IMG/VR virus record: IMGVR_UViG_3300021962_000125
Span: 1-58,253 of that record
Length of the DNA stretch: 58,253 nucleotides
Direction: 5' to 3' (one strand)
From: a virus
Below are positions 1 to 58,253 of the stretch, in pieces. The position numbers were made by a program, and so were the translations under genes. Position 1 is the first letter of the stretch. The number at the start of each line of letters is the position of its first letter. The notes beneath the pieces were generated by a model that had not been told where the DNA came from, did not search any database, and was given only the letters and a program-made list of their open reading frames with translations.

Positions 1-49
1 AATCAACCTCTCTGACGAGTACGCCTGGAGATAATTGAGGAGTCGCCAT
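1..49 (-). CDS. gp18: Tail sheath protein gp18, N-terminal fragment
   Basis: Only the first 16 codons lie in the window; they read MATPQLSPGVLVREVD, the typical start of T4-like cyanophage tail sheath proteins. The sheath is the contractile outer tube of the tail. A strong ribosome site (GGAG, 6 bases before the ATG) and an AATAAATA late promoter lie just upstream. It follows gp17 exactly as in T4. The gene runs off the left edge. Confidence 0.85.
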   Translation of the reverse strand, partial: MATPQLSPGVLVREVD

Positions 50-82
50 GTTTTTCTCCGTAAATCTCAGTTAACTAAAAAT

Positions 83-90
83 TATTTATT
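83..90 (-). promoter_or_regulatory. T4-type late promoter for gp18
   Basis: The minus strand reads AATAAATA, a one-base variant of the T4 late promoter TATAAATA, 33 bases before the gp18 ATG. The position between the small Cys protein and gp18 fits separate late expression of the sheath. Confidence 0.6.
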
Positions 91-130
91 AAAAAGTTAC
101 TTTACGTGGAAGGAAACATGACGTGAACAA

Positions 131-379
131 CTACCAGTCAGGATATTCACACTCAGAAAAATGTGGATGATTTTTTCTGTTATCTGAAATTCTTTTTACT
201 GTACATTCTTTGCATTCATAAGAATATGAAGATGCAACAGGACCTCTATCTTTACGAGTTCTATAGAATTCCCCTATCAAATTCTTCAGTTGCCCACAAG
301 TTCTACATTTTCTATCTGTTAATAATAAATGACCTAATTTTATTTGCTTGTCTAAATCTATCAAGACAAATACTCCCAC
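131..379 (-). CDS. Small zinc-ribbon-like protein downstream of gp17
   Basis: 82 residues with two cysteine pairs, CRTCG near residue 25 and CKEC near residue 57, separated by a basic aromatic stretch (EFYRTRKDRG). This is the pattern of a treble-clef or zinc-ribbon fold, as in small HNH-associated or nucleic-acid-binding phage proteins. There is no complete HNH motif. The listed start is a GTG overlapping the 3' end of gp17 by 19 bases; a TTG start about 5 codons later is possible. The function is unknown; a zinc-binding protein is inferred only from the cysteines. Confidence 0.65.
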   Translation of the reverse strand: MGVFVLIDLDKQIKLGHLLLTDRKCRTCGQLKNLIGEFYRTRKDRGPVASSYSYECKECTVKRISDNRKNHPHFSECEYPDW

Positions 380-2007
380 ATATATGCACGATCTCCATAT
401 TCGTCAGTGAACCATCTATCTCCTTCATTATCAACAAAACTAGTTTCATCTAAACCATCTGCAATAAATCCAAAAGGAGCCATATCCTGTTCTATTTGAT
501 TTTTTTGCTCTTCATATAAACGCTTTCTAACATCCTGATCAGTAAGTTCTTTAAAATAATCTTGAGCAACCAACCAAGCATAAATTACAAGGCACATTGC
601 CAAGTCATCATTACAACCTTCTTCTGCTTCAAAAGAATTATGCTTTTGAATGAACGTCGTTAACTCACTCATAATTTCATAATCTTTAAAAAGAAGTTTA
701 CTTTCCTCAATCATTGTTTTTAAATTGAGGCATCCAACTTTTTTAACCGTCTTGGACATTTTTACGCCCAACTGTGTTTTCTTACCAGAAAATCCTTGAC
801 CAACAATCTGACCTGCCCTACCTCGCATAGAGCACATGAGTAGATTGGTATATTCCAAATCATAATGAATAATTGATGCTACTTGATCTCCAACGTCATT
901 TACTTCACATAGAATGTAGGCATTATTATAATTTTTTGCTACGTCCACAACAATACTTGGAAAAAGCATTGGTTTAATTTCATTATTTCTATACTTTGCA
1001 ACTACTTGGTGAGGGAAAGTGGTAATATCAATTACAGTAAACGCCGAGTAATCGTTTCCTACGCCTCTAGCAACGTCCACAGTCATCAAGTAGTCATGAT
1101 CATCTATTGGATCATCATGAACGTCTAGACCGCCGCTGCTGGTCTTTGGGTGGTCATATACGAGAGATCTAAGTTTACTTGGTGCAATCAAAGTGTCTAC
1201 AGATCCAAGAAATTCACACTCGAACTCAACTTTGAACTGCTGCTCACTTGTGTTTGCAATAGTTTGCTTTTTCCACTCTTCATCTCTTCCGGGAACTTCG
1301 CTCCAGTGAACATCTGTAAATACATATTCATTCTTACCTTTCTCGGCATCGTGCCACATTCGGTAGAAATGATTCATACCATGTGGAGTAGAAACTATGA
1401 TAACTTTAGTTTGTTTACCAGAAGTAATCGTAGGATAAACCGATGCAAAGAATGAGTCTGCAATATGATTTGGAACGAACGCAAATTCGTCCAAGAATAA
1501 AATGTTAAATGACATTCCTCGGACAGCAGATGCGGAGGTTGATGCTGCTAAAATCTTGGATCCATTTTCAAGTTCTAGAGATCCTTTGTTCCAAGAAATG
1601 ATGCCTTGCTGCATCCACTTTGGCAAGTTCTCATAAGCAGTTTGGAGACGGTCTAGAAGTTCTCTTGCAGTTGCTGCTTTGTTTGCAAGAATACCAATAT
1701 TAACGTTATCATTAAATACTGCATAATGCAATAGAAAAGAAACCACAGTTGTAGACTTACCAGTCTGTCGTGGCATTTTACAGATATTAAATCTGTTATT
1801 ATGGAAGTTATTAATTAACTTCTCTTGGAAATGATATGGTTTGAAAGTTTGTAGACCATGATCTAGAGTTACGATCTTTACATAATTATTTGCAAAGTAG
1901 ACCGGATTGTCTTTGCATTTGACAAACTCAAGAATTTGTTCTTGAGTAAATTCAATAGGAGTATTTGCTTTTTTTAAAAGCGGATTACCAAGATAAACAT
2001 CAGACAT
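361..2007 (-). CDS. gp17: Terminase large subunit gp17 (packaging ATPase-nuclease)
   Basis: 548 residues. This is the motor that pumps DNA into the prohead and cuts the concatemer. The ATPase shows Walker A MPRQTGKS (residues 78-85), Walker B ILFLDE (169-174) and the coupling motif STPHG (206-210). The C-terminal RNase H-like nuclease begins at MTVDVARG (Asp311), with further acidic residues at CEVND and the NDDLAM segment. The length is close to cyanophage gp17 (about 550; T4 has 610). The start has a GAGG ribosome site 8 bases upstream. It sits between the mosaic 636-residue protein and gp18. Confidence 0.97.
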   Translation of the reverse strand: MSDVYLGNPLLKKANTPIEFTQEQILEFVKCKDNPVYFANNYVKIVTLDHGLQTFKPYHFQEKLINNFHNNRFNICKMPRQTGKSTTVVSFLLHYAVFNDNVNIGILANKAATARELLDRLQTAYENLPKWMQQGIISWNKGSLELENGSKILAASTSASAVRGMSFNILFLDEFAFVPNHIADSFFASVYPTITSGKQTKVIIVSTPHGMNHFYRMWHDAEKGKNEYVFTDVHWSEVPGRDEEWKKQTIANTSEQQFKVEFECEFLGSVDTLIAPSKLRSLVYDHPKTSSGGLDVHDDPIDDHDYLMTVDVARGVGNDYSAFTVIDITTFPHQVVAKYRNNEIKPMLFPSIVVDVAKNYNNAYILCEVNDVGDQVASIIHYDLEYTNLLMCSMRGRAGQIVGQGFSGKKTQLGVKMSKTVKKVGCLNLKTMIEESKLLFKDYEIMSELTTFIQKHNSFEAEEGCNDDLAMCLVIYAWLVAQDYFKELTDQDVRKRLYEEQKNQIEQDMAPFGFIADGLDETSFVDNEGDRWFTDEYGDRAYMWEYLS

Positions 2008-2026
2008 AATAAAACCTCATTTTATA

Positions 2027-3937
2027 TTAACAGTTCCAAGCCCTTAATGATTTATTGATTCTGCTATTTGGATCGTTTGCTGTTTTTGCTGAAGTTAGTT
2101 TTTTCTTCATCCCGGACATCCGAGCACAAAAACTTTTTCTGCGTGGATTTCCAACCTTCTTTGAGGGTGCCTTAAGGTCGCTTCCAGGATTCTCTCTTTC
2201 GTAAGATTTGCGCCCTTTTTCGTTGAGTCCACCTTCTTTATTTTTCCCTGCAGAACGTTGCCATGCAGCAACTTCTTCCAATTCAACTTCTTCTCCCATT
2301 GGTTTTACATAATTTTTATTTGGTCCTGGTTTTGCAGAACTACCACCTTGGGGACCAAATGCTTGAATTAATGGTTGACCTGGTTGAATTTCTGAAACTG
2401 AATGATAAACAACCATTGATCCAGGATAGACTTTTTGGAGTTCATCGTTTATTTCTTTTCTTGAAGGAGTCTTTACTTGAGGGAAAAACATTTTCATTGC
2501 ATAGTATTTTCCTCTCCAAGAAAGAGTAACTGCAATTACATTCCCCGTTTGTGCTTGAAGTCTTGTTGCTTCTTCCACTTGAGACTTAAATCCTTTAATT
2601 GGTTCGGGTTTAATCAAGTCAACTACTTCCGCAAAAGTATTTCCATCAGCATCTTCAATTGTCACATCTTCTGCTTTTACGCAGCGATTATATTTTTTAC
2701 CAAAAAGTGTTTGAGTTCCTTTCTTTTTATATCCAGGCCAACACTTCATTTCATCTATGATTTTATCAACTAACTTTTGCTCTTCCATTTCTCCGCTTGC
2801 AATATAATCTGCTGCGGTATCAATATAATCTGCTGCTTTAGTAATCTTTGATTGGACCCATGCTTCAAGATCTCCTTCACCTTTACCAACCTTTGCTTTA
2901 AGTCTTTTTACCGCATCTTCAATAGTCTTAAGTTCCGATCTTGCCATCGAATATTCTTCATCCTTAACAGAAACTTTATCCCATGTCTTTTCACCGTAAG
3001 AGCATTCAGATCTTGTTTCTCTTTTATCACATAACGGACAGTATCTTTCTTCTTCGTGCATAGTTTCCTCTGATTTAGTTCCCCAGTTTGCAGCACCAAC
3101 CTTACGACACTTAACCAATGCTCCAGAAGCATATGCGCTTGGCCATACATCATATCTGGACTTTACTTTGTGGTAACATGCATCTTTTTTACCACTACCT
3201 TTGCTTGGTTTGTCCTTTACTTCTTGTAAGTCCATTTCTTCAGTTCTAACATTTGTTGGTTTTGTACCACCAGTTTTTTGTGGTTGATTTGGATCTTGAA
3301 TATTTTTCCTACGTCTTGCTGCTTCTTCCTCTTTAGCACTTAAATCTCTTTTCATTTTAGAACTCCCACACTTTGGGGTGGAAGTTTGTCCAGGTTGACG
3401 AGCACATGGTTTTCCTGACCATTTGCCGCCAAGTTGAACCCATCCTTTTTTGCCGTCAGATGATTTTGATTTTCCAAACCAATCGTGAAGACCTTCATCT
3501 CCAGATTTAGTTTCCTCTTTTAACTTTGCGGGAATTGAATAAATGTCCCAACAAGTTGGTCCATATTTGCATTCACTTCTCAACTGCACTTTTTTGCACT
3601 TTGGACAATATCTCTTATCATATTCTAAATGTACAGAATGTGCATTGTGATATTGTATTGGAGAATCCATATCATCAGCACCATCATAATCTTCTTTTAC
3701 ATCTCTGAATTTTTTATGATGCTTTTTAGCATCTGCTTCCATTTTTTTCAAACGGGTGTAATAATCTGGAATTTCATCGAGATGTTGAAGAGCAATATCC
3801 ATTGCAAGTTCATGATCTTTAGTATGCTCATGCTCAATAGGTTCGCCCATATCAAGTTGCTTTTGTATAAAAGAAACATCAAGACGATGCTTCTTTGCAA
3901 TTTGCTCAACTGTTTTATGTGGTTTGATCTTGGGCAT
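2027..3937 (-). CDS. Mosaic cysteine/basic protein of short virion-type modules
   Basis: 636 residues built from short modules. In order: an N-terminal helical segment (about 25-75, DHELAMDIALQHLDEIPDYY, DUF5661-like); Cys module YCPKCKKVQLRSEC (about 110-131); a segment with DWFGKSK, KPCARQPG and AARRRKNIQDPNQP (150-225); a KSRYDVWPSAYASGALVKCR module (DUF5872-like, about 255-285); a second copy of the Cys module, YCPLCDKRETRSEC (about 300); a coiled-coil-prone stretch; a CWPGYKKKGT...FGKKYNRC module; and a C-terminal GGLNEKGRKSYERENPGS...SLRAWNC segment (DUF6321-like). Domain names are from memory. The start overlaps the stop of the upstream small gene (TAATG). Position among packaging genes suggests a late, possibly virion or assembly role; enzymatic function is not indicated. 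Confidence 0.8.
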   Translation of the reverse strand: MPKIKPHKTVEQIAKKHRLDVSFIQKQLDMGEPIEHEHTKDHELAMDIALQHLDEIPDYYTRLKKMEADAKKHHKKFRDVKEDYDGADDMDSPIQYHNAHSVHLEYDKRYCPKCKKVQLRSECKYGPTCWDIYSIPAKLKEETKSGDEGLHDWFGKSKSSDGKKGWVQLGGKWSGKPCARQPGQTSTPKCGSSKMKRDLSAKEEEAARRRKNIQDPNQPQKTGGTKPTNVRTEEMDLQEVKDKPSKGSGKKDACYHKVKSRYDVWPSAYASGALVKCRKVGAANWGTKSEETMHEEERYCPLCDKRETRSECSYGEKTWDKVSVKDEEYSMARSELKTIEDAVKRLKAKVGKGEGDLEAWVQSKITKAADYIDTAADYIASGEMEEQKLVDKIIDEMKCWPGYKKKGTQTLFGKKYNRCVKAEDVTIEDADGNTFAEVVDLIKPEPIKGFKSQVEEATRLQAQTGNVIAVTLSWRGKYYAMKMFFPQVKTPSRKEINDELQKVYPGSMVVYHSVSEIQPGQPLIQAFGPQGGSSAKPGPNKNYVKPMGEEVELEEVAAWQRSAGKNKEGGLNEKGRKSYERENPGSDLKAPSKKVGNPRRKSFCARMSGMKKKLTSAKTANDPNSRINKSLRAWNC

Positions 3938-4092
3938 TATTCAACTGGTTTTGATTTAGTCTTCTCACCTTCTGCTCTCTTTTTTCTCCCCGCACAGTGA
4001 GCACGTTGAGAAAATCCTTTTGGATTTGAGCAATCAATACTCTTTTTATATTTATTACTCCAGTCTTCTTGAAACTGTTTAAACGTTTTCAT
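3937..4092 (-). CDS. 51-residue basic protein with CSNPKGFSQRAHCAG motif
   Basis: Begins MKTFKQFQEDWSNK, the short amphipathic opening often seen on late cyanophage proteins (compare MKTFQQFMEQ at 49.9 kb). It continues with CSNPKGFSQRAHCAGRKKR, a two-cysteine basic module of the same style as those in the adjacent 636-residue protein. It overlaps the end of gp16 by 14 bases and its TAA overlaps the next ATG (TAATG), so the three genes are probably translationally coupled. The function is unknown; binding nucleic acid or being packaged in the head is only a guess from charge and position. Confidence 0.75.
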   Translation of the reverse strand: MKTFKQFQEDWSNKYKKSIDCSNPKGFSQRAHCAGRKKRAEGEKTKSKPVE

Positions 4093-4510
4093 TTTCAGTT
4101 TGTTGTTTTAAAAGTTTTGCTAATTCTGCAGTAGATCCGACAAAAAGTGCATTATTAACTGTTGTTGGTCCTTTTTGTTTTTCTTCTTCAATGTCTTTAA
4201 GTTTCTTTTGTAGATCCATTAATTTATCGGTTGCATCAGCGACATTTTTGATTAACTGACCTGCAACTTCATAAGCACGAGGCATCTCACTTTCCTGTGC
4301 CAATTCAAGAATTCCATTAATTGCTTCTTGACCTTTTTCTATAAGTGAATATAAATTTCCTCTTGTATAATCGTAGTCTTTTTTGATATCATCAACTGTT
4401 GATGATATTTTTTCAATTTTTTCAATTGTAGTTTCTGTTTCGATAGGAACTATTTCTCCATCTACATTGAATGTTTCATTGAGTTTGTCAAACTTTTTTG
4501 TCATTTTCAT
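4079..4510 (-). CDS. gp16: Terminase small subunit gp16
   Basis: About 143 residues, helical and acidic, with the core YDYTRGNLYSLIEKGQEAI followed by AQESEMPRAYEVAGQLIK, characteristic of T4-like gp16. It forms a ring that recognises DNA and stimulates the gp17 motor. A heptad-rich C-terminal half (TDKLMDLQKKLKDIEEE) fits the coiled-coil oligomerisation helices of the family. I take the ATG at 4510, because the longer reading would start on TTG inside gp15; the ATG two codons later is also possible. It lies directly after gp15, as in T4. Confidence 0.93.
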   Translation of the reverse strand: MKMTKKFDKLNETFNVDGEIVPIETETTIEKIEKISSTVDDIKKDYDYTRGNLYSLIEKGQEAINGILELAQESEMPRAYEVAGQLIKNVADATDKLMDLQKKLKDIEEEKQKGPTTVNNALFVGSTAELAKLLKQQTENENV

Positions 4511-4512
4511 AG

Positions 4513-5514
4513 TCAACTAAAAGATCCACTAAATCCAAAATCATCACCATCTTCAATTAATAAGTTATCTGCGGATGTTATTGATTTTACTTGAGCTCCT
4601 GCCAGATGTGAGGTAATTGTTGTATTATCTCTACCTCTTTCTACAGTTAATACGTTGCCTGATTTTGACTGAACATAAACTTCTTCACCTTCGATATCTA
4701 GGTATGTTCCTGTTGATATTGAACTTGCATTATTTACTGTAATTAAAGTATCCGTATTAGATATATCATTCGCTAGGTTAGTAATAACTGAACCAGTATA
4801 ATTTTTAATTGCTCTTGGTTCAGAAGAATAAACAACTTCTCTTGTTGGTGAAGAAGTAACATCTCCTGCAATGTATCCAATAGAAGCCTTTTTGATAATA
4901 TCTTTGGAGGCAGAAGAAATTGGACCAAAAAGATAAGTTTTTACTGTAAATCTTAAAGTATAAATTAATACTCTTCGAGTTGTAAAATCTCCCTCATAAT
5001 CATCCTGCATTGTTATATTTTCAAGAACAACAGGGATATCTCTTTTTTCACTAATAGTATCAACCAAGTCAACAGTCATAGTGTATGCTGGTTGAAAGTA
5101 TGGGATAATTTGCTCAATAATTTGTAAAGCATCATCATTTAATTTTGACATAATGCTCAATTCAAATTGCATGTTATAGGGGACGGGAAGATATGATTTT
5201 TTAGTTTCTTTACCGTCCTCTGCAGATTTTGTAGTAAAATATTGAGTAGTTGTTGATTTTCTAGATGAATCATAAGTCAATCCCGTAAATTCAAAAGACA
5301 TTCTTGGCAATGTAATTTGAACGGGTTTGTTTAAATTTGGTGATTGGTTAAGTCTTGCTAAAAACTTTTGTGTCGGCCCATATGCGAGCGGAACTTTCAT
5401 CACATTAATCACACTATCAGCATTGTTTGTATGCTTAATTGATATATTATTAAAAAGAGAACCAAATGAAATTACAGTTCTCCTTAAAATTTCGTGATAA
5501 AAATACTCAAACAT
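4513..5514 (-). CDS. gp15: Tail sheath stabiliser / tail completion protein gp15
   Basis: 333 residues. The N-terminus (MFEYFYHEILRRTVISFGSL) and the SVINVMKVPLAYGPTQKFLAR segment are diagnostic of T4-like gp15, which caps the tail at the neck junction. The C-terminal third (about 245-315) adds a small beta module, NNASSISTGTYLDIEGEE...VERGRDNTTITSHLAG, of the same type seen in the two giant baseplate proteins; T4 gp15 (272 residues) lacks this extension. A perfect TATAAATA late promoter lies 44 bases before the ATG. Confidence 0.93.
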   Translation of the reverse strand: MFEYFYHEILRRTVISFGSLFNNISIKHTNNADSVINVMKVPLAYGPTQKFLARLNQSPNLNKPVQITLPRMSFEFTGLTYDSSRKSTTTQYFTTKSAEDGKETKKSYLPVPYNMQFELSIMSKLNDDALQIIEQIIPYFQPAYTMTVDLVDTISEKRDIPVVLENITMQDDYEGDFTTRRVLIYTLRFTVKTYLFGPISSASKDIIKKASIGYIAGDVTSSPTREVVYSSEPRAIKNYTGSVITNLANDISNTDTLITVNNASSISTGTYLDIEGEEVYVQSKSGNVLTVERGRDNTTITSHLAGAQVKSITSADNLLIEDGDDFGFSGSFS

Positions 5515-5557
5515 ACGGTTAACTTATAATACTACTATTTAATCAATTAATAACAAA

Positions 5558-5565
5558 TATTTATA
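5558..5565 (-). promoter_or_regulatory. Perfect T4 late promoter TATAAATA before gp15
   Basis: Minus-strand TATAAATA in the 51-base gap between gp14 and gp15. In T4 this octamer is bound by RNA polymerase carrying gp55, with gp33 and the sliding clamp. Confidence 0.8.
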
Positions 5566-6978
5566 TCAAGGCATCCCGAAGGGATTTGTTTCGTCAAAAT
5601 TGATAATTTGATCTGCCTCTACTTCAATTTCATCATTTGCGGCATACCCATCTCTAACAGGATATGCATCAAATGAACGTAAATAGTGGGAAGCACTTGA
5701 TGCAGATCCAACAATATTTTCCCCAACTTTAAAATCGCCAGTAATATTAGAAACTTGGAGAACGTTCGTAGATGAATTCCAAGATTTTACTCTTGCAGTA
5801 ACACCACTTTGTGATCCTCTTACAACTTCGTTGAATACAAAGTTGCCAGATGAAGTAAGTGCAGGATTTGCGATAGTGATAGTTGGTGGAACTGTATATC
5901 CAAGACCAGCATTTGTTATATAAATTGAAGTAATAGAACCAGCAGCAGAAACAACTGCTGTAGCAGCTGCTGATACTGTTGAAATTCCATTAAAGGTAAT
6001 ATTCGGTGGTGTTACATATCCGGATCCAGAATTTGTAACAGTAACAATGCCAATAATACCATTACCTATTGAGGCAATCCCTGTTGCACCTTTTCCTCCT
6101 CCGCCAATAAATCTTACTTGAGGTGCAACTGTATATCCATAACCTGCATTTGTGACAAAAACTTGTTGAACTGATTTTGCTTTTGGATTTATGTTTGTGT
6201 TACATGCAACTATGCCACCTATCATCCCAGCAATTGCAGTCGCTGTTTTTCCTCCAGCAGGCGCAGAAGAAATACCAACAGTCGGTGTACTTGTATATCC
6301 ACCTCCGCGATTTGTTATCGTAATATATCTTACGCCACCATTTACAATTATAGAAGTTGCAGATGCAGTAACTCCAACTCCAACCATAGTAAGATTTACA
6401 ATATTACCAACAGGAACTTTATCAGAATCTGTTGAATCATTGCCACCAATGAGTTCATCGATTTCATCAATACTGGTATCTATCAATTCATCTTCATATC
6501 TGAAGAGTTCGCATCTTAATTGGTAAGTATATAATCCTTGAAGTTGATAAAATGGTTTCTCATGCTCAACATATTTGACTTCAAATAATCTTTTACCTAA
6601 AGGAAAATAAATTAAATCACCTTCTTTTGGCCTAGATGATACTTTTATATTTGATTGGTTTTGTATTAGTGGTGAGATATAATTTTTAAATCTTTCTCTT
6701 GAAATTGTTAGGGTTATTTCATTAAGAGCCTGGATTCCAAATTTTGATAAAATGGTTGGGTTGTCGCTATATCCATCATATGTGTCAACATAAGCTTCAA
6801 TTGGGTATGCGCCATTGAATTCGGATTCAATAACTTCTCTTAATACTGTTTTTTCTGTAATGAATTGTCTAGGCAAATAATGAACTTCAACACCATACAT
6901 CCTCAACTGCTCATTAATCAGGTCTTGAATAAGACCCTGTTCTGCTTTAGAACCTTGAAGAAAAAATGGATTGAGCAT
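5566..6978 (-). CDS. gp14: Neck protein gp14 with inserted Gly-Tyr repeat modules
   Basis: 470 residues, against 256 in T4. The first 185 or so residues (MLNPFFLQGSKAEQGLIQDL..., ERFKNYI, PKEGDLIYFPLGKRLFEVKYV) are the conserved gp14 core, a neck component joining head and tail with gp13. Residues about 195-375 hold four to five repeats of the type ITNxGxGYTxxPxVxI (for example NSGSGYVTPPNITF). A FKVGENIVGSASSA module follows before a conserved tail ending NPFGMP. The repeats are also in gp8 and the two giant baseplate proteins, suggesting exchange of surface beta modules. Confidence 0.93.
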   Translation of the reverse strand: MLNPFFLQGSKAEQGLIQDLINEQLRMYGVEVHYLPRQFITEKTVLREVIESEFNGAYPIEAYVDTYDGYSDNPTILSKFGIQALNEITLTISRERFKNYISPLIQNQSNIKVSSRPKEGDLIYFPLGKRLFEVKYVEHEKPFYQLQGLYTYQLRCELFRYEDELIDTSIDEIDELIGGNDSTDSDKVPVGNIVNLTMVGVGVTASATSIIVNGGVRYITITNRGGGYTSTPTVGISSAPAGGKTATAIAGMIGGIVACNTNINPKAKSVQQVFVTNAGYGYTVAPQVRFIGGGGKGATGIASIGNGIIGIVTVTNSGSGYVTPPNITFNGISTVSAAATAVVSAAGSITSIYITNAGLGYTVPPTITIANPALTSSGNFVFNEVVRGSQSGVTARVKSWNSSTNVLQVSNITGDFKVGENIVGSASSASHYLRSFDAYPVRDGYAANDEIEVEADQIINFDETNPFGMP

Positions 6979-6982
6979 ATGA

Positions 6983-7837
6983 TTAACCTATCATATCTAG
7001 AGGAGGAAGTTCATAAGTACTGGACATTTTTTCCATCAAAATATCAATTTCTCTTTGAGCATCGTCGTACATTTGTCTTCCATTTAACTCAACGCCACCT
7101 GGAAGTTTAACTCCAGTAAATTTCATCATATTTTGTCCCCATTGTTTCTTAATTAGAGAAGTAAGATATGGTTTTAAGAAGGAATCGTTCCACACTCTTG
7201 AATAATCATTAGGATCAAGAGTTGAATAGCAATCAATGATAAAGAACTGATCTGCTCTTACAGAACTCCAATCTATATCTAAATACAATCTATCTTGTCT
7301 TTTATTAAATCTAATTTGTTTTTGTGTATTGAGGAGAAAATCTAGATCTTCTAGGTATGTTTTAACCATTGCATAACTTAAGAGTTCAGTTGTACCCCAA
7401 TAGTAGATATCATTCAAGAATAATTGATACTTTACACTAAACATATTATGCGTAATAGTATTCGCCCCATCAAAAATAAAAATCTTATTTACTCCAATAA
7501 TATTTGGGGGCATTTGTAGGTAGTTGCTATTTTCGTAGAAACTAAAAGTAGTTGCCGTTCCTACTATATTTGCTGTTGCCGATGTACTTGCAATACCAAC
7601 TGAACTAACTGCATTACTTGCAGTTCCTGCTCTTCCCCTATCAATATCTGCTTGAGTTACTTTATATTTGTAAAAAGTCGGGAATACACCATCAAAGTGT
7701 CTTTCTTGAAAAAACTGAACGGCATCATCTACTAGGTCTTCAATTTGCTCATCTGCAACGTTAATTTCTAAAACTGGAGCTCCAAGTTTTCTTTTGCAGT
7801 AATCAATTAATTCTTGTCTAGTAGATGGTTGTGCCAT
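6983..7837 (-). CDS. gp13: Neck protein gp13
   Basis: 284 residues, near the T4 length of 309. The N-terminus MAQPSTRQELIDYCKRKLGA and the motif DEQIEDLVDDAVQFFQERHFD are the gp13 signature. gp13 forms the connector ring between the portal and gp14. Its ATG overlaps the stop of the upstream small gene (TAATG) and it ends 4 bases before gp14, so the neck genes are tightly coupled. Confidence 0.95.
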   Translation of the reverse strand: MAQPSTRQELIDYCKRKLGAPVLEINVADEQIEDLVDDAVQFFQERHFDGVFPTFYKYKVTQADIDRGRAGTASNAVSSVGIASTSATANIVGTATTFSFYENSNYLQMPPNIIGVNKIFIFDGANTITHNMFSVKYQLFLNDIYYWGTTELLSYAMVKTYLEDLDFLLNTQKQIRFNKRQDRLYLDIDWSSVRADQFFIIDCYSTLDPNDYSRVWNDSFLKPYLTSLIKKQWGQNMMKFTGVKLPGGVELNGRQMYDDAQREIDILMEKMSSTYELPPLDMIG

Positions 7838-8007
7838 TAGATTTTAAAACCCGCAACTACTTCTTGTTGTTTAAAATATAATTTGATATAAGACTTTGCC
7901 ATGTTCCTCAAAGTTTCAATATCATCTATACTATCTATATCTCTAGAAAGTTTTTCATATTCAAATAATTTAGTAATATTTTCTAAAGAGACTTTATCAG
8001 GATCCAT
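7837..8007 (-). CDS. Small acidic protein between the large baseplate gene and gp13
   Basis: 56 residues, MDPDKVSLENITKLFEYEKL..., helical and soluble, ending in QQEVVAGFKI. It overlaps the preceding small gene by 11 bases and gp13 by one base (TAATG). Small genes in this slot are common in marine T4-like phages; the function is unknown. The tight coupling to gp13 suggests a tail or neck assembly role. Confidence 0.75.
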   Translation of the reverse strand: MDPDKVSLENITKLFEYEKLSRDIDSIDDIETLRNMAKSYIKLYFKQQEVVAGFKI

Positions 8008-8221
8008 TTGCCAAATTCCTCAACAAGTTTTTAATTTCATTCAAATCATTTTTCATATCACTAATTTCATTTTCTATATTTTTAATTTTTTGAGATTCGC
8101 TTTCCTTTAATTTTCTAGAATTAATGTAGTTGGTATACGCTTGCACATCAGTATTAATGATGGCATTTGTACTCATGTCCCGAAATAAATTCACCTCATC
8201 TTTTACTTTGATTTTTTTCAT
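7997..8221 (-). CDS. Small coiled-coil protein near gp13
   Basis: 74 residues starting MKKIKVKDEVNLFRDMS. The second half (RKLKESESQKIKNIENEI, then SDMKNDLNEIKNLLRN) is a clear heptad coiled coil with leucine and isoleucine at a/d positions. I choose the ATG at 8221; the longer reading starts on TTG inside the upstream gene. The function is unknown. Its place between baseplate and neck genes suggests a small oligomeric tail factor. Confidence 0.8.
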   Translation of the reverse strand: MKKIKVKDEVNLFRDMSTNAIINTDVQAYTNYINSRKLKESESQKIKNIENEISDMKNDLNEIKNLLRNLANGS

Positions 8222-8228
8222 TTTAAAA

Positions 8229-11200
8229 TCATGCAAGTGATATTACTCGGAGATCTCTCAATCTTGGTGGATAAGATTGGTTAATTGATGTTCCGATAAG
8301 TTTAATGCTAAAATATCTAAACGGTTCTAGGTTATCAACAGTAAATTCATAATCTTTGAATGTAATTTCATTACTGTCAAATCCAAGTGTATTATTTTTT
8401 GGAACAAATGTGTCAGAAGTTCCATCATTATTAGCAACATCAATAACCTGACCAGATTCTATTCTATTAGAATATCCGGGGAAAGGATAGTATATAGGTT
8501 CTTCTGAAGGGTCTTTCAGGATTGCATATAGTGCTTTCAAATCTGCATATGGATTAATATATGCAGAAACAATTATTTTGACCGAAGTTGCGGGAATTTC
8601 GAGTTGAATTGGATTTGTAGCATACATGAAAGATGATGGATCATCCTTAAGAGTAGAGACTCTAGAATCTGTTCTAAAATCAGCAATAACATTATTGACT
8701 CTGTTAGAAATACAGATCATACCTACTCGATCAAGATCAATCACTGGAGATAATCTGCTATCGGAAGTGCTTAAATTTAACCTGAGTTCCATGGATTTAT
8801 TTCCTGGAATTTCGGTTAATTTCTCACTTTCATTTACTTTAGATGCAATTATTCTTGGATTGGAGAAATAATTATTTTCTTCAAGAGAAATTGGTGTAAA
8901 ACCACGATCTTCGAATGATATTTCTGTTCCAGATACGCTTGTTCCACTTACAGTTCTGAGTTCTCCTGTAAGTCTTGTACGAGGATGAACAACAGTTTGT
9001 ACCAATGGTCTAACAGCTTCAAATGGAATATTTTGTGTTGCTTTAATCGCAGATCCTCCAGTTGATTTAGTTGAATTCAAATACAATTTGGGGAATCCAG
9101 TTCCAGTTGTTCTATCCACACCATTAGTTTGCATATTAAGTTTAATATTATAATGATCAAGTCCAATAGATTCTTGAACCTCAGAATCTTGTAACTGGTG
9201 CGTAGTGTTGATTCTTCTTAAAGATACTCCCGACAATTCATATTTGTATACTAAAGATCCTGCTGGGTGAGTGACTTGTTTTGTTGAATCAACTCCTCTT
9301 GTAATTCCGACAAGAGTGTTATTAAGAACACCTTGATAAGAGATAATTTCATTTTCAATTAAGGCATATCCAAGATTAGTTGTTCCAATACCAACACCTT
9401 CAAAAGTTGCAAATGATGTGCTAAATCCTGGAGATAATAGGATGCTTTCTGTAGATGTTGATGAATATTCGTTAGTAAGTGTTGCTGGAGCAATATCTGA
9501 TGTGGCGTTGTAAATTTTTACTGTATTTGTCTCAGAGTGCATTCCATGATTTCTGTGGTTCACTTTAATATGAACTCCATCAGATTCTACAATTGGGGAA
9601 GAAACTATGAAAACTCCACCACCATTAATTGGCGTAACTCCTATGCCCGATTTACTCAAATAGTATAAAGTATTTCCAACGCCAACAGAAAAATCTCCCT
9701 GTACATTATCTAGTACTAACTCATTTGTTCCACCAATTCCTACTACAGAAAGTCTTAAGTTCCTTCCGAGAGAAGTAATTCCAATTTGAGATACTGTAAG
9801 AACATCACCAACAGTATATCCAGTACCACCGATAGAGATTGTAGCGGCAACAGCAACTCCATTTGTGATTGTAATGTTCGCTTTGGCATCTCTACCACTT
9901 CCTGTTACTGGAACAAGCGATACATTGTTATAAGTTAATGATCCTGTTGAAGGTGTATAACCAATTCCAGAATTGATAATCTGGAGAGTTCCTGATGCAG
10001 ATCCTGCAGCACCAACTAAAGTTCCTGTTGCATTTGATCCGAATTGCGATATTAGATTACCAAATACTAAATTGGAATCTTTTACCGTCGTACCAAGGCC
10101 AACTCTAACTCTTCTTGATGTTGTTTGTAATGCATCCTTTCTTAAGGTAGCTATTTGATTGTTGTTTTCTGTTAACTCTGGACTAAAGAATGAAATAGAA
10201 CCCTCATTAGTAAATCTTGCAGTATAAAGATTAAACTTAATGTCTTCGTATTGGCTTGCAGTCCACGTAGAAGCATTTTGAGACTTAAATAGTGATCCCA
10301 AGAAGGTTTGTGATGTTACAAAAATTTGTGAAGATTCTGCTCCCTGTGCAGTAGAGATATCAACCTCACCAAGTCTAGAGATCCATAAGTTATACTCTGT
10401 AGAATTTGATATCACTACAAAGCAATGTTCTTTATGGCCCTCAAGATAAACAGGTGCCTGGAAGTTTACGATTGTAGGTACAGATGCATCATCAGAAACA
10501 TTTATTTGATCTGGATATAAAGTTACTGTACTGAATGGATATACTTCAGTTGTTGGTGTCCCAAGAGACATTGGGCGAAGTTGTATAGTAACTGGAAGTG
10601 TGTCATCTTTTGATTGGAAGAATAACTCAATACTTGTTACGTATCTTCCTGTAGAATCTAACTCTGACCCAATAGCAAATGACTGCGCAAGAGGATCATA
10701 TCTCCAATACCATTCTGCACTTCCATATGCCCAGTTACCTGGTCCTGGATTTGGTGGTGGTGGGGGTGGGAATGGATCCCAAGATGGTGGTGGTGGACTC
10801 CAAGTTGGTGGTGGTGGAGCAGGAGGTGGAGGAAGAGCGATAGTAGTTGTTTGTGTTTCTGTTATAGATTTTGTAGCAGAAATTGAAGCATTTTGTATTT
10901 CTGTATTTCTTACAGACAAAACAGTTTCTTGGTTCTGTGATATTAAACCATCTGCATAATAATTTGCTTCAGCTGAAGATGTAAGTGCTCCGGGTAAAGG
11001 AGAATTTAATCTATCGCTGGATAGTCTGAGAGTTTTTGTTCCTGTTCTAAAACTTGGATTTGTTGGTTTATTTGGATTTGGAATGAAGAAAGATCCAAGC
11101 ACAACACCAGATCTATCTGTTATTAGTCGGATATCCTTAACTCTTGCTCTAGCACCACTTGAGTTTCCGACTAAAATCATACCAACACTAATATAACCAG

Positions 11201-14200
11201 TAAAATCAAAACTACAAAGTTGACTTAAACTTACCGTATCAATATTCAACACAGTTGAATTTGGAGAATATGTATTTGGTAAGTCCTCATCTTGATTGTA
11301 TGGATTTTTTACAAAAACATCAACTGGGCTATTATATGGACCATATCTATGATTAGCGGATGCACATCTTACTTTTATTGATGGTGAGGATGACTGACTT
11401 ACACTTGCAACAGTTTCTCCAACACTAAAAGTACCTTCCAACATTTCAACTTCAATAAGTTTGGGAATGATATATGCATTTACATCTTGCCCATCAAAGA
11501 AAGCATAAACTCTAGAAAATGGTCTTAACTTTTTGGCATTAAATTCAATATTTCTAGATCTAATGTATGGAGAAACGTCAATGTTAACAACACGATTTCC
11601 TAAAGAAATGTTATTGGTTGTCGTAAGAACTCTGTTAGAAGAACCTGTTCTTGCCGCTGTTCCTGTGTTTATAGTTGTTGTGGTTTGTGTATTTCCTGAT
11701 GTTGTAGTCGTTGTTGTAGATCCAGTCCAATTATTTTCCCAAGCATTCCAGATAACAGGACTCCATCCTGATTGTTGATCAAAATCTTCTTCTTCAAACT
11801 GAAGATTTGTTACAGTCAGTTCACCACCAACTCCTTCAACATTTAAGTTTTCCAGTTTAACCTGGTCTACCCAAATATCAGATGATGGACTCAATTCAAT
11901 TATTCCAGTATATGAAGTAACCAAATATGGTGTAACATTTTCAATTCTTGTTGCATAAGGTTGACTAATCTCTCTATACAAATTATAGTCTAGAGTTATT
12001 ATTCCCTTTCCAGTTGAACTTGGGTTTACTCCACTTCTTCTTATATTATTTCCAATCAAATCTGTAACATACTTAATATCTGCATTTAAATCTAAACCTG
12101 TTCCAATTCCAACAAGGGATCTTGATCCAAGTAGCATATCAACTTCTGTAGTAAATGGTGAAGGTCTTAACTCACCATTTTTGATGTCAATACTATTTTT
12201 GACAGAAATTGTTTTGCGCTGATAATCTACATTAGTGAAATTATCAACAAATATTCCAGACTTAAATCTATCCAGATTATTGGCATCTTTTATTTGTAAA
12301 TTTTTCGCATTATTTTCTAACAAAGAAAGACTAGTATAAAATTCCAGATTTTTAATTCTCGTCTCTAGTCTTGCAATATCATCCATTCTATATCTCTTAT
12401 GATCTATTAGAGATATTCCAGCATCTCTCATATTGCATAGATATGGAGGTAAAGAAATTCTTGCAATTTCTAATGAATTTGATAATTCATCTGGAATTTG
12501 TGGAGATTCTGATGGTGTTCCTTGTTTTACAAGTATAACTGGTTTTTTGGTGGTAGTGTCTGAGATTTTAGATTTATTTGTCTCGGATGATAAGTAAATC
12601 CTATCAATTCTTCCGAGATAGAAAGAATAATCGCAAACAATTGCTTCATCCGAAGCTAAAATGTTTAATGAAGAATTCTGGTTCTCATCAAAAGATCTAC
12701 CAAAAAATTCAAATGGAGAGTATTGGGAAGAATCTGAATTAAATTGATCAACAATTGGTCTTGTATCAATAATATCAGATACTCTAAATCCATCTACTGA
12801 GGGTAAATCGCAGTAATCAAATTGATTGTAGGAATCGACGGTGGTAATATCTCCAGTATCTGATGTTGGAATATATGCAGACTCATAATATACTTTTATT
12901 TTTTTAGTTGGTGCAAGATAATTTGGTTTTCTAACAATTCTAGAATAATCCAAAATTGTGCTTGTCTGTCCAAGATTTAATGTGAAATTATTTTTGATAT
13001 CATTTGAACCCAGAATAAAACTGTTTACTACAGCAGATACTCCAGATTCTTTAAAGAGAATACTTTCTCCTTCTGTAAAGGGTATTCCGTTTAAAACTGT
13101 ATATGATATGGTAAGTGAGGTTGGTTTTTCTAGACAAATTGCAACACTACCACTTGTTTTTCCAATAATTTCTTCTCCAACTATTATGTCAGATACTGTT
13201 GATGAAGGAGAGGAAATATTTTGAAGTAGTAATGATGGTGGAGTTGGGTCTTGTACACCTGAAGATTCAAATATAGCATATATTTTTGTTACACCAGGCA
13301 CATTTAAACAAATATCTTCATCTTGAACTCTTGTACCATATGGATAGTTTCCGTAAACTAGACCATCATTATTAGTTGTATTTCCTACACCACTATTGGT
13401 TCCAGAGTAATTGTAAATTGACTTATCAACAAGGGTTGAATTTACTCTATTTTTATTTTTAACTCTTGATTTTATATTATTTTTTTGTAATGTTGCAATC
13501 AACCTTGCAGCACCATTTCCAGTCAGTCCATTAATGGTAAGTTCCTTTCCTCCACCACTAAAAGTAAATTGATCAGCACTTAATGGTTCTGTTGTTCCAT
13601 CATTTCTAATTAAAACATATCTTTCTTCATCAAAAGGTAAAAATACTTCATTCGATAAAAGTTGTGTAGAAGGGATTGTCAGTGAATTTGATGTAATTGT
13701 TGTATTAAACTGTTTTCTAACTATAAGTGTAGAATTTGTAAGATTTACCGAAGAAATATACTTTTTGGATAATGGTTGATAAAGAGTATTATCTGTAGAA
13801 TTTAGAAAACTTGATTTTAATATTCTAAAATTAGATGGTGTTATACTTGTTGATGGAAGAGCACCATCACAAATGCCAGTAACAGTGGTTAATCCAGAAA
13901 TCGTAATAAATCTTTCTGAAACAGATTCGACCTTTGCATAAACTGATGTGGTTAATCCTGGGCTTGAGAAAGAAACAAGATTTCCAGTAGTTACAATACC
14001 CGTAAAAGTGAATTCTGAAGAAGTAACCGTAGAAATTCCAGAAGATCTGCCGGTAATATTGACAAGTCCTACATCAACTGCAGGGTATTGTCTTGTGTCT
14101 GCAGTAAAAGTAGATGCAGTTCCAGTGAGACCATATATGGACTTTACATCACCCGTTCCGTAGGAAGTTATAGCAGTTGCAACTCTAGTATTTTCAATAC

Positions 14201-15788
14201 CATTGAAAATGAACTTTTCTCCTTTTGCAAATGTTCCTTTTGTGTTATATGCAGTAATGATACCCGAATTTGTAGCACTAAACCTTAAGAAAGCAGTTGC
14301 TCCAGTTGCCTTTCCTTTAATGAAGGTAGGTGTAGAAAGTGTAATGGGCTCATTTAGAGAAATTTCTGTGTATGTTTGAATATCATAGAGAGAAATTTCC
14401 CATTGATTTGTGTTGGGGAGAGCAGAATCATACGCTCCAGACTCTAGAGCAAAATCATAAACCCTAGCAACACCAATTTCTTTACCAGATGAAGAATATT
14501 GATTACTTCCTAATCTACTATCTCGCAAGCTAACAGTGTATGTTGAAATTCCAATGGTCGGTGACCCATAAACTCTATTTAAAGAGTAAGTAGCTCCAGT
14601 TGAGTAGATTATACTTTGATTTGTTAGTGTTTTAGTAGTTCTTGGTTTTTCAAAATCAACCAAAGATGTTCCTAACAGTTCTAATTCATATCCTTTAACA
14701 TAAGCTTTTCCAGGAGAGACCTTATAGACCCCAAGATCATCTGAAGGAGTTTGGTTTTGATAGGTTAAAGTACCCTCTTCATAAACTCCTTCATTTCCTT
14801 TCTGATCGTTTAATGAGTTTTTTATTTCAATTTTGAGTGGTTTTACATAATAATCTCCAGACTCATCATAAGTTCTTCTAGCAAACTCATCAGCTAGAAT
14901 ATTATATTGTGGATTTGTATTATCTTTAATTAAGTTACCACGCTCAACTCTAATAAGTTCAATAAAGTTAGCTGGATTTGGAACTTCTGGGAAAAGTAGA
15001 GGAACTTTTGTTAATACTGCATTAATTGCAAATCTATCTGCTCCAGGTGCCGCATAATTTGAAAATCCTTTTGCATTATCAACTAATAACTCATCTATAT
15101 CAGAATTTACAATATTTTCTAAAATAGTAAATCCAATTCTATAAGAAGGGAAAGTATTAATTGGATCTAGTACTAGTTTTTGAGAAGGAACATTGACAAA
15201 ATATCCTCTTAAAAAATAGACTCCTTCAGAAAGTATTGCAAAAGATCCTCTAGTTGTTGCACTAGATGCAATGGTTGTTGCAAATGCTTGATTTGGTTGT
15301 ATTGCAGTTAATTCTGTAAATCCGGGGGAAACAATATTTTCGACTAAAATATTTTCTGCAGTAGTGAATACTTGATTTCCTTCTAAACTACTATTCAAGT
15401 AGTTTATATACAAGATTGTATTATTATTTTCTGACTCATTTTGCTTCAAAACATGCACAACTTTGGCCTTTACGCCAGAAGTTTGGCCAATAATTACTGC
15501 ATTTAGTAAATTATCAATGTAAGAATCAATATTTACACCATTAAAAGTGTTTTCTAAAATTACAGCAGGAAGTGTATTATAAAATATGCCTCCAGGAATT
15601 ACTACAGATCCTTCTTTAAAAACATGATTGCCAAATTGTTCAATTTGATTCTGAAGAATAGATTGTAATCCCGTTAGTTCTCTTGCTTGGACAGGATATC
15701 CTGGTTTGAATAAAACCTTATAATAATTTTTTGCTGGATCAAAATCGTCAAAGTATGGAGAGACGTTGAGGTTAGTTTCCTGTGGCAT
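8229..15788 (-). CDS. Giant baseplate/fibre structural protein (DUF4815-type, gp9-gp12 position)
   Basis: 2519 residues. The N-terminal part (NVSPYFDDFDPAKNYYKVLF, then GYPVQARELTGLQSILQ) is the DUF4815 domain found in large virion proteins of cyanophages. Near residues 1645-1685 there is a proline run (PPPPAPPPP, PPPPSWDPFPPPPPPNPGPG) acting as a hinge. After it comes a conserved block, WRYDPLAQSFAIG...GRYVTSIELFF, then GSGYT-type repeats and an IENEIISYQGV...ITRGVDSTKQVTHPAG module. It occupies the place of T4 genes 9-12 and wac between gp8 and gp13, so a baseplate-periphery or fibre-attachment role is inferred. No enzymatic motif was seen. Confidence 0.88.
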   Translation of the reverse strand: MPQETNLNVSPYFDDFDPAKNYYKVLFKPGYPVQARELTGLQSILQNQIEQFGNHVFKEGSVVIPGGIFYNTLPAVILENTFNGVNIDSYIDNLLNAVIIGQTSGVKAKVVHVLKQNESENNNTILYINYLNSSLEGNQVFTTAENILVENIVSPGFTELTAIQPNQAFATTIASSATTRGSFAILSEGVYFLRGYFVNVPSQKLVLDPINTFPSYRIGFTILENIVNSDIDELLVDNAKGFSNYAAPGADRFAINAVLTKVPLLFPEVPNPANFIELIRVERGNLIKDNTNPQYNILADEFARRTYDESGDYYVKPLKIEIKNSLNDQKGNEGVYEEGTLTYQNQTPSDDLGVYKVSPGKAYVKGYELELLGTSLVDFEKPRTTKTLTNQSIIYSTGATYSLNRVYGSPTIGISTYTVSLRDSRLGSNQYSSSGKEIGVARVYDFALESGAYDSALPNTNQWEISLYDIQTYTEISLNEPITLSTPTFIKGKATGATAFLRFSATNSGIITAYNTKGTFAKGEKFIFNGIENTRVATAITSYGTGDVKSIYGLTGTASTFTADTRQYPAVDVGLVNITGRSSGISTVTSSEFTFTGIVTTGNLVSFSSPGLTTSVYAKVESVSERFITISGLTTVTGICDGALPSTSITPSNFRILKSSFLNSTDNTLYQPLSKKYISSVNLTNSTLIVRKQFNTTITSNSLTIPSTQLLSNEVFLPFDEERYVLIRNDGTTEPLSADQFTFSGGGKELTINGLTGNGAARLIATLQKNNIKSRVKNKNRVNSTLVDKSIYNYSGTNSGVGNTTNNDGLVYGNYPYGTRVQDEDICLNVPGVTKIYAIFESSGVQDPTPPSLLLQNISSPSSTVSDIIVGEEIIGKTSGSVAICLEKPTSLTISYTVLNGIPFTEGESILFKESGVSAVVNSFILGSNDIKNNFTLNLGQTSTILDYSRIVRKPNYLAPTKKIKVYYESAYIPTSDTGDITTVDSYNQFDYCDLPSVDGFRVSDIIDTRPIVDQFNSDSSQYSPFEFFGRSFDENQNSSLNILASDEAIVCDYSFYLGRIDRIYLSSETNKSKISDTTTKKPVILVKQGTPSESPQIPDELSNSLEIARISLPPYLCNMRDAGISLIDHKRYRMDDIARLETRIKNLEFYTSLSLLENNAKNLQIKDANNLDRFKSGIFVDNFTNVDYQRKTISVKNSIDIKNGELRPSPFTTEVDMLLGSRSLVGIGTGLDLNADIKYVTDLIGNNIRRSGVNPSSTGKGIITLDYNLYREISQPYATRIENVTPYLVTSYTGIIELSPSSDIWVDQVKLENLNVEGVGGELTVTNLQFEEEDFDQQSGWSPVIWNAWENNWTGSTTTTTTSGNTQTTTTINTGTAARTGSSNRVLTTTNNISLGNRVVNIDVSPYIRSRNIEFNAKKLRPFSRVYAFFDGQDVNAYIIPKLIEVEMLEGTFSVGETVASVSQSSSPSIKVRCASANHRYGPYNSPVDVFVKNPYNQDEDLPNTYSPNSTVLNIDTVSLSQLCSFDFTGYISVGMILVGNSSGARARVKDIRLITDRSGVVLGSFFIPNPNKPTNPSFRTGTKTLRLSSDRLNSPLPGALTSSAEANYYADGLISQNQETVLSVRNTEIQNASISATKSITETQTTTIALPPPPAPPPPTWSPPPPSWDPFPPPPPPNPGPGNWAYGSAEWYWRYDPLAQSFAIGSELDSTGRYVTSIELFFQSKDDTLPVTIQLRPMSLGTPTTEVYPFSTVTLYPDQINVSDDASVPTIVNFQAPVYLEGHKEHCFVVISNSTEYNLWISRLGEVDISTAQGAESSQIFVTSQTFLGSLFKSQNASTWTASQYEDIKFNLYTARFTNEGSISFFSPELTENNNQIATLRKDALQTTSRRVRVGLGTTVKDSNLVFGNLISQFGSNATGTLVGAAGSASGTLQIINSGIGYTPSTGSLTYNNVSLVPVTGSGRDAKANITITNGVAVAATISIGGTGYTVGDVLTVSQIGITSLGRNLRLSVVGIGGTNELVLDNVQGDFSVGVGNTLYYLSKSGIGVTPINGGGVFIVSSPIVESDGVHIKVNHRNHGMHSETNTVKIYNATSDIAPATLTNEYSSTSTESILLSPGFSTSFATFEGVGIGTTNLGYALIENEIISYQGVLNNTLVGITRGVDSTKQVTHPAGSLVYKYELSGVSLRRINTTHQLQDSEVQESIGLDHYNIKLNMQTNGVDRTTGTGFPKLYLNSTKSTGGSAIKATQNIPFEAVRPLVQTVVHPRTRLTGELRTVSGTSVSGTEISFEDRGFTPISLEENNYFSNPRIIASKVNESEKLTEIPGNKSMELRLNLSTSDSRLSPVIDLDRVGMICISNRVNNVIADFRTDSRVSTLKDDPSSFMYATNPIQLEIPATSVKIIVSAYINPYADLKALYAILKDPSEEPIYYPFPGYSNRIESGQVIDVANNDGTSDTFVPKNNTLGFDSNEITFKDYEFTVDNLEPFRYFSIKLIGTSINQSYPPRLRDLRVISLA

Positions 15789-15794
15789 AATTCT

Positions 15795-17348
15795 TTAGAA
15801 TTGCAAAATGACTTTGATATCTTCTTTTTGATTTGATGATCTAGTTATCGAAGGTCTGTTATCAACGTAAATAACATTTCCAGAGTACTTCTTGACTTCT
15901 GGATTTGATATACCATTTGTAAATGACTGACCCAGGTAGTATGTTCTATTATTTATTACAGTTGAGATACCTGTAAAATTTGTATCCATTGAAAGTGAAT
16001 CATTAGTTCCAACAATGATCGTTGTCCCACCAGCACTTACATTAGATGAAAATCTATTCAGATTAAATCCATATGTTGGAGTCGTATTTGGTGTTCCATT
16101 TGTATTAAATCCAACAAGTGATCTATCTTGCCAGTACTTTAAAACGCCAGTGCTTTGATCATAAGATACGACTCTACCAACTGCGGTTGTTCCTGTTCCT
16201 ATTGTTTGAGTAATCTTACTATCTGCAGGAAATGATGCGCTACTGTATCCAATACCAGTTAACTTTACAGCATAAACAGCACTTGCTTTATCTAAAGTCA
16301 ACAAAGAAGATGAATTATAAGCCTTTGGATTTTCTACTATTCCAACTCTAGCAATTTGATTTCCTACAATAAAATCGGGATTTTCTAAATCATTTTCAAT
16401 TCTTGAATAGACAATTACATTATAAGCGCCCAATTCTCTATAAATATCCGCGCCGTGCCCTCCTTGAGGGGGAATAATAACATCAAAAGAAGGAGATGTG
16501 CTCCCTGCAGGAACATTTCCAGAATTAACATCTACAGTTCCATAAGTATATCCAGAACCACCTTTTGTCACCGTGATAGAATCTACTTTAGAATCATTAT
16601 TGATAGTAATTGTGCATTCTGCTCCACTTCCGTCTCCTTTGATAGGAACTTTGGTATAAGTTCTGTTCGCTGTTCCTAATCCAACTCCACGATTTTTAAT
16701 AGTTATAACTTTTAATTGTCCGCTAGTTGATGCATTATTTCTAACTACCGAATTTTCTGTATTTGTTTCCCATTTTTTTGGAACAGGAATAAAATTGATA
16801 GAATCAAACTTGATAATGTCGCTAGGTTTGATCGTATAAAGATATTTCCAAATATATCCATCACCACTTGTTCCTGCAGATCTTGGTTCAAGATCAACGA
16901 AAGTTGGTTCATCTAAAGATGGTCTTCCTTCTGGATTTTCTGGAGAAGTTCCATTGTATAGGCAAATGTAAACTTTATAATCACTGTTAACTACATAATA
17001 ATTCGCAGAATATAAACTTATTGCGCCGGAAGGTTTTGATGGGTTTGTTCTACTAATGTCATGACGATACATGTCATATGTTGTTCCTGTTGTCCATTGC
17101 AATTTACGAACAACCTGCTTAACATCATCTTCTCCAATTTTTTTGAGTGCAATCATTGTATCCCAATAATCACTTTCCTGATCAAAATTATCTTTTGGTG
17201 CAGGAGGAGTCACATCCCATGTTGAAGAATAATCAGTTGCATTAGGTAAACCTACAAAAGCATAATAAGAATTTGCAGAAGAAGTTGCTATTGAAACAAA
17301 ATTCTTTGCATTTAAAATTCTTAACTGATCAGTTATAATTGCAGACAT
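15795..17348 (-). CDS. gp8: Baseplate wedge protein gp8
   Basis: 517 residues (T4 gp8 has 334). The N-terminus MSAIITDQLRILNAKNFV and segments SYYAFVGLPN, DYWDTMIALKKIGEDDV and SGDGYIWKYLYTIKPSDI are typical of cyanophage gp8, a dimeric wedge component. An insert near residues 225-275 carries a GGSGYTYGTVDV repeat like those in gp14. Only a 20-base gap separates it from the giant gene upstream, and a CATAAATA late-type promoter overlaps that gap. Confidence 0.93.
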   Translation of the reverse strand: MSAIITDQLRILNAKNFVSIATSSANSYYAFVGLPNATDYSSTWDVTPPAPKDNFDQESDYWDTMIALKKIGEDDVKQVVRKLQWTTGTTYDMYRHDISRTNPSKPSGAISLYSANYYVVNSDYKVYICLYNGTSPENPEGRPSLDEPTFVDLEPRSAGTSGDGYIWKYLYTIKPSDIIKFDSINFIPVPKKWETNTENSVVRNNASTSGQLKVITIKNRGVGLGTANRTYTKVPIKGDGSGAECTITINNDSKVDSITVTKGGSGYTYGTVDVNSGNVPAGSTSPSFDVIIPPQGGHGADIYRELGAYNVIVYSRIENDLENPDFIVGNQIARVGIVENPKAYNSSSLLTLDKASAVYAVKLTGIGYSSASFPADSKITQTIGTGTTAVGRVVSYDQSTGVLKYWQDRSLVGFNTNGTPNTTPTYGFNLNRFSSNVSAGGTTIIVGTNDSLSMDTNFTGISTVINNRTYYLGQSFTNGISNPEVKKYSGNVIYVDNRPSITRSSNQKEDIKVILQF

Positions 17349-17365
17349 TTCTAGAAGTTTTTAAT

Positions 17366-17373
17366 TATTTATG
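17366..17373 (-). promoter_or_regulatory. Late-type promoter CATAAATA before gp8
   Basis: Minus-strand CATAAATA overlaps the stop codon of the 4003-codon gene, 17 bases before the gp8 ATG. It differs from the T4 late octamer only at its first base, so it could boost gp8 independently of the very long upstream gene. Confidence 0.45.
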
Positions 17374-20300
17374 AAGCATAATTACGGTATTTCAGAGGAT
17401 TATACCTTTGAATTTTTGCGGATGTTGATATTCCAACAAGACCATTATTATATGAACTAAATGATTTTGGATTACTTCTGGTTGGAATAGATATTTTACC
17501 CCAACTATATTCTCCGTAGAAATTGCTGTATCCAATACCACTTAAATTGTTGTATCCTTGGACGCTTACGGTCACCCTAGCAACATAAGTAAGACCCACA
17601 CCAACAGCATGTGTTTGAGCAATAGAAACTGCAGCAACTTGATAAACATTATCTATAAATGTAGTTCCTAAACCAACAACAGATCCGCTTTGATCGATTG
17701 AGGTGACACCATTACCAACGTTTGAATTATATACCACAAAGTAATAACCAGTTTGAATTCCACTAATGCCAGTAGTTGCCAATCCAACATTATTTACTGC
17801 AGAATCTCTTAAGAAAGAATTTTGAGGAATATAGAAATCAAAGATTAATCCAGTTGAAGCAACTCCAACAGAAACAGTACTAATTCCACTAATAATACCA
17901 AAATCACCTTCATATGAAACATCATCAACTATTTCTTTTACAATTCTCGGAGAATCTATCAAAACACCTGGTGGATTTGAAGTAGTATACCCTGTTCCTG
18001 GATTTGAAATTGAAATTGTAGAAACAGTTCCTCCAATAGATACCGTTGAAGTTGCTATTGCTCTTTGAGTTGTCCCAAGGCCAACGGGATTTTCGATAAT
18101 AACACTTGGATTTGTTGTGTATCCAACTCCACCGTCAGAAATTAGAATAGAAGAAATAGTTCCTGCGGTAGAAACAATAGCAGTTGCTGCTGCTGAAACT
18201 AACTGGTCTTGAGAAATAATAATTATTTTCTTTTGTGGTTTTTCTGTAGTTCCATCTTGTAAATACTCATCAGCACTATCAAAGAATGTCTTTACACTTT
18301 CCACAAAGATTGCAGTCGAAGATATTGAGACATTTTGTATAATATTTGTAAATGGGTTAATTAGTGGTTCATAAAGAATTCTATCTTTTGTAATTTCTTG
18401 GCCATTGACAATTTTATCTTCTGATTGTCTACACCAAATAACCGTTCTTAATAAAGTTTCATCTTCTGTTATACCAGGACCAGAGTAAACATTCGTTTCA
18501 ACAATGTCTGTTGACACCACATCTGTAACAAGTCTTGAATTTTCTTTAAGTCTATCAATATCACTATTAATTCTTAAGGTATCTCCTTCCTTGACACTTT
18601 CCATTATGTCAACATTTAAAGTATCAATATCACCAGTTCCTTTATAGAAAAGAATTTTGGAAGAATCTCCTGATCTTGGTGCTTGGCTAAAGGTAATTAC
18701 ACTTCCACCATTGAAGAAATATGATTGATCTGGAACTTGAAGAACATTATTAATGAATATGAGTAAATTTGACTTTACTTCTACATTTGATCCTCTTCTA
18801 GATCTAATTGTTGTTTGCTCTCCATTTATTTTGATTGGGAAAGTAACTCTCTTTCCATCAAACAATGAATCTATAGAATCAATCACTTGCAAATCTCCAA
18901 TTGACCATCCCTTAAACTCATCATCAAATGTTCTTTCGACTGTAAGTTGAAATTCGGAGAAAGATAGTGCAGTATTTGTTGGAATTCCTACTGTTCCTCC
19001 AATAGCAACCGTGAGAACTTCCTCCTGATCATAACCATAACCATTATTGTTAATCTCAAAGGAAATAACACTTGATCCTTGTCCAACAACAATATTGGCA
19101 GTTGCCTCCGTACCAACTCCACTAGAAGAAGAACTGTATATTAATGGAATATTTGAATATGATAGTGGAGCATCAAATATAACTATTGGTGGATTTGAAG
19201 TAGTATACCCTGTTCCTGGATTTGTGATTGCCACACTTACAATATGACCACCACTAATTGACGCAGTTCCAATAAATTCTATATTTGGAATACCTGTGCT
19301 AGATGTTGCAACACCAACATTGACTGTGGTTTGTATTCCCGATCTATACCCAGATCCACTATTTCCAATACTAATTGATTGAATAGTTCCCCCAGAAGAT
19401 ACTATAGCAGTTCCTCCAGCAGAAACTAAAGGTTGATATCCAAATCCAGAAGTAGATCCTACCGATAAAATTATTCCACCGCGAGGGACATTGCTAGAAT
19501 TAATATCATAAGATGTGGATGAAATTGTTCCAGTAAATGTTATTGAACTTATTCCAGAGACTTCTAACAAATCATAATCACTAGGAACACTTATTCCTCC
19601 AAGTCTTACGGGACCTTGGAAAATATCGTTGATAAGAATTATTGCATTGCTTGTTGAAATTCCAGATATGTTGGATCCATTTGATTTTAAAGTGAAAGTC
19701 GTCGAAATTCCATTAAAATTATTTGAAATATCATCAAAGATGTAATTTTTGGAGTATGCGTCCTCAATTCCGCCAATAATTCCCGATCTTATAAAAGATC
19801 TACCACTAAAAGTTGAGTGTGTTTCAATTCCAACAAAATCTCTAGCATCTGGTGGATTTGTAGTAGATCCGATTGGAGTTGGTCCATATGGTGCAGTAAT
19901 GAAATGTATATTATTGTCTACGATGTTATAATCTCCAGAAACTTTAACTATTTTGGAATTGATTGCGTGCGTAGATATTCCAGTTCCCATCCAAGCTCTT
20001 TCAACAATAACCGCATTAGTTGATCCGACTCCAACTGAATTAATTCTCATGATCTCATTATCAATCTTGATCAAATCTCCACCAAAGAATGATGTAATTC
20101 CCGAGAAAATAATTTCTTGATCTGCAACAGTAATATTTTTAGTACTATTTGTTGTAACTGAAGTAGAGACTATTGGAGATTGTATTAAATTGTCAATAGT
20201 AATCAATACTCTTGCATTTTGGTTTGTCGAAACAAATCTATGTACTGTTCCTACACCAAGATTAGTAATGTCTAATGTTTTGGGAATTGTTAAAAGAGCA

Positions 20301-23300
20301 TCAGAAGCAGAAGCAGCAACTCTAACTTTTAGATCACTGTCTTTAACAATATAGAGAGTAGAAGGTAACTTGTCGGTTGTGCCAACACCTGCAATTGATG
20401 TTGTTGCTATTCCTATTGCTTGTGCAGTTCCTGTTCCTGCAAATTTATATTCAATTTTTTCTCCACTTACAAAAAAGTGATTTGGAATAGTAATTGTATC
20501 ATTATTCACATCCACAATATCTTGACTATTTCCATAGAAATATCTTTCAAATAATGGATTTTCTTTATGAGTTAGATAAAATTGTCTTCTTACATCAGTT
20601 TCTGAACCAGTATAGAACCCATATTCAGATCTAATAAAACTATTCGTAAAATCAATTTCTCTACGTGGAATTGATACGTTAATAAGTCCTATTGCATTTT
20701 GATAAACTCTAATCTGAACATCAGTATTTGCATTTGGAGTAAACAAAAGACTTACGTTTCCACCAGAAGTTATTGTTGCGCCAATTGCACCAATAGATGA
20801 ATTTGTTTGGATAATACCAAATTCGGATACATGAACCTCGGTTGTTTCATTTGCAACAACTACTTCAGAAACCTGATATTGATTGTTGGTCAAATCTTCA
20901 ACACTTACAATGTAATAAGCACCGCTATAAACCAATGAGTTATAAGATGCTATTGTTGTTATTCCGGGTGTTGCCGAAGAAGCAATAGAAGTATAATGCG
21001 AAGATAGAGTTGAATTATTAAATGACTCTGTTCCAATACCAGCAGAAAGAGAGTTTGCAATTGATACTCTTACTGAATTTATATTGTATTGTGTTGTTGT
21101 TGAACTATAAGGAATTAGATCAATATTAATATTGCCTCCAGAATAATATGCATGATATGTACCAATTCCAACGGAGGAATATGAAGTTAAACTGGATGTA
21201 TTTAATTGGCCATATTCTTGTAAAGTTACTTCAGAACCATCATGAATCAAGGTAAGTTCATTAAACTCATTATATGAAGAGTCTGTTGCTCCAATTTGAA
21301 CAAGAACTTTCGAAGATCTATATGTAGATGCTATTCCAACAATAGTGACTGATGAAGAAATTCCCGAAGCGATACTAGTCGTTGCAGATCCAACAAAAAC
21401 ACAATCTCCTAGGTTCGTTGAACCAGTTGAGACTATAGAATCTCTAATGTCAAAAGAAATTAGACTTACATTATAATCATTGATTTTTGATTTTGTTGGA
21501 TAGAATAAAAGATTTCCTTCATTTCCTGTAATTGAGAAATCAAAAGAACCAATATCATAATAAGTGTTGTTTACTCCATACTGATTAATGAATGCATTTA
21601 CCCCATCATGGATAAGAGAAACCAAAGATACTTGCTTTTGTGAAGTATACCTCTTATCCTCAACAAAAGTTAGATATTTGATTGATCTTGAATCTAAAGA
21701 AAAACTATCAACAATACTAAATTGTGTGGGTCTTGGATCACTATTAAATTCATCACTAATATCGTCAATCAACAAAACTCTGTTGCCAATAGATTCGATG
21801 TAATCTTGAATGACGCGAGAATTAAAGATTATCTCATCAGATTTAATTTGATTGTCAATATTAAAATTATTTTCTCTAACCAAATCAAAATCATAAACAC
21901 AATTTAAATCAATAGTTTCGGAAAGATCAGCAATTCCAGAAACATCTCCCAAATTCTGCTCTGTGTTCATACCAGAAACTGTAGGAGATGATTCAATTAT
22001 TAAATCACTAAACTTTTTAAATCCTGCAGTATGGTTAAGATTTCCTACCGCACCGTTCCAAGTATCTGATGGTACTTGAGATCTTAAAGAATATGAAAAA
22101 TACTGATAGTAATCATTATCATGTACTCTTTGGAACTGATTATCTAAAATTCCAGTTTCTTTTTGCCAACCTTTGCTTACTGTTGAAGAAGATCCTACGA
22201 TATAACTGCAGTTTGAGGAAGTTACATTTGAAATAATACCTCTAGATGAAGAAGATTCGCCAACTATTTCATCACCTTCTTTAAATGACTCACTTACCGA
22301 TACCTTTAACAATTCTGTGTTTTTATTCCAATCAATAACAGTACCATTAACTAATCCAGAAGATACGTTTTCTCCAACATTAAATGTATTTTTTTCTAAA
22401 GCAATATCAAATATTGGGAAATATTTTTCTGGTATAATTTTTCCAGCAGAAATTTCAGAATTAAAAATTCCAGGAACTTCTCCATTTGAAAGATAATTTG
22501 AAAGATTATAAGATACTGTAGCACCTATTCCTCCAATGTTTGGATCGGTATTAACTACGGTAAACAAAGCGTAATTATAACTTGAAGAGTTATAACCTCT
22601 TGAAGTTGTTCCAACACCAACACTAACATTTTCAATTAAAACTTTATCGCCTATTTGGAAAGGAAAATCATTAGCATTACTAAAACTTGCTCCTAAAGTT
22701 ACAACTACATCCTTAGATGAAGGTATAAAAGTCATGGAATTGATTTTAATTCCATTTGTATTATTAATTGGAATTATTTTTGGAGTTTTGTTATTCAATC
22801 CCTTTGTATTTTTGATAATCTTGACCGTTTGAGTTTCAATACTATATCTAAGATCAACATCAGAAACCAAATTATCGGTAAGTCCATCTAAAACTATTAA
22901 ATCTGGAGATACTGAATATCCTCTACCTACAGAAGTAACGCCAATCGATTTAAATGAAGATTGTGGGATTATTTTTAAAATATCTGGAAGTTTTGCTGCA
23001 GGCCTTATTGAATAATCATTTGAATATCCAAATCCAATATCATCTATTTTTGTTTTTAAAACATTTCCAATATTATTAGATTTTACATCTAATATACTTC
23101 CATTGCCGATTCTAGACGAAACTCTCTCAATTTCTGGCATTGAGTTTAAGTTAAATCCATCATAATCAATATTAATCTGATCAATTTCACCATAAGAATT
23201 AGTGGAATTTGTGATATAACTTAATTTTGCATTAGTTTTATCGTAATTTGATCTTTCTGGTGATGTATTTAAAATATACTTGAAAGAAGTGGTGGAAATG

Positions 23301-26300
23301 CCACTAATAGTATGATCACCACTATAAGAACTTTGTTTGATACTGACAGAATTGTTATCAGATACCTCTTCGTCAATAATAATCTGTTCTTTGTTGGAAG
23401 GAAGATTGTTGAGATTTATTGGTGTTAATTTATAATAAAGTTTTTGAGGAGTTGAATCATTTAATCTTAAAGAAACTGTCGCATTAGTATCAATTCCAAC
23501 TCTTCCTTCTTTAACAACTTCAAAATTCTTTGAATCAGTAAAGTCAAATTTGTGCTTGAATTCAGAATCACTATAGAAATCAAAATCAAAGGCCGAATAT
23601 AAAATTCCATTATTTGTGAATGAAAGGGATGGACTTGAAACATCAAAAACCAAAGTATTTTTGCTTACTAATTTAATTGGTGGATTTATTGGTAGAATAG
23701 ATCCAGAAGAAGTGGTAGTTATATCTACTATGTTTCTTTCTTTTCTGGAAGAATAGTAGTAACTATTTGATAATTTTATTGTATCCTTATCAACAATAAC
23801 TACATAGTAAATTCCTTCATTTTGTAATCCACCAGAAGGAGATGCTGACTTATAGATTACTTTTTGACTTGTACTCAATCCATGATTTTTTAAAGTAATT
23901 GTATTTTCGGTTGTATTTACGTCAGAATTTATAAACTGTTGTTCCCCAACTATCATTCTACGATTATATTCATTGTAAGAAACAGAAATTTGCGTAGAAA
24001 TTCCAGAAATTACTGATACCTTAACGTAGTCGTTTAATTTCAATCCATGAGTTGTTGCAGTAGAAACTGTTACTTCGTTTTTGCTAATATTACCGATGAG
24101 AGTATTCTTATAATTTGTTTTAAAACTATGATCTAAACCAGAACCAATATTAGTAAAATAAAGAAGGCTTGCAGTTGAACCAATACCAACATAAGATCCG
24201 GTTGTTCCAAGTCCAACAGGATATGTACTAATTCCAATAAGATCCGAAGTTAATTTGGTTGCATAAACTGTTGAGTTATTTGATAATGAATATGAAGCAA
24301 TGCCATCATTAGAAACTGATATTGATGTTCCACCATTAAATGAATAGATAAGTTCATCTCCAGATTCTAATTTATGATTTGGAATATAAATGGACTTTGT
24401 TGGTATGGAGATTTGAGTTGCGCCAACTCCAGGATTTGAAAAAGTCAAAGTAGTCGAAATTCCAGGTCCTGCAGTTGTCCCTATTCCCAATGACTCAATT
24501 GGATTAAAATAAAGTTCTTTATTTAATTTGGAACCGTACTCATTTTCAACTTTGTATGTAAAATACAACTTTCTAGAAACTTCTGTTAATGCAGTTCCAA
24601 CAGGATAACTTGAAATTCCTAAAGTTCCATTTTGATTTCTAAGAACTCTTATTCTTGAAGAAATCGGATCAATATTTAATATCTTAACTTGCTCATTTCC
24701 GATCTGATATATGTCATTTTCTCTTATGACAAAATCTTGAAGGTTGCCAGATACATTAAAATAGGTAACCAAACCGGTATAACTTGTTGACCCTATTCCA
24801 GTAGAGGAATATAAGATATTCACACTTTTTGAAATTTTTGATACTTGTTCTGATTCAAAATTGGAACTAATAATAACTGTATCTAAATTGCTAAAGTTAT
24901 GGGGAGATGTTGAAAATGCAACATAATTTCCAACATTTAAAGATACTGGAGAAAACTCTGCATTAGAAATTTCTGTCGAAGCTACACTAATCGAGTTGAT
25001 TTCTTTTCCTTTTATAAAGGATACACTTGCTCTTGGTTTTCTAGATGAAAGATCGGTGTCTTTAAAAATTATTTTATCGTTTACTTGATAATTCTTTCCA
25101 CCGGTAACAATCCCAACAGAAGATATTTGTCCACTAGAAACTGATTTTACTTGAGAAATTTGTTTTCTAACCTTGTTAGGATCATATAAGAATTGATATC
25201 CACTTGTAGATTTTGTGATATTATAAGGAGTTGTATTTCTAATCCAACCCATTTGGTTGATATTAATTTCACTTTGATTTGATGTTTTTAGGAAATTAAA
25301 CTCAATTGGTTTTGACTTATAAGAGTTTCCAATAAAATATGGGAAATATGGTAACTTGTAGTTTTTAAATGCACCTACAGATTCTACGGTGCTGTTAATA
25401 GTTGTAAAATATGCATATATTCCATTTGGATATTCTGGAGTTATGCAAAATCTCCCATTATACTCATCTAGATCGCCACCACCAACATATTCATAGTCAT
25501 CAACAAAAGTTCCTGTTGGGTATAGTGATGTACTTGGTCTTTTTGGTTGGGATTTTAATTTATAACCAGAAACCATCGATTTTATAGGTCCTCCAGTTAT
25601 AGTAGAATATCCATATGGACCATAAATTGGGTTTCCATCATAAGCCCAACCAATTATGGGAGAATGTGATATTGAAGTAATTTCTTTTCCATTATCAAAT
25701 ATTAAATCTGGTTCATAAAAAACTTTACCATCTTTATATCTTCTAGCCAATACAGATGATCTTAATTTTCTTGGAGAATATGCATGAAAATATTGTAAAC
25801 CAAAGTTGGAAAAACTTTCATCTAAAATTCCATCGTCATCTGTAATTTGATTCGTCTGCAAATATCTTTCTACTAAATTAATATTCCAAGACTTAATATC
25901 TGCTTCAAATTTTGCTCCTATTCCGGCAGACAAAACATCAATAGTTGTATCAGATTCTGAATAACCGATTCCACCAGATATTACCTTAACTGAAGTTATT
26001 GCTCCATTTGAAACTATTGGAGTCAATATTGCTCCTCCACCAGATCCATTAATAACTAGATTTGGTGGTGAATTATAATTACTTCCTGGAATATTAATGA
26101 TAACATCAACAATACTTCCATTATTGATAATAGGAGTTAATTGAGCTCCTTCTCCATTCAAAAGTAAAAATTCAGGTTGTCTATTATAATTTAATATTTC
26201 TTCGGAGCCATAAGATGATCCACCGTCCTGAATATGAACAGATTCAATGCTACCTCTAAAAATAGGTTGTAAGATTGCATTAAAATTCTGATTCGCTAAT

Positions 26301-29300
26301 GTAGAAATCCCAATAAGACCTGATACAACGGCAGAAATTGGTTCATAATTGAATATATGTAGTCCGTTTCCAGAATCAACGAAGTTTACATACTCTTGTG
26401 TTTTATAATTAATATCTTTTGCCTGGGTTGCTGCAATACCAACCAAAGATAGTTTGAAATTGTCTTCATCTACTTTTGTTACATAATAAGTTGAGGTAGT
26501 AGACAATCCAACAACTGGGCTATCAGTATAATTATATGTTATAATTTCTCCACTTTCATATCCATGATTAGAAATTCTTACCGTATTTGATGCAGTGTCA
26601 ATTCCAGAAGAGTTTGTTGTAGTCTTCTTGTTTTCATAATTACTTCCGTAATTAATTATTGATATTGATCCTATTTTTTTCTTTTTATTTGTGGATTTAA
26701 ATCTATGGATTCCCTTTCCAGTATTAGTAATGGATATAGTGTTTATTCCTAAAATACTATCAGAATATGTTCTATGAAGTTTAACTTTCGTAGAATCAAC
26801 AACAGAAACATAATATGATGAATTTGTTGATAATCCGCCGATAATTGTTTGTCCCTGTGGATCATATACAACTTGCTCATAATCCCTAAATTTATGATCC
26901 TCAATAAAAGTTATAGATGAATTAGAGGCATTGATAGCACCAGAAGTCTGGTTAGCATTTATATCTGAATAATGGTCAAATGAAACTAAATTTGCTTTAG
27001 CCTTTGCACCAAAACCATTGCCTCCATAAATTGTTATATTCGGTTCAGTTAAGTAATCAAATCCACCATCAATAATATCAATTCTTTCCAAAGAACCTTT
27101 GACCGAACAATAAGCAGTTGCACCCGATCCAACCGAATCTGATATTTGAAGCGTTGGTGGGTTTATAATATCATAACCAGAACCAGATGCTATGGGAGAA
27201 ATTGACTCTAATGGTCCATAAAAGATATTGTCTTTTGACTTGTAATTAAGTATTTCTACACCATTTACCAAAATTCCAGTTGTCCCAGAAATAGTTTTGT
27301 AATCCTGGTCATTGGAATTTATTGGGTCAGATACTTTTCTAATAAGTTTTTGTGGTTCTAATTGTTTTGTTTCTAAAGAACTTTCAGAAACAAAAGAGGC
27401 AAATTCTAATTTATGATTTTGTATCGTTCCAGATACTGATAGGAATTTATTTGAGTATAAATTAGGTCTACTTTTTGAAAGTCTGATTGTAGTTTCGTTA
27501 ACTTTTTTTATAAAGTAAAATCCTTCAGTTATTCCGGACAAAGTTCCAGAACCTGTACTTGATCTATAGAATACTTGATCTCCACTGTAGAATGGATGTC
27601 TACCAATGTTTAGATCAGTTCCCTCAAAGGTGCCAGAGAATAATAAAGCTTTATCGTTTACATTAATTTTTTGATTTAGATATGTTGGAAGAGATGGTGC
27701 GGCAACATATAATGATTTTTGATCATCGGTATAAACATTTTGAACATTTGTAGTATATTCAATAAGATTTGGATAATTAATTGATTCTAGTCTTGACAAT
27801 ATTTTTCTTAATTCATAATTAAAACTAACATCTAGAACTTCTTGACACGATACAATTATAGATTTTTTGTTATTAAAAGATACAACAAATGCAAATTTTT
27901 CTGCTCCTTGTCTCCCATTTGCGGGAATGATAGAAACCCTGTCTCCAATAACAAAAGAATGTTCGTCATAGAAGTTGACTATGTAAGAATTATTTGAAGA
28001 ATCGAGTAATCTTATAGACTCTGATTCGTATGATGTTGATAGATTAAAAAACCAATTGTTAAACTTATAATCGTCTAAAGAATCTCCTAAAGTTTTAATG
28101 ACAATAGGATCTCCTGAAGAAAATAGAGGATTTTTCTCAGATAACACTACATCTGACAATACTCCAGTTACTCTAAACTTAATAGTTCCCAAATCATCGG
28201 AACCATAAGCATAAACATTTGCTTTAATTTCGGATCCTTTTAAAATTGGTTGTGTGATTCCAGAACAATTTAAAAACTGTGTGAGCGTTTTATCTTTATA
28301 CGTAACTACAAGTTGAGTTCCATTTTCTAAATCTACTAAAAGTTCTCCAGATTGTGGAAATCCTACAGTAGAATCAACATCAAGAGACGTTGAACTTGGT
28401 GTAAATGCGTCTACATTTACTGCTTTGTTAATAATATCGGTAATTGATATTGTTTTGGGGTGAATTGAAAAATCACCAAATATAGTTCCCTCAACGTCAA
28501 TATCCCTTTGATATCCAGAATCTAAACTAATTACATAATATTCCTTTTCCCCTCTTTGAATTTTTTCAATTTGGGTTACTGTCCCTCTTGCTTTTGGTAA
28601 AAAAGAATTTTGATCTTGGTATATTGTTCTGTTTAATAAATTTAAAATATCTCCTTCAACTGCTTCAACTACCAGATCTTTTGTTACTTTATATTGTGCA
28701 TCCGATGGTTGGATTAAATAATCTTGAGGTCTAATAACTTCAACATCTTTTCCATATAAGGCTCTAAACAAAATTTCAAAAGATCTTTCTGTTCCTTTTG
28801 ATGAATAAAAATCTTTTGCTTGTTTTAGAAATAATCCTTCATTTAAAGATGAATAAAATTCTCTATCTTCAAATCCTGGCGTTAATTGAACTTTTAATTT
28901 TTTAAAAAACTGCTGAAGAAATAGAACACTGAGATTTGATACCTTAGATTTAGCAGTATGATTATCGGATAAAGAATTTGAAAAGGTTAAACTACCGGAT
29001 CCTTCTAAAGAGGTTATTCCACTAAATCCTCTTATACATCCAGTGAAAGATGTTGAGGTTTTTTCTGTATATGTAATTATTTCAGAATTTATTAAAAGAA
29101 GACCATACGAATCTGGAAATCCTGCAGTTGACTCCACATTAATCGTAGTATCAACAAATGAAATATCAGATGTAAGTGTGGTAGAATCTACCAAATTAGA
29201 TAAGTTATCTACTTTTATGTACTTGTCAAGGTTTTGAATCAAGTCATAAGAAGCCCCTTGATATTCCAAAGACAAATAATATTGTTTTAAAAATTCTGAT

Positions 29301-29380
29301 ACAAGAGGAAACTCAGTTTTTACGTACTCTGGAAGTTGGTTTTCGACAACTGAACTAATTTGGATTCTTGTTTCTGTCAT
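17369..29380 (-). CDS. Giant 4003-residue baseplate protein in the gp7 position
   Basis: Starts MTETRIQISSVVENQLPEYV, with a conserved N-terminal domain to about residue 300 (VSEFLKQYYLSLEYQGA, DFYSSKGTERSFEILFRALYG). It continues with at least a dozen Gly-x-Gly-Tyr beta repeats and several copies of a G(F/L)LLINSEIITY-type module. A YHYH-like segment lies near residues 1235-1345 (GWAYDGNPIYGPYG, then GRFCITPEYPNGIYAYF). It lies between gp6 and gp8, where T4 has gp7 (1032 residues), so a wedge role is inferred from order; the rest is about three kilobases of codons beyond any T4 counterpart. It is uninterrupted and there is no catalytic motif I can name. Confidence 0.9.
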   Translation of the reverse strand: MTETRIQISSVVENQLPEYVKTEFPLVSEFLKQYYLSLEYQGASYDLIQNLDKYIKVDNLSNLVDSTTLTSDISFVDTTINVESTAGFPDSYGLLLINSEIITYTEKTSTSFTGCIRGFSGITSLEGSGSLTFSNSLSDNHTAKSKVSNLSVLFLQQFFKKLKVQLTPGFEDREFYSSLNEGLFLKQAKDFYSSKGTERSFEILFRALYGKDVEVIRPQDYLIQPSDAQYKVTKDLVVEAVEGDILNLLNRTIYQDQNSFLPKARGTVTQIEKIQRGEKEYYVISLDSGYQRDIDVEGTIFGDFSIHPKTISITDIINKAVNVDAFTPSSTSLDVDSTVGFPQSGELLVDLENGTQLVVTYKDKTLTQFLNCSGITQPILKGSEIKANVYAYGSDDLGTIKFRVTGVLSDVVLSEKNPLFSSGDPIVIKTLGDSLDDYKFNNWFFNLSTSYESESIRLLDSSNNSYIVNFYDEHSFVIGDRVSIIPANGRQGAEKFAFVVSFNNKKSIIVSCQEVLDVSFNYELRKILSRLESINYPNLIEYTTNVQNVYTDDQKSLYVAAPSLPTYLNQKINVNDKALLFSGTFEGTDLNIGRHPFYSGDQVFYRSSTGSGTLSGITEGFYFIKKVNETTIRLSKSRPNLYSNKFLSVSGTIQNHKLEFASFVSESSLETKQLEPQKLIRKVSDPINSNDQDYKTISGTTGILVNGVEILNYKSKDNIFYGPLESISPIASGSGYDIINPPTLQISDSVGSGATAYCSVKGSLERIDIIDGGFDYLTEPNITIYGGNGFGAKAKANLVSFDHYSDINANQTSGAINASNSSITFIEDHKFRDYEQVVYDPQGQTIIGGLSTNSSYYVSVVDSTKVKLHRTYSDSILGINTISITNTGKGIHRFKSTNKKKKIGSISIINYGSNYENKKTTTNSSGIDTASNTVRISNHGYESGEIITYNYTDSPVVGLSTTSTYYVTKVDEDNFKLSLVGIAATQAKDINYKTQEYVNFVDSGNGLHIFNYEPISAVVSGLIGISTLANQNFNAILQPIFRGSIESVHIQDGGSSYGSEEILNYNRQPEFLLLNGEGAQLTPIINNGSIVDVIINIPGSNYNSPPNLVINGSGGGAILTPIVSNGAITSVKVISGGIGYSESDTTIDVLSAGIGAKFEADIKSWNINLVERYLQTNQITDDDGILDESFSNFGLQYFHAYSPRKLRSSVLARRYKDGKVFYEPDLIFDNGKEITSISHSPIIGWAYDGNPIYGPYGYSTITGGPIKSMVSGYKLKSQPKRPSTSLYPTGTFVDDYEYVGGGDLDEYNGRFCITPEYPNGIYAYFTTINSTVESVGAFKNYKLPYFPYFIGNSYKSKPIEFNFLKTSNQSEININQMGWIRNTTPYNITKSTSGYQFLYDPNKVRKQISQVKSVSSGQISSVGIVTGGKNYQVNDKIIFKDTDLSSRKPRASVSFIKGKEINSISVASTEISNAEFSPVSLNVGNYVAFSTSPHNFSNLDTVIISSNFESEQVSKISKSVNILYSSTGIGSTSYTGLVTYFNVSGNLQDFVIRENDIYQIGNEQVKILNIDPISSRIRVLRNQNGTLGISSYPVGTALTEVSRKLYFTYKVENEYGSKLNKELYFNPIESLGIGTTAGPGISTTLTFSNPGVGATQISIPTKSIYIPNHKLESGDELIYSFNGGTSISVSNDGIASYSLSNNSTVYATKLTSDLIGISTYPVGLGTTGSYVGIGSTASLLYFTNIGSGLDHSFKTNYKNTLIGNISKNEVTVSTATTHGLKLNDYVKVSVISGISTQISVSYNEYNRRMIVGEQQFINSDVNTTENTITLKNHGLSTSQKVIYKSASPSGGLQNEGIYYVVIVDKDTIKLSNSYYYSSRKERNIVDITTTSSGSILPINPPIKLVSKNTLVFDVSSPSLSFTNNGILYSAFDFDFYSDSEFKHKFDFTDSKNFEVVKEGRVGIDTNATVSLRLNDSTPQKLYYKLTPINLNNLPSNKEQIIIDEEVSDNNSVSIKQSSYSGDHTISGISTTSFKYILNTSPERSNYDKTNAKLSYITNSTNSYGEIDQINIDYDGFNLNSMPEIERVSSRIGNGSILDVKSNNIGNVLKTKIDDIGFGYSNDYSIRPAAKLPDILKIIPQSSFKSIGVTSVGRGYSVSPDLIVLDGLTDNLVSDVDLRYSIETQTVKIIKNTKGLNNKTPKIIPINNTNGIKINSMTFIPSSKDVVVTLGASFSNANDFPFQIGDKVLIENVSVGVGTTSRGYNSSSYNYALFTVVNTDPNIGGIGATVSYNLSNYLSNGEVPGIFNSEISAGKIIPEKYFPIFDIALEKNTFNVGENVSSGLVNGTVIDWNKNTELLKVSVSESFKEGDEIVGESSSSRGIISNVTSSNCSYIVGSSSTVSKGWQKETGILDNQFQRVHDNDYYQYFSYSLRSQVPSDTWNGAVGNLNHTAGFKKFSDLIIESSPTVSGMNTEQNLGDVSGIADLSETIDLNCVYDFDLVRENNFNIDNQIKSDEIIFNSRVIQDYIESIGNRVLLIDDISDEFNSDPRPTQFSIVDSFSLDSRSIKYLTFVEDKRYTSQKQVSLVSLIHDGVNAFINQYGVNNTYYDIGSFDFSITGNEGNLLFYPTKSKINDYNVSLISFDIRDSIVSTGSTNLGDCVFVGSATTSIASGISSSVTIVGIASTYRSSKVLVQIGATDSSYNEFNELTLIHDGSEVTLQEYGQLNTSSLTSYSSVGIGTYHAYYSGGNINIDLIPYSSTTTQYNINSVRVSIANSLSAGIGTESFNNSTLSSHYTSIASSATPGITTIASYNSLVYSGAYYIVSVEDLTNNQYQVSEVVVANETTEVHVSEFGIIQTNSSIGAIGATITSGGNVSLLFTPNANTDVQIRVYQNAIGLINVSIPRREIDFTNSFIRSEYGFYTGSETDVRRQFYLTHKENPLFERYFYGNSQDIVDVNNDTITIPNHFFVSGEKIEYKFAGTGTAQAIGIATTSIAGVGTTDKLPSTLYIVKDSDLKVRVAASASDALLTIPKTLDITNLGVGTVHRFVSTNQNARVLITIDNLIQSPIVSTSVTTNSTKNITVADQEIIFSGITSFFGGDLIKIDNEIMRINSVGVGSTNAVIVERAWMGTGISTHAINSKIVKVSGDYNIVDNNIHFITAPYGPTPIGSTTNPPDARDFVGIETHSTFSGRSFIRSGIIGGIEDAYSKNYIFDDISNNFNGISTTFTLKSNGSNISGISTSNAIILINDIFQGPVRLGGISVPSDYDLLEVSGISSITFTGTISSTSYDINSSNVPRGGIILSVGSTSGFGYQPLVSAGGTAIVSSGGTIQSISIGNSGSGYRSGIQTTVNVGVATSSTGIPNIEFIGTASISGGHIVSVAITNPGTGYTTSNPPIVIFDAPLSYSNIPLIYSSSSSGVGTEATANIVVGQGSSVISFEINNNGYGYDQEEVLTVAIGGTVGIPTNTALSFSEFQLTVERTFDDEFKGWSIGDLQVIDSIDSLFDGKRVTFPIKINGEQTTIRSRRGSNVEVKSNLLIFINNVLQVPDQSYFFNGGSVITFSQAPRSGDSSKILFYKGTGDIDTLNVDIMESVKEGDTLRINSDIDRLKENSRLVTDVVSTDIVETNVYSGPGITEDETLLRTVIWCRQSEDKIVNGQEITKDRILYEPLINPFTNIIQNVSISSTAIFVESVKTFFDSADEYLQDGTTEKPQKKIIIISQDQLVSAAATAIVSTAGTISSILISDGGVGYTTNPSVIIENPVGLGTTQRAIATSTVSIGGTVSTISISNPGTGYTTSNPPGVLIDSPRIVKEIVDDVSYEGDFGIISGISTVSVGVASTGLIFDFYIPQNSFLRDSAVNNVGLATTGISGIQTGYYFVVYNSNVGNGVTSIDQSGSVVGLGTTFIDNVYQVAAVSIAQTHAVGVGLTYVARVTVSVQGYNNLSGIGYSNFYGEYSWGKISIPTRSNPKSFSSYNNGLVGISTSAKIQRYNPLKYRNYAS
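17970..18006 (+). repeat. 37-bp direct repeat copy A inside the giant gene
   Basis: Identical at every base to 19188-19224, 1.2 kb away. It encodes a Gly-Tyr repeat unit (NPGTGYTTSNPP). Identity at silent positions points to recent duplication or gene conversion between modules. Confidence 0.9.
19188..19224 (+). repeat. 37-bp direct repeat copy B inside the giant gene
   Basis: Second exact copy of 17970-18006, in the same frame, encoding the same Gly-Tyr module core. It could recombine to delete or expand about 1.2 kb in frame (1218 bases, 406 codons). Confidence 0.9.
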
Positions 29381-29381
29381 T

Positions 29382-31292
29382 TTATATTCTTACGAGGTCT
29401 CCGTTTAAATAACTTGATGTTACCGTGTATGACGATCCTGAGATATCAGAACCAGAAGATATTTCATCTGATACCATATTTAACACACTAGAAGATGCAT
29501 CTAATTGTAAATATAAATCCTGCAATCCAATAACATCATTTGATTTTGGTGATGTAGAAATTTGAATAACAGGTTCTCCTCCAACATTTTTTGCTGCTGA
29601 AGTAATATTTACTGGATTTAAAATAATCTCCCCTCTCTCATAATCAATCCTTCCTACATTATCTCTCACTATTGTAGGAGTATTATTTGAGGTTATTGTA
29701 AAAAAGAATATCCTACCAGTTTTTCCATCAGAGTTTGGAATATCTGACAAGTAAAGAGTTGATCCTATAGAACTGACATTAAATCCGGAAGATTTAATAT
29801 TGTATCCACTCATTTTATTGATATGAAATGCATTTCCATAACAAATCTCATAGTCAGCGAATTGATTTAATAGTGGTTTTAAATCTCTTCTGATCACAAT
29901 CTTTGTGATGTTAGATGTTATTGATACATGACTGTCATCAATTAACTTTAAAAACTTACTATATTTAAATCTTGCTCCATATTTGTTTAACTCCGTAGAG
30001 TCTGCATAAGAATTAATGTTTTGAGAAATAATCGTTTTTAAATAATCAGAATTCGGTGCAGAATTTACATTATAATAAACTGATGCATCATACTCAACAT
30101 AGAGATATTTTAGATCTAAAATTTCAGGAACAATTCCCGCTACACTATATTTTTTTAAACTATTCTTAATATTATTCTTAACCTGACTAGAAACAAAATT
30201 TCCATTAATTGGTTTGATTGATATAAAAACCTTACCATATTTTGGTGGACTTAAATCTTCTCCACCAAAAACAGATATTGATTCTGTTTCTGGGTAGATC
30301 ATAGGTACAATTGTTTCATAATCTGTTGCAGTTACCGCCCTATTTTGCGATGCATAGATTCTTGGTGCATATTTTTTTATAGAATCTATAGACTCTATAT
30401 TTTCACCACCTCTCGCTTCAGTATTTGTGGTAATTAAAGAGATTCCTGTGGTAATAACACGATTATTATTGTCAACTATTCTTCCACTAAAGTTGAAAGA
30501 AGAAACTCCGTTTGCATCCTTTCCGGAGGATGTTACGTAAGAAACCTCAATATAATTTTGATTATCAAGTTTAGTGCCAAAAACACCATCGCCAAAAATT
30601 AATTCATATCTCTGATCTTCAACTTCTTGAATAAAGAATACTCTCGAATTTGAATCAACGTCTAAAAGACTTGATGAAAGTGTGAATTTTCTTTTTACTG
30701 TACTTGATTGTGTATTTCTAACTTCTACTGAAATTGATTGTGTATCAATATTTGCATTGTCTAAAATGAATTTTTGATTTGGATTATTTGAGTTAACAGT
30801 AAATGATTTAATTAAAAATGTTCCTTCATATACATTGATATTATCAAATAAAGCTACACCATTCACAACTGGTTTTGTAATATCCTCTGGAATGGTGAAT
30901 GAATAGTTTTGACTCCCAAAAGAATTACTAGATGTACAAACTGTACCTTTCTTAAGGGTTAGTGTAATTGGTTTAGTTGTAAACCCTGTGGTGTCAACAA
31001 AAAAAGAAATATTTGCTCTCGATGACGTTCTTGATCTTGGAACGTAACCAATATTTCTTGCTAAAGAGACAACATTTTCTCTTAACGTAGCACTATCAAT
31101 AAAAACCTCATTGCTAACCATGTTAGCGTTATATGAGGTGATGTATGTATTGTAAGCTAAAACGTCAATTAAAGTTGAAAGATTGGATCCTTCAAAATCA
31201 TAATCAGTAAAATTTGAATTCGCTCTTAAATAATCGCGAATTGAACTTTTTATTTGATCGAAATCTAGATTCGTAAAATTAACTAGTGCCAT
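29382..31292 (-). CDS. gp6: Baseplate wedge protein gp6
   Basis: 636 residues, as expected for gp6 (T4: 660). The N-terminus LDFDQIKSSIRDYLRANSNF and the block STLIDVLAYNTYITSYNANM, then NEVFIDSATLRENVVSLARN, is the conserved gp6/J-like baseplate domain shared by contractile tails. gp6 forms the inner ring that joins wedges around the hub. It begins directly after the gp25 stop. Confidence 0.96.
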   Translation of the reverse strand: MALVNFTNLDFDQIKSSIRDYLRANSNFTDYDFEGSNLSTLIDVLAYNTYITSYNANMVSNEVFIDSATLRENVVSLARNIGYVPRSRTSSRANISFFVDTTGFTTKPITLTLKKGTVCTSSNSFGSQNYSFTIPEDITKPVVNGVALFDNINVYEGTFLIKSFTVNSNNPNQKFILDNANIDTQSISVEVRNTQSSTVKRKFTLSSSLLDVDSNSRVFFIQEVEDQRYELIFGDGVFGTKLDNQNYIEVSYVTSSGKDANGVSSFNFSGRIVDNNNRVITTGISLITTNTEARGGENIESIDSIKKYAPRIYASQNRAVTATDYETIVPMIYPETESISVFGGEDLSPPKYGKVFISIKPINGNFVSSQVKNNIKNSLKKYSVAGIVPEILDLKYLYVEYDASVYYNVNSAPNSDYLKTIISQNINSYADSTELNKYGARFKYSKFLKLIDDSHVSITSNITKIVIRRDLKPLLNQFADYEICYGNAFHINKMSGYNIKSSGFNVSSIGSTLYLSDIPNSDGKTGRIFFFTITSNNTPTIVRDNVGRIDYERGEIILNPVNITSAAKNVGGEPVIQISTSPKSNDVIGLQDLYLQLDASSSVLNMVSDEISSGSDISGSSYTVTSSYLNGDLVRI

Positions 31293-31694
31293 TTATCGTG
31301 TTGGCTGAAGTGCAAATGATAACTGTTGTGGAAGAACATCAATACCAACAATTTGATAGTTGATGGTAACATTAAATTCATTTTCATCATAATTGGGAGA
31401 AACTATCACATCAATTAAATTCACCCTCGGTTCATAACTTTCAATTGTATTTTGAATTTCGTCTTTAATTATTGAGGCAGATATCTCATCAACATTTTCA
31501 AAAAGAGAACGACTAACTTTTGATCCTAAATTTTCGTTAAAAAATTTTTCTCCTGGATATGTAAACACCAAATTACGAATAGAGCGAGCAATAGCAGTCT
31601 CATTTTTCAGAGCAATCAAGTCATAATTGACTGGATTTGCCTGAAATGTCATACTCAGGTCCTTAAATGCTTTACTGACCCGCTCTAAAGGCAT
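31293..31694 (-). CDS. gp25: Baseplate wedge protein gp25
   Basis: 133 residues (T4: 132). It shows the gp25/lysozyme-like fold sequence, with IRNLVFTYPGEKFFNENLGS and the conserved ESYEPRV motif near residue 93. Despite the family name it is structural: it clamps gp6 and gp53 and starts sheath assembly. It opens the tail gene cluster and has its own AATAAATA late promoter 21 bases upstream. Confidence 0.97.
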   Translation of the reverse strand: MPLERVSKAFKDLSMTFQANPVNYDLIALKNETAIARSIRNLVFTYPGEKFFNENLGSKVSRSLFENVDEISASIIKDEIQNTIESYEPRVNLIDVIVSPNYDENEFNVTINYQIVGIDVLPQQLSFALQPTR

Positions 31695-31715
31695 AAAAAT
31701 GTATAAAATCTGTAT

Positions 31716-31723
31716 TATTTATT
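31716..31723 (-). promoter_or_regulatory. Late promoter AATAAATA before gp25
   Basis: One-base variant of TATAAATA, overlapping the stop end of the upstream gene and 21 bases from the gp25 ATG. It probably starts the long late transcript through the baseplate genes. Confidence 0.6.
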
Positions 31724-31976
31724 CGTGTTTTTTCGATTCGTAGAGAGGCTCTGTGCCATAATCCCAGTCATCATAATCATCATCATTGCGAATTTGTGAG
31801 TGTATTTCGTTTTGATGAAAGAAATCGTGTTTTTTGGGAGTCAATTCATCATTTGCGATCTCGCGAAGCATTTTTTGCTTCTGAATTTGTGATTCCCAAC
31901 CATATTCACTACTCAAATAGCGAGTTCCCCACTCACTTTCCATAAAATTTTGGTCTTTATCGACTTTTTTGGTCAT
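31719..31976 (-). CDS. Small acidic protein upstream of gp25
   Basis: 85 residues with WGTRYLSSEYGWESQIQKQK in the first half and a very acidic RNDDDYDDWDYGTEP tail. It has no known domain. It overlaps the upstream gene by 20 bases. Proteins of this kind occur beside gp25 in other cyanophages, as I recall; the function is unknown. Confidence 0.75.
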   Translation of the reverse strand: MTKKVDKDQNFMESEWGTRYLSSEYGWESQIQKQKMLREIANDELTPKKHDFFHQNEIHSQIRNDDDYDDWDYGTEPLYESKKHE

Positions 31977-32628
31977 TGTTTGCTCCTGATTCGTTAAAAT
32001 CAGAACTTTTTACGGGGTTGCTATCCCGAATATCAATATAAAATCCCTTTCTGAGATAATCCTCATCACTAACAAACGTAAAACTATCTATTTCCTCTAC
32101 TTCTTCCCCTTTCCAAACAGGAATTGCTACAGAATTACCATATCGAAAGTCTGGATTGCGTCTAAAATGAACCTCAATGAGTTTATTTCCTATAAATTCA
32201 CAATTAATCCATTCATAGTTCCCTTTTAACTCATTTAATATATCTGGAAATGGAATTTTCGCATCTATTTTAGTCCACTTTTCCCATTTGTACAATAAAT
32301 TATCATCATCCCTCTCGCCTAATACTACAAGATCTGCTTTCTTATCTCTAAAATCAACACTTATATGATCACCATAAAATCTTTGACACCAAAATTCAGA
32401 CGGATGAAAGTGATCAGTATATTTGTAAATCCATTCTATACGAGAAAATCGTCCCATACCAAGTAAATTAATACTTGGTCGAACGATATAATGGTCTGGA
32501 GATGGAACAGACACGCCTACAGGACCACACAGATACCTTAGAGAGTGTGATAAAAAGAGTTTGTTATACACCCACAGATCTTCTTTATGAATTGAATTCC
32601 ATTCATCTACTGGATCTGCATAGTACAT
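31957..32628 (-). CDS. Conserved cyanophage protein (CGPVGVSVP motif)
   Basis: 223 residues. The segment LCGPVGVSVPSPDHYIVRPS followed by NLLGMGRFSRIEWIYKYTDH is a strongly patterned block I recognise from marine T4-like phages. Its arrangement (glycine loop, then YIVRP) recalls ATP-grasp proteins, but the remaining ATP-grasp motifs cannot be confirmed. It overlaps both neighbours (20-22 bases). No function is assigned. Confidence 0.82.
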   Translation of the reverse strand: MYYADPVDEWNSIHKEDLWVYNKLFLSHSLRYLCGPVGVSVPSPDHYIVRPSINLLGMGRFSRIEWIYKYTDHFHPSEFWCQRFYGDHISVDFRDKKADLVVLGERDDDNLLYKWEKWTKIDAKIPFPDILNELKGNYEWINCEFIGNKLIEVHFRRNPDFRYGNSVAIPVWKGEEVEEIDSFTFVSDEDYLRKGFYIDIRDSNPVKSSDFNESGANNDQKSR

Positions 32629-32825
32629 GAGTCTATATTATTTCTATGAAGAGTATAATTCTTCTGAATACGAATATCGGAGTTTTTAAAGGTCCAACAT
32701 TCTCCATTACTATCTAGGAAGACAACCCATTCTAAATCATGTTCTTGAGATCGATCGATCATAAAAAAAGCCCAGCCTTTACCTTTAGGGGTAATGACTG
32801 GGATTTGAGGATTAAGTTGAATCAC
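32607..32825 (-). CDS. Small conserved protein with ITPKGKGWA motif (GTG start)
   Basis: 72 residues; LNPQIPVITPKGKGWAFFMI then WVVFLDSNGECWTFKN is a compact beta protein. It starts on GTG, whose bases overlap the stop of the upstream gene (GTGA), so translation is likely coupled. It is conserved with its two upstream neighbours in cyanophages as I recall them. The function is unknown. Confidence 0.8.
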   Translation of the reverse strand: MIQLNPQIPVITPKGKGWAFFMIDRSQEHDLEWVVFLDSNGECWTFKNSDIRIQKNYTLHRNNIDSCTMQIQ

Positions 32826-32962
32826 CGACCTTGACCGCGATATCTTTTCTTACGTCCATTACGAGAGGTTGCACTGAGCAATGTGCGAGCAGAACGTCCT
32901 TGACGAGTCTTCTTCGGTGCTCCTGGTTCAAAGATAGTTTTATTGGATCCGCCTTTAGCCAT
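32822..32962 (-). CDS. 46-residue highly basic protein (MAKGGSNKTIFEPG)
   Basis: Begins MAKGGSNKTIFEPGAPKKTR and ends in an Arg/Lys-rich RNGRKKRYRGQGR. A strong ribosome site (GGAGG) lies inside the upstream gene. A quarter or more of the residues are basic, so RNA or DNA binding is plausible. This small family is common in T4-like cyanophages; the role is unknown. Confidence 0.85.
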   Translation of the reverse strand: MAKGGSNKTIFEPGAPKKTRQGRSARTLLSATSRNGRKKRYRGQGR

Positions 32963-33116
32963 TTGTAATTTCCTCCATTTCTAATTCATTAAGATCAATG
33001 TTTTCTCCCGAGTAAAAACGCTCTGAGAAGTCTTGTAAAATCTCACTACAGTCTTCTATAGTGAGATTTGTATAAATTTTACGCCCTTTATATAAAAGAT
33101 TGTAAAGTGTACTCAT
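32955..33116 (-). CDS. 53-residue acidic protein upstream of the basic MAKGG protein
   Basis: Begins MSTLYNLLYKGRKIYTNLT and continues EDCSEILQDFSERFYSGENI. Its ATG overlaps the TAA of the glycosyltransferase-like gene (TAATG), and it ends 8 bases inside the basic gene, whose ribosome site it contains. An acidic/basic gene pair of this kind could encode interacting partners, but that is inference. Confidence 0.8.
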   Translation of the reverse strand: MSTLYNLLYKGRKIYTNLTIEDCSEILQDFSERFYSGENIDLNELEMEEITNG

Positions 33117-33883
33117 TAGATTACGCGAGTTTTTTCATGTCCTACTCTAATACGAGGATCGCACCAGATTTCAAAGCCCGCATCTTTAGCATCAAGACAG
33201 AATGAAACATCCTCACCACACATATCCTGAACTGCACCAGATTCAAAGACTTGCATCTTTGGAGCAAACCAAGGATATTCGAGATTTTCAAATACTCCTT
33301 TCTTGATCAGAACCCAACCAAATCCAGTGTAATCAACTGTGAAAGGCTTTCTACGCTTTTGAATAGAATCAACGGTTTCATGATTCATGACACCACCATT
33401 CTTGCGGAAGTCATCTTCTTCTAACCAGTGTGCTACTGAGGTCGTGTGACCATCTTCTGTGGCATACCAACCAGCAACAATCTCTTTCTCTTCCCCTTCT
33501 TCATTCAGAGCAACATCACAGAGTTGCCAGAACTTTTCTGTGTTAAAGACAATATCCGAGTCAATCCAAAGTTGATAATCATATTGAAGTTTACCGTCCC
33601 AAGGAATTTGCTTTGGTCCACGAAGTACATTTGCTCCAAGAACTTTACAACGTGCAAAGTTTACCATTGAAGAGTAATCTTGAGAAATCTGAATACTCAT
33701 ATTGTTTTGCACAAGATCAAAACAGAGTTGTACAAATGCTTTTAGAAAGATAAACGAACATCCTCTACCAGGAAGACAGAAGATAATCGACTTACCTTTC
33801 ATTCTTTCTTTAATTGCATCATAATCCCATTCTTGTTCTTTGGGTTTAGGTGCCGTTGCTTTAATCGTAAATCCTTTTGCCAT
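33116..33883 (-). CDS. GT-A type glycosyltransferase-like protein
   Basis: 255 residues with an N-terminal beta-alpha-beta (KSIIFCLPGRGCS), a metal-binding-type DxD (WIDSDIVF, Asp108-Asp110), GWYATEDG and a C-terminal GEDVSFCLDAKDAGFEIWCDP block. This is the layout of GT-A nucleotide-sugar transferases found in many cyanophages. Possible targets are virion proteins, host surface or modified DNA; nothing local decides between them. It has a candidate sigma-70 promoter directly upstream and heads a run of four overlapping genes. Confidence 0.85.
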   Translation of the reverse strand: MAKGFTIKATAPKPKEQEWDYDAIKERMKGKSIIFCLPGRGCSFIFLKAFVQLCFDLVQNNMSIQISQDYSSMVNFARCKVLGANVLRGPKQIPWDGKLQYDYQLWIDSDIVFNTEKFWQLCDVALNEEGEEKEIVAGWYATEDGHTTSVAHWLEEDDFRKNGGVMNHETVDSIQKRRKPFTVDYTGFGWVLIKKGVFENLEYPWFAPKMQVFESGAVQDMCGEDVSFCLDAKDAGFEIWCDPRIRVGHEKTRVI

Positions 33884-33906
33884 AAGTGAAATTAACCTTC
33901 AGATCA

Positions 33907-33936
33907 ATTTTATCAGTCTATATATGCTTTTGTCAA
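33907..33936 (-). promoter_or_regulatory. Candidate sigma-70 promoter (TTGACA-18-TAAAAT)
   Basis: On the minus strand a perfect TTGACA (33931-33936) is followed by an 18-base spacer and TAAAAT (33907-33912), in the gap before the glycosyltransferase-like gene. GATAAA with a 16-base spacer is an alternative -10. Confidence 0.55.
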
Positions 33937-33942
33937 TTCGCC

Positions 33943-34137
33943 TCAATGAGAAGAATTGAGTAATACTTCCTTATTCAAATAAAGTTCTTCATAACTTAAA
34001 TCTTCTTTTGTAAGATCCAAATCAAGTAACTCAATCATTCTGTGCATCATCTCCCAGGTTTCAGAAAATTTACTCTCTGATAAACTGTGATAAATGCACC
34101 GATCCTTTGCGTATATGTGATAAACCTTTTCAGTCAT
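33943..34137 (-). CDS. Small conserved cyanophage protein (MTEKVYHIYAKDRCIY)
   Basis: 64 residues, helical, with MTEKVYHIYAKDRCIYHSLS and a second half rich in Leu/Asp/Glu. A recurring small family near tail genes of T4-like cyanophages. No domain, membrane segment or metal motif was seen; the function is unknown. Confidence 0.8.
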   Translation of the reverse strand: MTEKVYHIYAKDRCIYHSLSESKFSETWEMMHRMIELLDLDLTKEDLSYEELYLNKEVLLNSSH

Positions 34138-34170
34138 AAAAATATTTTCCGGAATTTTTTTCAGTACTTT

Positions 34171-34326
34171 TTACTTTGTAACCGCATTATATATCAGAAC
34201 CAATAAAAATCCTAGGGGCACTCCGATAATCGTAAAGCACTGTCGTGGATACCTTATTAACCATCCCGCAAAGACAACCTTCCAGAAATTCCAATAAGGT
34301 CTACTTCTTTTTCTTACGTGCCCCAT
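34171..34326 (-). CDS. 51-residue inner-membrane-type protein (MGHVRKRSRPYW)
   Basis: A basic N-terminus (MGHVRKRSRPYWNFWK) is followed by a first hydrophobic stretch VVFAGWLIRYP and a clear membrane helix FTIIGVPLGFLLVLIYN, with a short AVTK tail. The positive N-terminus predicts it stays inside. The gene starts inside the 3' end of the 35-residue basic gene and overlaps it by 26 bases in another frame. The sequence is coherent and membrane-like, so I call it real. The function is unknown; a small phage membrane protein acting on the host envelope is possible. Confidence 0.75.
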   Translation of the reverse strand: MGHVRKRSRPYWNFWKVVFAGWLIRYPRQCFTIIGVPLGFLLVLIYNAVTK

Positions 34327-34408
34327 TTGCTTTTGCTTGACTCTTGTAACTCTTACAACGTTTATCTGGGCGGGACTTACCGTTCTTATGAATCCAACGG
34401 GTGAACAT
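34301..34408 (-). CDS. 35-residue very basic protein
   Basis: MFTRWIHKNGKSRPDKRCKS then YKSQAKANGARKKKK. Nearly half the residues are Lys or Arg. A ribosome site (GGAG, 6 bases before the ATG) supports translation. Its last 26 bases are shared with the next gene in a different frame. It looks like a tiny nucleic-acid-binding or ribosome-associated protein, but nothing proves this. Confidence 0.75.
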   Translation of the reverse strand: MFTRWIHKNGKSRPDKRCKSYKSQAKANGARKKKK

Positions 34409-34572
34409 TTTTATCTCCGGAAAAATTTTATGAGATTGATATTTAGAGGTCGATTTGTCACCTCTGTAGGTTAGGGTAGTTTGCTTTTTTTATATACGCA
34501 ACGCCGCGCCACGCTATAAACAATCGGCGGCAATTAACTGCCGGATCACTGATATCACCAAGTATAACATAA

Positions 34573-34600
34573 GTGCCCCTCACAGTCAAGCAAGGGGCAC
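34573..34600. terminator. GC-rich hairpin after the 46-residue gene
   Basis: Perfect 8-bp arms (34573-34580, 34593-34600; GTGCCCCT against AGGGGCAC) around a 12-base loop, just past the stop of the minus-strand gene at 34611. No T-run follows on the minus strand, so it may be a processing or stabilising hairpin instead. A second hairpin with CGGCA/TGCCG arms lies at 34528-34543. The surrounding 34409-34610 holds no gene I can support. Confidence 0.5.
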
Positions 34601-34610
34601 ACAGTTACTA

Positions 34611-34751
34611 TCAGAACTCGATGCTATCTGCAGTGGGTTCAGCATAAGCAATCGACTGCTGATTGTCCTCGGTGAGAGTATCAAGGATCTGCAGAATCTC
34701 ACTGCCAGTGTTACCTTGAGCCAGCAGAGAAAGCATCACGGTCTTGGACAT
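34611..34751 (-). CDS. Small conserved protein (MSKTVMLSLLAQGNTGSEIL)
   Basis: 46 residues with a helical core AQGNTGSEILQILDTL and an acidic end. I choose the internal ATG at 34751; the longer reading adds a Thr-rich, unlikely N-terminus. A small family recurring in cyanophages. The function is unknown. Confidence 0.7.
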   Translation of the reverse strand: MSKTVMLSLLAQGNTGSEILQILDTLTEDNQQSIAYAEPTADSIEF

Positions 34752-34825
34752 GTTGTGTTCTTGAGTGTTAGTTAGTGTGTGAACAGTAAGTGTCTTTATA
34801 GGGCGCATCTTATTCCTCTTTGTTG

Positions 34826-35005
34826 TTACTTAAGGAGTTCAGGATGAATGAACTTAATCTCCTTAATCAGTTGCTCGTCGCTGATACGCTCAAAATCAGA
34901 TTCCATCATCATGTATAGAGTCTCTTGCATATCTTCCAGACTCATATTATCAATCAGTGTGTTGAGGTAAGACTCAAGAAGTGCAGGACGATTGGTGATT
35001 TTCAT
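34826..35005 (-). CDS. Small helical acidic protein
   Basis: 59 residues, MKITNRPALLESYLNTLIDN, followed by repeated Met/Glu/Asp helices (MSLEDMQETLYMMMESDFER). The ATG at 35005 is preferred over an earlier GTG. No domain recognised. Confidence 0.7.
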   Translation of the reverse strand: MKITNRPALLESYLNTLIDNMSLEDMQETLYMMMESDFERISDEQLIKEIKFIHPELLK

Positions 35006-35049
35006 AGTCACTTAGTAAGGAATGAGTGAGTGTTACTTAAGACTGATAA

Positions 35050-35253
35050 TCACGCAGAAGGCATAACACCTTGGATCATCAATTCGCAGTTGGATTCGGT
35101 CCACTCTGCAGCAACGATTTCACTGTGCAGAACATCACCTTCAGACCACTCATTGTGCAGACGCTCATACCAGGCGTCGAAGAGTTCCATACTCTGAGCG
35201 GCGAGAACTTGGAAGGCATTCTCGATAGCGAAGTTCAGAACGGTTTGAGACAT
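35050..35253 (-). CDS. Small acidic helical protein
   Basis: 67 residues, MSQTVLNFAIENAFQVLAAQ then ELFDAWYERLHNEWSEGDV. Helical, soluble, acidic. Copy 1 of the GGGCCC element ends 27 bases before its ATG. The function is unknown. Confidence 0.72.
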   Translation of the reverse strand: MSQTVLNFAIENAFQVLAAQSMELFDAWYERLHNEWSEGDVLHSEIVAAEWTESNCELMIQGVMPSA

Positions 35254-35279
35254 TTAAGGTCGTTTGAGTTGGTGTCTAT

Positions 35280-35308
35280 ACTACTGATGCACTTTGAAGG
35301 GCCCAGTA
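35280..35308 (-). repeat. GGGCCC intercistronic element, copy 1
   Basis: First of 14 copies of a 29-bp element, all oriented for the minus strand, with core GGGCCC(T/C)TGAAAGTGC followed by about ATCAGTAGTAT. This copy has one core change (TTCAAA for TTGAAA). It lies 27 bases before the gene at 35253. The TAGTAT that follows the core resembles a -10 box. See the finding on this element. Confidence 0.95.
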
Positions 35309-35337
35309 TTGTTCACTGAACCGGTCTTAAGTGTTAC

Positions 35338-35586
35338 TTAGAAGTCGAACACATCGCTATTGATCTGGATGACATTTACAGCAGGATCATTCCACTCAAC
35401 ACCATCAGGAGTTTGTGTCATGAATTCGCTGATATTTGCAACGAACTGCTTATAGTCAACACAACGACGAGCGATGTTATACAAACCCTCATCATTGCTG
35501 ATCCAGAGTGCAACATTCCAGGTCTCATAATTCTCCCACCCGTTATACGAAGTGTCGAGAACATTGCTTTGGAAAGTGGTGCTCAC
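35338..35586 (-). CDS. NYETWNVALW-type small protein (DUF7249-like)
   Basis: 82 residues. The motif GWENYETWNVALWISNDEGL is a widespread small family in cyanophages and other phages (I recall it as DUF7249). It starts on GTG (35584-35586), 21 bases after element copy 2. It is probably early and soluble; the function is unknown. Confidence 0.85.
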   Translation of the reverse strand: MSTTFQSNVLDTSYNGWENYETWNVALWISNDEGLYNIARRCVDYKQFVANISEFMTQTPDGVEWNDPAVNVIQINSDVFDF

Positions 35587-35606
35587 TGTGTGGGTTTCGT
35601 CCTTAC

Positions 35607-35635
35607 ACTACTGATGCACTTTCAGGGGCCCAATA
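35607..35635 (-). repeat. GGGCCC intercistronic element, copy 2
   Basis: Core GGGCCCCTGAAAGTGC with TAGTGT at the -10-like position; 21 bases before the GTG start at 35586. Confidence 0.95.
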
Positions 35636-35659
35636 GTGTTCACTGTGCGTCCCTATGTG

Positions 35660-35833
35660 TTACCAACGGTCGGGAGTTGACAGGTCTTCCACATAAGCCT
35701 CACACCTCTCAGCTGGTTCCAACTTGAATAACTTCTCCCAGTCAATCTGATGCGGGTCAAAGTCAGGAAACGCAGAGATGTCTAGGGTGATGCGATAACG
35801 TACCTTCTGTGCTTGTGAATAGGCAACTGACAT
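35660..35833 (-). CDS. 57-residue conserved protein ending in DLSTPDRW
   Basis: Starts MSVAYSQAQKVRYRITLDIS, then FDPHQIDWEKLF and VEDLSTPDRW, all recurring in a small cyanophage early family. A ribosome site (GGAG) precedes the ATG. It is the first gene after the strong sigma-70 promoter at 35861-35889, so it should be among the earliest expressed. The function is unknown. Confidence 0.85.
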   Translation of the reverse strand: MSVAYSQAQKVRYRITLDISAFPDFDPHQIDWEKLFKLEPAERCEAYVEDLSTPDRW

Positions 35834-35860
35834 AAGTGCGCTCCTTTGTGTTATGAGAGT

Positions 35861-35889
35861 ACTATAAGATGCCTGGGCGTAAATGTCAA
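35861..35889 (-). promoter_or_regulatory. Near-consensus sigma-70 early promoter
   Basis: Minus strand TTGACA (35884-35889), exactly 17 bases, then TATAGT (35861-35866), 28 bases before the ATG at 35833. It is the best host-type promoter in the window and should drive the leftward early genes immediately after infection. Confidence 0.85.
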
Positions 35890-35961
35890 GGTCTATGGGG
35901 ATATTTATGAGCGGGGTGTGGATTTTTTTGAGGGATCTGTGTGGATTTTATGACCCGGGAT

Positions 35962-35991
35962 TTGACAAAGTGTGGGTGAGTGTGTTATAGC
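35962..35991 (+). promoter_or_regulatory. Candidate rightward sigma-70 promoter
   Basis: Plus strand TTGACA (35962-35967), 18 bases, then TATAGC (35986-35991). It points toward the plus-strand GIY-YIG gene. It is back to back with the leftward promoter, about 70 bases apart. Confidence 0.45.
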
Positions 35992-36057
35992 TCGCAAGGT
36001 AAGATAACGACCCAGAGAGACATTAAAAGACTCATAAGTTCTCCACCATTCTAACAC

Positions 36058-36113
36058 TTTTCCACAGGTTTTTCCACACATTTATTATACTTTTTCCACA
36101 ACATTGTGGAAAA
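36058..36113. other. Cluster of four TTTTCCACA (DnaA-box-like) sites
   Basis: Exact TTTTCCACA at 36058-36066, 36070-36078 and 36092-36100, and its complement at 36105-36113. The last two form a perfect 9-bp inverted repeat with a 4-base loop. Two weaker AAATCCACA copies (minus strand) lie at 35917-35925 and 35940-35948. TTTTCCACA is the DnaA box reported for cyanobacteria. The cluster is in the only gene-free stretch above 300 bp (35834-36173). Confidence 0.8.
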
Positions 36114-36139
36114 CTAATATCAGTATTTCGACACTTAAG

Positions 36140-36147
36140 TATAAATA
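36140..36147 (+). promoter_or_regulatory. Perfect T4 late promoter before plus-strand GIY-YIG gene
   Basis: Plus strand TATAAATA, 26 bases before the GTG start at 36174. All three GIY-YIG genes in the window have this exact octamer just upstream. Confidence 0.75.
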
Positions 36148-36173
36148 ACGCAGACACATTTTTTATCAATTCA

Positions 36174-37187
36174 GTGGCATATATCTACTCAATCACCAAC
36201 CTTCAGAATAGCAAACTCTACGTCGGAAAGACTACGCAACCCAACCCATATGATAGATGGAAGCAACACCTACAGAACGCAAGAAGTAAGGATAATTTAG
36301 CAGAGAACAATTCATCTCACTCTATGCCTATTGTTCGTGCCATATGTAAGTACGGAGCAGACAACTTTAAGTTTAGAGTATTGGAAGAATGTAGCGATGA
36401 TAATGTTAATGAACGTGAAACCTTTTGGATAAACAAACTTGATACTTGTGGTAAGAATGGGTATAACATTACGTTAGGTGGTGATGGTGTAAAGAAACCA
36501 CAAAAGTATTGGGCAAATCATCCACATTCTAAAGCAGTGAGTTGTTATACATTAGAAGGTGAATGGGTTAGAGACTATGAGACTATGGGATTAGCAGCAA
36601 TAGATGTAAGCGGAAAGAAAAAAAGTTCACCTATTCGTTTTTGTATTAAAGGTGTTACATTTCAGGCATTTGGTTATAGATGGGCTTGGAAAGGTGAACA
36701 ACCTAAAGTAGTAGAAAAGAGAGTGAATGTTCGCGGTGTTGTGTATGGTATCAATCCAACATTAGGACGCAAAAAGATGTGGAAATCACAAGCAGATGCT
36801 GCAGAAGAAATAACTGGAAATCGTAAGAATAACTCTAATCTTTTACTTTCAATACGCAGTCCTGATAATAACAAATGGCAAGTAAATGGGTGGTATTTGT
36901 TTAGATCAAAACCAACAGATTGGAAACCAGCAACAAAGACAAGATCAACAGAACACTATAAAAAAGCAGCAGCAATATCAAATGAAAAAAGAAAGAAACC
37001 TGTCTATGGAGTGAATATTAAAACTGGCAAAATCGTAGAGTTTGAGAGTATGAGCGAAGCATCATTTTTTATCAAAGGTGAAGGAAACTACAAAGGAGTT
37101 GCTAACATCACCAACAACATTGAACGTATAAAGAATGGGCAAACTTGGTGCAATGCTTATGGTTACAGATGGTACGAAAAAGCATAA
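36174..37187 (+). CDS. GIY-YIG homing endonuclease with NUMOD-like repeats
   Basis: 337 residues on the strand opposite to all other genes. The N-terminal GIY-YIG nuclease shows YIYSITN and LYVGKTTQ, with an Arg near residue 28 (DRWKQH) and a Glu near residue 81 (NERETFW) as the expected catalytic pair. Three DNA-binding modules of the NUMOD kind follow (KAVSCYTLEGEWVRDYETMG, GVVYGINPTLGRKKMWKSQA, KPVYGVNIKTGKIVEFESMS). It starts on GTG. Free-standing relatives in T4 (Seg proteins) spread by cutting genomes that lack them. Its insertion next to the DnaA-box cluster suggests a recent arrival. Confidence 0.9.
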   Translation: MAYIYSITNLQNSKLYVGKTTQPNPYDRWKQHLQNARSKDNLAENNSSHSMPIVRAICKYGADNFKFRVLEECSDDNVNERETFWINKLDTCGKNGYNITLGGDGVKKPQKYWANHPHSKAVSCYTLEGEWVRDYETMGLAAIDVSGKKKSSPIRFCIKGVTFQAFGYRWAWKGEQPKVVEKRVNVRGVVYGINPTLGRKKMWKSQADAAEEITGNRKNNSNLLLSIRSPDNNKWQVNGWYLFRSKPTDWKPATKTRSTEHYKKAAAISNEKRKKPVYGVNIKTGKIVEFESMSEASFFIKGEGNYKGVANITNNIERIKNGQTWCNAYGYRWYEKA

Positions 37188-37209
37188 AAAAAGAGGGTGT
37201 AATCCCTCT
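37186..37209 (-). terminator. Rho-independent terminator of the leftward gene run
   Basis: AGAGGG (37192-37197) pairs with CCCTCT (37204-37209) and on the minus strand is followed by a run of T (37191-37186). It ends the transcript from 37214 upward and so shields the convergent GIY-YIG gene. Confidence 0.8.
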
Positions 37210-37213
37210 GTTG

Positions 37214-37339
37214 TTATTGATTCTCAACTGCAAAAGATTCGATCCCATTCACTATTCGATTCCCTAGATTTGCTATCCCATTGAATCCAACTGTTGAAAG
37301 AATGATACCAACGACTACACCTATAAAGAACTTTGACAT
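37214..37339 (-). CDS. 41-residue single-pass membrane protein
   Basis: MSKFFIGVVVGIILSTVGFN forms one N-terminal membrane helix or an uncleaved signal anchor, followed by a short polar tail. Such tiny membrane proteins recur in cyanophages. Its ATG overlaps the upstream stop (TAATG). The function is unknown. Confidence 0.78.
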   Translation of the reverse strand: MSKFFIGVVVGIILSTVGFNGIANLGNRIVNGIESFAVENQ

Positions 37340-37470
37340 TATACTAGGTGAGCAGGACTACCACAAGAAAGATAAAACTCAACCATCCTCTTTGCTTCAT
37401 CTAATGTAGAGAATGATTGCTCTCTCCACTGTTGCTGATACGGTGTAAAGTAACGGATCTTGAACATCAT
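37339..37470 (-). CDS. 43-residue protein ending CGSPAHLV
   Basis: MFKIRYFTPYQQQWREQSFS followed by LDEAKRMVEFYLSCGSPAHL, a small conserved cyanophage family. The ATG overlaps the upstream TGA (ATGA); a second ATG follows at once. The function is unknown. Confidence 0.8.
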   Translation of the reverse strand: MMFKIRYFTPYQQQWREQSFSTLDEAKRMVEFYLSCGSPAHLV

Positions 37471-37649
37471 TTTGTTGAATAAAGACAGGAACTAACTTTA
37501 CCTGGAGTTGCGATAACTTGTCCTCCTTTCTCTATACATTGTGCTTCTACTTGTGTATTTCTAACATTGATAATACCAAGAAGAAGTAAGAGAAAAAGAA
37601 TACCTCCAATAATGATGATTACGTTCATTTGGAGTTGTTCTTTGTTCAT
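37467..37649 (-). CDS. Single-pass membrane protein, 60 residues
   Basis: A short polar N-terminus precedes the helix VIIIIGGILFLLLLLGII; the exposed tail has two cysteines (CIEKGG, SSCLYS) that could form a disulfide if outside. An alternative start is the ATG at residue 8. It is coupled to both neighbours. The function is unknown. Confidence 0.75.
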   Translation of the reverse strand: MNKEQLQMNVIIIIGGILFLLLLLGIINVRNTQVEAQCIEKGGQVIATPGKVSSCLYSTK

Positions 37650-37655
37650 AAGATT

Positions 37656-37970
37656 TCAGTTCAAACGCATACCAGAGAAGAAAGGAAGTGGACCACCTTC
37701 ATAGTTAATGAACCATTGACCTTTCTTCTGGAAGACATACTCATCTCCACAGCCGTGTGCTTGAAGAAGTGCATTAAGACGCGATTTTGTGGTGTTTGAT
37801 TGATACCCACCATCGAACAATTCGATCCAGGTTTCGCCAATTCGGGCAATCAAATTACCGTACAGAAAGACATCACTGGAGTTGGTATAGTTGATGACTT
37901 CAGTGTTATCTTTCTTCCAATCCTTTTGATTCAGGATTGCATCATTCATTTGCTTTTCGATGACTCGCAT
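37656..37970 (-). CDS. Conserved protein MRVIEKQMNDAI (104 residues)
   Basis: The N-terminus MRVIEKQMNDAILNQKDWKK, the block IARIGETWIELFDGGYQSNT and TKSRLNALLQAHG make a compact alpha-beta protein seen in many cyanobacterial phages. It is the first gene after element copy 3 (22 bases). It is probably early. The function is unknown. Confidence 0.85.
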   Translation of the reverse strand: MRVIEKQMNDAILNQKDWKKDNTEVINYTNSSDVFLYGNLIARIGETWIELFDGGYQSNTTKSRLNALLQAHGCGDEYVFQKKGQWFINYEGGPLPFFSGMRLN

Positions 37971-37991
37971 TGTGCTTTGTGTGTTGCTTAT

Positions 37992-38020
37992 ACTACTGAT
38001 GCACTTTCAAGGGCCCAGTT
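37992..38020 (-). repeat. GGGCCC intercistronic element, copy 3
   Basis: Consensus copy. The TATAAG that follows the core is 22-25 bases before the ATG at 37970. The upstream gene's TGA lies at its right edge. Confidence 0.95.
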
Positions 38021-38191
38021 TCAATCAGTGATAACATAAGATCCTTCAACACTACAAAACTCCATCAAATAATAATCAAGGTTAATACCTAATTCATCAG
38101 CAACGGGATAACATTCTTCATATTGTTCTTGTGAAAGAATAAAGTAATTCGTCTCAATCTTTGTCAATTTGTCCACCTTTGATTTCGACAT
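38021..38191 (-). CDS. 56-residue acidic protein
   Basis: MSKSKVDKLTKIETNYFILS, then EQYEECYPVADELGINLDYY. I use the ATG at 38191; the longer reading would run through the neighbouring gene in another frame. It overlaps that gene by 38 bases. The function is unknown. Confidence 0.68.
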   Translation of the reverse strand: MSKSKVDKLTKIETNYFILSQEQYEECYPVADELGINLDYYLMEFCSVEGSYVITD

Positions 38192-38303
38192 TTTCAAGAA
38201 CGGTAACAATTTGATTCGTCGGAGTAAGGTAGTCAATCTGAAGAACATTCGGTGCGATTTCAGTAGAGCCAATGATCGCAGATGCAAGGAGAAGTTCAAT
38301 CAT
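38154..38303 (-). CDS. 49-residue small protein (MIELLLASAIIGSTEIAP)
   Basis: A short hydrophobic N-terminus (LLLASAIIG) precedes a beta-rich body (VLQIDYLTPTNQIVTVLENV). This could be a weak signal sequence. A similar small family is present in other cyanophages as I recall. Overlaps the next gene by 38 bases. Confidence 0.75.
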   Translation of the reverse strand: MIELLLASAIIGSTEIAPNVLQIDYLTPTNQIVTVLENVEIKGGQIDKD

Positions 38304-38305
38304 AA

Positions 38306-38536
38306 TCAGTCGAAACGTGAAGAAAGATCAGGACCAGGATTTTCGAGATGTGCTACACTATCGGCAACAGATTCTTGAGAAAGTGCAAACTGAACCTTTT
38401 TTCCATTGTAGTAAATGTCAAAGACAGATTGCACATAAGGTGTTAGATTACCTTCAGAATCCCAGGCATTTCGTGTATGTGAAGTCTCAACGATTTGGTA
38501 GACTTTAGAGGTGAGAGGTGAAACGTAAGTGCTCAT
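38306..38536 (-). CDS. 76-residue conserved protein directly abutting element copy 4
   Basis: MSTYVSPLTSKVYQIVETSH, then VFDIYYNGKKVQFALSQE. There is no other Met in the protein, so the ATG at 38536 must be the start, and it is flush with the repeat: the T of TAGT is the base before ATG. No Shine-Dalgarno is visible. The function is unknown. Confidence 0.78.
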   Translation of the reverse strand: MSTYVSPLTSKVYQIVETSHTRNAWDSEGNLTPYVQSVFDIYYNGKKVQFALSQESVADSVAHLENPGPDLSSRFD

Positions 38537-38565
38537 ACTACTACTGCACTTTCAAGGGCCCAGTT
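38537..38565 (-). repeat. GGGCCC intercistronic element, copy 4
   Basis: Variant with GCAGTAGTAGT after the core. It overlaps the 3' end of the upstream gene, supplying its last residues and its TAG stop, and abuts the next ATG. Confidence 0.95.
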
Positions 38566-38777
38566 GTTACACTTTCAATCATTTCATTCACATATTCTTC
38601 GTCATAGAACTGCGAAATCTCTTCGATTAACTCTTCTGGAAGTGAGAAGTCGCGGCGGATGTTTTCTTCAATCGTTTCGCTTGCAAATTGTACCAAACTG
38701 TCGAGGTCCATACCATCAACAATCGACTCAACGTAGATTGCAAGCAGTTTATCGTATTGGTCTTGAGTAAGTTCCAT
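38541..38777 (-). CDS. Acidic helical protein whose C-terminus is encoded by the repeat
   Basis: 78 residues from the ATG at 38777 (MELTQDQYDKLLAIYVESIV). Strongly acidic and helical. The last residues, TTGPLKVQ, are translated from element copy 4, so here the usual stop before the element has been lost. The function is unknown. Confidence 0.72.
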   Translation of the reverse strand: MELTQDQYDKLLAIYVESIVDGMDLDSLVQFASETIEENIRRDFSLPEELIEEISQFYDEEYVNEMIESVTTGPLKVQ

Positions 38778-38803
38778 TTTGTTTGAGAAATTGGGGAGGG
38801 AAA

Positions 38804-39025
38804 TCATTGAATAACAGTGTTCACATTCGGGTCAAAAGTAACTTCAGAGATCACATCAAAATCATCAGTCATCTTGACATAATTCCAGAGAGTGTCAGTC
38901 TCATCATCTACATTTTCCTGATAAAGGTGAATGAAACCGTTCTCATCTTGCTTTACATATGCACCATCATAATTCTCATCATCGAATACATAACCAGATG
39001 CAATCAGTGCTTCAATGAAAGTCAT
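38804..39025 (-). CDS. 73-residue acidic protein
   Basis: From the ATG at 39025: MTFIEALIASGYVFDDENYD, then WNYVKMTDDFDVISEVTFDP. An earlier GTG exists. Acidic alpha-beta protein with no recognised domain. Confidence 0.72.
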   Translation of the reverse strand: MTFIEALIASGYVFDDENYDGAYVKQDENGFIHLYQENVDDETDTLWNYVKMTDDFDVISEVTFDPNVNTVIQ

Positions 39026-39030
39026 AATCT

Positions 39031-39192
39031 TCACCAGTTAATGAGTGTAGCAATGTTCCCAAGTTTATTCTGTTCGTCTACAATCTCCATCGCGTGATTG
39101 TATGTCTTGACGGAAATGTAACGTGCTTTTCCTCTTGTCTCTGGAAACAGATTCAGTTTGTCAATGATACGAACTGTGTTGGTATGTTTCAT
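39031..39192 (-). CDS. 53-residue basic protein
   Basis: MKHTNTVRIIDKLNLFPETR, then KARYISVKTYNHAMEIVDEQ. Small alpha-beta protein that overlaps the next upstream gene by 4 bases (ATGA). The function is unknown. Confidence 0.72.
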   Translation of the reverse strand: MKHTNTVRIIDKLNLFPETRGKARYISVKTYNHAMEIVDEQNKLGNIATLINW

Positions 39193-39428
39193 TTCAGAAC
39201 GTGGCGATAATCAAGAGATTTGATGCACCAACCATAGGCAGTTGTAATCTCTTCAACTAAATCATCCTCATCATCTGCCTCCCAGATTTGACCGATTGTT
39301 GCTTGAGTGACATAATCAAACTCCAAGAATCCATCACATTCTGCATCGTGTTCTGGGGATTGAGGATCACCACAATAGGGACACTCATCATCAAAATCAA
39401 ACTCAATATCAGTAACTTGGAATTGCAT
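39189..39428 (-). CDS. Small protein with a CPYCGDP..HDAEC cluster
   Basis: 79 residues from the ATG at 39428, which overlaps the upstream stop (TGATG). ECPYCGDPQSPEHDAEC supplies three Cys and one His, enough for one zinc site. The rest is acidic. Possibly a small zinc protein modulating a host enzyme; no function is known. Confidence 0.78.
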   Translation of the reverse strand: MQFQVTDIEFDFDDECPYCGDPQSPEHDAECDGFLEFDYVTQATIGQIWEADDEDDLVEEITTAYGWCIKSLDYRHVLK

Positions 39429-39694
39429 CAAACTGCACCTGCCATAAAGTTGTATTCTTGCACCAGGTTAATGTTATCACCAGTGATCACATATTCAAGT
39501 GCCAGGCGATCATCAATCTCACGTTGTGCATCTTTTTTGGTCAGACACTTTTGAGAGATCGTATCAATACCCTTCCAAGAAAGAACCTTGAGAGTGTAGT
39601 TGGAACAATCCTCAATCGGATAGAAACCGACGATCATTGTACCGTCTTTAGACTGAAGCGTAGGAAACTCAATCATCGTAGGAGTGGTGTTCAT
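39428..39694 (-). CDS. 88-residue protein abutting element copy 5
   Basis: MNTTPTMIEFPTLQSKDGTM, VGFYPIEDCSNYTLKVLSWK, then a helical KKDAQREIDDRLALEYV. The first ATG is flush with the repeat; a second ATG at residue 7 is an alternative. The function is unknown. Confidence 0.75.
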   Translation of the reverse strand: MNTTPTMIEFPTLQSKDGTMIVGFYPIEDCSNYTLKVLSWKGIDTISQKCLTKKDAQREIDDRLALEYVITGDNINLVQEYNFMAGAV

Positions 39695-39723
39695 ACTACT
39701 GATGCACTTTCAAGGGCCCAGTT
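39695..39723 (-). repeat. GGGCCC intercistronic element, copy 5
   Basis: Consensus copy, flush with the ATG at 39694. The upstream stop TGA is 4 bases to its right. Confidence 0.95.
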
Positions 39724-39727
39724 TGAA

Positions 39728-39907
39728 TCAGAGACCGTTAATGTAGTCAGCAAGTGCATCTTTGTACTCTTTTTCAGTCTCAAAGATGCGACCGTGAATG
39801 TTGAGAGGAAACTTCTTCTCAACACCTGCAGCTGCTACCATTCGGCAGTCTGCTTCATCGTAACCCATTTCAATCAGGTTTTGAACGTAAGGATTGTAGT
39901 TTGTCAT
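39728..39907 (-). CDS. 59-residue protein between element copies 5 and 6
   Basis: MTNYNPYVQNLIEMGYDEAD, then GRIFETEKEYKDALADYING. A single gene bracketed by two copies of the repeat, so it has the form of a one-gene cassette. The function is unknown. Confidence 0.75.
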   Translation of the reverse strand: MTNYNPYVQNLIEMGYDEADCRMVAAAGVEKKFPLNIHGRIFETEKEYKDALADYINGL

Positions 39908-39936
39908 ACTACTGATGCACTTTCAAGGGCCCAATT
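39908..39936 (-). repeat. GGGCCC intercistronic element, copy 6
   Basis: Flush with the ATG at 39907. The last bases (AATT) run into the upstream gene's TAA. Confidence 0.95.
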
Positions 39937-40078
39937 ACTTGAACGTTGCATTAACTCCAACAATTTTAGCAGTCGGGTTTCTGATTTGTGCAGTTTCGCG
40001 GGCATCTTTCGGAGAGTTAGCATACACTTCCTCTTTGAAGACTTTGCCGCCCACGTATAATTGTACTTCATATTTCAT
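39935..40078 (-). CDS. 47-residue beta-rich protein
   Basis: MKYEVQLYVGGKVFKEEVYA, then KDARETAQIRNPTAKIVGVN. This strand-helix-strand layout is common in small cyanophage proteins. It overlaps its upstream neighbour by 4 bases. The function is unknown. Confidence 0.78.
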   Translation of the reverse strand: MKYEVQLYVGGKVFKEEVYANSPKDARETAQIRNPTAKIVGVNATFK

Positions 40079-40266
40079 AGTGTTTGAAACTCCTGTGCTT
40101 CTTTGATGTTAGAATCGAAAAACTTTTGCAGAATGGAACTGATCACAGGTTGCCATTCTTTATCTTTAATTAGGTCACGATTTTGTGCTTCAACAAGAAA
40201 CTTAAGGATGCAAGTCTCTTCATTAGCAGTGAACTTAACACGAGTGAATGTGTAACCGTCAGTCAT
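40075..40266 (-). CDS. 63-residue helical protein
   Basis: MTDGYTFTRVKFTANEETCI, then QPVISSILQKFFDSNIKEAQ. The ATG at 40266 overlaps the upstream TGA (TGATG). No domain recognised. Confidence 0.72.
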   Translation of the reverse strand: MTDGYTFTRVKFTANEETCILKFLVEAQNRDLIKDKEWQPVISSILQKFFDSNIKEAQEFQTL

Positions 40267-40424
40267 CAATCATCTCCGAAGTTATTAACAAGAAAGTCCT
40301 CAAGTTCACAAAGTTCCACCTCATCCAAGGAGGAAATGTAGTTGTGCAAAGTATCTACCAAGACCCCATTATTCTTTTGGCAGGTTTCATACAGAAACTC
40401 AAAAAGTTGCGTTTTGTTAGTCAT
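40266..40424 (-). CDS. 52-residue acidic protein
   Basis: MTNKTQLFEFLYETCQKNNG, then SSLDEVELCELEDFLVNNFG. Helical and acidic. No domain recognised. Confidence 0.7.
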   Translation of the reverse strand: MTNKTQLFEFLYETCQKNNGVLVDTLHNYISSLDEVELCELEDFLVNNFGDD

Positions 40425-40426
40425 AA

Positions 40427-40708
40427 TCAAACCAGAGAAAGTTCAGGGGCAGGTTCTACCTTAAATGTACCAAGTCGGTTGCAAGTAATACTCACAGCGT
40501 GAGCAGGAGCACCGAGTTCATCAACAACTTCCCACCAATCTTCACCCTCTTCAATGACAACATATCCGAAAGTTCCAGGTTGAGAGAGTTGACGACGACC
40601 ACACTGTTTGGCATCATTTACATCATCAAATCGTTGCTTACGATTAAACCAACCGTTTCGTGCAACATCATCAGAAGGACCGAAAGTAATGCAAAGAAAG
40701 TTAGACAT
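40427..40708 (-). CDS. 93-residue protein
   Basis: MSNFLCITFGPSDDVARNGW, FDDVNDAKQCGRRQ, GTFGYVVIEEGEDWWEVVDE. Looks like a compact alpha-beta fold. Preceded and followed by 2-base gaps in the run of early genes. The function is unknown. Confidence 0.75.
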   Translation of the reverse strand: MSNFLCITFGPSDDVARNGWFNRKQRFDDVNDAKQCGRRQLSQPGTFGYVVIEEGEDWWEVVDELGAPAHAVSITCNRLGTFKVEPAPELSLV

Positions 40709-40710
40709 AA

Positions 40711-40980
40711 TCAGTTAGCGTACAGTGGGAGTTTCTTACGGAGACGGATTGAATCATCAATCACCTCACCAATCTGTTCGTAAATGTAGTCGGAACCGCC
40801 TACATCAGCGAGCACATCTTGAGTGAAAAGAGAAGAAAAATACTTCTCTTGATTGTCTTCACCATCAAACTCAACAACATCGTGTTGAGTGAATACAAAC
40901 GCAGCACAGGGAGCGTTCTCACCTTGTACCTCAATCATTTGGTTGATAGAGTCACGAAGTTCAGAAAGTGTGCGGTACAT
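40711..40980 (-). CDS. 89-residue conserved early protein
   Basis: MYRTLSELRDSINQMIEVQG, CAAFVFTQHDVVEFD, then a helical C-terminus YIYEQIGEVIDDSIRLRKKL. The family recurs among cyanophages as I remember. The function is unknown. Confidence 0.78.
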   Translation of the reverse strand: MYRTLSELRDSINQMIEVQGENAPCAAFVFTQHDVVEFDGEDNQEKYFSSLFTQDVLADVGGSDYIYEQIGEVIDDSIRLRKKLPLYAN

Positions 40981-40982
40981 AA

Positions 40983-41126
40983 TCAGTTTTTGTTGCGAGG
41001 GTTAATGTCAATTAAGCGGTCAAGTGCTTCACCAATCGTAGAGCGAACTTGCTCATCTTTCAGTGATACTTGCTCATACACTTCGTAAAGGGAAATGTAA
41101 ATGTCGTCCCATTGAGTTTGTGTCAT
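40983..41126 (-). CDS. 47-residue helical protein
   Basis: From the ATG at 41126: MTQTQWDDIYISLYEVYEQV, then RSTIGEALDRLIDINPRNKN. The longer reading overlaps the upstream gene and is unlikely. The function is unknown. Confidence 0.7.
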   Translation of the reverse strand: MTQTQWDDIYISLYEVYEQVSLKDEQVRSTIGEALDRLIDINPRNKN

Positions 41127-41128
41127 AA

Positions 41129-41368
41129 TCAGGCAGGAAGAATACAGAAAGTGCCACACCAGTTGCGAACCCATTGTAGAGTTTCGTAGTAAGATGTGCG
41201 CGGATTGCTCATCTCCATTGTAGAACCATTGCGGGGATTGTGTGCAACGGCAACAAAGAGATTATCGCACTCTTTATCAGTGATCTGCTCAATCCACATT
41301 TGATTGACTTTGCCTTCCTTCCAATCGGTGTGGTAGGAGTAGACTTCGGAAACGATGGTGTTGCTCAT
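41129..41368 (-). CDS. 79-residue protein abutting element copy 7
   Basis: MSNTIVSEVYSYHTDWKEGK, then FVAVAHNPRNGSTMEMSNPR and an aromatic C-terminus WVRNWCG. The next Met is residue 24, so the ATG flush with the repeat is the likely start. The function is unknown. Confidence 0.75.
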   Translation of the reverse strand: MSNTIVSEVYSYHTDWKEGKVNQMWIEQITDKECDNLFVAVAHNPRNGSTMEMSNPRTSYYETLQWVRNWCGTFCILPA

Positions 41369-41397
41369 ACTACTGATGCACTTTCAAGGGCCCAGTT
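41369..41397 (-). repeat. GGGCCC intercistronic element, copy 7
   Basis: Consensus copy, flush with the ATG at 41368. Confidence 0.95.
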
Positions 41398-41401
41398 TCA
41401 A

Positions 41402-41656
41402 TCACCAGCGGCCTTGTTGGATGAGAATCTTTTTGATTTCAGTATAAATGAACTGACGAAGTTTAGTGTCGGTAGTGTTATCAAAAGCATAATAAAGACG
41501 ATTCAAATACTCATTCTGTGTGACACCAATGTTACCATCACCACCGATCTCATTGAGTGAGGAACCTGCTTTAGCTTTGGGTTTTCCCCAATTCCCAGTT
41601 ATGCGACCTTCAGTACGAAGTTTAGGGCGAATCTTTGAGAGGTTAGAGTAAGTCAT
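41402..41656 (-). CDS. 84-residue basic protein
   Basis: MTYSNLSKIRPKLRTEGRIT, GNWGKPKAKAGSSLNEIGGD, then a helix LRQFIYTEIKKILIQQGRW. Its flexible basic start and helical end suggest nucleic-acid contact, but this is inference. The ATG overlaps the upstream stop (ATGA). Confidence 0.73.
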   Translation of the reverse strand: MTYSNLSKIRPKLRTEGRITGNWGKPKAKAGSSLNEIGGDGNIGVTQNEYLNRLYYAFDNTTDTKLRQFIYTEIKKILIQQGRW

Positions 41657-41826
41657 TCATCCTCCTCATAAGGGAACATTTCATCATACTCTTCATCAGT
41701 CAGAGTAAGATACTGAACATTAGCATTCTTGTGTTCTTCAGCATACATTAACTGATAATGAGCGAAAGAAGAAGGGTCAGAACTAGCAAACTCTAACAGA
41801 CCATCAACAAAACAAAGGTAGTTCAT
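41653..41826 (-). CDS. 57-residue acidic protein
   Basis: MNYLCFVDGLLEFASSDPSS, then LTLTDEEYDEMFPYEEDE. Very acidic C-terminus. It is coupled by ATGA overlaps on both sides. The function is unknown. Confidence 0.72.
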   Translation of the reverse strand: MNYLCFVDGLLEFASSDPSSFAHYQLMYAEEHKNANVQYLTLTDEEYDEMFPYEEDE

Positions 41827-42254
41827 TTTGCGTACAAATAACCACCCGACCAGTCTGCGTTCTCCAGCAGATATTCACGATCTTTAATCAATCGCAGATC
41901 GTAGCGAACACCTTTGGCAGGAGATTTCCAAGTGGCAGACTTATACACTTCGCCAGTGTTCTTGTCAACGAAGCAATGAACACTACGCGATCCACCACCA
42001 CTCACAAAGATGACTTTATGATACTTTTTACCAGTCTCAATGGTATAATCAATGTCGCACTTGCCAGACTTGAGTTCATCAATCTTGCGCTGATGATACT
42101 CTTGATTGTCAACATCATTCACGAACTTTTGATGACCGCGAATAGAATACTCACGATAATTGTCCTTCAGTGCTTCAATCAGCAGCAGAGTATTCTTGAG
42201 GACATTCTCTGCAATGGTTTGTTGTGCCTGTGCTTGCATTGTAGTTGTGCTCAT
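41823..42254 (-). CDS. 143-residue conserved protein (GSRSVHCFVDKNTGEVYK)
   Basis: A helical N-terminal half (TIAENVLKNTLLLIEALKDN) leads into a beta half with SRSVHCFVDKNTGEVYK and WKSPAKGVRYDLRL. The second motif recurs in many cyanophage proteins of unknown function. The start is flush with element copy 8; an ATG at residue 6 is an alternative. Confidence 0.83.
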   Translation of the reverse strand: MSTTTMQAQAQQTIAENVLKNTLLLIEALKDNYREYSIRGHQKFVNDVDNQEYHQRKIDELKSGKCDIDYTIETGKKYHKVIFVSGGGSRSVHCFVDKNTGEVYKSATWKSPAKGVRYDLRLIKDREYLLENADWSGGYLYAK

Positions 42255-42283
42255 ACTATGGATGCAGTTTCAAGGGCCCAGTT
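42255..42283 (-). repeat. GGGCCC intercistronic element, copy 8
   Basis: Variant with GAAACTGC in the core and CATAGTAT after it; flush with the ATG at 42254. Confidence 0.93.
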
Positions 42284-42287
42284 ACAT

Positions 42288-43199
42288 TCACCAATTCTTT
42301 TGGAGTGTAAAGTTTTGACGACTAAACTCTTCACGGTTCACGATCTTGTATGATCCAAACTTGTTAGTCATTACATACCCTTCGTGATCGCTTAATTCTC
42401 CATCAATCTCACACGAAATATCGGTGTCAGACTCAATGAAGAAGAACAAATCCATCTTGATAGACTCAACCAACTTCCACAAACGCAGCAGGTTGATGTC
42501 AACATCATAATTTTCTGCAATCTCGTGCTCGCAGACCTCCTTACCCTCACGAATGTAGGAATTGATGACTTTTTTGAGTTCTGCTGCTTGTTTGTCACTC
42601 ACAAACGTGCAAAGCGTGCTCATTTGCTTTGCAAACTTGCAGAAGTCTTCAATATCATCACGATGTGGGCAAATAGATGCTTCAGGTTGCACCCATTTCA
42701 CATCCAGGGTATCAACAAACTGTTTGCTGATAGGATGTGCAACAGCATTGCGAAGATCATCCTCACAATCATACTCGGTGTGAGGTGCAATGATTACACT
42801 TTGCTCAATCACCTCATTGAACTTGTAAGTGATCGTATTGGGGCGATAAGTATCACTCCCAGCAAAACCAATAAAATCACCTTGATAGACATAATTTGTG
42901 CGAGGTAGACTATCAAAGCAAGCGTGAAGAATAGACGCAACTTTGCCCTGATGGTTCGCATCAATTTCATCGTGAGAATGATTGATTTTGATCTTTACTT
43001 TATTGAACACAGATTTGGTGCCCACAAAGAACTTACCATTTGCAGGATTGCGACCCCACACAATAGCAGGAGCACCATCAATCTTTACACTGATGCTAGA
43101 GTTTGCTTCGTGCATCCAATCAAGCACGCTCAAGTTTCCAGTCAAAACTTCATCTTCAGGATGCTCAAGGTGTTTGTTTTGCATTGGTTGCTTACTCAT
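42288..43199 (-). CDS. Nucleotidyltransferase/ligase-like protein with KIDG motif (DUF6267-like)
   Basis: 303 residues. NKHLEHPEDEVLTG and SVKIDGAPAIVWGRNPANGK place a KxDG motif (Lys39-Gly42), the adenylated-lysine motif I of DNA/RNA ligases and capping enzymes. KFFVGTKSVFNK follows as a candidate motif III region, and a late EGYVMTNKFGSYKIV segment resembles motifs IV-V (EG...K). Related proteins in cyanophages are labelled hypothetical (I recall DUF6267). It may be an RNA repair ligase-like enzyme, but the full motif set needs structure-based confirmation. The ATG at residue 6 (43184) is the likelier start by homology. Confidence 0.8.
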   Translation of the reverse strand: MSKQPMQNKHLEHPEDEVLTGNLSVLDWMHEANSSISVKIDGAPAIVWGRNPANGKFFVGTKSVFNKVKIKINHSHDEIDANHQGKVASILHACFDSLPRTNYVYQGDFIGFAGSDTYRPNTITYKFNEVIEQSVIIAPHTEYDCEDDLRNAVAHPISKQFVDTLDVKWVQPEASICPHRDDIEDFCKFAKQMSTLCTFVSDKQAAELKKVINSYIREGKEVCEHEIAENYDVDINLLRLWKLVESIKMDLFFFIESDTDISCEIDGELSDHEGYVMTNKFGSYKIVNREEFSRQNFTLQKNW

Positions 43200-43228
43200 A
43201 CTACAGATGCACTTTCAAGGGCCCAGTA
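43200..43228 (-). repeat. GGGCCC intercistronic element, copy 9
   Basis: Core intact, ATCTGTAGTAT after it; flush with the first ATG of the KIDG gene. Confidence 0.95.
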
Positions 43229-43432
43229 TCAAACTTGCATCAGTTTAGCAAGACGATTGCGAATATCAAAGAGTTCCATTTCATCCATATCTACATCATC
43301 AAGACCAACAGGAGCGAACTCTCCAAGATTTACACTTCCATCTTGCATAATAGGGGCATAATACAACTCATCGCCATCTTCTTGCGACAGAGTATAAACA
43401 CAACTGTGACCAGGAACAGTGAGAAAAATCAT
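43229..43432 (-). CDS. 67-residue acidic protein
   Basis: From the ATG at 43432: MIFLTVPGHSCVYTLSQEDG, then PVGLDDVDMDEMELFDIRNR. The longer reading would cross the hairpin upstream. Acidic with a helical end. The function is unknown. Confidence 0.7.
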   Translation of the reverse strand: MIFLTVPGHSCVYTLSQEDGDELYYAPIMQDGSVNLGEFAPVGLDDVDMDEMELFDIRNRLAKLMQV

Positions 43433-43462
43433 TGGAGTTTTTAGGAACAAAGGTACAATAAA

Positions 43463-43490
43463 GGAGCACCCGCTAAATTGCAAGTGCCCC
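43463..43490 (-). terminator. Terminator-like hairpin
   Basis: On the minus strand GGGGCAC (43484-43490) pairs with GTGCTCC (43463-43469, one G-T pair) around a 14-base loop and is followed by TTTATT. It follows the stop of the gene at 43503. Confidence 0.6.
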
Positions 43491-43502
43491 TGTGGCAGTT
43501 TA

Positions 43503-43760
43503 TCAGGCGGAACGACGCTTGCTGGTTTTGGTAACTGTAGCAGGTTGCTCCACTACATCAGCAGGAGAAAGTTGTGCTTTACCAAACTCAATCAGTGTAT
43601 CAACAAACTTCAGAAATTGAAGAGTTGCAACACGAACTTTCTCACTTCCATTGTTCTCATTAAAGGAACGAATAAAGAATTGAACTACACCAACAACAAC
43701 CGCACTGATAGTAGCGATGTTCTTGACAAGAGTATCAACAAACGTCCAGTAAAAAGTCAT
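43503..43760 (-). CDS. Small membrane-anchored protein, 85 residues
   Basis: MTFYWTFVDTLVKNIATISA, then VVVGVVQFFI gives one membrane helix; the rest is helical with a basic end (TKTSKRRSA). It lies between a terminator and element copy 10, so it may be a single-gene transcript. The function is unknown. Confidence 0.75.
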   Translation of the reverse strand: MTFYWTFVDTLVKNIATISAVVVGVVQFFIRSFNENNGSEKVRVATLQFLKFVDTLIEFGKAQLSPADVVEQPATVTKTSKRRSA

Positions 43761-43798
43761 AGTTTGTGTTAGAAACTGCAGTGAGAGCGGTGCCTCAC

Positions 43799-43827
43799 AT
43801 CATAGATGCACTTTCAGGGGCCCAGTT
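43799..43827 (-). repeat. GGGCCC intercistronic element, copy 10
   Basis: Core GGGCCCCTGAAAGTGC with ATCTATGATGT after it; 39 bases before the ATG at 43760 and directly after the methyltransferase stop. With copy 11 it brackets the methyltransferase/nuclease pair. Confidence 0.93.
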
Positions 43828-44567
43828 CAATTCATCGCAGATAGTAGTGGATTGTTGATGCGATCTTGTGCGATCTTAAAGTATTTTTCCTCCATTTCAA
43901 TTCCAATGAACTTTCTGTTTGTATTCATACAAGATACACCAGTTGTTCCACTACCCATACAAGGGTCAAGAACAGTATCACCCTCATTAGAAAATGTGCG
44001 AATCAAATACTCATAAAGAGCAATAGGTTTTTGAGTTGGGTGATACTTACCTTCACTTTCAGCAGTCTTAAAATACAGGACACTACGAGGATACCTCAAT
44101 CCAGTATCATTTTTAACATGAACTGCCTTTGTCTGCACACCATAGGATTCAGTATCTCTCACAGCAGTTCCTTTATCATACGGTGTCCCTTGTGTCATTT
44201 GTGGATTGTATGTTGGTTGTTTCTTATAGAACACCACAATATCTTCATGAGCACGAAGCGGTTGCTTTTTGGCATTTAGATAACCAGTTGCCTTTGACTT
44301 TTCCCATACCATCGTATATCTGAAATCACGATAGTTTGAAGAAATCAAAACACTTGTAAATGGTTGTGCTGCTGTGGAGATAATGGCACAATTTGGCTTA
44401 CAGATGCGATCAATATGATCCCAAAATGTAGGGTAATCAATGATAGTATCCCATTCATTCCTCTTATTCAGAGTTCCGTATGGGAAATCAGTCAACAATA
44501 AATCAACGCTTTGGGGTTCAATCTGCCCCAAAACGTTGAACATGTTATCATTGAACAACTCAATCAT
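43827..44567 (-). CDS. Beta-class DNA (N6/N4) methyltransferase
   Basis: 246 residues from the ATG at 44567. The catalytic motif IV is TDFPYG (26-31, a variant of DPPY), and the AdoMet motif I DPCMGSGTTGV is near the C-terminus (201-211). This IV-before-I order defines the beta class (N6_N4_Mtase family), whose members methylate adenine N6 or cytosine N4. HPTQKP precedes motif I, as is usual. The ATG overlaps the stop of the upstream nuclease-like gene (ATGA). It could protect phage DNA from its partner or from host enzymes. Confidence 0.92.
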   Translation of the reverse strand: MIELFNDNMFNVLGQIEPQSVDLLLTDFPYGTLNKRNEWDTIIDYPTFWDHIDRICKPNCAIISTAAQPFTSVLISSNYRDFRYTMVWEKSKATGYLNAKKQPLRAHEDIVVFYKKQPTYNPQMTQGTPYDKGTAVRDTESYGVQTKAVHVKNDTGLRYPRSVLYFKTAESEGKYHPTQKPIALYEYLIRTFSNEGDTVLDPCMGSGTTGVSCMNTNRKFIGIEMEEKYFKIAQDRINNPLLSAMN

Positions 44568-45142
44568 TTCTTCAACCACTCCACAAACTTATTGACCTCT
44601 TGAATATCCAGTTGGAAATCGGTATTATACTCTTCCATGTAGATTGCACGGGTTGCGTTACGCTTTTTGTGCTTATTGACGATAAAGACATTCACCTCTT
44701 TACCAGTCATTTTCTTGAAATATGCACAATAATAATTGAAAGAATCTTGCGATACGCACTCTTGACCAGCAAGAATAGCATACTCTACATTATTAGGGAC
44801 ATCAGGAGATGCGTCCAATTCAATAAAGTCTAGCACAGCACGTTTGAGATAGCAAGCATCCAAATAGCACTTGGATTCAACTGCTTTTACCATCGCACCA
44901 TCGCGATAGATGTGCTTATCAACTTGAAGATTCTTGAGGCAAACACCATCAATCTCTTCAGTTCGCTTATAGTCATTCTTCTTTGCTTCAAGACTATTAT
45001 CAGCACAAATACGCTGAATAAAGTTCTCAAAGATTACACCAGATGCGTTTCTTGCTTTACCACCACCATCCTCTTTATGCAGGCGAGGAAGATCCTCAAC
45101 TTCAGCATTGTAAGCATCAATGATTAGATTGAGGTTAGACAT
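44564..45142 (-). CDS. Putative PD-(D/E)XK restriction-type endonuclease
   Basis: 192 residues from the ATG at 45142. An early Glu in a helix (Glu39, VIFENFIQRI) is followed by Asp75 (QVDKHIYRDG) and Glu89-Ser-Lys91 (VKAVESKCYL). This is the helix-Glu, Asp, ExK layout of PD-(D/E)XK type II enzymes. The segment after it (LKRAVLDFIELD) is a helix as expected. It directly precedes and overlaps a DNA methyltransferase gene, the usual type II arrangement. I do not recognise a named relative, so nuclease activity is inferred. Other PD-(D/E)XK roles such as host DNA degradation are possible. Confidence 0.58.
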   Translation of the reverse strand: MSNLNLIIDAYNAEVEDLPRLHKEDGGGKARNASGVIFENFIQRICADNSLEAKKNDYKRTEEIDGVCLKNLQVDKHIYRDGAMVKAVESKCYLDACYLKRAVLDFIELDASPDVPNNVEYAILAGQECVSQDSFNYYCAYFKKMTGKEVNVFIVNKHKKRNATRAIYMEEYNTDFQLDIQEVNKFVEWLKK

Positions 45143-45157
45143 GTAATCCAATGTTCT

Positions 45158-45186
45158 ATTAGTGATGCACTTTCAAGGGCCCAGTT
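45158..45186 (-). repeat. GGGCCC intercistronic element, copy 11
   Basis: Core intact, ATCACTAATAG after it; 16 bases before the ATG of the nuclease-like gene. Confidence 0.94.
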
Positions 45187-45363
45187 TCAATCGACGGGCA
45201 GTTGTGCTACACTTTTGCCCTTCTTATGATCATCAATAAACTTTCTTGCAGATGCTTCAGTCCTACACACTTTGAGTTGCTCTCCGTTGTGAATGATCAT
45301 CAGTTGATTACCATATGGAATGGCTGCATAGTTACCCTTACCGACAATAAATCCTTCTTTCAT
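45187..45363 (-). CDS. 58-residue basic protein
   Basis: MKEGFIVGKGNYAAIPYGNQ, then VCRTEASARKFIDDHKKGKS. A small strand-helix protein, coupled to the upstream gene by ATGA. The function is unknown. Confidence 0.74.
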   Translation of the reverse strand: MKEGFIVGKGNYAAIPYGNQLMIIHNGEQLKVCRTEASARKFIDDHKKGKSVAQLPVD

Positions 45364-45890
45364 ACTAGGAACCTCTTTTCATATTCAAGCAGATCAGATG
45401 GGGCAGGAATGATGTTGTCATCATATTCTACAGCAGTTTTCCAAGTTGCACCATTTTTTTGATACAATTTGATGCCAAGATGTTGATATTTGAGATGAGT
45501 TGGAATATGAACTTTGTAGTCGATTCCATTATTCTCTGTCAGCATACTTAAGCGTCTATTCTCATCCTTTGTAACAGTAATTGTGGAGCAGGACAACCAG
45601 AATAGATTCTCAAATACATCATAGTCTGACAGGTATTTGTCTGGATGATCCATAATCATTCGACCGATGAATTGCGGCGACAAACAGTGATCGTGAGTGC
45701 GCTCTACAGGATTATCCTTTGCTGTCTCACTTATCAGGCCAAGGTGATTGACTTGTCCACAATCAAACACACCAATGTAGTACAATCTTGTGATGGGTCG
45801 AAAGAAATCAGGATCTCCCCAGTTGTCTACATTTGCTGCCATTGAGTTAAATGTAGTTTGGCAGTATGCTTTCCAGTTCTTGGGGTTCAT
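45360..45890 (-). CDS. 176-residue protein with THDHCLSPQ motif
   Basis: MNPKNWKAYCQTTFNSMAAN, LYYIGVFDCGQVNHLG, then VERTHDHCLSPQFIGRMIMD and SCSTITVTKDENRRLSML. The clustered His/Asp/Cys of THDHC and the conserved Asn in KDENRRL resemble an HNH-type nuclease core, but the fit is weak. It lies just upstream of the nuclease/methyltransferase pair, separated by one small gene and element copy 11. No function is assigned with confidence. Confidence 0.75.
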   Translation of the reverse strand: MNPKNWKAYCQTTFNSMAANVDNWGDPDFFRPITRLYYIGVFDCGQVNHLGLISETAKDNPVERTHDHCLSPQFIGRMIMDHPDKYLSDYDVFENLFWLSCSTITVTKDENRRLSMLTENNGIDYKVHIPTHLKYQHLGIKLYQKNGATWKTAVEYDDNIIPAPSDLLEYEKRFLV

Positions 45891-45955
45891 TTTGAGAAAA
45901 ATTGGTGATTTGGTTGCGCTGGATGAGTTCTAGGTCGGTTGCAGTGAAATTGCAG

Positions 45956-45978
45956 AAAAATCAGGGTCTGACCCCTGA
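45956..45978 (-). terminator. Rho-independent terminator after GIY-YIG gene 2
   Basis: On the minus strand TCAGGG (45973-45978) pairs with CCCTGA (45961-45966), followed by TTTTT (45960-45956). A second small inverted repeat (GAGTC/GACTC) lies between it and the endonuclease stop. Confidence 0.78.
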
Positions 45979-46011
45979 TGGCCACTTGAGTCTTGAGTGA
46001 GACTCACCGCC

Positions 46012-46512
46012 TCATCTGTAAGGTTGACCCTTCTCTGCTTGTTTTCTTCTCCATTCTCTCATATAAAGAGCGTGAGGTGATACACTTTCTTCTGGTGCAT
46101 ATTTACCCTTGTTTGGCGGTATTCTACCTTTAAGACTTTCCTTCATTTTGACTATACTTTCTTGAGTATGTTTTCTTCCGTAGAAATGATTTTTACTTCC
46201 CATTCTACTTTGAGACATTCTACTCCTTGTTGTTTCCGTGAGAGTTGCTCCAGAAGTTCCATCACCACCATTAGTTCTGTTCCAAAGAATACCAGTTCCT
46301 AAATCTTTTCTACCCAATACATTGATTAGATAGATTTCGTGCTTAAATGCGTCCTCTTCGTTATCGAAATGTTTGAGGATTAAAACTCTATCTACTGGAG
46401 GAACAAAAACATATCCTTTGTGGTCTCTATATGCTCTTTTATCTTTTCCCTTACCAATGTAGTAAGGTGTTCCGTCCTCACGCAGATATGCGTAGGTGTA
46501 GTATTCTTTCAT
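46012..46512 (-). CDS. GIY-YIG homing endonuclease 2
   Basis: 166 residues. The GIY-YIG core is YTYAYLREDGTPYYIGKG (residues 5-22), with catalytic-type Arg near 26 (KRAYRDH) and Glu in AFKHEIYLINVLG. A NUMOD3-like stretch follows (RSRMSQSRMGSKNHFYGRKH) and the C-terminus is SVSPHALYMREWRRKQ. It is clearly paralogous to the endonuclease at 48751. It lies downstream of the helicase gene with its own late promoter, an inverted repeat at the start codon and a terminator, so it is a self-contained insertion. Confidence 0.92.
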   Translation of the reverse strand: MKEYYTYAYLREDGTPYYIGKGKDKRAYRDHKGYVFVPPVDRVLILKHFDNEEDAFKHEIYLINVLGRKDLGTGILWNRTNGGDGTSGATLTETTRSRMSQSRMGSKNHFYGRKHTQESIVKMKESLKGRIPPNKGKYAPEESVSPHALYMREWRRKQAEKGQPYR

Positions 46513-46513
46513 C

Positions 46514-46586
46514 GTAAGTCTTGGCGTGACTATTAGTATTTATAGCATAAATGTGGGACTTACGCAACCAATCCGCCAAGACTTAC
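46514..46586 (-). promoter_or_regulatory. Inverted repeat enclosing a late promoter before GIY-YIG gene 2
   Basis: Perfect 13-base arms at 46514-46526 and 46574-46586 flank TATAAATA (46544-46537 on the minus strand). The inner arm ends one base before the ATG. RNA arriving from the helicase gene would carry both arms and hide the start in a 13-bp stem. RNA started at the late promoter would lack the first arm. Confidence 0.8.
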
Positions 46587-46606
46587 TGTTGCTGCCCACA
46601 CTCTAT

Positions 46607-47794
46607 TTACCGCCGCACTACACTATCAACCATCTCACCTTTCTCAAACACAGCATCAACGACTCGCTGAAGTGCTCGCTCTGTAGATACTCCAACTTTG
46701 GAATATACAGGCACAACACAGAGACCGAACACCTTCTCTTTGCCACCAAGGCGAAGAACACGACCAATAGTTTGAGTCATTTCGATCACATCCATATTGC
46801 GAAGAAATACAACAGCTTCTAGTTCGCTCACATTGATTCCTTCACTCAAGATAGAGCGATGGAAGCAAACAAACTTCTTGTTAGGATCACGACCCCAAGC
46901 ATTGAGTGTATCAAAAAATACCTCACGATTCACCTTCTTACCATCAATAATCGCTCCAGTTTTTGAGGTGATATAGAGGTAAGAATAACCACGCTGATTT
47001 AGTTGGGCAGCACAGTCAGTATGAGACATCAGGTTGATAAGTTGCTTCGCAGACTTAACACAGACCAGGATTTTCTTGCAATCAATATCCTCCAGAGTAT
47101 CCATAAGATTACTACTATCACACTCTGCAGTTACCTGCTTCGGTGCAAGAACATCAAACTTCTTTGCTACAATTTTAGGAGCAATGATGTATCCACCATC
47201 AACAAGTTCAGGAGCAGAAACGCGACAGATAATGTCACCATAGACATCACGATCATTCATTCCAGGTTTAGAAGGAGTGAGCGAAGTCTTCCTAGTTGCA
47301 GTGAAGAAATAGCAGCGACGTGCATTAGCAGCAAAGTGTTCAGTCGCAGGGAAAAAGTGACGCTGAACGCTATTATGGGCTTCGTCAAAGTAAATCGTAT
47401 CCACATCAATTCCTGCCACTTGCAGACGTGACAGAGAGTTGTAGGTGGTTACAATCAGGCGATGACTGTCAGCATTAGCATCAACCCAGCGACGAATCTC
47501 ACGAGGGCGAGTAGAAGATTCGTGGTGAGTTTCGCCACTATGAACGTGGAATACTTTTGCGTTGGTGATAAACTCCAGGAACTCGCTGGAGAGTTGCTCT
47601 GCCAAGAGAATACGAGGAGCAACAACAACAATGGTCTGGGGAGTTTCAGACTGCAACTCACGCAGACAATCATAGATCATCTTCAGAGTCTTGCCACCAC
47701 CAGTAGGAACAATGACTTGACCTTTATCATGCTGTTGCATAGCAGCAACACCACGTTCCTGATGAGGGCGAAGATTGATCAGATGAGGAATCAT
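46607..47794 (-). CDS. SF2 DEAH-type helicase
   Basis: 395 residues. Motif I PTGGGKT (30-36), motif II DEAH (137-140), motif III FFTATRK (163-169) and motif VI QTIGRVLRLG near residue 345 give a complete superfamily 2 core with both RecA-like halves and no large extra domain. Similar short helicases occur in cyanophages; T4 UvsW (503 residues) is a functional comparison, not a proven orthologue. It likely unwinds DNA or RNA during replication or recombination. A TATAAT lies upstream at 47836-47841. Confidence 0.9.
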   Translation of the reverse strand: MIPHLINLRPHQERGVAAMQQHDKGQVIVPTGGGKTLKMIYDCLRELQSETPQTIVVVAPRILLAEQLSSEFLEFITNAKVFHVHSGETHHESSTRPREIRRWVDANADSHRLIVTTYNSLSRLQVAGIDVDTIYFDEAHNSVQRHFFPATEHFAANARRCYFFTATRKTSLTPSKPGMNDRDVYGDIICRVSAPELVDGGYIIAPKIVAKKFDVLAPKQVTAECDSSNLMDTLEDIDCKKILVCVKSAKQLINLMSHTDCAAQLNQRGYSYLYITSKTGAIIDGKKVNREVFFDTLNAWGRDPNKKFVCFHRSILSEGINVSELEAVVFLRNMDVIEMTQTIGRVLRLGGKEKVFGLCVVPVYSKVGVSTERALQRVVDAVFEKGEMVDSVVRR

Positions 47795-47835
47795 TACGAA
47801 TTACAGAGTTTCGGGTGGTTTGGTATCTAAAAAGC

Positions 47836-47871
47836 ATTATAGCACCCTTCCTGACGCTTGGAAAGGGTGCT
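47836..47871 (-). terminator. Hairpin with adjoining TATAAT between two early genes
   Basis: Arms AGCACCCTT (47863-47871 on the minus strand) and AAGGGTGCT (47841-47849) form a 9-bp stem with a 13-base loop. It is followed by ATAATGCTTTTT, so termination is possible but the T-run is offset. A TATAAT (47841-47836) overlaps the stem end and could be a -10 for the helicase gene. Confidence 0.55.
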
Positions 47872-47883
47872 GGTGGAGTTTAA

Positions 47884-48039
47884 TCAACCACCGAACATTT
47901 CATCAAACAACCAATCACCAGAACGCTCTTTTTCTTCCCAGACTTTGTTAGCGTTTGCTTCAATCATTGCTCGTTCAATCTTCATATCAATAGGGGAAAC
48001 TGTGCTGTACCAGGTTCCGTTGCGATCTTGCCAGAGCAT
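47884..48039 (-). CDS. 51-residue protein (MLWQDRNGTWYSTVSP)
   Basis: MLWQDRNGTWYSTVSPIDMK, a helical middle and an acidic-aromatic end DWLFDEMFGG. First gene after element copy 12 (21 bases) and closed by the hairpin at 47.84 kb, so it may be a one-gene unit. The function is unknown. Confidence 0.74.
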   Translation of the reverse strand: MLWQDRNGTWYSTVSPIDMKIERAMIEANANKVWEEKERSGDWLFDEMFGG

Positions 48040-48059
48040 TGTGTTGTGTGTCGTCTTAT

Positions 48060-48088
48060 ATTACTGACGCACTTTCAAGGGCCCAGTT
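48060..48088 (-). repeat. GGGCCC intercistronic element, copy 12
   Basis: Core intact, GTCAGTAATATAAG after it; 21 bases before the ATG at 48039. Confidence 0.94.
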
Positions 48089-48723
48089 TACTTACCAGGC
48101 GTGAGTGAGGATTGATATTCAGATGCTGGTTTCTCTTTCTTCTTCTGAAGATCTGCCTGCAATCTCTTACCAGTTCTTACAATTCTCTTTTTCTCTTCTC
48201 TAGTGTAAGGTCTCTTTTCTCCCTTTGGAAGTAGAGAACCTTTGATCATATGATCTTCTTTATCACCAGAAGTTTCTTTCTTTGCTGGTGCTTTCTTTGA
48301 GAGAAGTTGTGTTGCTTTCTTCTCTGCTTCTTTTGCTTTTGGTTTCTCTGCTGTTACAGTTTCACCTTTCTTTTTAGCAGCAATTCTAGCAAGTGCTGCT
48401 CTCTTTCTTTCTTCTTTAGCGGCAGCAGCTGCTTTTGCTTTTACATCAGCAGCACCTCTTTCTTTTTCAGGTTGCTGAACTCTTGTTGATGCTTGGCGTT
48501 GAGTTCCAATATCCTTTCTTTCTTTATATCCAGCAGGAACTCTCTTAACTTTACCAGTCTCGGGATCTTTGACTGATTTCATTCTTCTTTTTTCTGCTTC
48601 CGATTTCTTACGTTCAGCAGAAATACGACCACCTGCACCCATCGTGCGGATTTGCGAACCAGACATTACTTCTTTATCGTAAGTTGCTTCGCAAAGAGTC
48701 ATAAAATCGCTGAACGTAATCAT
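48088..48723 (-). CDS. Lys/Ala-rich basic late protein
   Basis: 211 residues. After MITFSDFMTLCEATYDKEVM and SGSQIRTMGAGGRISAERKK comes a long Lys/Ala/Glu-rich tract (AADVKAKAAAAAKEERKRAA style) of predicted single helix, then a basic linker. The N-terminus is of the late cyanophage type. The composition recalls histone-H1-like tails, so it may bind DNA, perhaps as an internal head protein; this is inference. A TCTAAATA late-like site is 24 bases upstream. Confidence 0.82.
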   Translation of the reverse strand: MITFSDFMTLCEATYDKEVMSGSQIRTMGAGGRISAERKKSEAEKRRMKSVKDPETGKVKRVPAGYKERKDIGTQRQASTRVQQPEKERGAADVKAKAAAAAKEERKRAALARIAAKKKGETVTAEKPKAKEAEKKATQLLSKKAPAKKETSGDKEDHMIKGSLLPKGEKRPYTREEKKRIVRTGKRLQADLQKKKEKPASEYQSSLTPGK

Positions 48724-48747
48724 CGGATGTTTAGAATAACTTTCTAG

Positions 48748-48755
48748 TATTTAGA
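48748..48755 (-). promoter_or_regulatory. Late-like promoter TCTAAATA
   Basis: Two-base variant of TATAAATA before the Lys/Ala-rich gene, overlapping the stop of the GIY-YIG gene. It is a weak match, supported by position only. Confidence 0.35.
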
Positions 48756-49269
48756 TTGTATCATTTTTTTGTTTTTTTCTATACTCTCTCATATAAAGTG
48801 CATGAGGTGTAACTTCATTGATTGGTTTTGTTTTTTTATTACGCAAGTTTTCTCTAAAATTTAATGAGTGTTTTATTCCTTTATTACCTTGTCCATTTTT
48901 ATTACCTTTCATTGCATCACTTAATTTTTTTCTTGTTTTATTGTTTACTTCTTTTCCTTTCAATTTATCACTTATTTTTAATTTTGTCTCATCTTTCATC
49001 ATAACGCCGCTGCCTCCTTCTCCACCATTTGTATGATTTTGCAATATTCCAGTACCAATATCTTTACGACCAAATAATGCTATCATATAAACTTCGTGAT
49101 TAAATGCTTCTTGCTCTGTTAAATTCTTTTTTAGAAATAACCTTCTTTCTTTTGGTGGTAGGTTTACATTGTGTTGCTTATCATTTATTCTTTTATTTCT
49201 TCCTTTACCAATGTAATAAGGAGTACCGTCTTCACGCAAATAAGCGTAAGTGTAAAAGTTGTTATTCAT
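48751..49269 (-). CDS. GIY-YIG homing endonuclease 3
   Basis: 172 residues from the ATG at 49269 (an upstream TTG is less likely). The core YTYAYLREDGTPYYIGKG is identical to that of the 46012 gene, followed by RRLFLKKNLTEQEAFNHEVY (catalytic-type Glu) and FGRKDIGTGILQNHTNGG. A Lys-rich NUMOD3-like region (KLKISDKLKGKEVNNKTRKK) follows, and it ends TPHALYMREYRKKQ. It has a late promoter, inverted repeat and upstream terminator of its own. The Asn/Lys/Ile-rich codon use looks more A+T-rich than its paralogue. Confidence 0.92.
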   Translation of the reverse strand: MNNNFYTYAYLREDGTPYYIGKGRNKRINDKQHNVNLPPKERRLFLKKNLTEQEAFNHEVYMIALFGRKDIGTGILQNHTNGGEGGSGVMMKDETKLKISDKLKGKEVNNKTRKKLSDAMKGNKNGQGNKGIKHSLNFRENLRNKKTKPINEVTPHALYMREYRKKQKNDTI

Positions 49270-49279
49270 TCTTGTCTTG

Positions 49280-49350
49280 AAGAGTCGCAATAATATTTAT
49301 ACAAGAAAAGAGGCATTTCTGCCTCCTCTCTACTTAAAGATGCGACTCTT
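49280..49350 (-). promoter_or_regulatory. Inverted repeat enclosing terminator and late promoter before GIY-YIG gene 3
   Basis: Perfect 10-base arms (49280-49289 and 49341-49350; minus-strand AAGAGTCGCA ... TGCGACTCTT) flank a terminator hairpin and TATAAATA (49301-49294). The inner arm lies 10 bases before the ATG at 49269. The layout repeats that of GIY-YIG gene 2 although the arm sequence differs. Confidence 0.78.
49303..49325 (-). terminator. Rho-independent terminator upstream of GIY-YIG gene 3
   Basis: On the minus strand GAGGCA (49320-49325) and TGCCTC (49310-49315) with a GAAA tetraloop, then TTTTCTT. It should stop most early transcripts from the 49.4-49.7 kb genes before the endonuclease. 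Confidence 0.82.
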
Positions 49351-49362
49351 AAGCATCATTAT

Positions 49363-49551
49363 TTATGAATCTTCTTTAGCACGACCCTTACTAACTCGGC
49401 CTGTTTCATAAAACCACTTAACACGTTCGCGTCTTGCAGTCAATAAAAGTTGATAAGATTCAGATTGCGAAGAAGAAAACTTAAAGTCTTGACGACGATA
49501 CGCTTCTTTCAGTTCGTTCAGATGAGGCAGAACATTTACAGTGTCAGTCAT
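49363..49551 (-). CDS. 62-residue helical protein
   Basis: MTDTVNVLPHLNELKEAYRR, then SYQLLLTARRERVKWFYETG and a basic end. A small conserved early family. It is followed by the terminator at 49.3 kb. The function is unknown. Confidence 0.77.
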   Translation of the reverse strand: MTDTVNVLPHLNELKEAYRRQDFKFSSSQSESYQLLLTARRERVKWFYETGRVSKGRAKEDS

Positions 49552-49556
49552 TTGTA

Positions 49557-49694
49557 TCAGAAATCAATGTTAGAGTTAATCAGTTTATTGAAAGATTTAG
49601 TATCTTCTTCTTCCTCAAAGAGATCTTCATTCATTTCTTCAACAAAGTCAAAGGAAGAAAACTCTTCAATTTGGAGATCATCAAAGCAGTCCAT
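49557..49694 (-). CDS. 45-residue strongly acidic protein
   Basis: MDCFDDLQIEEFSSFDFVEE, then MNEDLFEEEEDTKSFN. More than a third of the residues are Asp or Glu. Such acidic miniproteins can mimic DNA or bind host polymerase, but nothing here proves it. It lies 21 bases after element copy 13. Confidence 0.72.
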   Translation of the reverse strand: MDCFDDLQIEEFSSFDFVEEMNEDLFEEEEDTKSFNKLINSNIDF

Positions 49695-49714
49695 AAATCA
49701 GATGAGTTGCTTAC

Positions 49715-49743
49715 ATAACTGATGCACTTTCAAGGGCCCAGTT
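49715..49743 (-). repeat. GGGCCC intercistronic element, copy 13
   Basis: Core intact, ATCAGTTATGTAAG after it; 21 bases before the ATG at 49694. It separates a late-type gene (49748) from an early one. Confidence 0.95.
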
Positions 49744-49747
49744 TGAA

Positions 49748-49939
49748 TCAACGAGACAGAATTGCTTTCATTCTTGCACGCTTTGCTGCTTGTTGTGCTC
49801 TTGCTTCACCACCCAATTCCTGATGAACATGCTTAATTTGTGAAGTCTTTTGTGCTGCTTGACGCATTGCAACTTGCTTACTATAGAAATTGGGTTCCAT
49901 TTCTGGAGTTTGTTCCATAAATTGCTGAAACGTTTTCAT
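49748..49939 (-). CDS. 63-residue late-type basic helical protein
   Basis: MKTFQQFMEQTPEMEPNFYS, then AMRQAAQKTSQIKHV and ARAQQAAKRARMKAILSR. The opening resembles that of the 51-residue gene beside gp16, and an AATAAATA promoter is 20 bases upstream, so late expression and a virion role are likely. The function is unknown. Confidence 0.78.
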   Translation of the reverse strand: MKTFQQFMEQTPEMEPNFYSKQVAMRQAAQKTSQIKHVHQELGGEARAQQAAKRARMKAILSR

Positions 49940-49958
49940 TTTATCGACACTTTTTGAT

Positions 49959-49966
49959 TATTTATT
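49959..49966 (-). promoter_or_regulatory. Late promoter AATAAATA
   Basis: One-base variant of TATAAATA, 20 bases before the ATG at 49939. Confidence 0.6.
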
Positions 49967-50230
49967 TTATTCAAACTCAAAGGATCTATTTGATACTTTC
50001 ATGGGTGGAGTTTGATACTCTGGGATATTAGAAGATTCAACAAATACTTCTACTTTAGTCTCATCATTCCAGTGACGAATTACACCAGCAACGATGAAGG
50101 CATTGGTAATCAAATACGTCGCAAAAATAAAAGTTCGGATAAGTGCTACCTTATCCGACTCTTTATCACATTTACTTGCTTTTTCTCCCAAGGCTTTGGC
50201 CCACCATCTCCAAGCAGTTTTTTTCTTCAT
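49967..50230 (-). CDS. Membrane protein with AWRWWAKALGEKASK motif
   Basis: 87 residues from the ATG at 50230. A basic, Trp-rich N-terminus (MKKKTAWRWWAKALGEKASK) is followed by one membrane helix (FIFATYLITNAFIVAGVI) and an acidic tail. The N-terminal motif recurs in cyanophages. It overlaps the upstream gene by 59 bases. The function is unknown. Confidence 0.8.
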   Translation of the reverse strand: MKKKTAWRWWAKALGEKASKCDKESDKVALIRTFIFATYLITNAFIVAGVIRHWNDETKVEVFVESSNIPEYQTPPMKVSNRSFEFE

Positions 50231-50456
50231 AAACAGATTCACGCGACATTACATATTCTAGTTGTTTCCATTGTTCATTATAGCACAAGACCAAAACTCT
50301 TTCGTTTCGATGTAAACTGCAGCACTGATAGTTTATATCATCTTTTGGTCGAACTGCAACTTCTATTGTAATATAACTACTATCCTTAAAATAAACCCAT
50401 CCCTCAACACCTTTTGTCCATTTGACATAATCGTTGATTTTAGGTTCGTAGGTCAT
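50172..50456 (-). CDS. 94-residue conserved protein (MTYEPKINDYVKW)
   Basis: MTYEPKINDYVKWTKGVEGW, VYFKDSSYITIEVAVRPKDD, CCSLHRNERVLVLCYNEQWK. The N-terminal SH3-like strand pattern and two Cys groups recur in cyanophages as a short family. It is coupled by ATGA to the upstream gene. The function is unknown. Confidence 0.8.
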   Translation of the reverse strand: MTYEPKINDYVKWTKGVEGWVYFKDSSYITIEVAVRPKDDINYQCCSLHRNERVLVLCYNEQWKQLEYVMSRESVYEEKNCLEMVGQSLGRKSK

Positions 50457-50734
50457 ACAAAGAACTTTTCGACTCCTTGGTATTTAATAGGCATTGAAGT
50501 ATAGTTTCTTGTGTCGCTGATGTTTACACGAGCACCGATGGTTTTACTATTGATTGGGGCGAAGTATTCTCTGGTCTTGGACTTGTAGAATCCCCAGATG
50601 GTTCGCGTTGAAGCACCGTTATTGTAATCAAACTTACGATGGCAATGCAACCATATAGCAATAACTCCCCGCTTGAACTCTTCAAACTCATAAGAATATC
50701 CCTTTGGTGGATGGTGCGGAAATTCAGCAATCAT
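50453..50734 (-). CDS. 93-residue basic protein
   Basis: From the ATG at 50734: MIAEFPHHPPKGYSYEFEEF, then IAIWLHCHRKFDYNNGASTR and TIWGFYKSKTREYFAPINS. Aromatic, basic and beta-rich. I recall similar small proteins in cyanophages. The longer reading runs through the neighbouring coiled-coil gene and is rejected. Confidence 0.77.
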   Translation of the reverse strand: MIAEFPHHPPKGYSYEFEEFKRGVIAIWLHCHRKFDYNNGASTRTIWGFYKSKTREYFAPINSKTIGARVNISDTRNYTSMPIKYQGVEKFFV

Positions 50735-50891
50735 AGAACTTGTCTCGCGACATATACTCAATTTGTTTCTGCAGTTGTGAGATTTCGTGTTCTTGTTCTG
50801 CAATTTTACTTTGCAGTTGTTCAATGCGATCTTGATACTGTTTCTTCAAATCAGACACCATTTGATTGGTGTGAGCAACGTGGTGAGTCAT
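50724..50891 (-). CDS. 55-residue coiled-coil protein
   Basis: MTHHVAHTNQMVSDLKKQYQ, then DRIEQLQSKIAEQEHEIS and QLQKQIEYMS make a continuous heptad coiled coil. Overlaps the gene before (TGATG) and after (11 bases). The function is unknown; likely oligomeric. Confidence 0.77.
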   Translation of the reverse strand: MTHHVAHTNQMVSDLKKQYQDRIEQLQSKIAEQEHEISQLQKQIEYMSRDKFYDC

Positions 50892-51133
50892 CAGGTTGTG
50901 AAAGATTCAACTACGCCAGATTCTACATCTTCTGCAAGGGCATAAGTTCTTGCGTTTAACACATTTTCACGAAGAGCAGTGTAATGCTGTTCATAGAAGT
51001 TGTCATCATCTTCTGCAGCAATCAAATCAAAACATTCATTGTCGTTTTCTGCAATGACATTCCACAGTCCACCATATTCACTGGAGGGAAAAGGAATGTA
51101 GTGGTCAACAATATAAAGAAACTTTTGTGCCAT
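50891..51133 (-). CDS. 80-residue acidic protein
   Basis: MAQKFLYIVDHYIPFPSSEY, GGLWNVIAENDNECFDLIAA. Alpha-beta with an acidic middle. It is the first gene after the sigma-70-type promoter at 51157-51185. The family recurs in cyanophages. The function is unknown. Confidence 0.8.
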   Translation of the reverse strand: MAQKFLYIVDHYIPFPSSEYGGLWNVIAENDNECFDLIAAEDDDNFYEQHYTALRENVLNARTYALAEDVESGVVESFTT

Positions 51134-51156
51134 TTGTGTTTGAAAATTACTCCTTT

Positions 51157-51185
51157 AGTATAAGTTTAAGATTGCAATTTGTCAA
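51157..51185 (-). promoter_or_regulatory. Near-consensus sigma-70 promoter
   Basis: Minus strand TTGACA (51180-51185), 17 bases, TATACT (51157-51162), with a GGAG-type ribosome site downstream. The -35 overlaps the stop codon of the upstream gene. Confidence 0.8.
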
Positions 51186-51319
51186 TAAAACTCCGCGAGA
51201 TAATAGTCTACTGTAACCTCAAGTTTTGCTGCTTCACGCTCAACTTCTTTCCAGAACTCTTCTGCTACTTTGTCCATTTCTGCTTGTTTAATAAGATCGC
51301 GGAGTCGTTTCGGAATCAT
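51182..51319 (-). CDS. 45-residue helical protein
   Basis: MIPKRLRDLIKQAEMDKVAE, then EFWKEVEREAAKLEVTVDYY. A single long amphipathic helix is likely. Coupled to the upstream gene by ATGA; its end carries the next promoter. The function is unknown. Confidence 0.72.
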   Translation of the reverse strand: MIPKRLRDLIKQAEMDKVAEEFWKEVEREAAKLEVTVDYYLAEFY

Positions 51320-51441
51320 TTGAGTTTCTCCTTAAGTTGTTGTTCTTCGCGTGGATACATTACCTTAAAGTAATATAACACAGTGGATGATACAAATGCA
51401 ACCAGAGCAGTGTAGATTGCAATAGCAAATCCAATGCTCAT
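51316..51441 (-). CDS. 41-residue single-pass membrane protein
   Basis: MSIGFAIAIYTALVAFVSST followed by VLYYFKVMYPREEQQ gives one N-terminal membrane helix with a charged cytoplasmic-type tail. Coupled by ATGA to both neighbours. The function is unknown. Confidence 0.74.
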   Translation of the reverse strand: MSIGFAIAIYTALVAFVSSTVLYYFKVMYPREEQQLKEKLK

Positions 51442-51572
51442 TTCATTTGCTGAATTGCTTGCTGGCGATAGTATGCTTTATACATTGCATCATCACGTTG
51501 AATTAGAAACACATTCCAACCAAGCATAAAGATGAAACCAAGAGCAGTGTAAGTGACGTAACGCTTAATCAT
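51438..51572 (-). CDS. 44-residue membrane protein
   Basis: MIKRYVTYTALGFIFMLGWN, then VFLIQRDDAMYKAYYRQQ; one membrane helix with a basic start. With its neighbour it makes a pair of tiny membrane proteins after the 138-residue gene. Confidence 0.74.
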   Translation of the reverse strand: MIKRYVTYTALGFIFMLGWNVFLIQRDDAMYKAYYRQQAIQQMK

Positions 51573-51985
51573 ACAGCAAGGGCAGCAGAGGGGATTTCAA
51601 CAATTTCAGGAAGTTTGCTATCATCAAACTGGTGCATATTATAGCACACCCATTCACCATTGCGGAATACATAAGCATACTCTTCGCTGTTACCAGGCAG
51701 CAGATACTCACAAAGGTCAGCATCAAGGCGAGGGGGGCAATCTTCACCACGTTGAGAGTAATATTCGGGACCATAAACACCTTTTACAGCACTATCATCC
51801 CAACGAGAATCAGTCCAGCAAGAAGACATATCGCCACCATCTATGAGTTCTGCTGCCTTTTCATAAGAATTATAATGAGTCTTTAGGATACGACCCAACC
51901 AGGACTCATAACCGTCCCAATGATGATACACAGAGAGAATAGGACCATCTTTAAGTTCAAGACCGATTCGTGCTCGCGTTGACAT
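51569..51985 (-). CDS. Conserved MSTRARIG protein
   Basis: 138 residues. MSTRARIGLELKDGPILSVY, HHWDGYESWLGRIL and ELIDGGDMSSCWTD make a well-conserved phage family of unknown function, also found in prophages as I recall. Element copy 14 lies 18 bases upstream. It heads a coupled run with three small genes. Confidence 0.87.
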   Translation of the reverse strand: MSTRARIGLELKDGPILSVYHHWDGYESWLGRILKTHYNSYEKAAELIDGGDMSSCWTDSRWDDSAVKGVYGPEYYSQRGEDCPPRLDADLCEYLLPGNSEEYAYVFRNGEWVCYNMHQFDDSKLPEIVEIPSAALAV

Positions 51986-52002
51986 TTGATCGTGGTGCTT
52001 AC

Positions 52003-52031
52003 ACTATAGAAGCACTTTCAGGGGCCCAATA
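52003..52031 (-). repeat. GGGCCC intercistronic element, copy 14
   Basis: Core GGGCCCCTGAAAGTGC with TTCTATAGTGTAAG after it; 18 bases before the ATG at 51985. It is the rightmost copy; none lies in 52.1-58.2 kb. Confidence 0.93.
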
Positions 52032-52035
52032 TATC

Positions 52036-52200
52036 TCAACCACCCTTTTCGCGCAAACTACGCACAAGGTACTCTGTGAACTCTTCCATTTTTTCAGGCA
52101 CTACAGCAGCGGGGCGTTGATTGATCACATTTTTGAGGGCGGTCATCTCCTTAAACTCTTCATCTGTCAAATTTGCGTTTCCTTTTGAAGGAAGTGTCAT
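52036..52200 (-). CDS. 54-residue protein MTLPSKGNANLTDEEF
   Basis: A conserved short family: MTLPSKGNANLTDEEFKEMT, then a helical EKMEEFTEYLVRSLREKGG. Its start is well supported by the sharp family-like N-terminus. The gap upstream (52201-52289) holds only a 6-bp hairpin (GATATG/CATATC, 52222-52237). The function is unknown. Confidence 0.8.
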   Translation of the reverse strand: MTLPSKGNANLTDEEFKEMTALKNVINQRPAAVVPEKMEEFTEYLVRSLREKGG

Positions 52201-52289
52201 GATTTTGCTCCCGAATACTCTGATATGTTAGCATATCCTTATAAATTATCTAGACACTTAACAATCTCTTCGGGATTGCTTTACGATTC

Positions 52290-52520
52290 TTAATCGTTAT
52301 CATTGAAGAAAGACCCAAATGATCCGCGACTTCCAGGTTTACGATTGTCAAGTAAGTCCATAATTTCCTCAAACTTCTTGCATTGTTCAATATCAAGAAG
52401 AAGTTGAGATAGTTGTTTTACTACAAGAGGTTTTTCATTTGTAGCTGCTGACTTAATTGCAGCACGAAGATGAGATTCTGCTTCAAGAAGATGATCTAGT
52501 GTTTGTTTGCTTAATGCCAT
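52290..52520 (-). CDS. 76-residue helical protein
   Basis: MALSKQTLDHLLEAESHLRA, AIKSAATNEKPLVVKQLSQL, then a Gly/Ser/Arg-rich end (PGSRGSFGSFFNDND). Two helices and a flexible tail. A candidate TTGACC-18-TAAAAT promoter lies 67 bases upstream. Confidence 0.8.
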   Translation of the reverse strand: MALSKQTLDHLLEAESHLRAAIKSAATNEKPLVVKQLSQLLLDIEQCKKFEEIMDLLDNRKPGSRGSFGSFFNDND

Positions 52521-52586
52521 TTAATCGGTCCTCACATTTAGTGTAAAAAATCCCATTAACATAACAGGATTTGCCGGGTTCATAGT

Positions 52587-52616
52587 ATTTTATCACAGAA
52601 GGGTTTGGTGGGTCAA
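52587..52616 (-). promoter_or_regulatory. Candidate sigma-70 promoter (TTGACC-18-TAAAAT)
   Basis: TTGACC (52611-52616), 18 bases, TAAAAT (52587-52592) on the minus strand, in the 165-base gap before the gene at 52520. Confidence 0.5.
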
Positions 52617-52685
52617 GTACGCATATATTTCCAGTAGACATTAACAATCCATTTAAACAGTGCATTACCAACTGTGGGAGTAACA

Positions 52686-53333
52686 TTACTCTACACTCAC
52701 TTTACGAAGTTCAAAACTACCATCACCACGATCAATCCATTCAATTTGATCACCTTCTTTAAGATTTGCTGCTTCTAACAAATCATCAGGGAAACTGATA
52801 AAGTATTCTGTTTTATCAGTATCAACATCTTTACATTCTTCAACAGGAAGTTGCCACTTCACAATTTTATCTTTCTTAAATGGACTTTCTCGATTTGGAT
52901 CATTTCTATTATACTCATACCAGTATTCAGAATGACCTTTATTATCTACCGAATAACCATCAACTTTAGTTTTCAAATATTCTTGATGACTTGACTCCCA
53001 AAAGTCATTCCAAGCACCTTGACATTCAGGTGAAGGGTCATCTTTATCACAAATCAAAGAATCTTTATATTGAGAAAGTTCTTGTTCAGTTATATTAGAT
53101 TGTTCATAATATTGCCTTTCTTTCATCACATCTTCATATGATTGTCCGTTATCATTCAGAAGTCCAAGAAGTTCATATGCTTCAGATGCTTTTTGTTTGT
53201 AGGTATAATAATTATCCTTTACTACACCAACAATTGTGTCATAAATCTCTTGTGGTGTTGCTTCACCTGCAGACATTGCATCATAAAGCCAATTTTCTAG
53301 ATTTTCAAGTGAATACTTTTTGTAATCAGTCAT
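52686..53333 (-). CDS. Conserved early protein with C-terminal AbrB/MazE-like domain
   Basis: 215 residues. The N-terminal 60 (KKYSLENLENWLYDAMSAGE and ATPQEIYDTIVGVVKDNYYT) form a helical domain common in cyanophages. A variable acidic middle follows. The last 40 (TEYFISFPDDLLEAANLKEG, DQIEWIDRGDGSFELRKV) match the swapped-hairpin AbrB/MazE DNA-binding pattern. The combination suggests a phage transcription regulator or a decoy antitoxin, but DNA binding is inferred. Confidence 0.82.
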   Translation of the reverse strand: MTDYKKYSLENLENWLYDAMSAGEATPQEIYDTIVGVVKDNYYTYKQKASEAYELLGLLNDNGQSYEDVMKERQYYEQSNITEQELSQYKDSLICDKDDPSPECQGAWNDFWESSHQEYLKTKVDGYSVDNKGHSEYWYEYNRNDPNRESPFKKDKIVKWQLPVEECKDVDTDKTEYFISFPDDLLEAANLKEGDQIEWIDRGDGSFELRKVSVE

Positions 53334-53532
53334 TTCTTGGTTTGGGTTTAGAACAGTCGTGACAGTAATAGGAGAAACTATCTCGAAAATACTTTACCAC
53401 CTGATAGTGGTCTTTGTCAAGTGGTTTCACCACTCCACACTTATCACAAATCCTTGTCTTTCTTGATGGACTTTCGGATTCGTTTGAGTTCCTTGAGTTC
53501 CATCTTAATATTCTTGTAAGCAGAGTCAGCAT
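53326..53532 (-). CDS. Small zinc-ribbon protein
   Basis: 68 residues with CDKCGVVKPLDKDHYQVVKY and YYCHDCSKP: two Cys pairs about 25 residues apart, the same treble-clef style as the protein at 131-379. It overlaps the upstream gene by 89 bases in another frame, because there is no start nearer the domain. The exact start is uncertain. Confidence 0.65.
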   Translation of the reverse strand: MLTLLTRILRWNSRNSNESESPSRKTRICDKCGVVKPLDKDHYQVVKYFRDSFSYYCHDCSKPKPRND

Positions 53533-53623
53533 CTAATTTGCCTCCCATTTCCATTGCAATGATAACATCAACTCTTGTACCAAAGTGTGCTAATGCTTTT
53601 TCAAAATCGTCTAGTTCATACAT
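53444..53623 (-). CDS. 59-residue protein MYELDDFEKALAHFG
   Basis: From the ATG at 53623: MYELDDFEKALAHFGTRVDV, then KNIKMELKELKRIRKSIKKD. A helical family recurring in cyanophages, with a very basic end. The earlier reading frame starts upstream are less likely. The function is unknown. Confidence 0.8.
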   Translation of the reverse strand: MYELDDFEKALAHFGTRVDVIIAMEMGGKLDADSAYKNIKMELKELKRIRKSIKKDKDL

Positions 53624-53840
53624 CTTTCTTGTTCCAGTTCTCAAGAGTTAGAATATCTATGCGTGCATCAACTGCATCAATAGAATTAGAGAGTTCATAG
53701 AAACAATTACTGTTCTCTACATTCTCTGCTTCAAGTGCTTCAATACGTTCTTGCAACTCAATCAGTTTAGAATACACATCATCTCCAACATCAAATTTTT
53801 CTGTTGAAGTAAAAAACCATTCAATAAGTTTTCTAATCAT
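53616..53840 (-). CDS. 74-residue coiled-coil protein
   Basis: MIRKLIEWFFTSTEKFDVGD, then YSKLIELQERIEALEAENVE forms a heptad coiled coil, and NSIDAVDARIDIL follows. Known as a small conserved cyanophage family. ATGA overlap with the upstream gene. The function is unknown. Confidence 0.82.
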   Translation of the reverse strand: MIRKLIEWFFTSTEKFDVGDDVYSKLIELQERIEALEAENVENSNCFYELSNSIDAVDARIDILTLENWNKKDV

Positions 53841-53974
53841 ACCAAACCAACTTCTTTAAGATACTGTTGATAGCGCATAAAAGATTGAAGGCGAATAGGA
53901 ACACCTAAACTTTCACAGCATCTACAAAAAGAAACAAATTCGTACCAAGGACTTGTAGGATCTGTGTCGCTCAT
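53837..53974 (-). CDS. 45-residue Cys-containing protein
   Basis: MSDTDPTSPWYEFVSFCRCC, then ESLGVPIRLQSFMRYQQYLK. Three cysteines lie close together (CRCC). Coupled by overlap on both sides. The function is unknown. Confidence 0.72.
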   Translation of the reverse strand: MSDTDPTSPWYEFVSFCRCCESLGVPIRLQSFMRYQQYLKEVGLV

Positions 53975-54144
53975 AGCAATTCTCTCCAAAATTTTTCTCC
54001 TTTTTGTAACGCTAATACGACAGTTGTATGCTCTCGTGCGTGCCTATCAAGGTCTTTTTCATTAAAGTAAATGTTAGACCTTTCTACAGCACAACAAAAG
54101 ATGTTTGCCCAGAACTGTTGATTAGGTGTTAGACGCATTTTCAT
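53971..54144 (-). CDS. 57-residue basic protein
   Basis: MKMRLTPNQQFWANIFCCAV, then HAREHTTVVLALQKGEKFWR. An ATG two codons later is possible. It overlaps the upstream gene by 23 bases. The function is unknown. Confidence 0.72.
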   Translation of the reverse strand: MKMRLTPNQQFWANIFCCAVERSNIYFNEKDLDRHAREHTTVVLALQKGEKFWRELL

Positions 54145-54289
54145 TGTTCAGGTCAGGATGTGGTGCATACAAAGGACCAGAATAATTACCAGCAAACTTT
54201 GCAAGTTCTTGAACTGCTTTTACAGTCTCTGCAGTTTCTTCCCACTCCCAAGAGTTTCCATTTTTATCTACAAAATTGCGAATAGTCAT
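54122..54289 (-). CDS. 55-residue protein
   Basis: MTIRNFVDKNGNSWEWEETA, then AVQELAKFAGNYSGPLYAPH. A beta hairpin start followed by a helix. ATGA overlap with the upstream gene. The function is unknown. Confidence 0.73.
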   Translation of the reverse strand: MTIRNFVDKNGNSWEWEETAETVKAVQELAKFAGNYSGPLYAPHPDLNNENASNT

Positions 54290-54504
54290 AGTTTTCCTCC
54301 AACTTCTCCAGAATAACTCTTTTCAGGTGATTTGTCAAACTCACCTTCTTGCTTTGCTTTCAAATACCAACGAGTTGCTCTAACACATTCTTCTTCAGTA
54401 AGTGAGGTAATAATACCTTTACCATCTGGATAATGTGATTGCCAAGTTCCCCAACTTTTTTGCTCCACATAGAAAGCATCGTCGTCATAAAACTGTTTAC
54501 TCAT
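54286..54504 (-). CDS. 72-residue protein
   Basis: MSKQFYDDDAFYVEQKSWGT, WQSHYPDGKGIITSLTEEEC, then a helix ATRWYLKAKQEGE. Possibly an alpha-beta single domain. The function is unknown. Confidence 0.77.
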   Translation of the reverse strand: MSKQFYDDDAFYVEQKSWGTWQSHYPDGKGIITSLTEEECVRATRWYLKAKQEGEFDKSPEKSYSGEVGGKL

Positions 54505-54649
54505 AATGATTCAATTGCCTTTGTAATTCAATTCTCGCAGAAATTAGTTTGCTGTTTAGAAAGTGCTGATACTCATTACCTTCCAATAGTTTTGTAAGGT
54601 TATCAATCTGCATTAAAGCAAGAATGAGTTTAGTTTTATCATTCATCAT
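54497..54649 (-). CDS. 50-residue helical protein
   Basis: MMNDKTKLILALMQIDNLTK, then LISARIELQRQLNHYE. A start at the second Met is possible. The helical pattern suggests a coiled coil. The function is unknown. Confidence 0.7.
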   Translation of the reverse strand: MMNDKTKLILALMQIDNLTKLLEGNEYQHFLNSKLISARIELQRQLNHYE

Positions 54650-54788
54650 TATTCAGTTTTTGAAGATGTTCCATAATGACTTTGATGAAGTCTTCTTCAG
54701 TCCAGGTGTTGAGAATACTTTCAGTAGGAGAAGTTTCGTCCCAGGAGATAGTGAATTCGTTTTCATTGATTTGTTCAACATTAATCAT
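54639..54788 (-). CDS. 49-residue acidic protein (MINVEQINENEFTISWDE)
   Basis: MINVEQINENEFTISWDETS, then TWTEEDFIKVIMEHLQKLNN. A small conserved cyanophage family, as I recall it. Coupled by ATGA and an 11-base overlap. The function is unknown. Confidence 0.76.
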   Translation of the reverse strand: MINVEQINENEFTISWDETSPTESILNTWTEEDFIKVIMEHLQKLNNDE

Positions 54789-55102
54789 TTTTTGCGTTTT
54801 GTAGTGCGAGTAGTGTTGGAAGTGGAATCCACGCGGGAGGTTCGTCCTTTACTTGTACTAGAACTTCCTTTACTTTTTGGTTTAGGTTTTTGTTCCACAC
54901 TTCTCTTACGTTTTTCACTGGTGTCAGTGGGTTTTCCATCACGATAATCAATCTTTGTGGTCTTACTATCCAGTTTATACCTTTCTAGGTATTTTTGCAA
55001 GTGTTCTTCACAGGAAAAGAAGCAGACTGTAGGATTTTTCTTTTCACCAAACTCTAGACGATATGGATGATTCTCATAAGGAAATAGTTCAGTTGAAATC
55101 AT
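54785..55102 (-). CDS. 105-residue protein with basic Ser/Thr tail
   Basis: An N-terminal globular part (MISTELFPYENHPYRLEFGE, VCFFSCEEHLQKYLERYKL) leads to a disordered Lys/Arg/Ser/Thr-rich tail (KRKRSVEQKPKPKSKG...TTRTTKRKK) likely to bind nucleic acid. Coupled by TAATG. The function is unknown. Confidence 0.78.
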   Translation of the reverse strand: MISTELFPYENHPYRLEFGEKKNPTVCFFSCEEHLQKYLERYKLDSKTTKIDYRDGKPTDTSEKRKRSVEQKPKPKSKGSSSTSKGRTSRVDSTSNTTRTTKRKK

Positions 55103-55491
55103 TATGCCCCAAACTCATAGTCCATTAGTCTACCATACTTAAAGTGGATTTTACAACGAGGCCAATCTTCCCATTTCCCGTCCCAAGTTGGAGGATAGAC
55201 TTCAACATATTTGGTAATCATACATGGACTAATTTTTCCGTGATTACCATTAGGAATCCACTTAAAGTTACACCACAGATGTATAGAATCATATCCTTCA
55301 TCACCTTTTTTGAGTTCTACAAAGTCTGCAGTGTGTGAATAGTCAATATAATACAAATATCCATGAGGGTCTAACCAATAGTGAGACATTGTGCCTCCTA
55401 TCCCATCTTCAATGTCTTTAGTATGCAATTCTACATTTGTGAATTGTTCTCCAAGATCATAGGAAGAACGCAGATAGTCAAACATTCCCAT
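55102..55491 (-). CDS. 129-residue conserved protein MGMFDYLRSSYDLG
   Basis: MGMFDYLRSSYDLGEQFTNV, ELHTKDIEDGIGGTMSHYWL, DPHGYLYYIDYSHTADF. A recognisable phage family of beta-rich single-domain proteins also seen outside cyanophages. No catalytic motif. It overlaps its upstream neighbour by 14 bases. Confidence 0.82.
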   Translation of the reverse strand: MGMFDYLRSSYDLGEQFTNVELHTKDIEDGIGGTMSHYWLDPHGYLYYIDYSHTADFVELKKGDEGYDSIHLWCNFKWIPNGNHGKISPCMITKYVEVYPPTWDGKWEDWPRCKIHFKYGRLMDYEFGA

Positions 55492-55786
55492 CGTCTTTCC
55501 TCAACTCTTGCATAACTTCTTCAAGTGTGTAAGTTTTGACTTCACCATTCTCTACTTGTTGTGCAAGTTTTCTTATGTGTTCAAGAAAACCTTTATCTAG
55601 AGTATCATCATAACACAGTGACCCCCAGAACCATTCATAACACTCTTCATATGGGTCATCATACCACATCAGAGCATAATCCTTATAGTTTCCAGTCACC
55701 AAGTCATACCAGATGCGGAAGTTTCCTTTAAAGGTTTGAAACCAAGAAGGAATAAGGTAAGTGATGATGTATTCTGCCCAAGTCAT
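55478..55786 (-). CDS. 102-residue Trp/Tyr-rich protein
   Basis: MTWAEYIITYLIPSWFQTFK, then WYDDPYEECYEWFWGSLCYD. Unusually rich in Trp and Tyr, with a helical C-terminus (EEVMQELRKDDGNV). It could be membrane-interfacial at the N-terminus. The function is unknown. Confidence 0.77.
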   Translation of the reverse strand: MTWAEYIITYLIPSWFQTFKGNFRIWYDLVTGNYKDYALMWYDDPYEECYEWFWGSLCYDDTLDKGFLEHIRKLAQQVENGEVKTYTLEEVMQELRKDDGNV

Positions 55787-55959
55787 TAGAGATAATGCGG
55801 TTTTTCTGAATCAAAAACATACCACTTTGCGTCTTTCATGTCAAGACACATACGCACAGTTTCGTGCTCTCTGTGTTCTCTATCTGTGCCTTTGTATAAT
55901 CCTCTGCGTTGATATGCACAGCACCAGACATTATAGTAGATTTTAGACTTTTCGTTCAT
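55786..55959 (-). CDS. 57-residue protein (MNEKSKIYYNVWCCAYQRRG)
   Basis: From the ATG at 55959; the longer reading adds residues that overlap the upstream membrane protein. The Cys pair and HREHETVRMCLDMK segment could bind metal, but weakly. The stop overlaps the next ATG (TAATG). The function is unknown. Confidence 0.7.
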   Translation of the reverse strand: MNEKSKIYYNVWCCAYQRRGLYKGTDREHREHETVRMCLDMKDAKWYVFDSEKPHYL

Positions 55960-56185
55960 TTGGACAGTATAAGAAATACTTGTATTCAGCAAGTGGACCA
56001 TAGTGCCACTGTATTATATCACATTCTTTGTAGGTGCCAATGACTTTAGTGGACTGTGATTCAACTGGTGGATTTTCTGATTGCCAAAGTAGACTAACCA
56101 ATAGAATGAATCCTCCCACAACAATACCAATAGTGGCACCACCACGCAGAAACTCTTTTAGAAATTGTTTATCGTCTTGTGTCAT
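55943..56185 (-). CDS. Single-pass membrane protein, 80 residues
   Basis: From the ATG at 56185, which overlaps the upstream TGA (ATGA). MTQDDKQFLKEFLRGGATIG leads to the membrane helix IGIVVGGFILLVSLLW and a soluble tail with two Cys (ECDIIQWHYG, FLYCPNE). The tail would be outside if the N-terminus is in. The function is unknown. Confidence 0.77.
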   Translation of the reverse strand: MTQDDKQFLKEFLRGGATIGIVVGGFILLVSLLWQSENPPVESQSTKVIGTYKECDIIQWHYGPLAEYKYFLYCPNERKV

Positions 56186-56397
56186 TTCAGTTTTGCCCAT
56201 TCAGTAATGTTAGGGTCATTACCTTCATAAGAATAGTTGACATAAAGATTCTCGCCACCGATGTTCATATGATACATTTTACCATCATTCATATAGATCC
56301 CCAACCATACTGCACGGCCTTCTTCCATCGTTTCAAAGTGAACCATCTTCACATTTTCCAGCACGATTTCGTCTGGATTCTTCACAAAGCGACTCAT
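56182..56397 (-). CDS. 71-residue beta-rich protein
   Basis: MSRFVKNPDEIVLENVKMVH, GRAVWLGIYMNDGKMYHMNI. All-beta prediction. ATGA overlap with the upstream gene. The function is unknown. Confidence 0.76.
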   Translation of the reverse strand: MSRFVKNPDEIVLENVKMVHFETMEEGRAVWLGIYMNDGKMYHMNIGGENLYVNYSYEGNDPNITEWAKLK

Positions 56398-57032
56398 ACT
56401 ACACCATCATCACTATCTTTAAATTCTTCGACCCTTTGAAGATAATCTTTACCCTGCTTATATAATCCTTCAATCAATGCGTTAATATCATCAGTAGAAA
56501 CTTCACTGAATTCGTGATTGAGATTTTCACATCTCAACGCATCCAACATACACTCTAATGCCATTGCTTGTTGAAACTCTGGCGTGATATGTGTACCCCA
56601 AGTGAGACCAGAAACTTCCGTATTGTAAAACTGATTATATCTCTCAAGAATACGATTACTTTTTTGTTGTCGTTCCCATTCGTCTTTTTCAATTTCTGCT
56701 AATTGGATCATTCCTTCTTGATTTTCTTCCATAAGATTATCAAGTGCTTCCAGTGCTTTGTTTTCTTCTTCTCGTTGTGCGGCAACAGAAAGCATTTCTT
56801 CGTGAGTCATTTCTTTGACCTCTAGTTTCATTTCTGGAGTTTGAACCTTTCCCCAAGAACTATCATCAATTGTGAGAGTTTCTTTTCCTTTATCATAAAA
56901 CTTCAACTTACCATCATTCATACGTTCTCGGATTTTCTCCTTTCCGTATTCTGTGAGTTCTTGTTTGTTTTTACGAAGTTCTTGCACTTCTTCATCAGAC
57001 AGTCCAATCACCCAAGGCATATCATCGTTCAT
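56394..57032 (-). CDS. 212-residue acidic helical protein
   Basis: From the ATG at 57032 (MNDDMPWVIGLSDEEVQELR). A Glu-rich coiled-coil-like middle (EEMLSVAAQREEENKALEAL, MEENQEGMIQLAEIEKDEWE) precedes a helical C-terminus. The 238-residue reading adds a Thr-rich start over the upstream gene and is rejected. The function is unknown. Confidence 0.77.
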   Translation of the reverse strand: MNDDMPWVIGLSDEEVQELRKNKQELTEYGKEKIRERMNDGKLKFYDKGKETLTIDDSSWGKVQTPEMKLEVKEMTHEEMLSVAAQREEENKALEALDNLMEENQEGMIQLAEIEKDEWERQQKSNRILERYNQFYNTEVSGLTWGTHITPEFQQAMALECMLDALRCENLNHEFSEVSTDDINALIEGLYKQGKDYLQRVEEFKDSDDGVV

Positions 57033-57288
57033 TATAAAATACAAATCCAGTTGAAGTGTTTTGGTCGTAGTAGTAATACTCTTGAAAGACTCCGTTTTCA
57101 AAGTCTTCAATAGACTCTAATTCATCACTACCAGTTGAATAGTAGCAGTCTAACACAAAGTCTGCATATTCACCAACAGGGCCACAGAACCTATCACCAA
57201 ACTTTGTAATGTCTTTATCAGGAAAGAGTTCGTAGTAGGTGTCTAATACTTCCTGTCCGTATTCTTCAAGGATTTCTTCAAGCGTCAT
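57022..57288 (-). CDS. 88-residue acidic protein, weakly ArdA-C-terminal-like
   Basis: MTLEEILEEYGQEVLDTYYE, FGDRFCGPVGEYADFVLDCY, then IEDFENGVFQEYYYY and GFVFYNE. The order EYA-DF..., ...IxDFExxVF..., GxVFY resembles the C-terminal part of ArdA antirestriction proteins (EFAxx, DYExxARDL, VF), and the protein is very acidic as ArdA is. ArdA is about 165-180 residues, so this would be a mini-form. The similarity is from memory only. Confidence 0.7.
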   Translation of the reverse strand: MTLEEILEEYGQEVLDTYYELFPDKDITKFGDRFCGPVGEYADFVLDCYYSTGSDELESIEDFENGVFQEYYYYDQNTSTGFVFYNER

Positions 57289-57291
57289 AAA

Positions 57292-57492
57292 TCACTCCAC
57301 ATAATGATACACAGGTTCATTGTATTTTCTCAGTAGTCGTATTGCTTCTTGTGCTTCTTGAAGTGTTTGGAATGTAGCATCTGAGTAGAGGAAATATTTT
57401 TGGTCTTTAATATTATAACATTGAATAAAAAAATAAGGTTTCAAAGTTTTTAAATTAAGGTCTTCTACAATTCGGTAATCATAAACTTTCAT
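57292..57492 (-). CDS. 66-residue alpha-beta protein
   Basis: MKVYDYRIVEDLNLKTLKPY, FFIQCYNIKDQKYFLYSDAT, then a helix LQEAQEAIRLLRKYN. Strand-strand-helix. Coupled by TAATG. The function is unknown. Confidence 0.76.
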   Translation of the reverse strand: MKVYDYRIVEDLNLKTLKPYFFIQCYNIKDQKYFLYSDATFQTLQEAQEAIRLLRKYNEPVYHYVE

Positions 57493-57659
57493 TATTTCCG
57501 TGCCTCATAAGAACTCCGTAAGGTAAGAGTGCGAATATGCCTTTGAAGCATCTTTTCTTCTCTTGTAAGTGCTAAACCCCATTTCTTTTTGATTGTGATG
57601 ATTTCAACTACATCATTCATAAAGGTGTGTGGAGTTTGTAGGAACTCTTGGTAGTTCAT
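57492..57659 (-). CDS. 55-residue basic helical protein
   Basis: From the ATG at 57659 (MNYQEFLQTPHTFMNDVVEI), then REEKMLQRHIRTLTLRSSYE. The ATG overlaps the upstream stop (TGATG). The function is unknown. Confidence 0.73.
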   Translation of the reverse strand: MNYQEFLQTPHTFMNDVVEIITIKKKWGLALTREEKMLQRHIRTLTLRSSYEARK

Positions 57660-57925
57660 CAGTTTTCTCCACAATCACAATCAAAGTCAAGATAATCCCA
57701 CTTCCAAGTTCTTGAAAGCAAATCAATATCAAAACCAAATTTGTAACACCAAAATAAAATAGAAAAGAAACCATTAGAACCAAATGTGACTTGCGAATAA
57801 GGCCAAGATGGGAAATCATTCCAACTCACAGATGCCTGAAGTAAACTCCAATTCTTTACATTAAGAACCTGAACATACCATTCGTGCCCGAAATCTTCAC
57901 GATGCTTAAAGTTAATAATACTCAT
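57659..57925 (-). CDS. 88-residue Trp-rich protein
   Basis: MSIINFKHREDFGHEWYVQV, then LLQASVSWNDFPSWPYSQVT and an end DYLDFDCDCGEN. A beta-rich protein with several Trp. Coupled by ATGA. The function is unknown. Confidence 0.76.
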   Translation of the reverse strand: MSIINFKHREDFGHEWYVQVLNVKNWSLLQASVSWNDFPSWPYSQVTFGSNGFFSILFWCYKFGFDIDLLSRTWKWDYLDFDCDCGEN

Positions 57926-58245
57926 TTTACTTTACCGTGAATAGGGCAATCAGCATTCACCCATTTGCGTTCTTCGGGCATTTCTTCATTATCCATTACA
58001 GGGCACTTACAACCTTTTTCAACTGCTTCAGGAGACCCAGGAACAACACCATTCCATTCTTGGTATGTCATCGCTGACATCTCTTCATCAGTATATTGAG
58101 GATTATCAGGTTGCTGACAGCGTGACAGTTTTGCTTTCAAATCATAAATCTCATCTTCCAACCTACGGAGTTCTTTAGAATAATCCTCTGCCATCATCAG
58201 TTCAAACTCTTCCGAAATCTTACGCATATCTTCTTCACTACGCAT
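57922..58245 (-). CDS. 107-residue protein with coiled coil and Cys/His end
   Basis: A coiled-coil N-terminal half (AEDYSKELRRLEDEIYDLKA) and a C-terminal Cys/His set (CKCPV, then NADCPIHGK) that could bind one zinc. The ATG at 58245 is near the window edge and the frame is open beyond it, so the true start may lie outside. The function is unknown. Confidence 0.7.
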   Translation of the reverse strand: MRSEEDMRKISEEFELMMAEDYSKELRRLEDEIYDLKAKLSRCQQPDNPQYTDEEMSAMTYQEWNGVVPGSPEAVEKGCKCPVMDNEEMPEERKWVNADCPIHGKVK

Positions 58246-58253
58246 ATCATTAA

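Follow-up and report, generated by a model that had tools for sequence, protein, structure and literature searches.

A covarying leader of pseudoknot layout with an internal late promoter box upstream of mobile nuclease genes in cyanophages

The DNA analyzed here (the window) is a 58-kb viral record of 58,253 nucleotides, whose closest annotated relatives are Synechococcus phages. On its minus strand, a UvsW-like helicase gene is followed by a 166-residue ORF, and the leader under study lies between the two (Table 1). The ORF product matched NUMOD3 in Pfam (E = 6.7e-15) and the homing endonuclease family PHROG 314 (E = 5e-18). For its predicted fold, the best seven PDB matches were UvrC GIY-YIG domains, with probabilities of 0.66-0.95 and E values of 0.1-0.4, none reaching 0.001. 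The motif YTY..YYIGKG and the residues R26 and E52 were invariant among 28 relatives. By its motif and modeled fold, the protein is assigned to the GIY-YIG group.

Table 1. Features of the leader and its surroundings, in window coordinates.
Feature	Positions	Strand	Evidence
UvsW-like helicase gene, upstream; stop codon 7 nt before helix A	46607..47794	-	ORF, domain searches
Whole leader, covariance model R1	46510..46610	-	E 1.6e-22, sole match in window
Helix A lower stem, 5' strand GTGGG	46595..46599	-	partner 46557-46553; covaries
Internal loop, 5' side CA	46593..46594	-	C followed by A (seldom by G or T) among leaders selected by protein
Helix A upper stem, 5' strand GCAAC	46588..46592	-	partner 46568-46564; double changes in 4/5 pairs
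Helix B outer arm GTAAGTCTTGGCG, lying within the helix A hairpin loop	46574..46586	-	arm search, covariation
Helix A upper stem, 3' strand GTTGC	46564..46568	-	covariation
Internal loop, 3' side GTAAGT	46558..46563	-	GTAAG in 29/29 protein-selected leaders
Helix A lower stem, 3' strand CCCAC	46553..46557	-	covariation
Putative late promoter box TATAAATA	46537..46544	-	motif position; resemblance to cyanophage late box; 21-25 nt from start codon
Helix B inner arm CGCCAAGACTTAC, adjoining the ATG	46514..46526	-	arm search, covariation
GIY-YIG / NUMOD3 homing endonuclease ORF, 166 aa	46012..46512	-	ORF list, Pfam, PHROG, fold search
Terminator-like hairpin 3' of the endonuclease gene	45960..45979	-	terminator scan

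The arms of helix B are 13 bases each, 100% complementary, and spaced by 47 nt, and the ATG (46512-46510) follows the inner arm after a single base (46513). Positions and complementarity agree with the original prediction, which placed perfect 13-base arms around the late box with the inner arm one base from the start codon. Taken alone, this repeat is weak evidence. Perfect 13-bp repeats within 120 nt occurred at a mean of 0.25 per Markov-1 resampled window, with at least one in 17.5% of them. The box itself was found five times in the window, and likewise five times as its reversed control. The match of covariance model R1 arises by construction, because the model alignment includes L001, a leader identical in sequence.

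Inspection of the leader revealed a second helix, helix A, which had been missed before. Its strands, GTGGG-CA-GCAAC (46599-46588) and GTTGC-GTAAGT-CCCAC (46568-46553), bracket the outer arm of helix B, so that the elements follow one another as in a pseudoknot (A-B-A'-promoter-B'-ATG). The leader had been read as a single inverted repeat; the pairing of its arms was upheld, and a simple hairpin gave way to the pseudoknot layout on account of the second covarying helix. With both helices carrying paired changes in a crossing order, the leader has the sequence signature of an H-type pseudoknot. The geometry is tight, with a 13-bp helix B and a short first loop. The length of helix B did not scale positively with that of the connecting loop (loop 2; r = -0.36), a comparison that is probably confounded by subtype. 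The internal loop of helix A was invariant across leaders as GUAAG[U/A].

To follow the leader in relatives, we scanned IMG/VR with the protein and read the upstream regions without regard to RNA. This yielded 69 relatives, 66 of them with upstream sequence. The window-type layout was present in 47 of the 66 (31 distinct), a terminator-like hairpin directly before TATAAATA in 14 (6 distinct), and a nested layout in three; two had neither. Thus, 64 of the 66 protein-selected GIY-YIG genes had one of three layouts, in which the late box is preceded by an element that folds or resembles a terminator.

Covariation was calculated on 29 aligned leaders of the window type, chosen by protein similarity. 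The proposed pairs were formed in 93.1% of the cells, compared with 78.3% in shuffles, and 14 of the 23 pairs showed changes on both sides, spread across all three helices. The original prediction required that paired changes maintain the arms in relatives, and the pairing was kept: there were 82 cells with double changes (24.8 in shuffles; 19 or fewer in slid controls), although these cells are non-independent events whose counts are inflated by shared descent. The covariation score was 0.369 (control 0.137). In a few leaders, MAFFT placed helix A one base out of register, which makes the pair counts conservative there. Among 35 leaders, 21 distinct arm pairs were found, including GTAAGTCTTGGCG/CGCCAAGACTTAC, TGTAGGTCTTGGCGG/TCGCCAAGACCTACA, GTATGTCTGGGG/CCCCAGACATAC, and TGTTGTCGGGGG/CCCCCGACAACA; the lowest helix score was 21, above the shuffled mean of 14.0. 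When helix B arms were swapped between different arm types, the score fell from a real mean of 32.0 to 17.8 (95th percentile 32), a control that is weaker than shuffling because related leaders share arm types. For the lower stem of helix A, 70 distinct examples could be compared. Outward position 4 paired in 100% of these, compared with 63% in shuffles, the parser's four-pair minimum favoring this position. Outward position 5, on which the minimum has no effect, paired in 81% compared with 59%. The cultured Synechococcus phage Sf-CH5 contributed a further compensated change in the upper stem (GCAGT/ACTGC), and the leader was also present in a second cultured Synechococcus phage, S-SRM01. At the level of sequence, this comparison of relatives was decisive for the arms and confirmed that they change in pairs around a conserved promoter box.

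The mismatches identified the folded strand. At positions that departed from Watson-Crick pairing, G-U exceeded A-C in each helix (12:4, 8:3, and 16:4), for a total of 36 to 11. This excess points to the sense RNA as the strand that folds.

The position of the putative promoter was conserved as well. We parsed 88 distinct elements with arm B and promoter from pattern scans, which had returned more than 100 stretches with a helix A core, some of them by chance. The box read TATAAATA in 48 of the 88 and almost always followed N[A/C]TAAATA; the window box agrees with the cyanophage late box, NATAAATA (PMC2984593), and lies between the two strands of helix B. From the end of the box to the start codon, the median distance was 23 nt (5-95% range 21-25 nt; 83 elements), and in the nested and terminator layouts the spacing was 23-24 nt. 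Unlike the box, the inner arm stands at a distance from the start codon that varies by subtype, either 0-2 nt or 7-9 nt. In T4, the late box lies about one helical turn upstream of the transcription start (PMC2988020). Combined with the fixed box distance, this spacing implies that late RNA should start close to the inner arm, about 5 nt before it, which in the window would be near 46531. The placement of the box is in line with the expectation that late RNA would lack the outer arm.

The predicted folding of the two RNAs differed. The read-through leader of the window folded at -39.5 kcal/mol (z = -4.66 relative to shuffles), and the late RNA was predicted to be almost unstructured, at -1.8 kcal/mol. 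Calculated alone, helix A yielded -11.5 kcal/mol and helix B -21.0 kcal/mol. An RNA that stops before B' was predicted to form helix A, with arm B held in its loop. Across 83 elements, the predicted unpaired probability at positions -15 to +3 was 0.29 for the read-through RNA and 0.71 for the late RNA. Since the folding program excludes pseudoknots, we infer the joint formation of helices A and B from covariation. No Shine-Dalgarno sequence was evident in the buried arm.

With the above results in hand, we consider it likely that the leader acts in cis and limits a mobile nuclease gene to late infection, through a fold on read-through RNA and an internal late start. RNA reading through from the upstream uvsW-like gene would bear all four strands; that such read-through occurs early is our assumption. 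Helix A would form first and hold arm B in its loop. Newly made B' would then pair with B, burying the last ~14 nt before the AUG in the 13-bp pseudoknot helix, and initiation on this RNA would be blocked. Later, a phage late sigma factor would initiate RNA at the box between A' and B'. Starting some 5 nt before B', this late RNA would be devoid of A, B, and A', remain unfolded, and be translated. We would guess that helix A presents arm B and stiffens the lock, and one idea for the internal loop is that its GUAA is akin to a GNRA motif.

The leader is not confined to one type of gene. The gene next to the 88 elements was a window-type GIY-YIG gene in 52 cases, another GIY-YIG gene in three, an HNH-type gene in 12, a member of a family starting with LNxxFxxxGP in 12, a PHROG 5018 protein, PD-(D/E)XK-like by reading, in two, and, with the nuclease gone, a DUF1825 gene in two; five elements ended at the contig end or had no ORF. 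Motif reading contributed to these family assignments: an HNH model scored only part of the HNH-type proteins, several families have no confirmed nuclease domain, and the L097 and L103 proteins are taken as PD-(D/E)XK from motif reading and PHROG 5018 alone. A PDB search with the latter two proteins returned nothing useful. The leaders of L001 (GIY-YIG) and L070 (HNH-type) were identical at 81 of 87 aligned positions. Of all elements, 35 were located after uvsW, and whole phage records mostly had one or two clear copies. The uvsW 3' ends of an occupied site (L024) and an empty one (L084) differed by the leader and the ORF, whose stop codon coincides with the flank TGAGACTC. As read from these two sites, leader and ORF were inserted as one unit, and the difference is compatible with homing.

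This distribution admits a wider reading, in which the leader is a portable RNA time lock independent of the nuclease. It would comprise the pseudoknot, its own late promoter, and the invariant loop, which would dock into helix B or bind a phage or host factor; the constant part would be exchanged among GIY-YIG, HNH, and other mobile nuclease genes, with the ORF as swapped cargo. We put this forward tentatively, as a possibility that we lean somewhat against.

The invariant loop is also central to a different explanation, in which a phage or host protein recognizes helix A with the GUAAG loop and the block depends on that protein. GTAAG was kept in all 29 protein-selected leaders while both flanking stems varied, and there is a precedent in the T4 gene 32 pseudoknot, which is bound by gp32 and serves translational autoregulation (PMC3014915). 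Against this, helix B is predicted to be stable by itself at -21 kcal/mol, the nested and terminator layouts do without helix A, and there is no candidate protein; we regard a protein-dependent block as rather unlikely. We think it improbable that helix A is a transcription terminator or a processing site for the upstream RNA, with the arm pairing being secondary. In related GIY-YIG genes, the late box does immediately follow a terminator-like hairpin, and the hairpin of the second GIY-YIG gene in the window is nested in arms, but the terminator scan of the window called none at helix A, several elements have no T-run after CCCAC, and covariation is as strong in helix B as in helix A. It is about as improbable that the repeats act at the DNA level, either as an operator for the endonuclease in I-TevI-style autorepression or as a recombination end. 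I-TevI does bind an operator over its own late promoter (PMC2988022), and the joint insertion of leader and ORF would suit a DNA element. However, a DNA site leaves the 36 to 11 preference for G-U over A-C unexplained, the arm sequences change freely with pairing kept, and the same leader stands before unrelated nucleases, whose specificities are expected to differ. A chance repeat, or a neutral feature copied along with the gene, can practically be dismissed: about one-sixth of resampled windows should contain a perfect 13-bp repeat, but the paired changes in three helices, the conserved promoter position, and the strand asymmetry speak against it.

The preferred reading, a cis-acting lock opened by late initiation, follows a logic known from T4-type phages. 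Inhibitory helices over the start region have been described for T4 e, soc, 49, I-TevI, I-TevII, I-TevIII, and segB and for Aeh1 mobE, with late promoters that let late RNA escape (PMC3014915, PMC2988022). The present leaders resemble the T4 e and I-TevI kind in that the start region is predicted to pair with an upstream strand and the putative late promoter lies between the strands. In I-TevI, as in I-TevII and I-TevIII, early or middle transcripts bury the start region in an RNA helix, and the late promoter omits the 5' strand; I-TevI, however, is intron-encoded and has a simple hairpin over the Shine-Dalgarno sequence, whereas here the genes are free-standing, the layout is that of a pseudoknot, and several gene families are involved. 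The genes e, soc, and 49 also have the start region sequestered by an RNA helix, and internal late promoters give block-free late RNA for gene e, but these are ordinary phage genes with simple hairpins. The homing endonucleases Aeh1 mobE and T4 segB are free-standing, as here, and for them RNA structure lowering initiation has been shown and implicated, respectively. The I-TevI-type logic originally proposed for a free-standing endonuclease was supported, but it is not new for such genes: mobE had been reported and segB implicated (PMC3014915, PMC2988022). In the reviews, mobE and segB are single genes, with neither a covarying leader shared across families nor a second crossing helix.

The gene 32 mRNA of T4, T2, and RB69 likewise has a pseudoknot in the leader that controls translation, which one review regards as perhaps the sole viral example of a pseudoknot used for translational autoregulation (PMC3014915). 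There, gp32 binds ~67 nt before the start codon, the leader has no late promoter within it, and the protein rather than the pseudoknot helix covers the start region. T4 segE, a GIY-YIG endonuclease gene beside inh/uvsW, parallels the many cyanophage genes just after uvsW, but the review describes no such leader for it. A search of open-licence papers returned no account of a covarying leader of the pseudoknot type common to several nuclease families. Rfam 15 gave no match in the window at the gathering threshold and only three tRNAs in the leaders of 15 further loci; at E <= 10, the sole match near the region was a weak snoRNA match at the ORF end. The pattern GGGCRGCAAN{14,34}TTGYGTAAGWCCC, which is narrower than the whole family, had no match in 84,980 prokaryote genomes. 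While the delay logic is known, its pseudoknotted and exchangeable version appears to be new.

These findings take the delay mechanism of T4 beyond the hairpins of single genes, to an RNA module that is shared and strongly covarying, and its many natural variants can be used to test how the timing of expression depends on RNA structure. The leader can serve as a marker for unannotated mobile nuclease genes; as an RNA motif it is both structured and new, and its conserved loop calls for an explanation. Three different layouts would reach late-only expression, which suggests that free-standing endonucleases of cyanophages generally require it.

Several further observations concern the other layouts. 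The second GIY-YIG gene of the window (49269-48751, minus strand) has a different lock at 49353-49267, in which a terminator-like hairpin is nested between the arms CTTAAGAGTCGCA and TGCGACTCTTCAAG and the box TATAAATA lies at 49301-49294 (minus strand). The nested plan recurred with other arm sequences in L022, L030, L032, L225, L226, L227, and phage S-B68 (L232). In the third plan (L044-L047, L049-L056, L059, and L060), a terminator-like hairpin with a T-run is followed by TATAAATA, with no arms over the start codon.

Other observations relate to the sites and the downstream genes. In L027 and L036, leader and ORF lie within the start of a MKPKNAWRWWA gene, at TGGTGGGC, which matches the leader's own start. 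An intron-like insertion was considered for these loci and set aside: splicing need not be assumed, because a separate, divergent complete copy of the gene follows. L157 and L181 have kept the leader and lost the nuclease ORF, with the DUF1825 gene next, and L183 has an ORF at the same site. In L203 and L065, a second uvsW C-terminal coding end is found 3' of the endonuclease gene, which may mark a homing event. L206, L212, L183, L186, L193, L115, L142, L149, and others encode small basic proteins that share the motif LNxxFxxxGP at the N terminus and differ at the C terminus, NUMOD3 being present in some; these proteins stand behind many leaders of the GTAGGGGTA subtype. The endonuclease genes of S-SRM01 and Sf-CH5 (L230, L231) are annotated as hypothetical protein and translation initiation factor 2, the latter of which looks like a misannotation.
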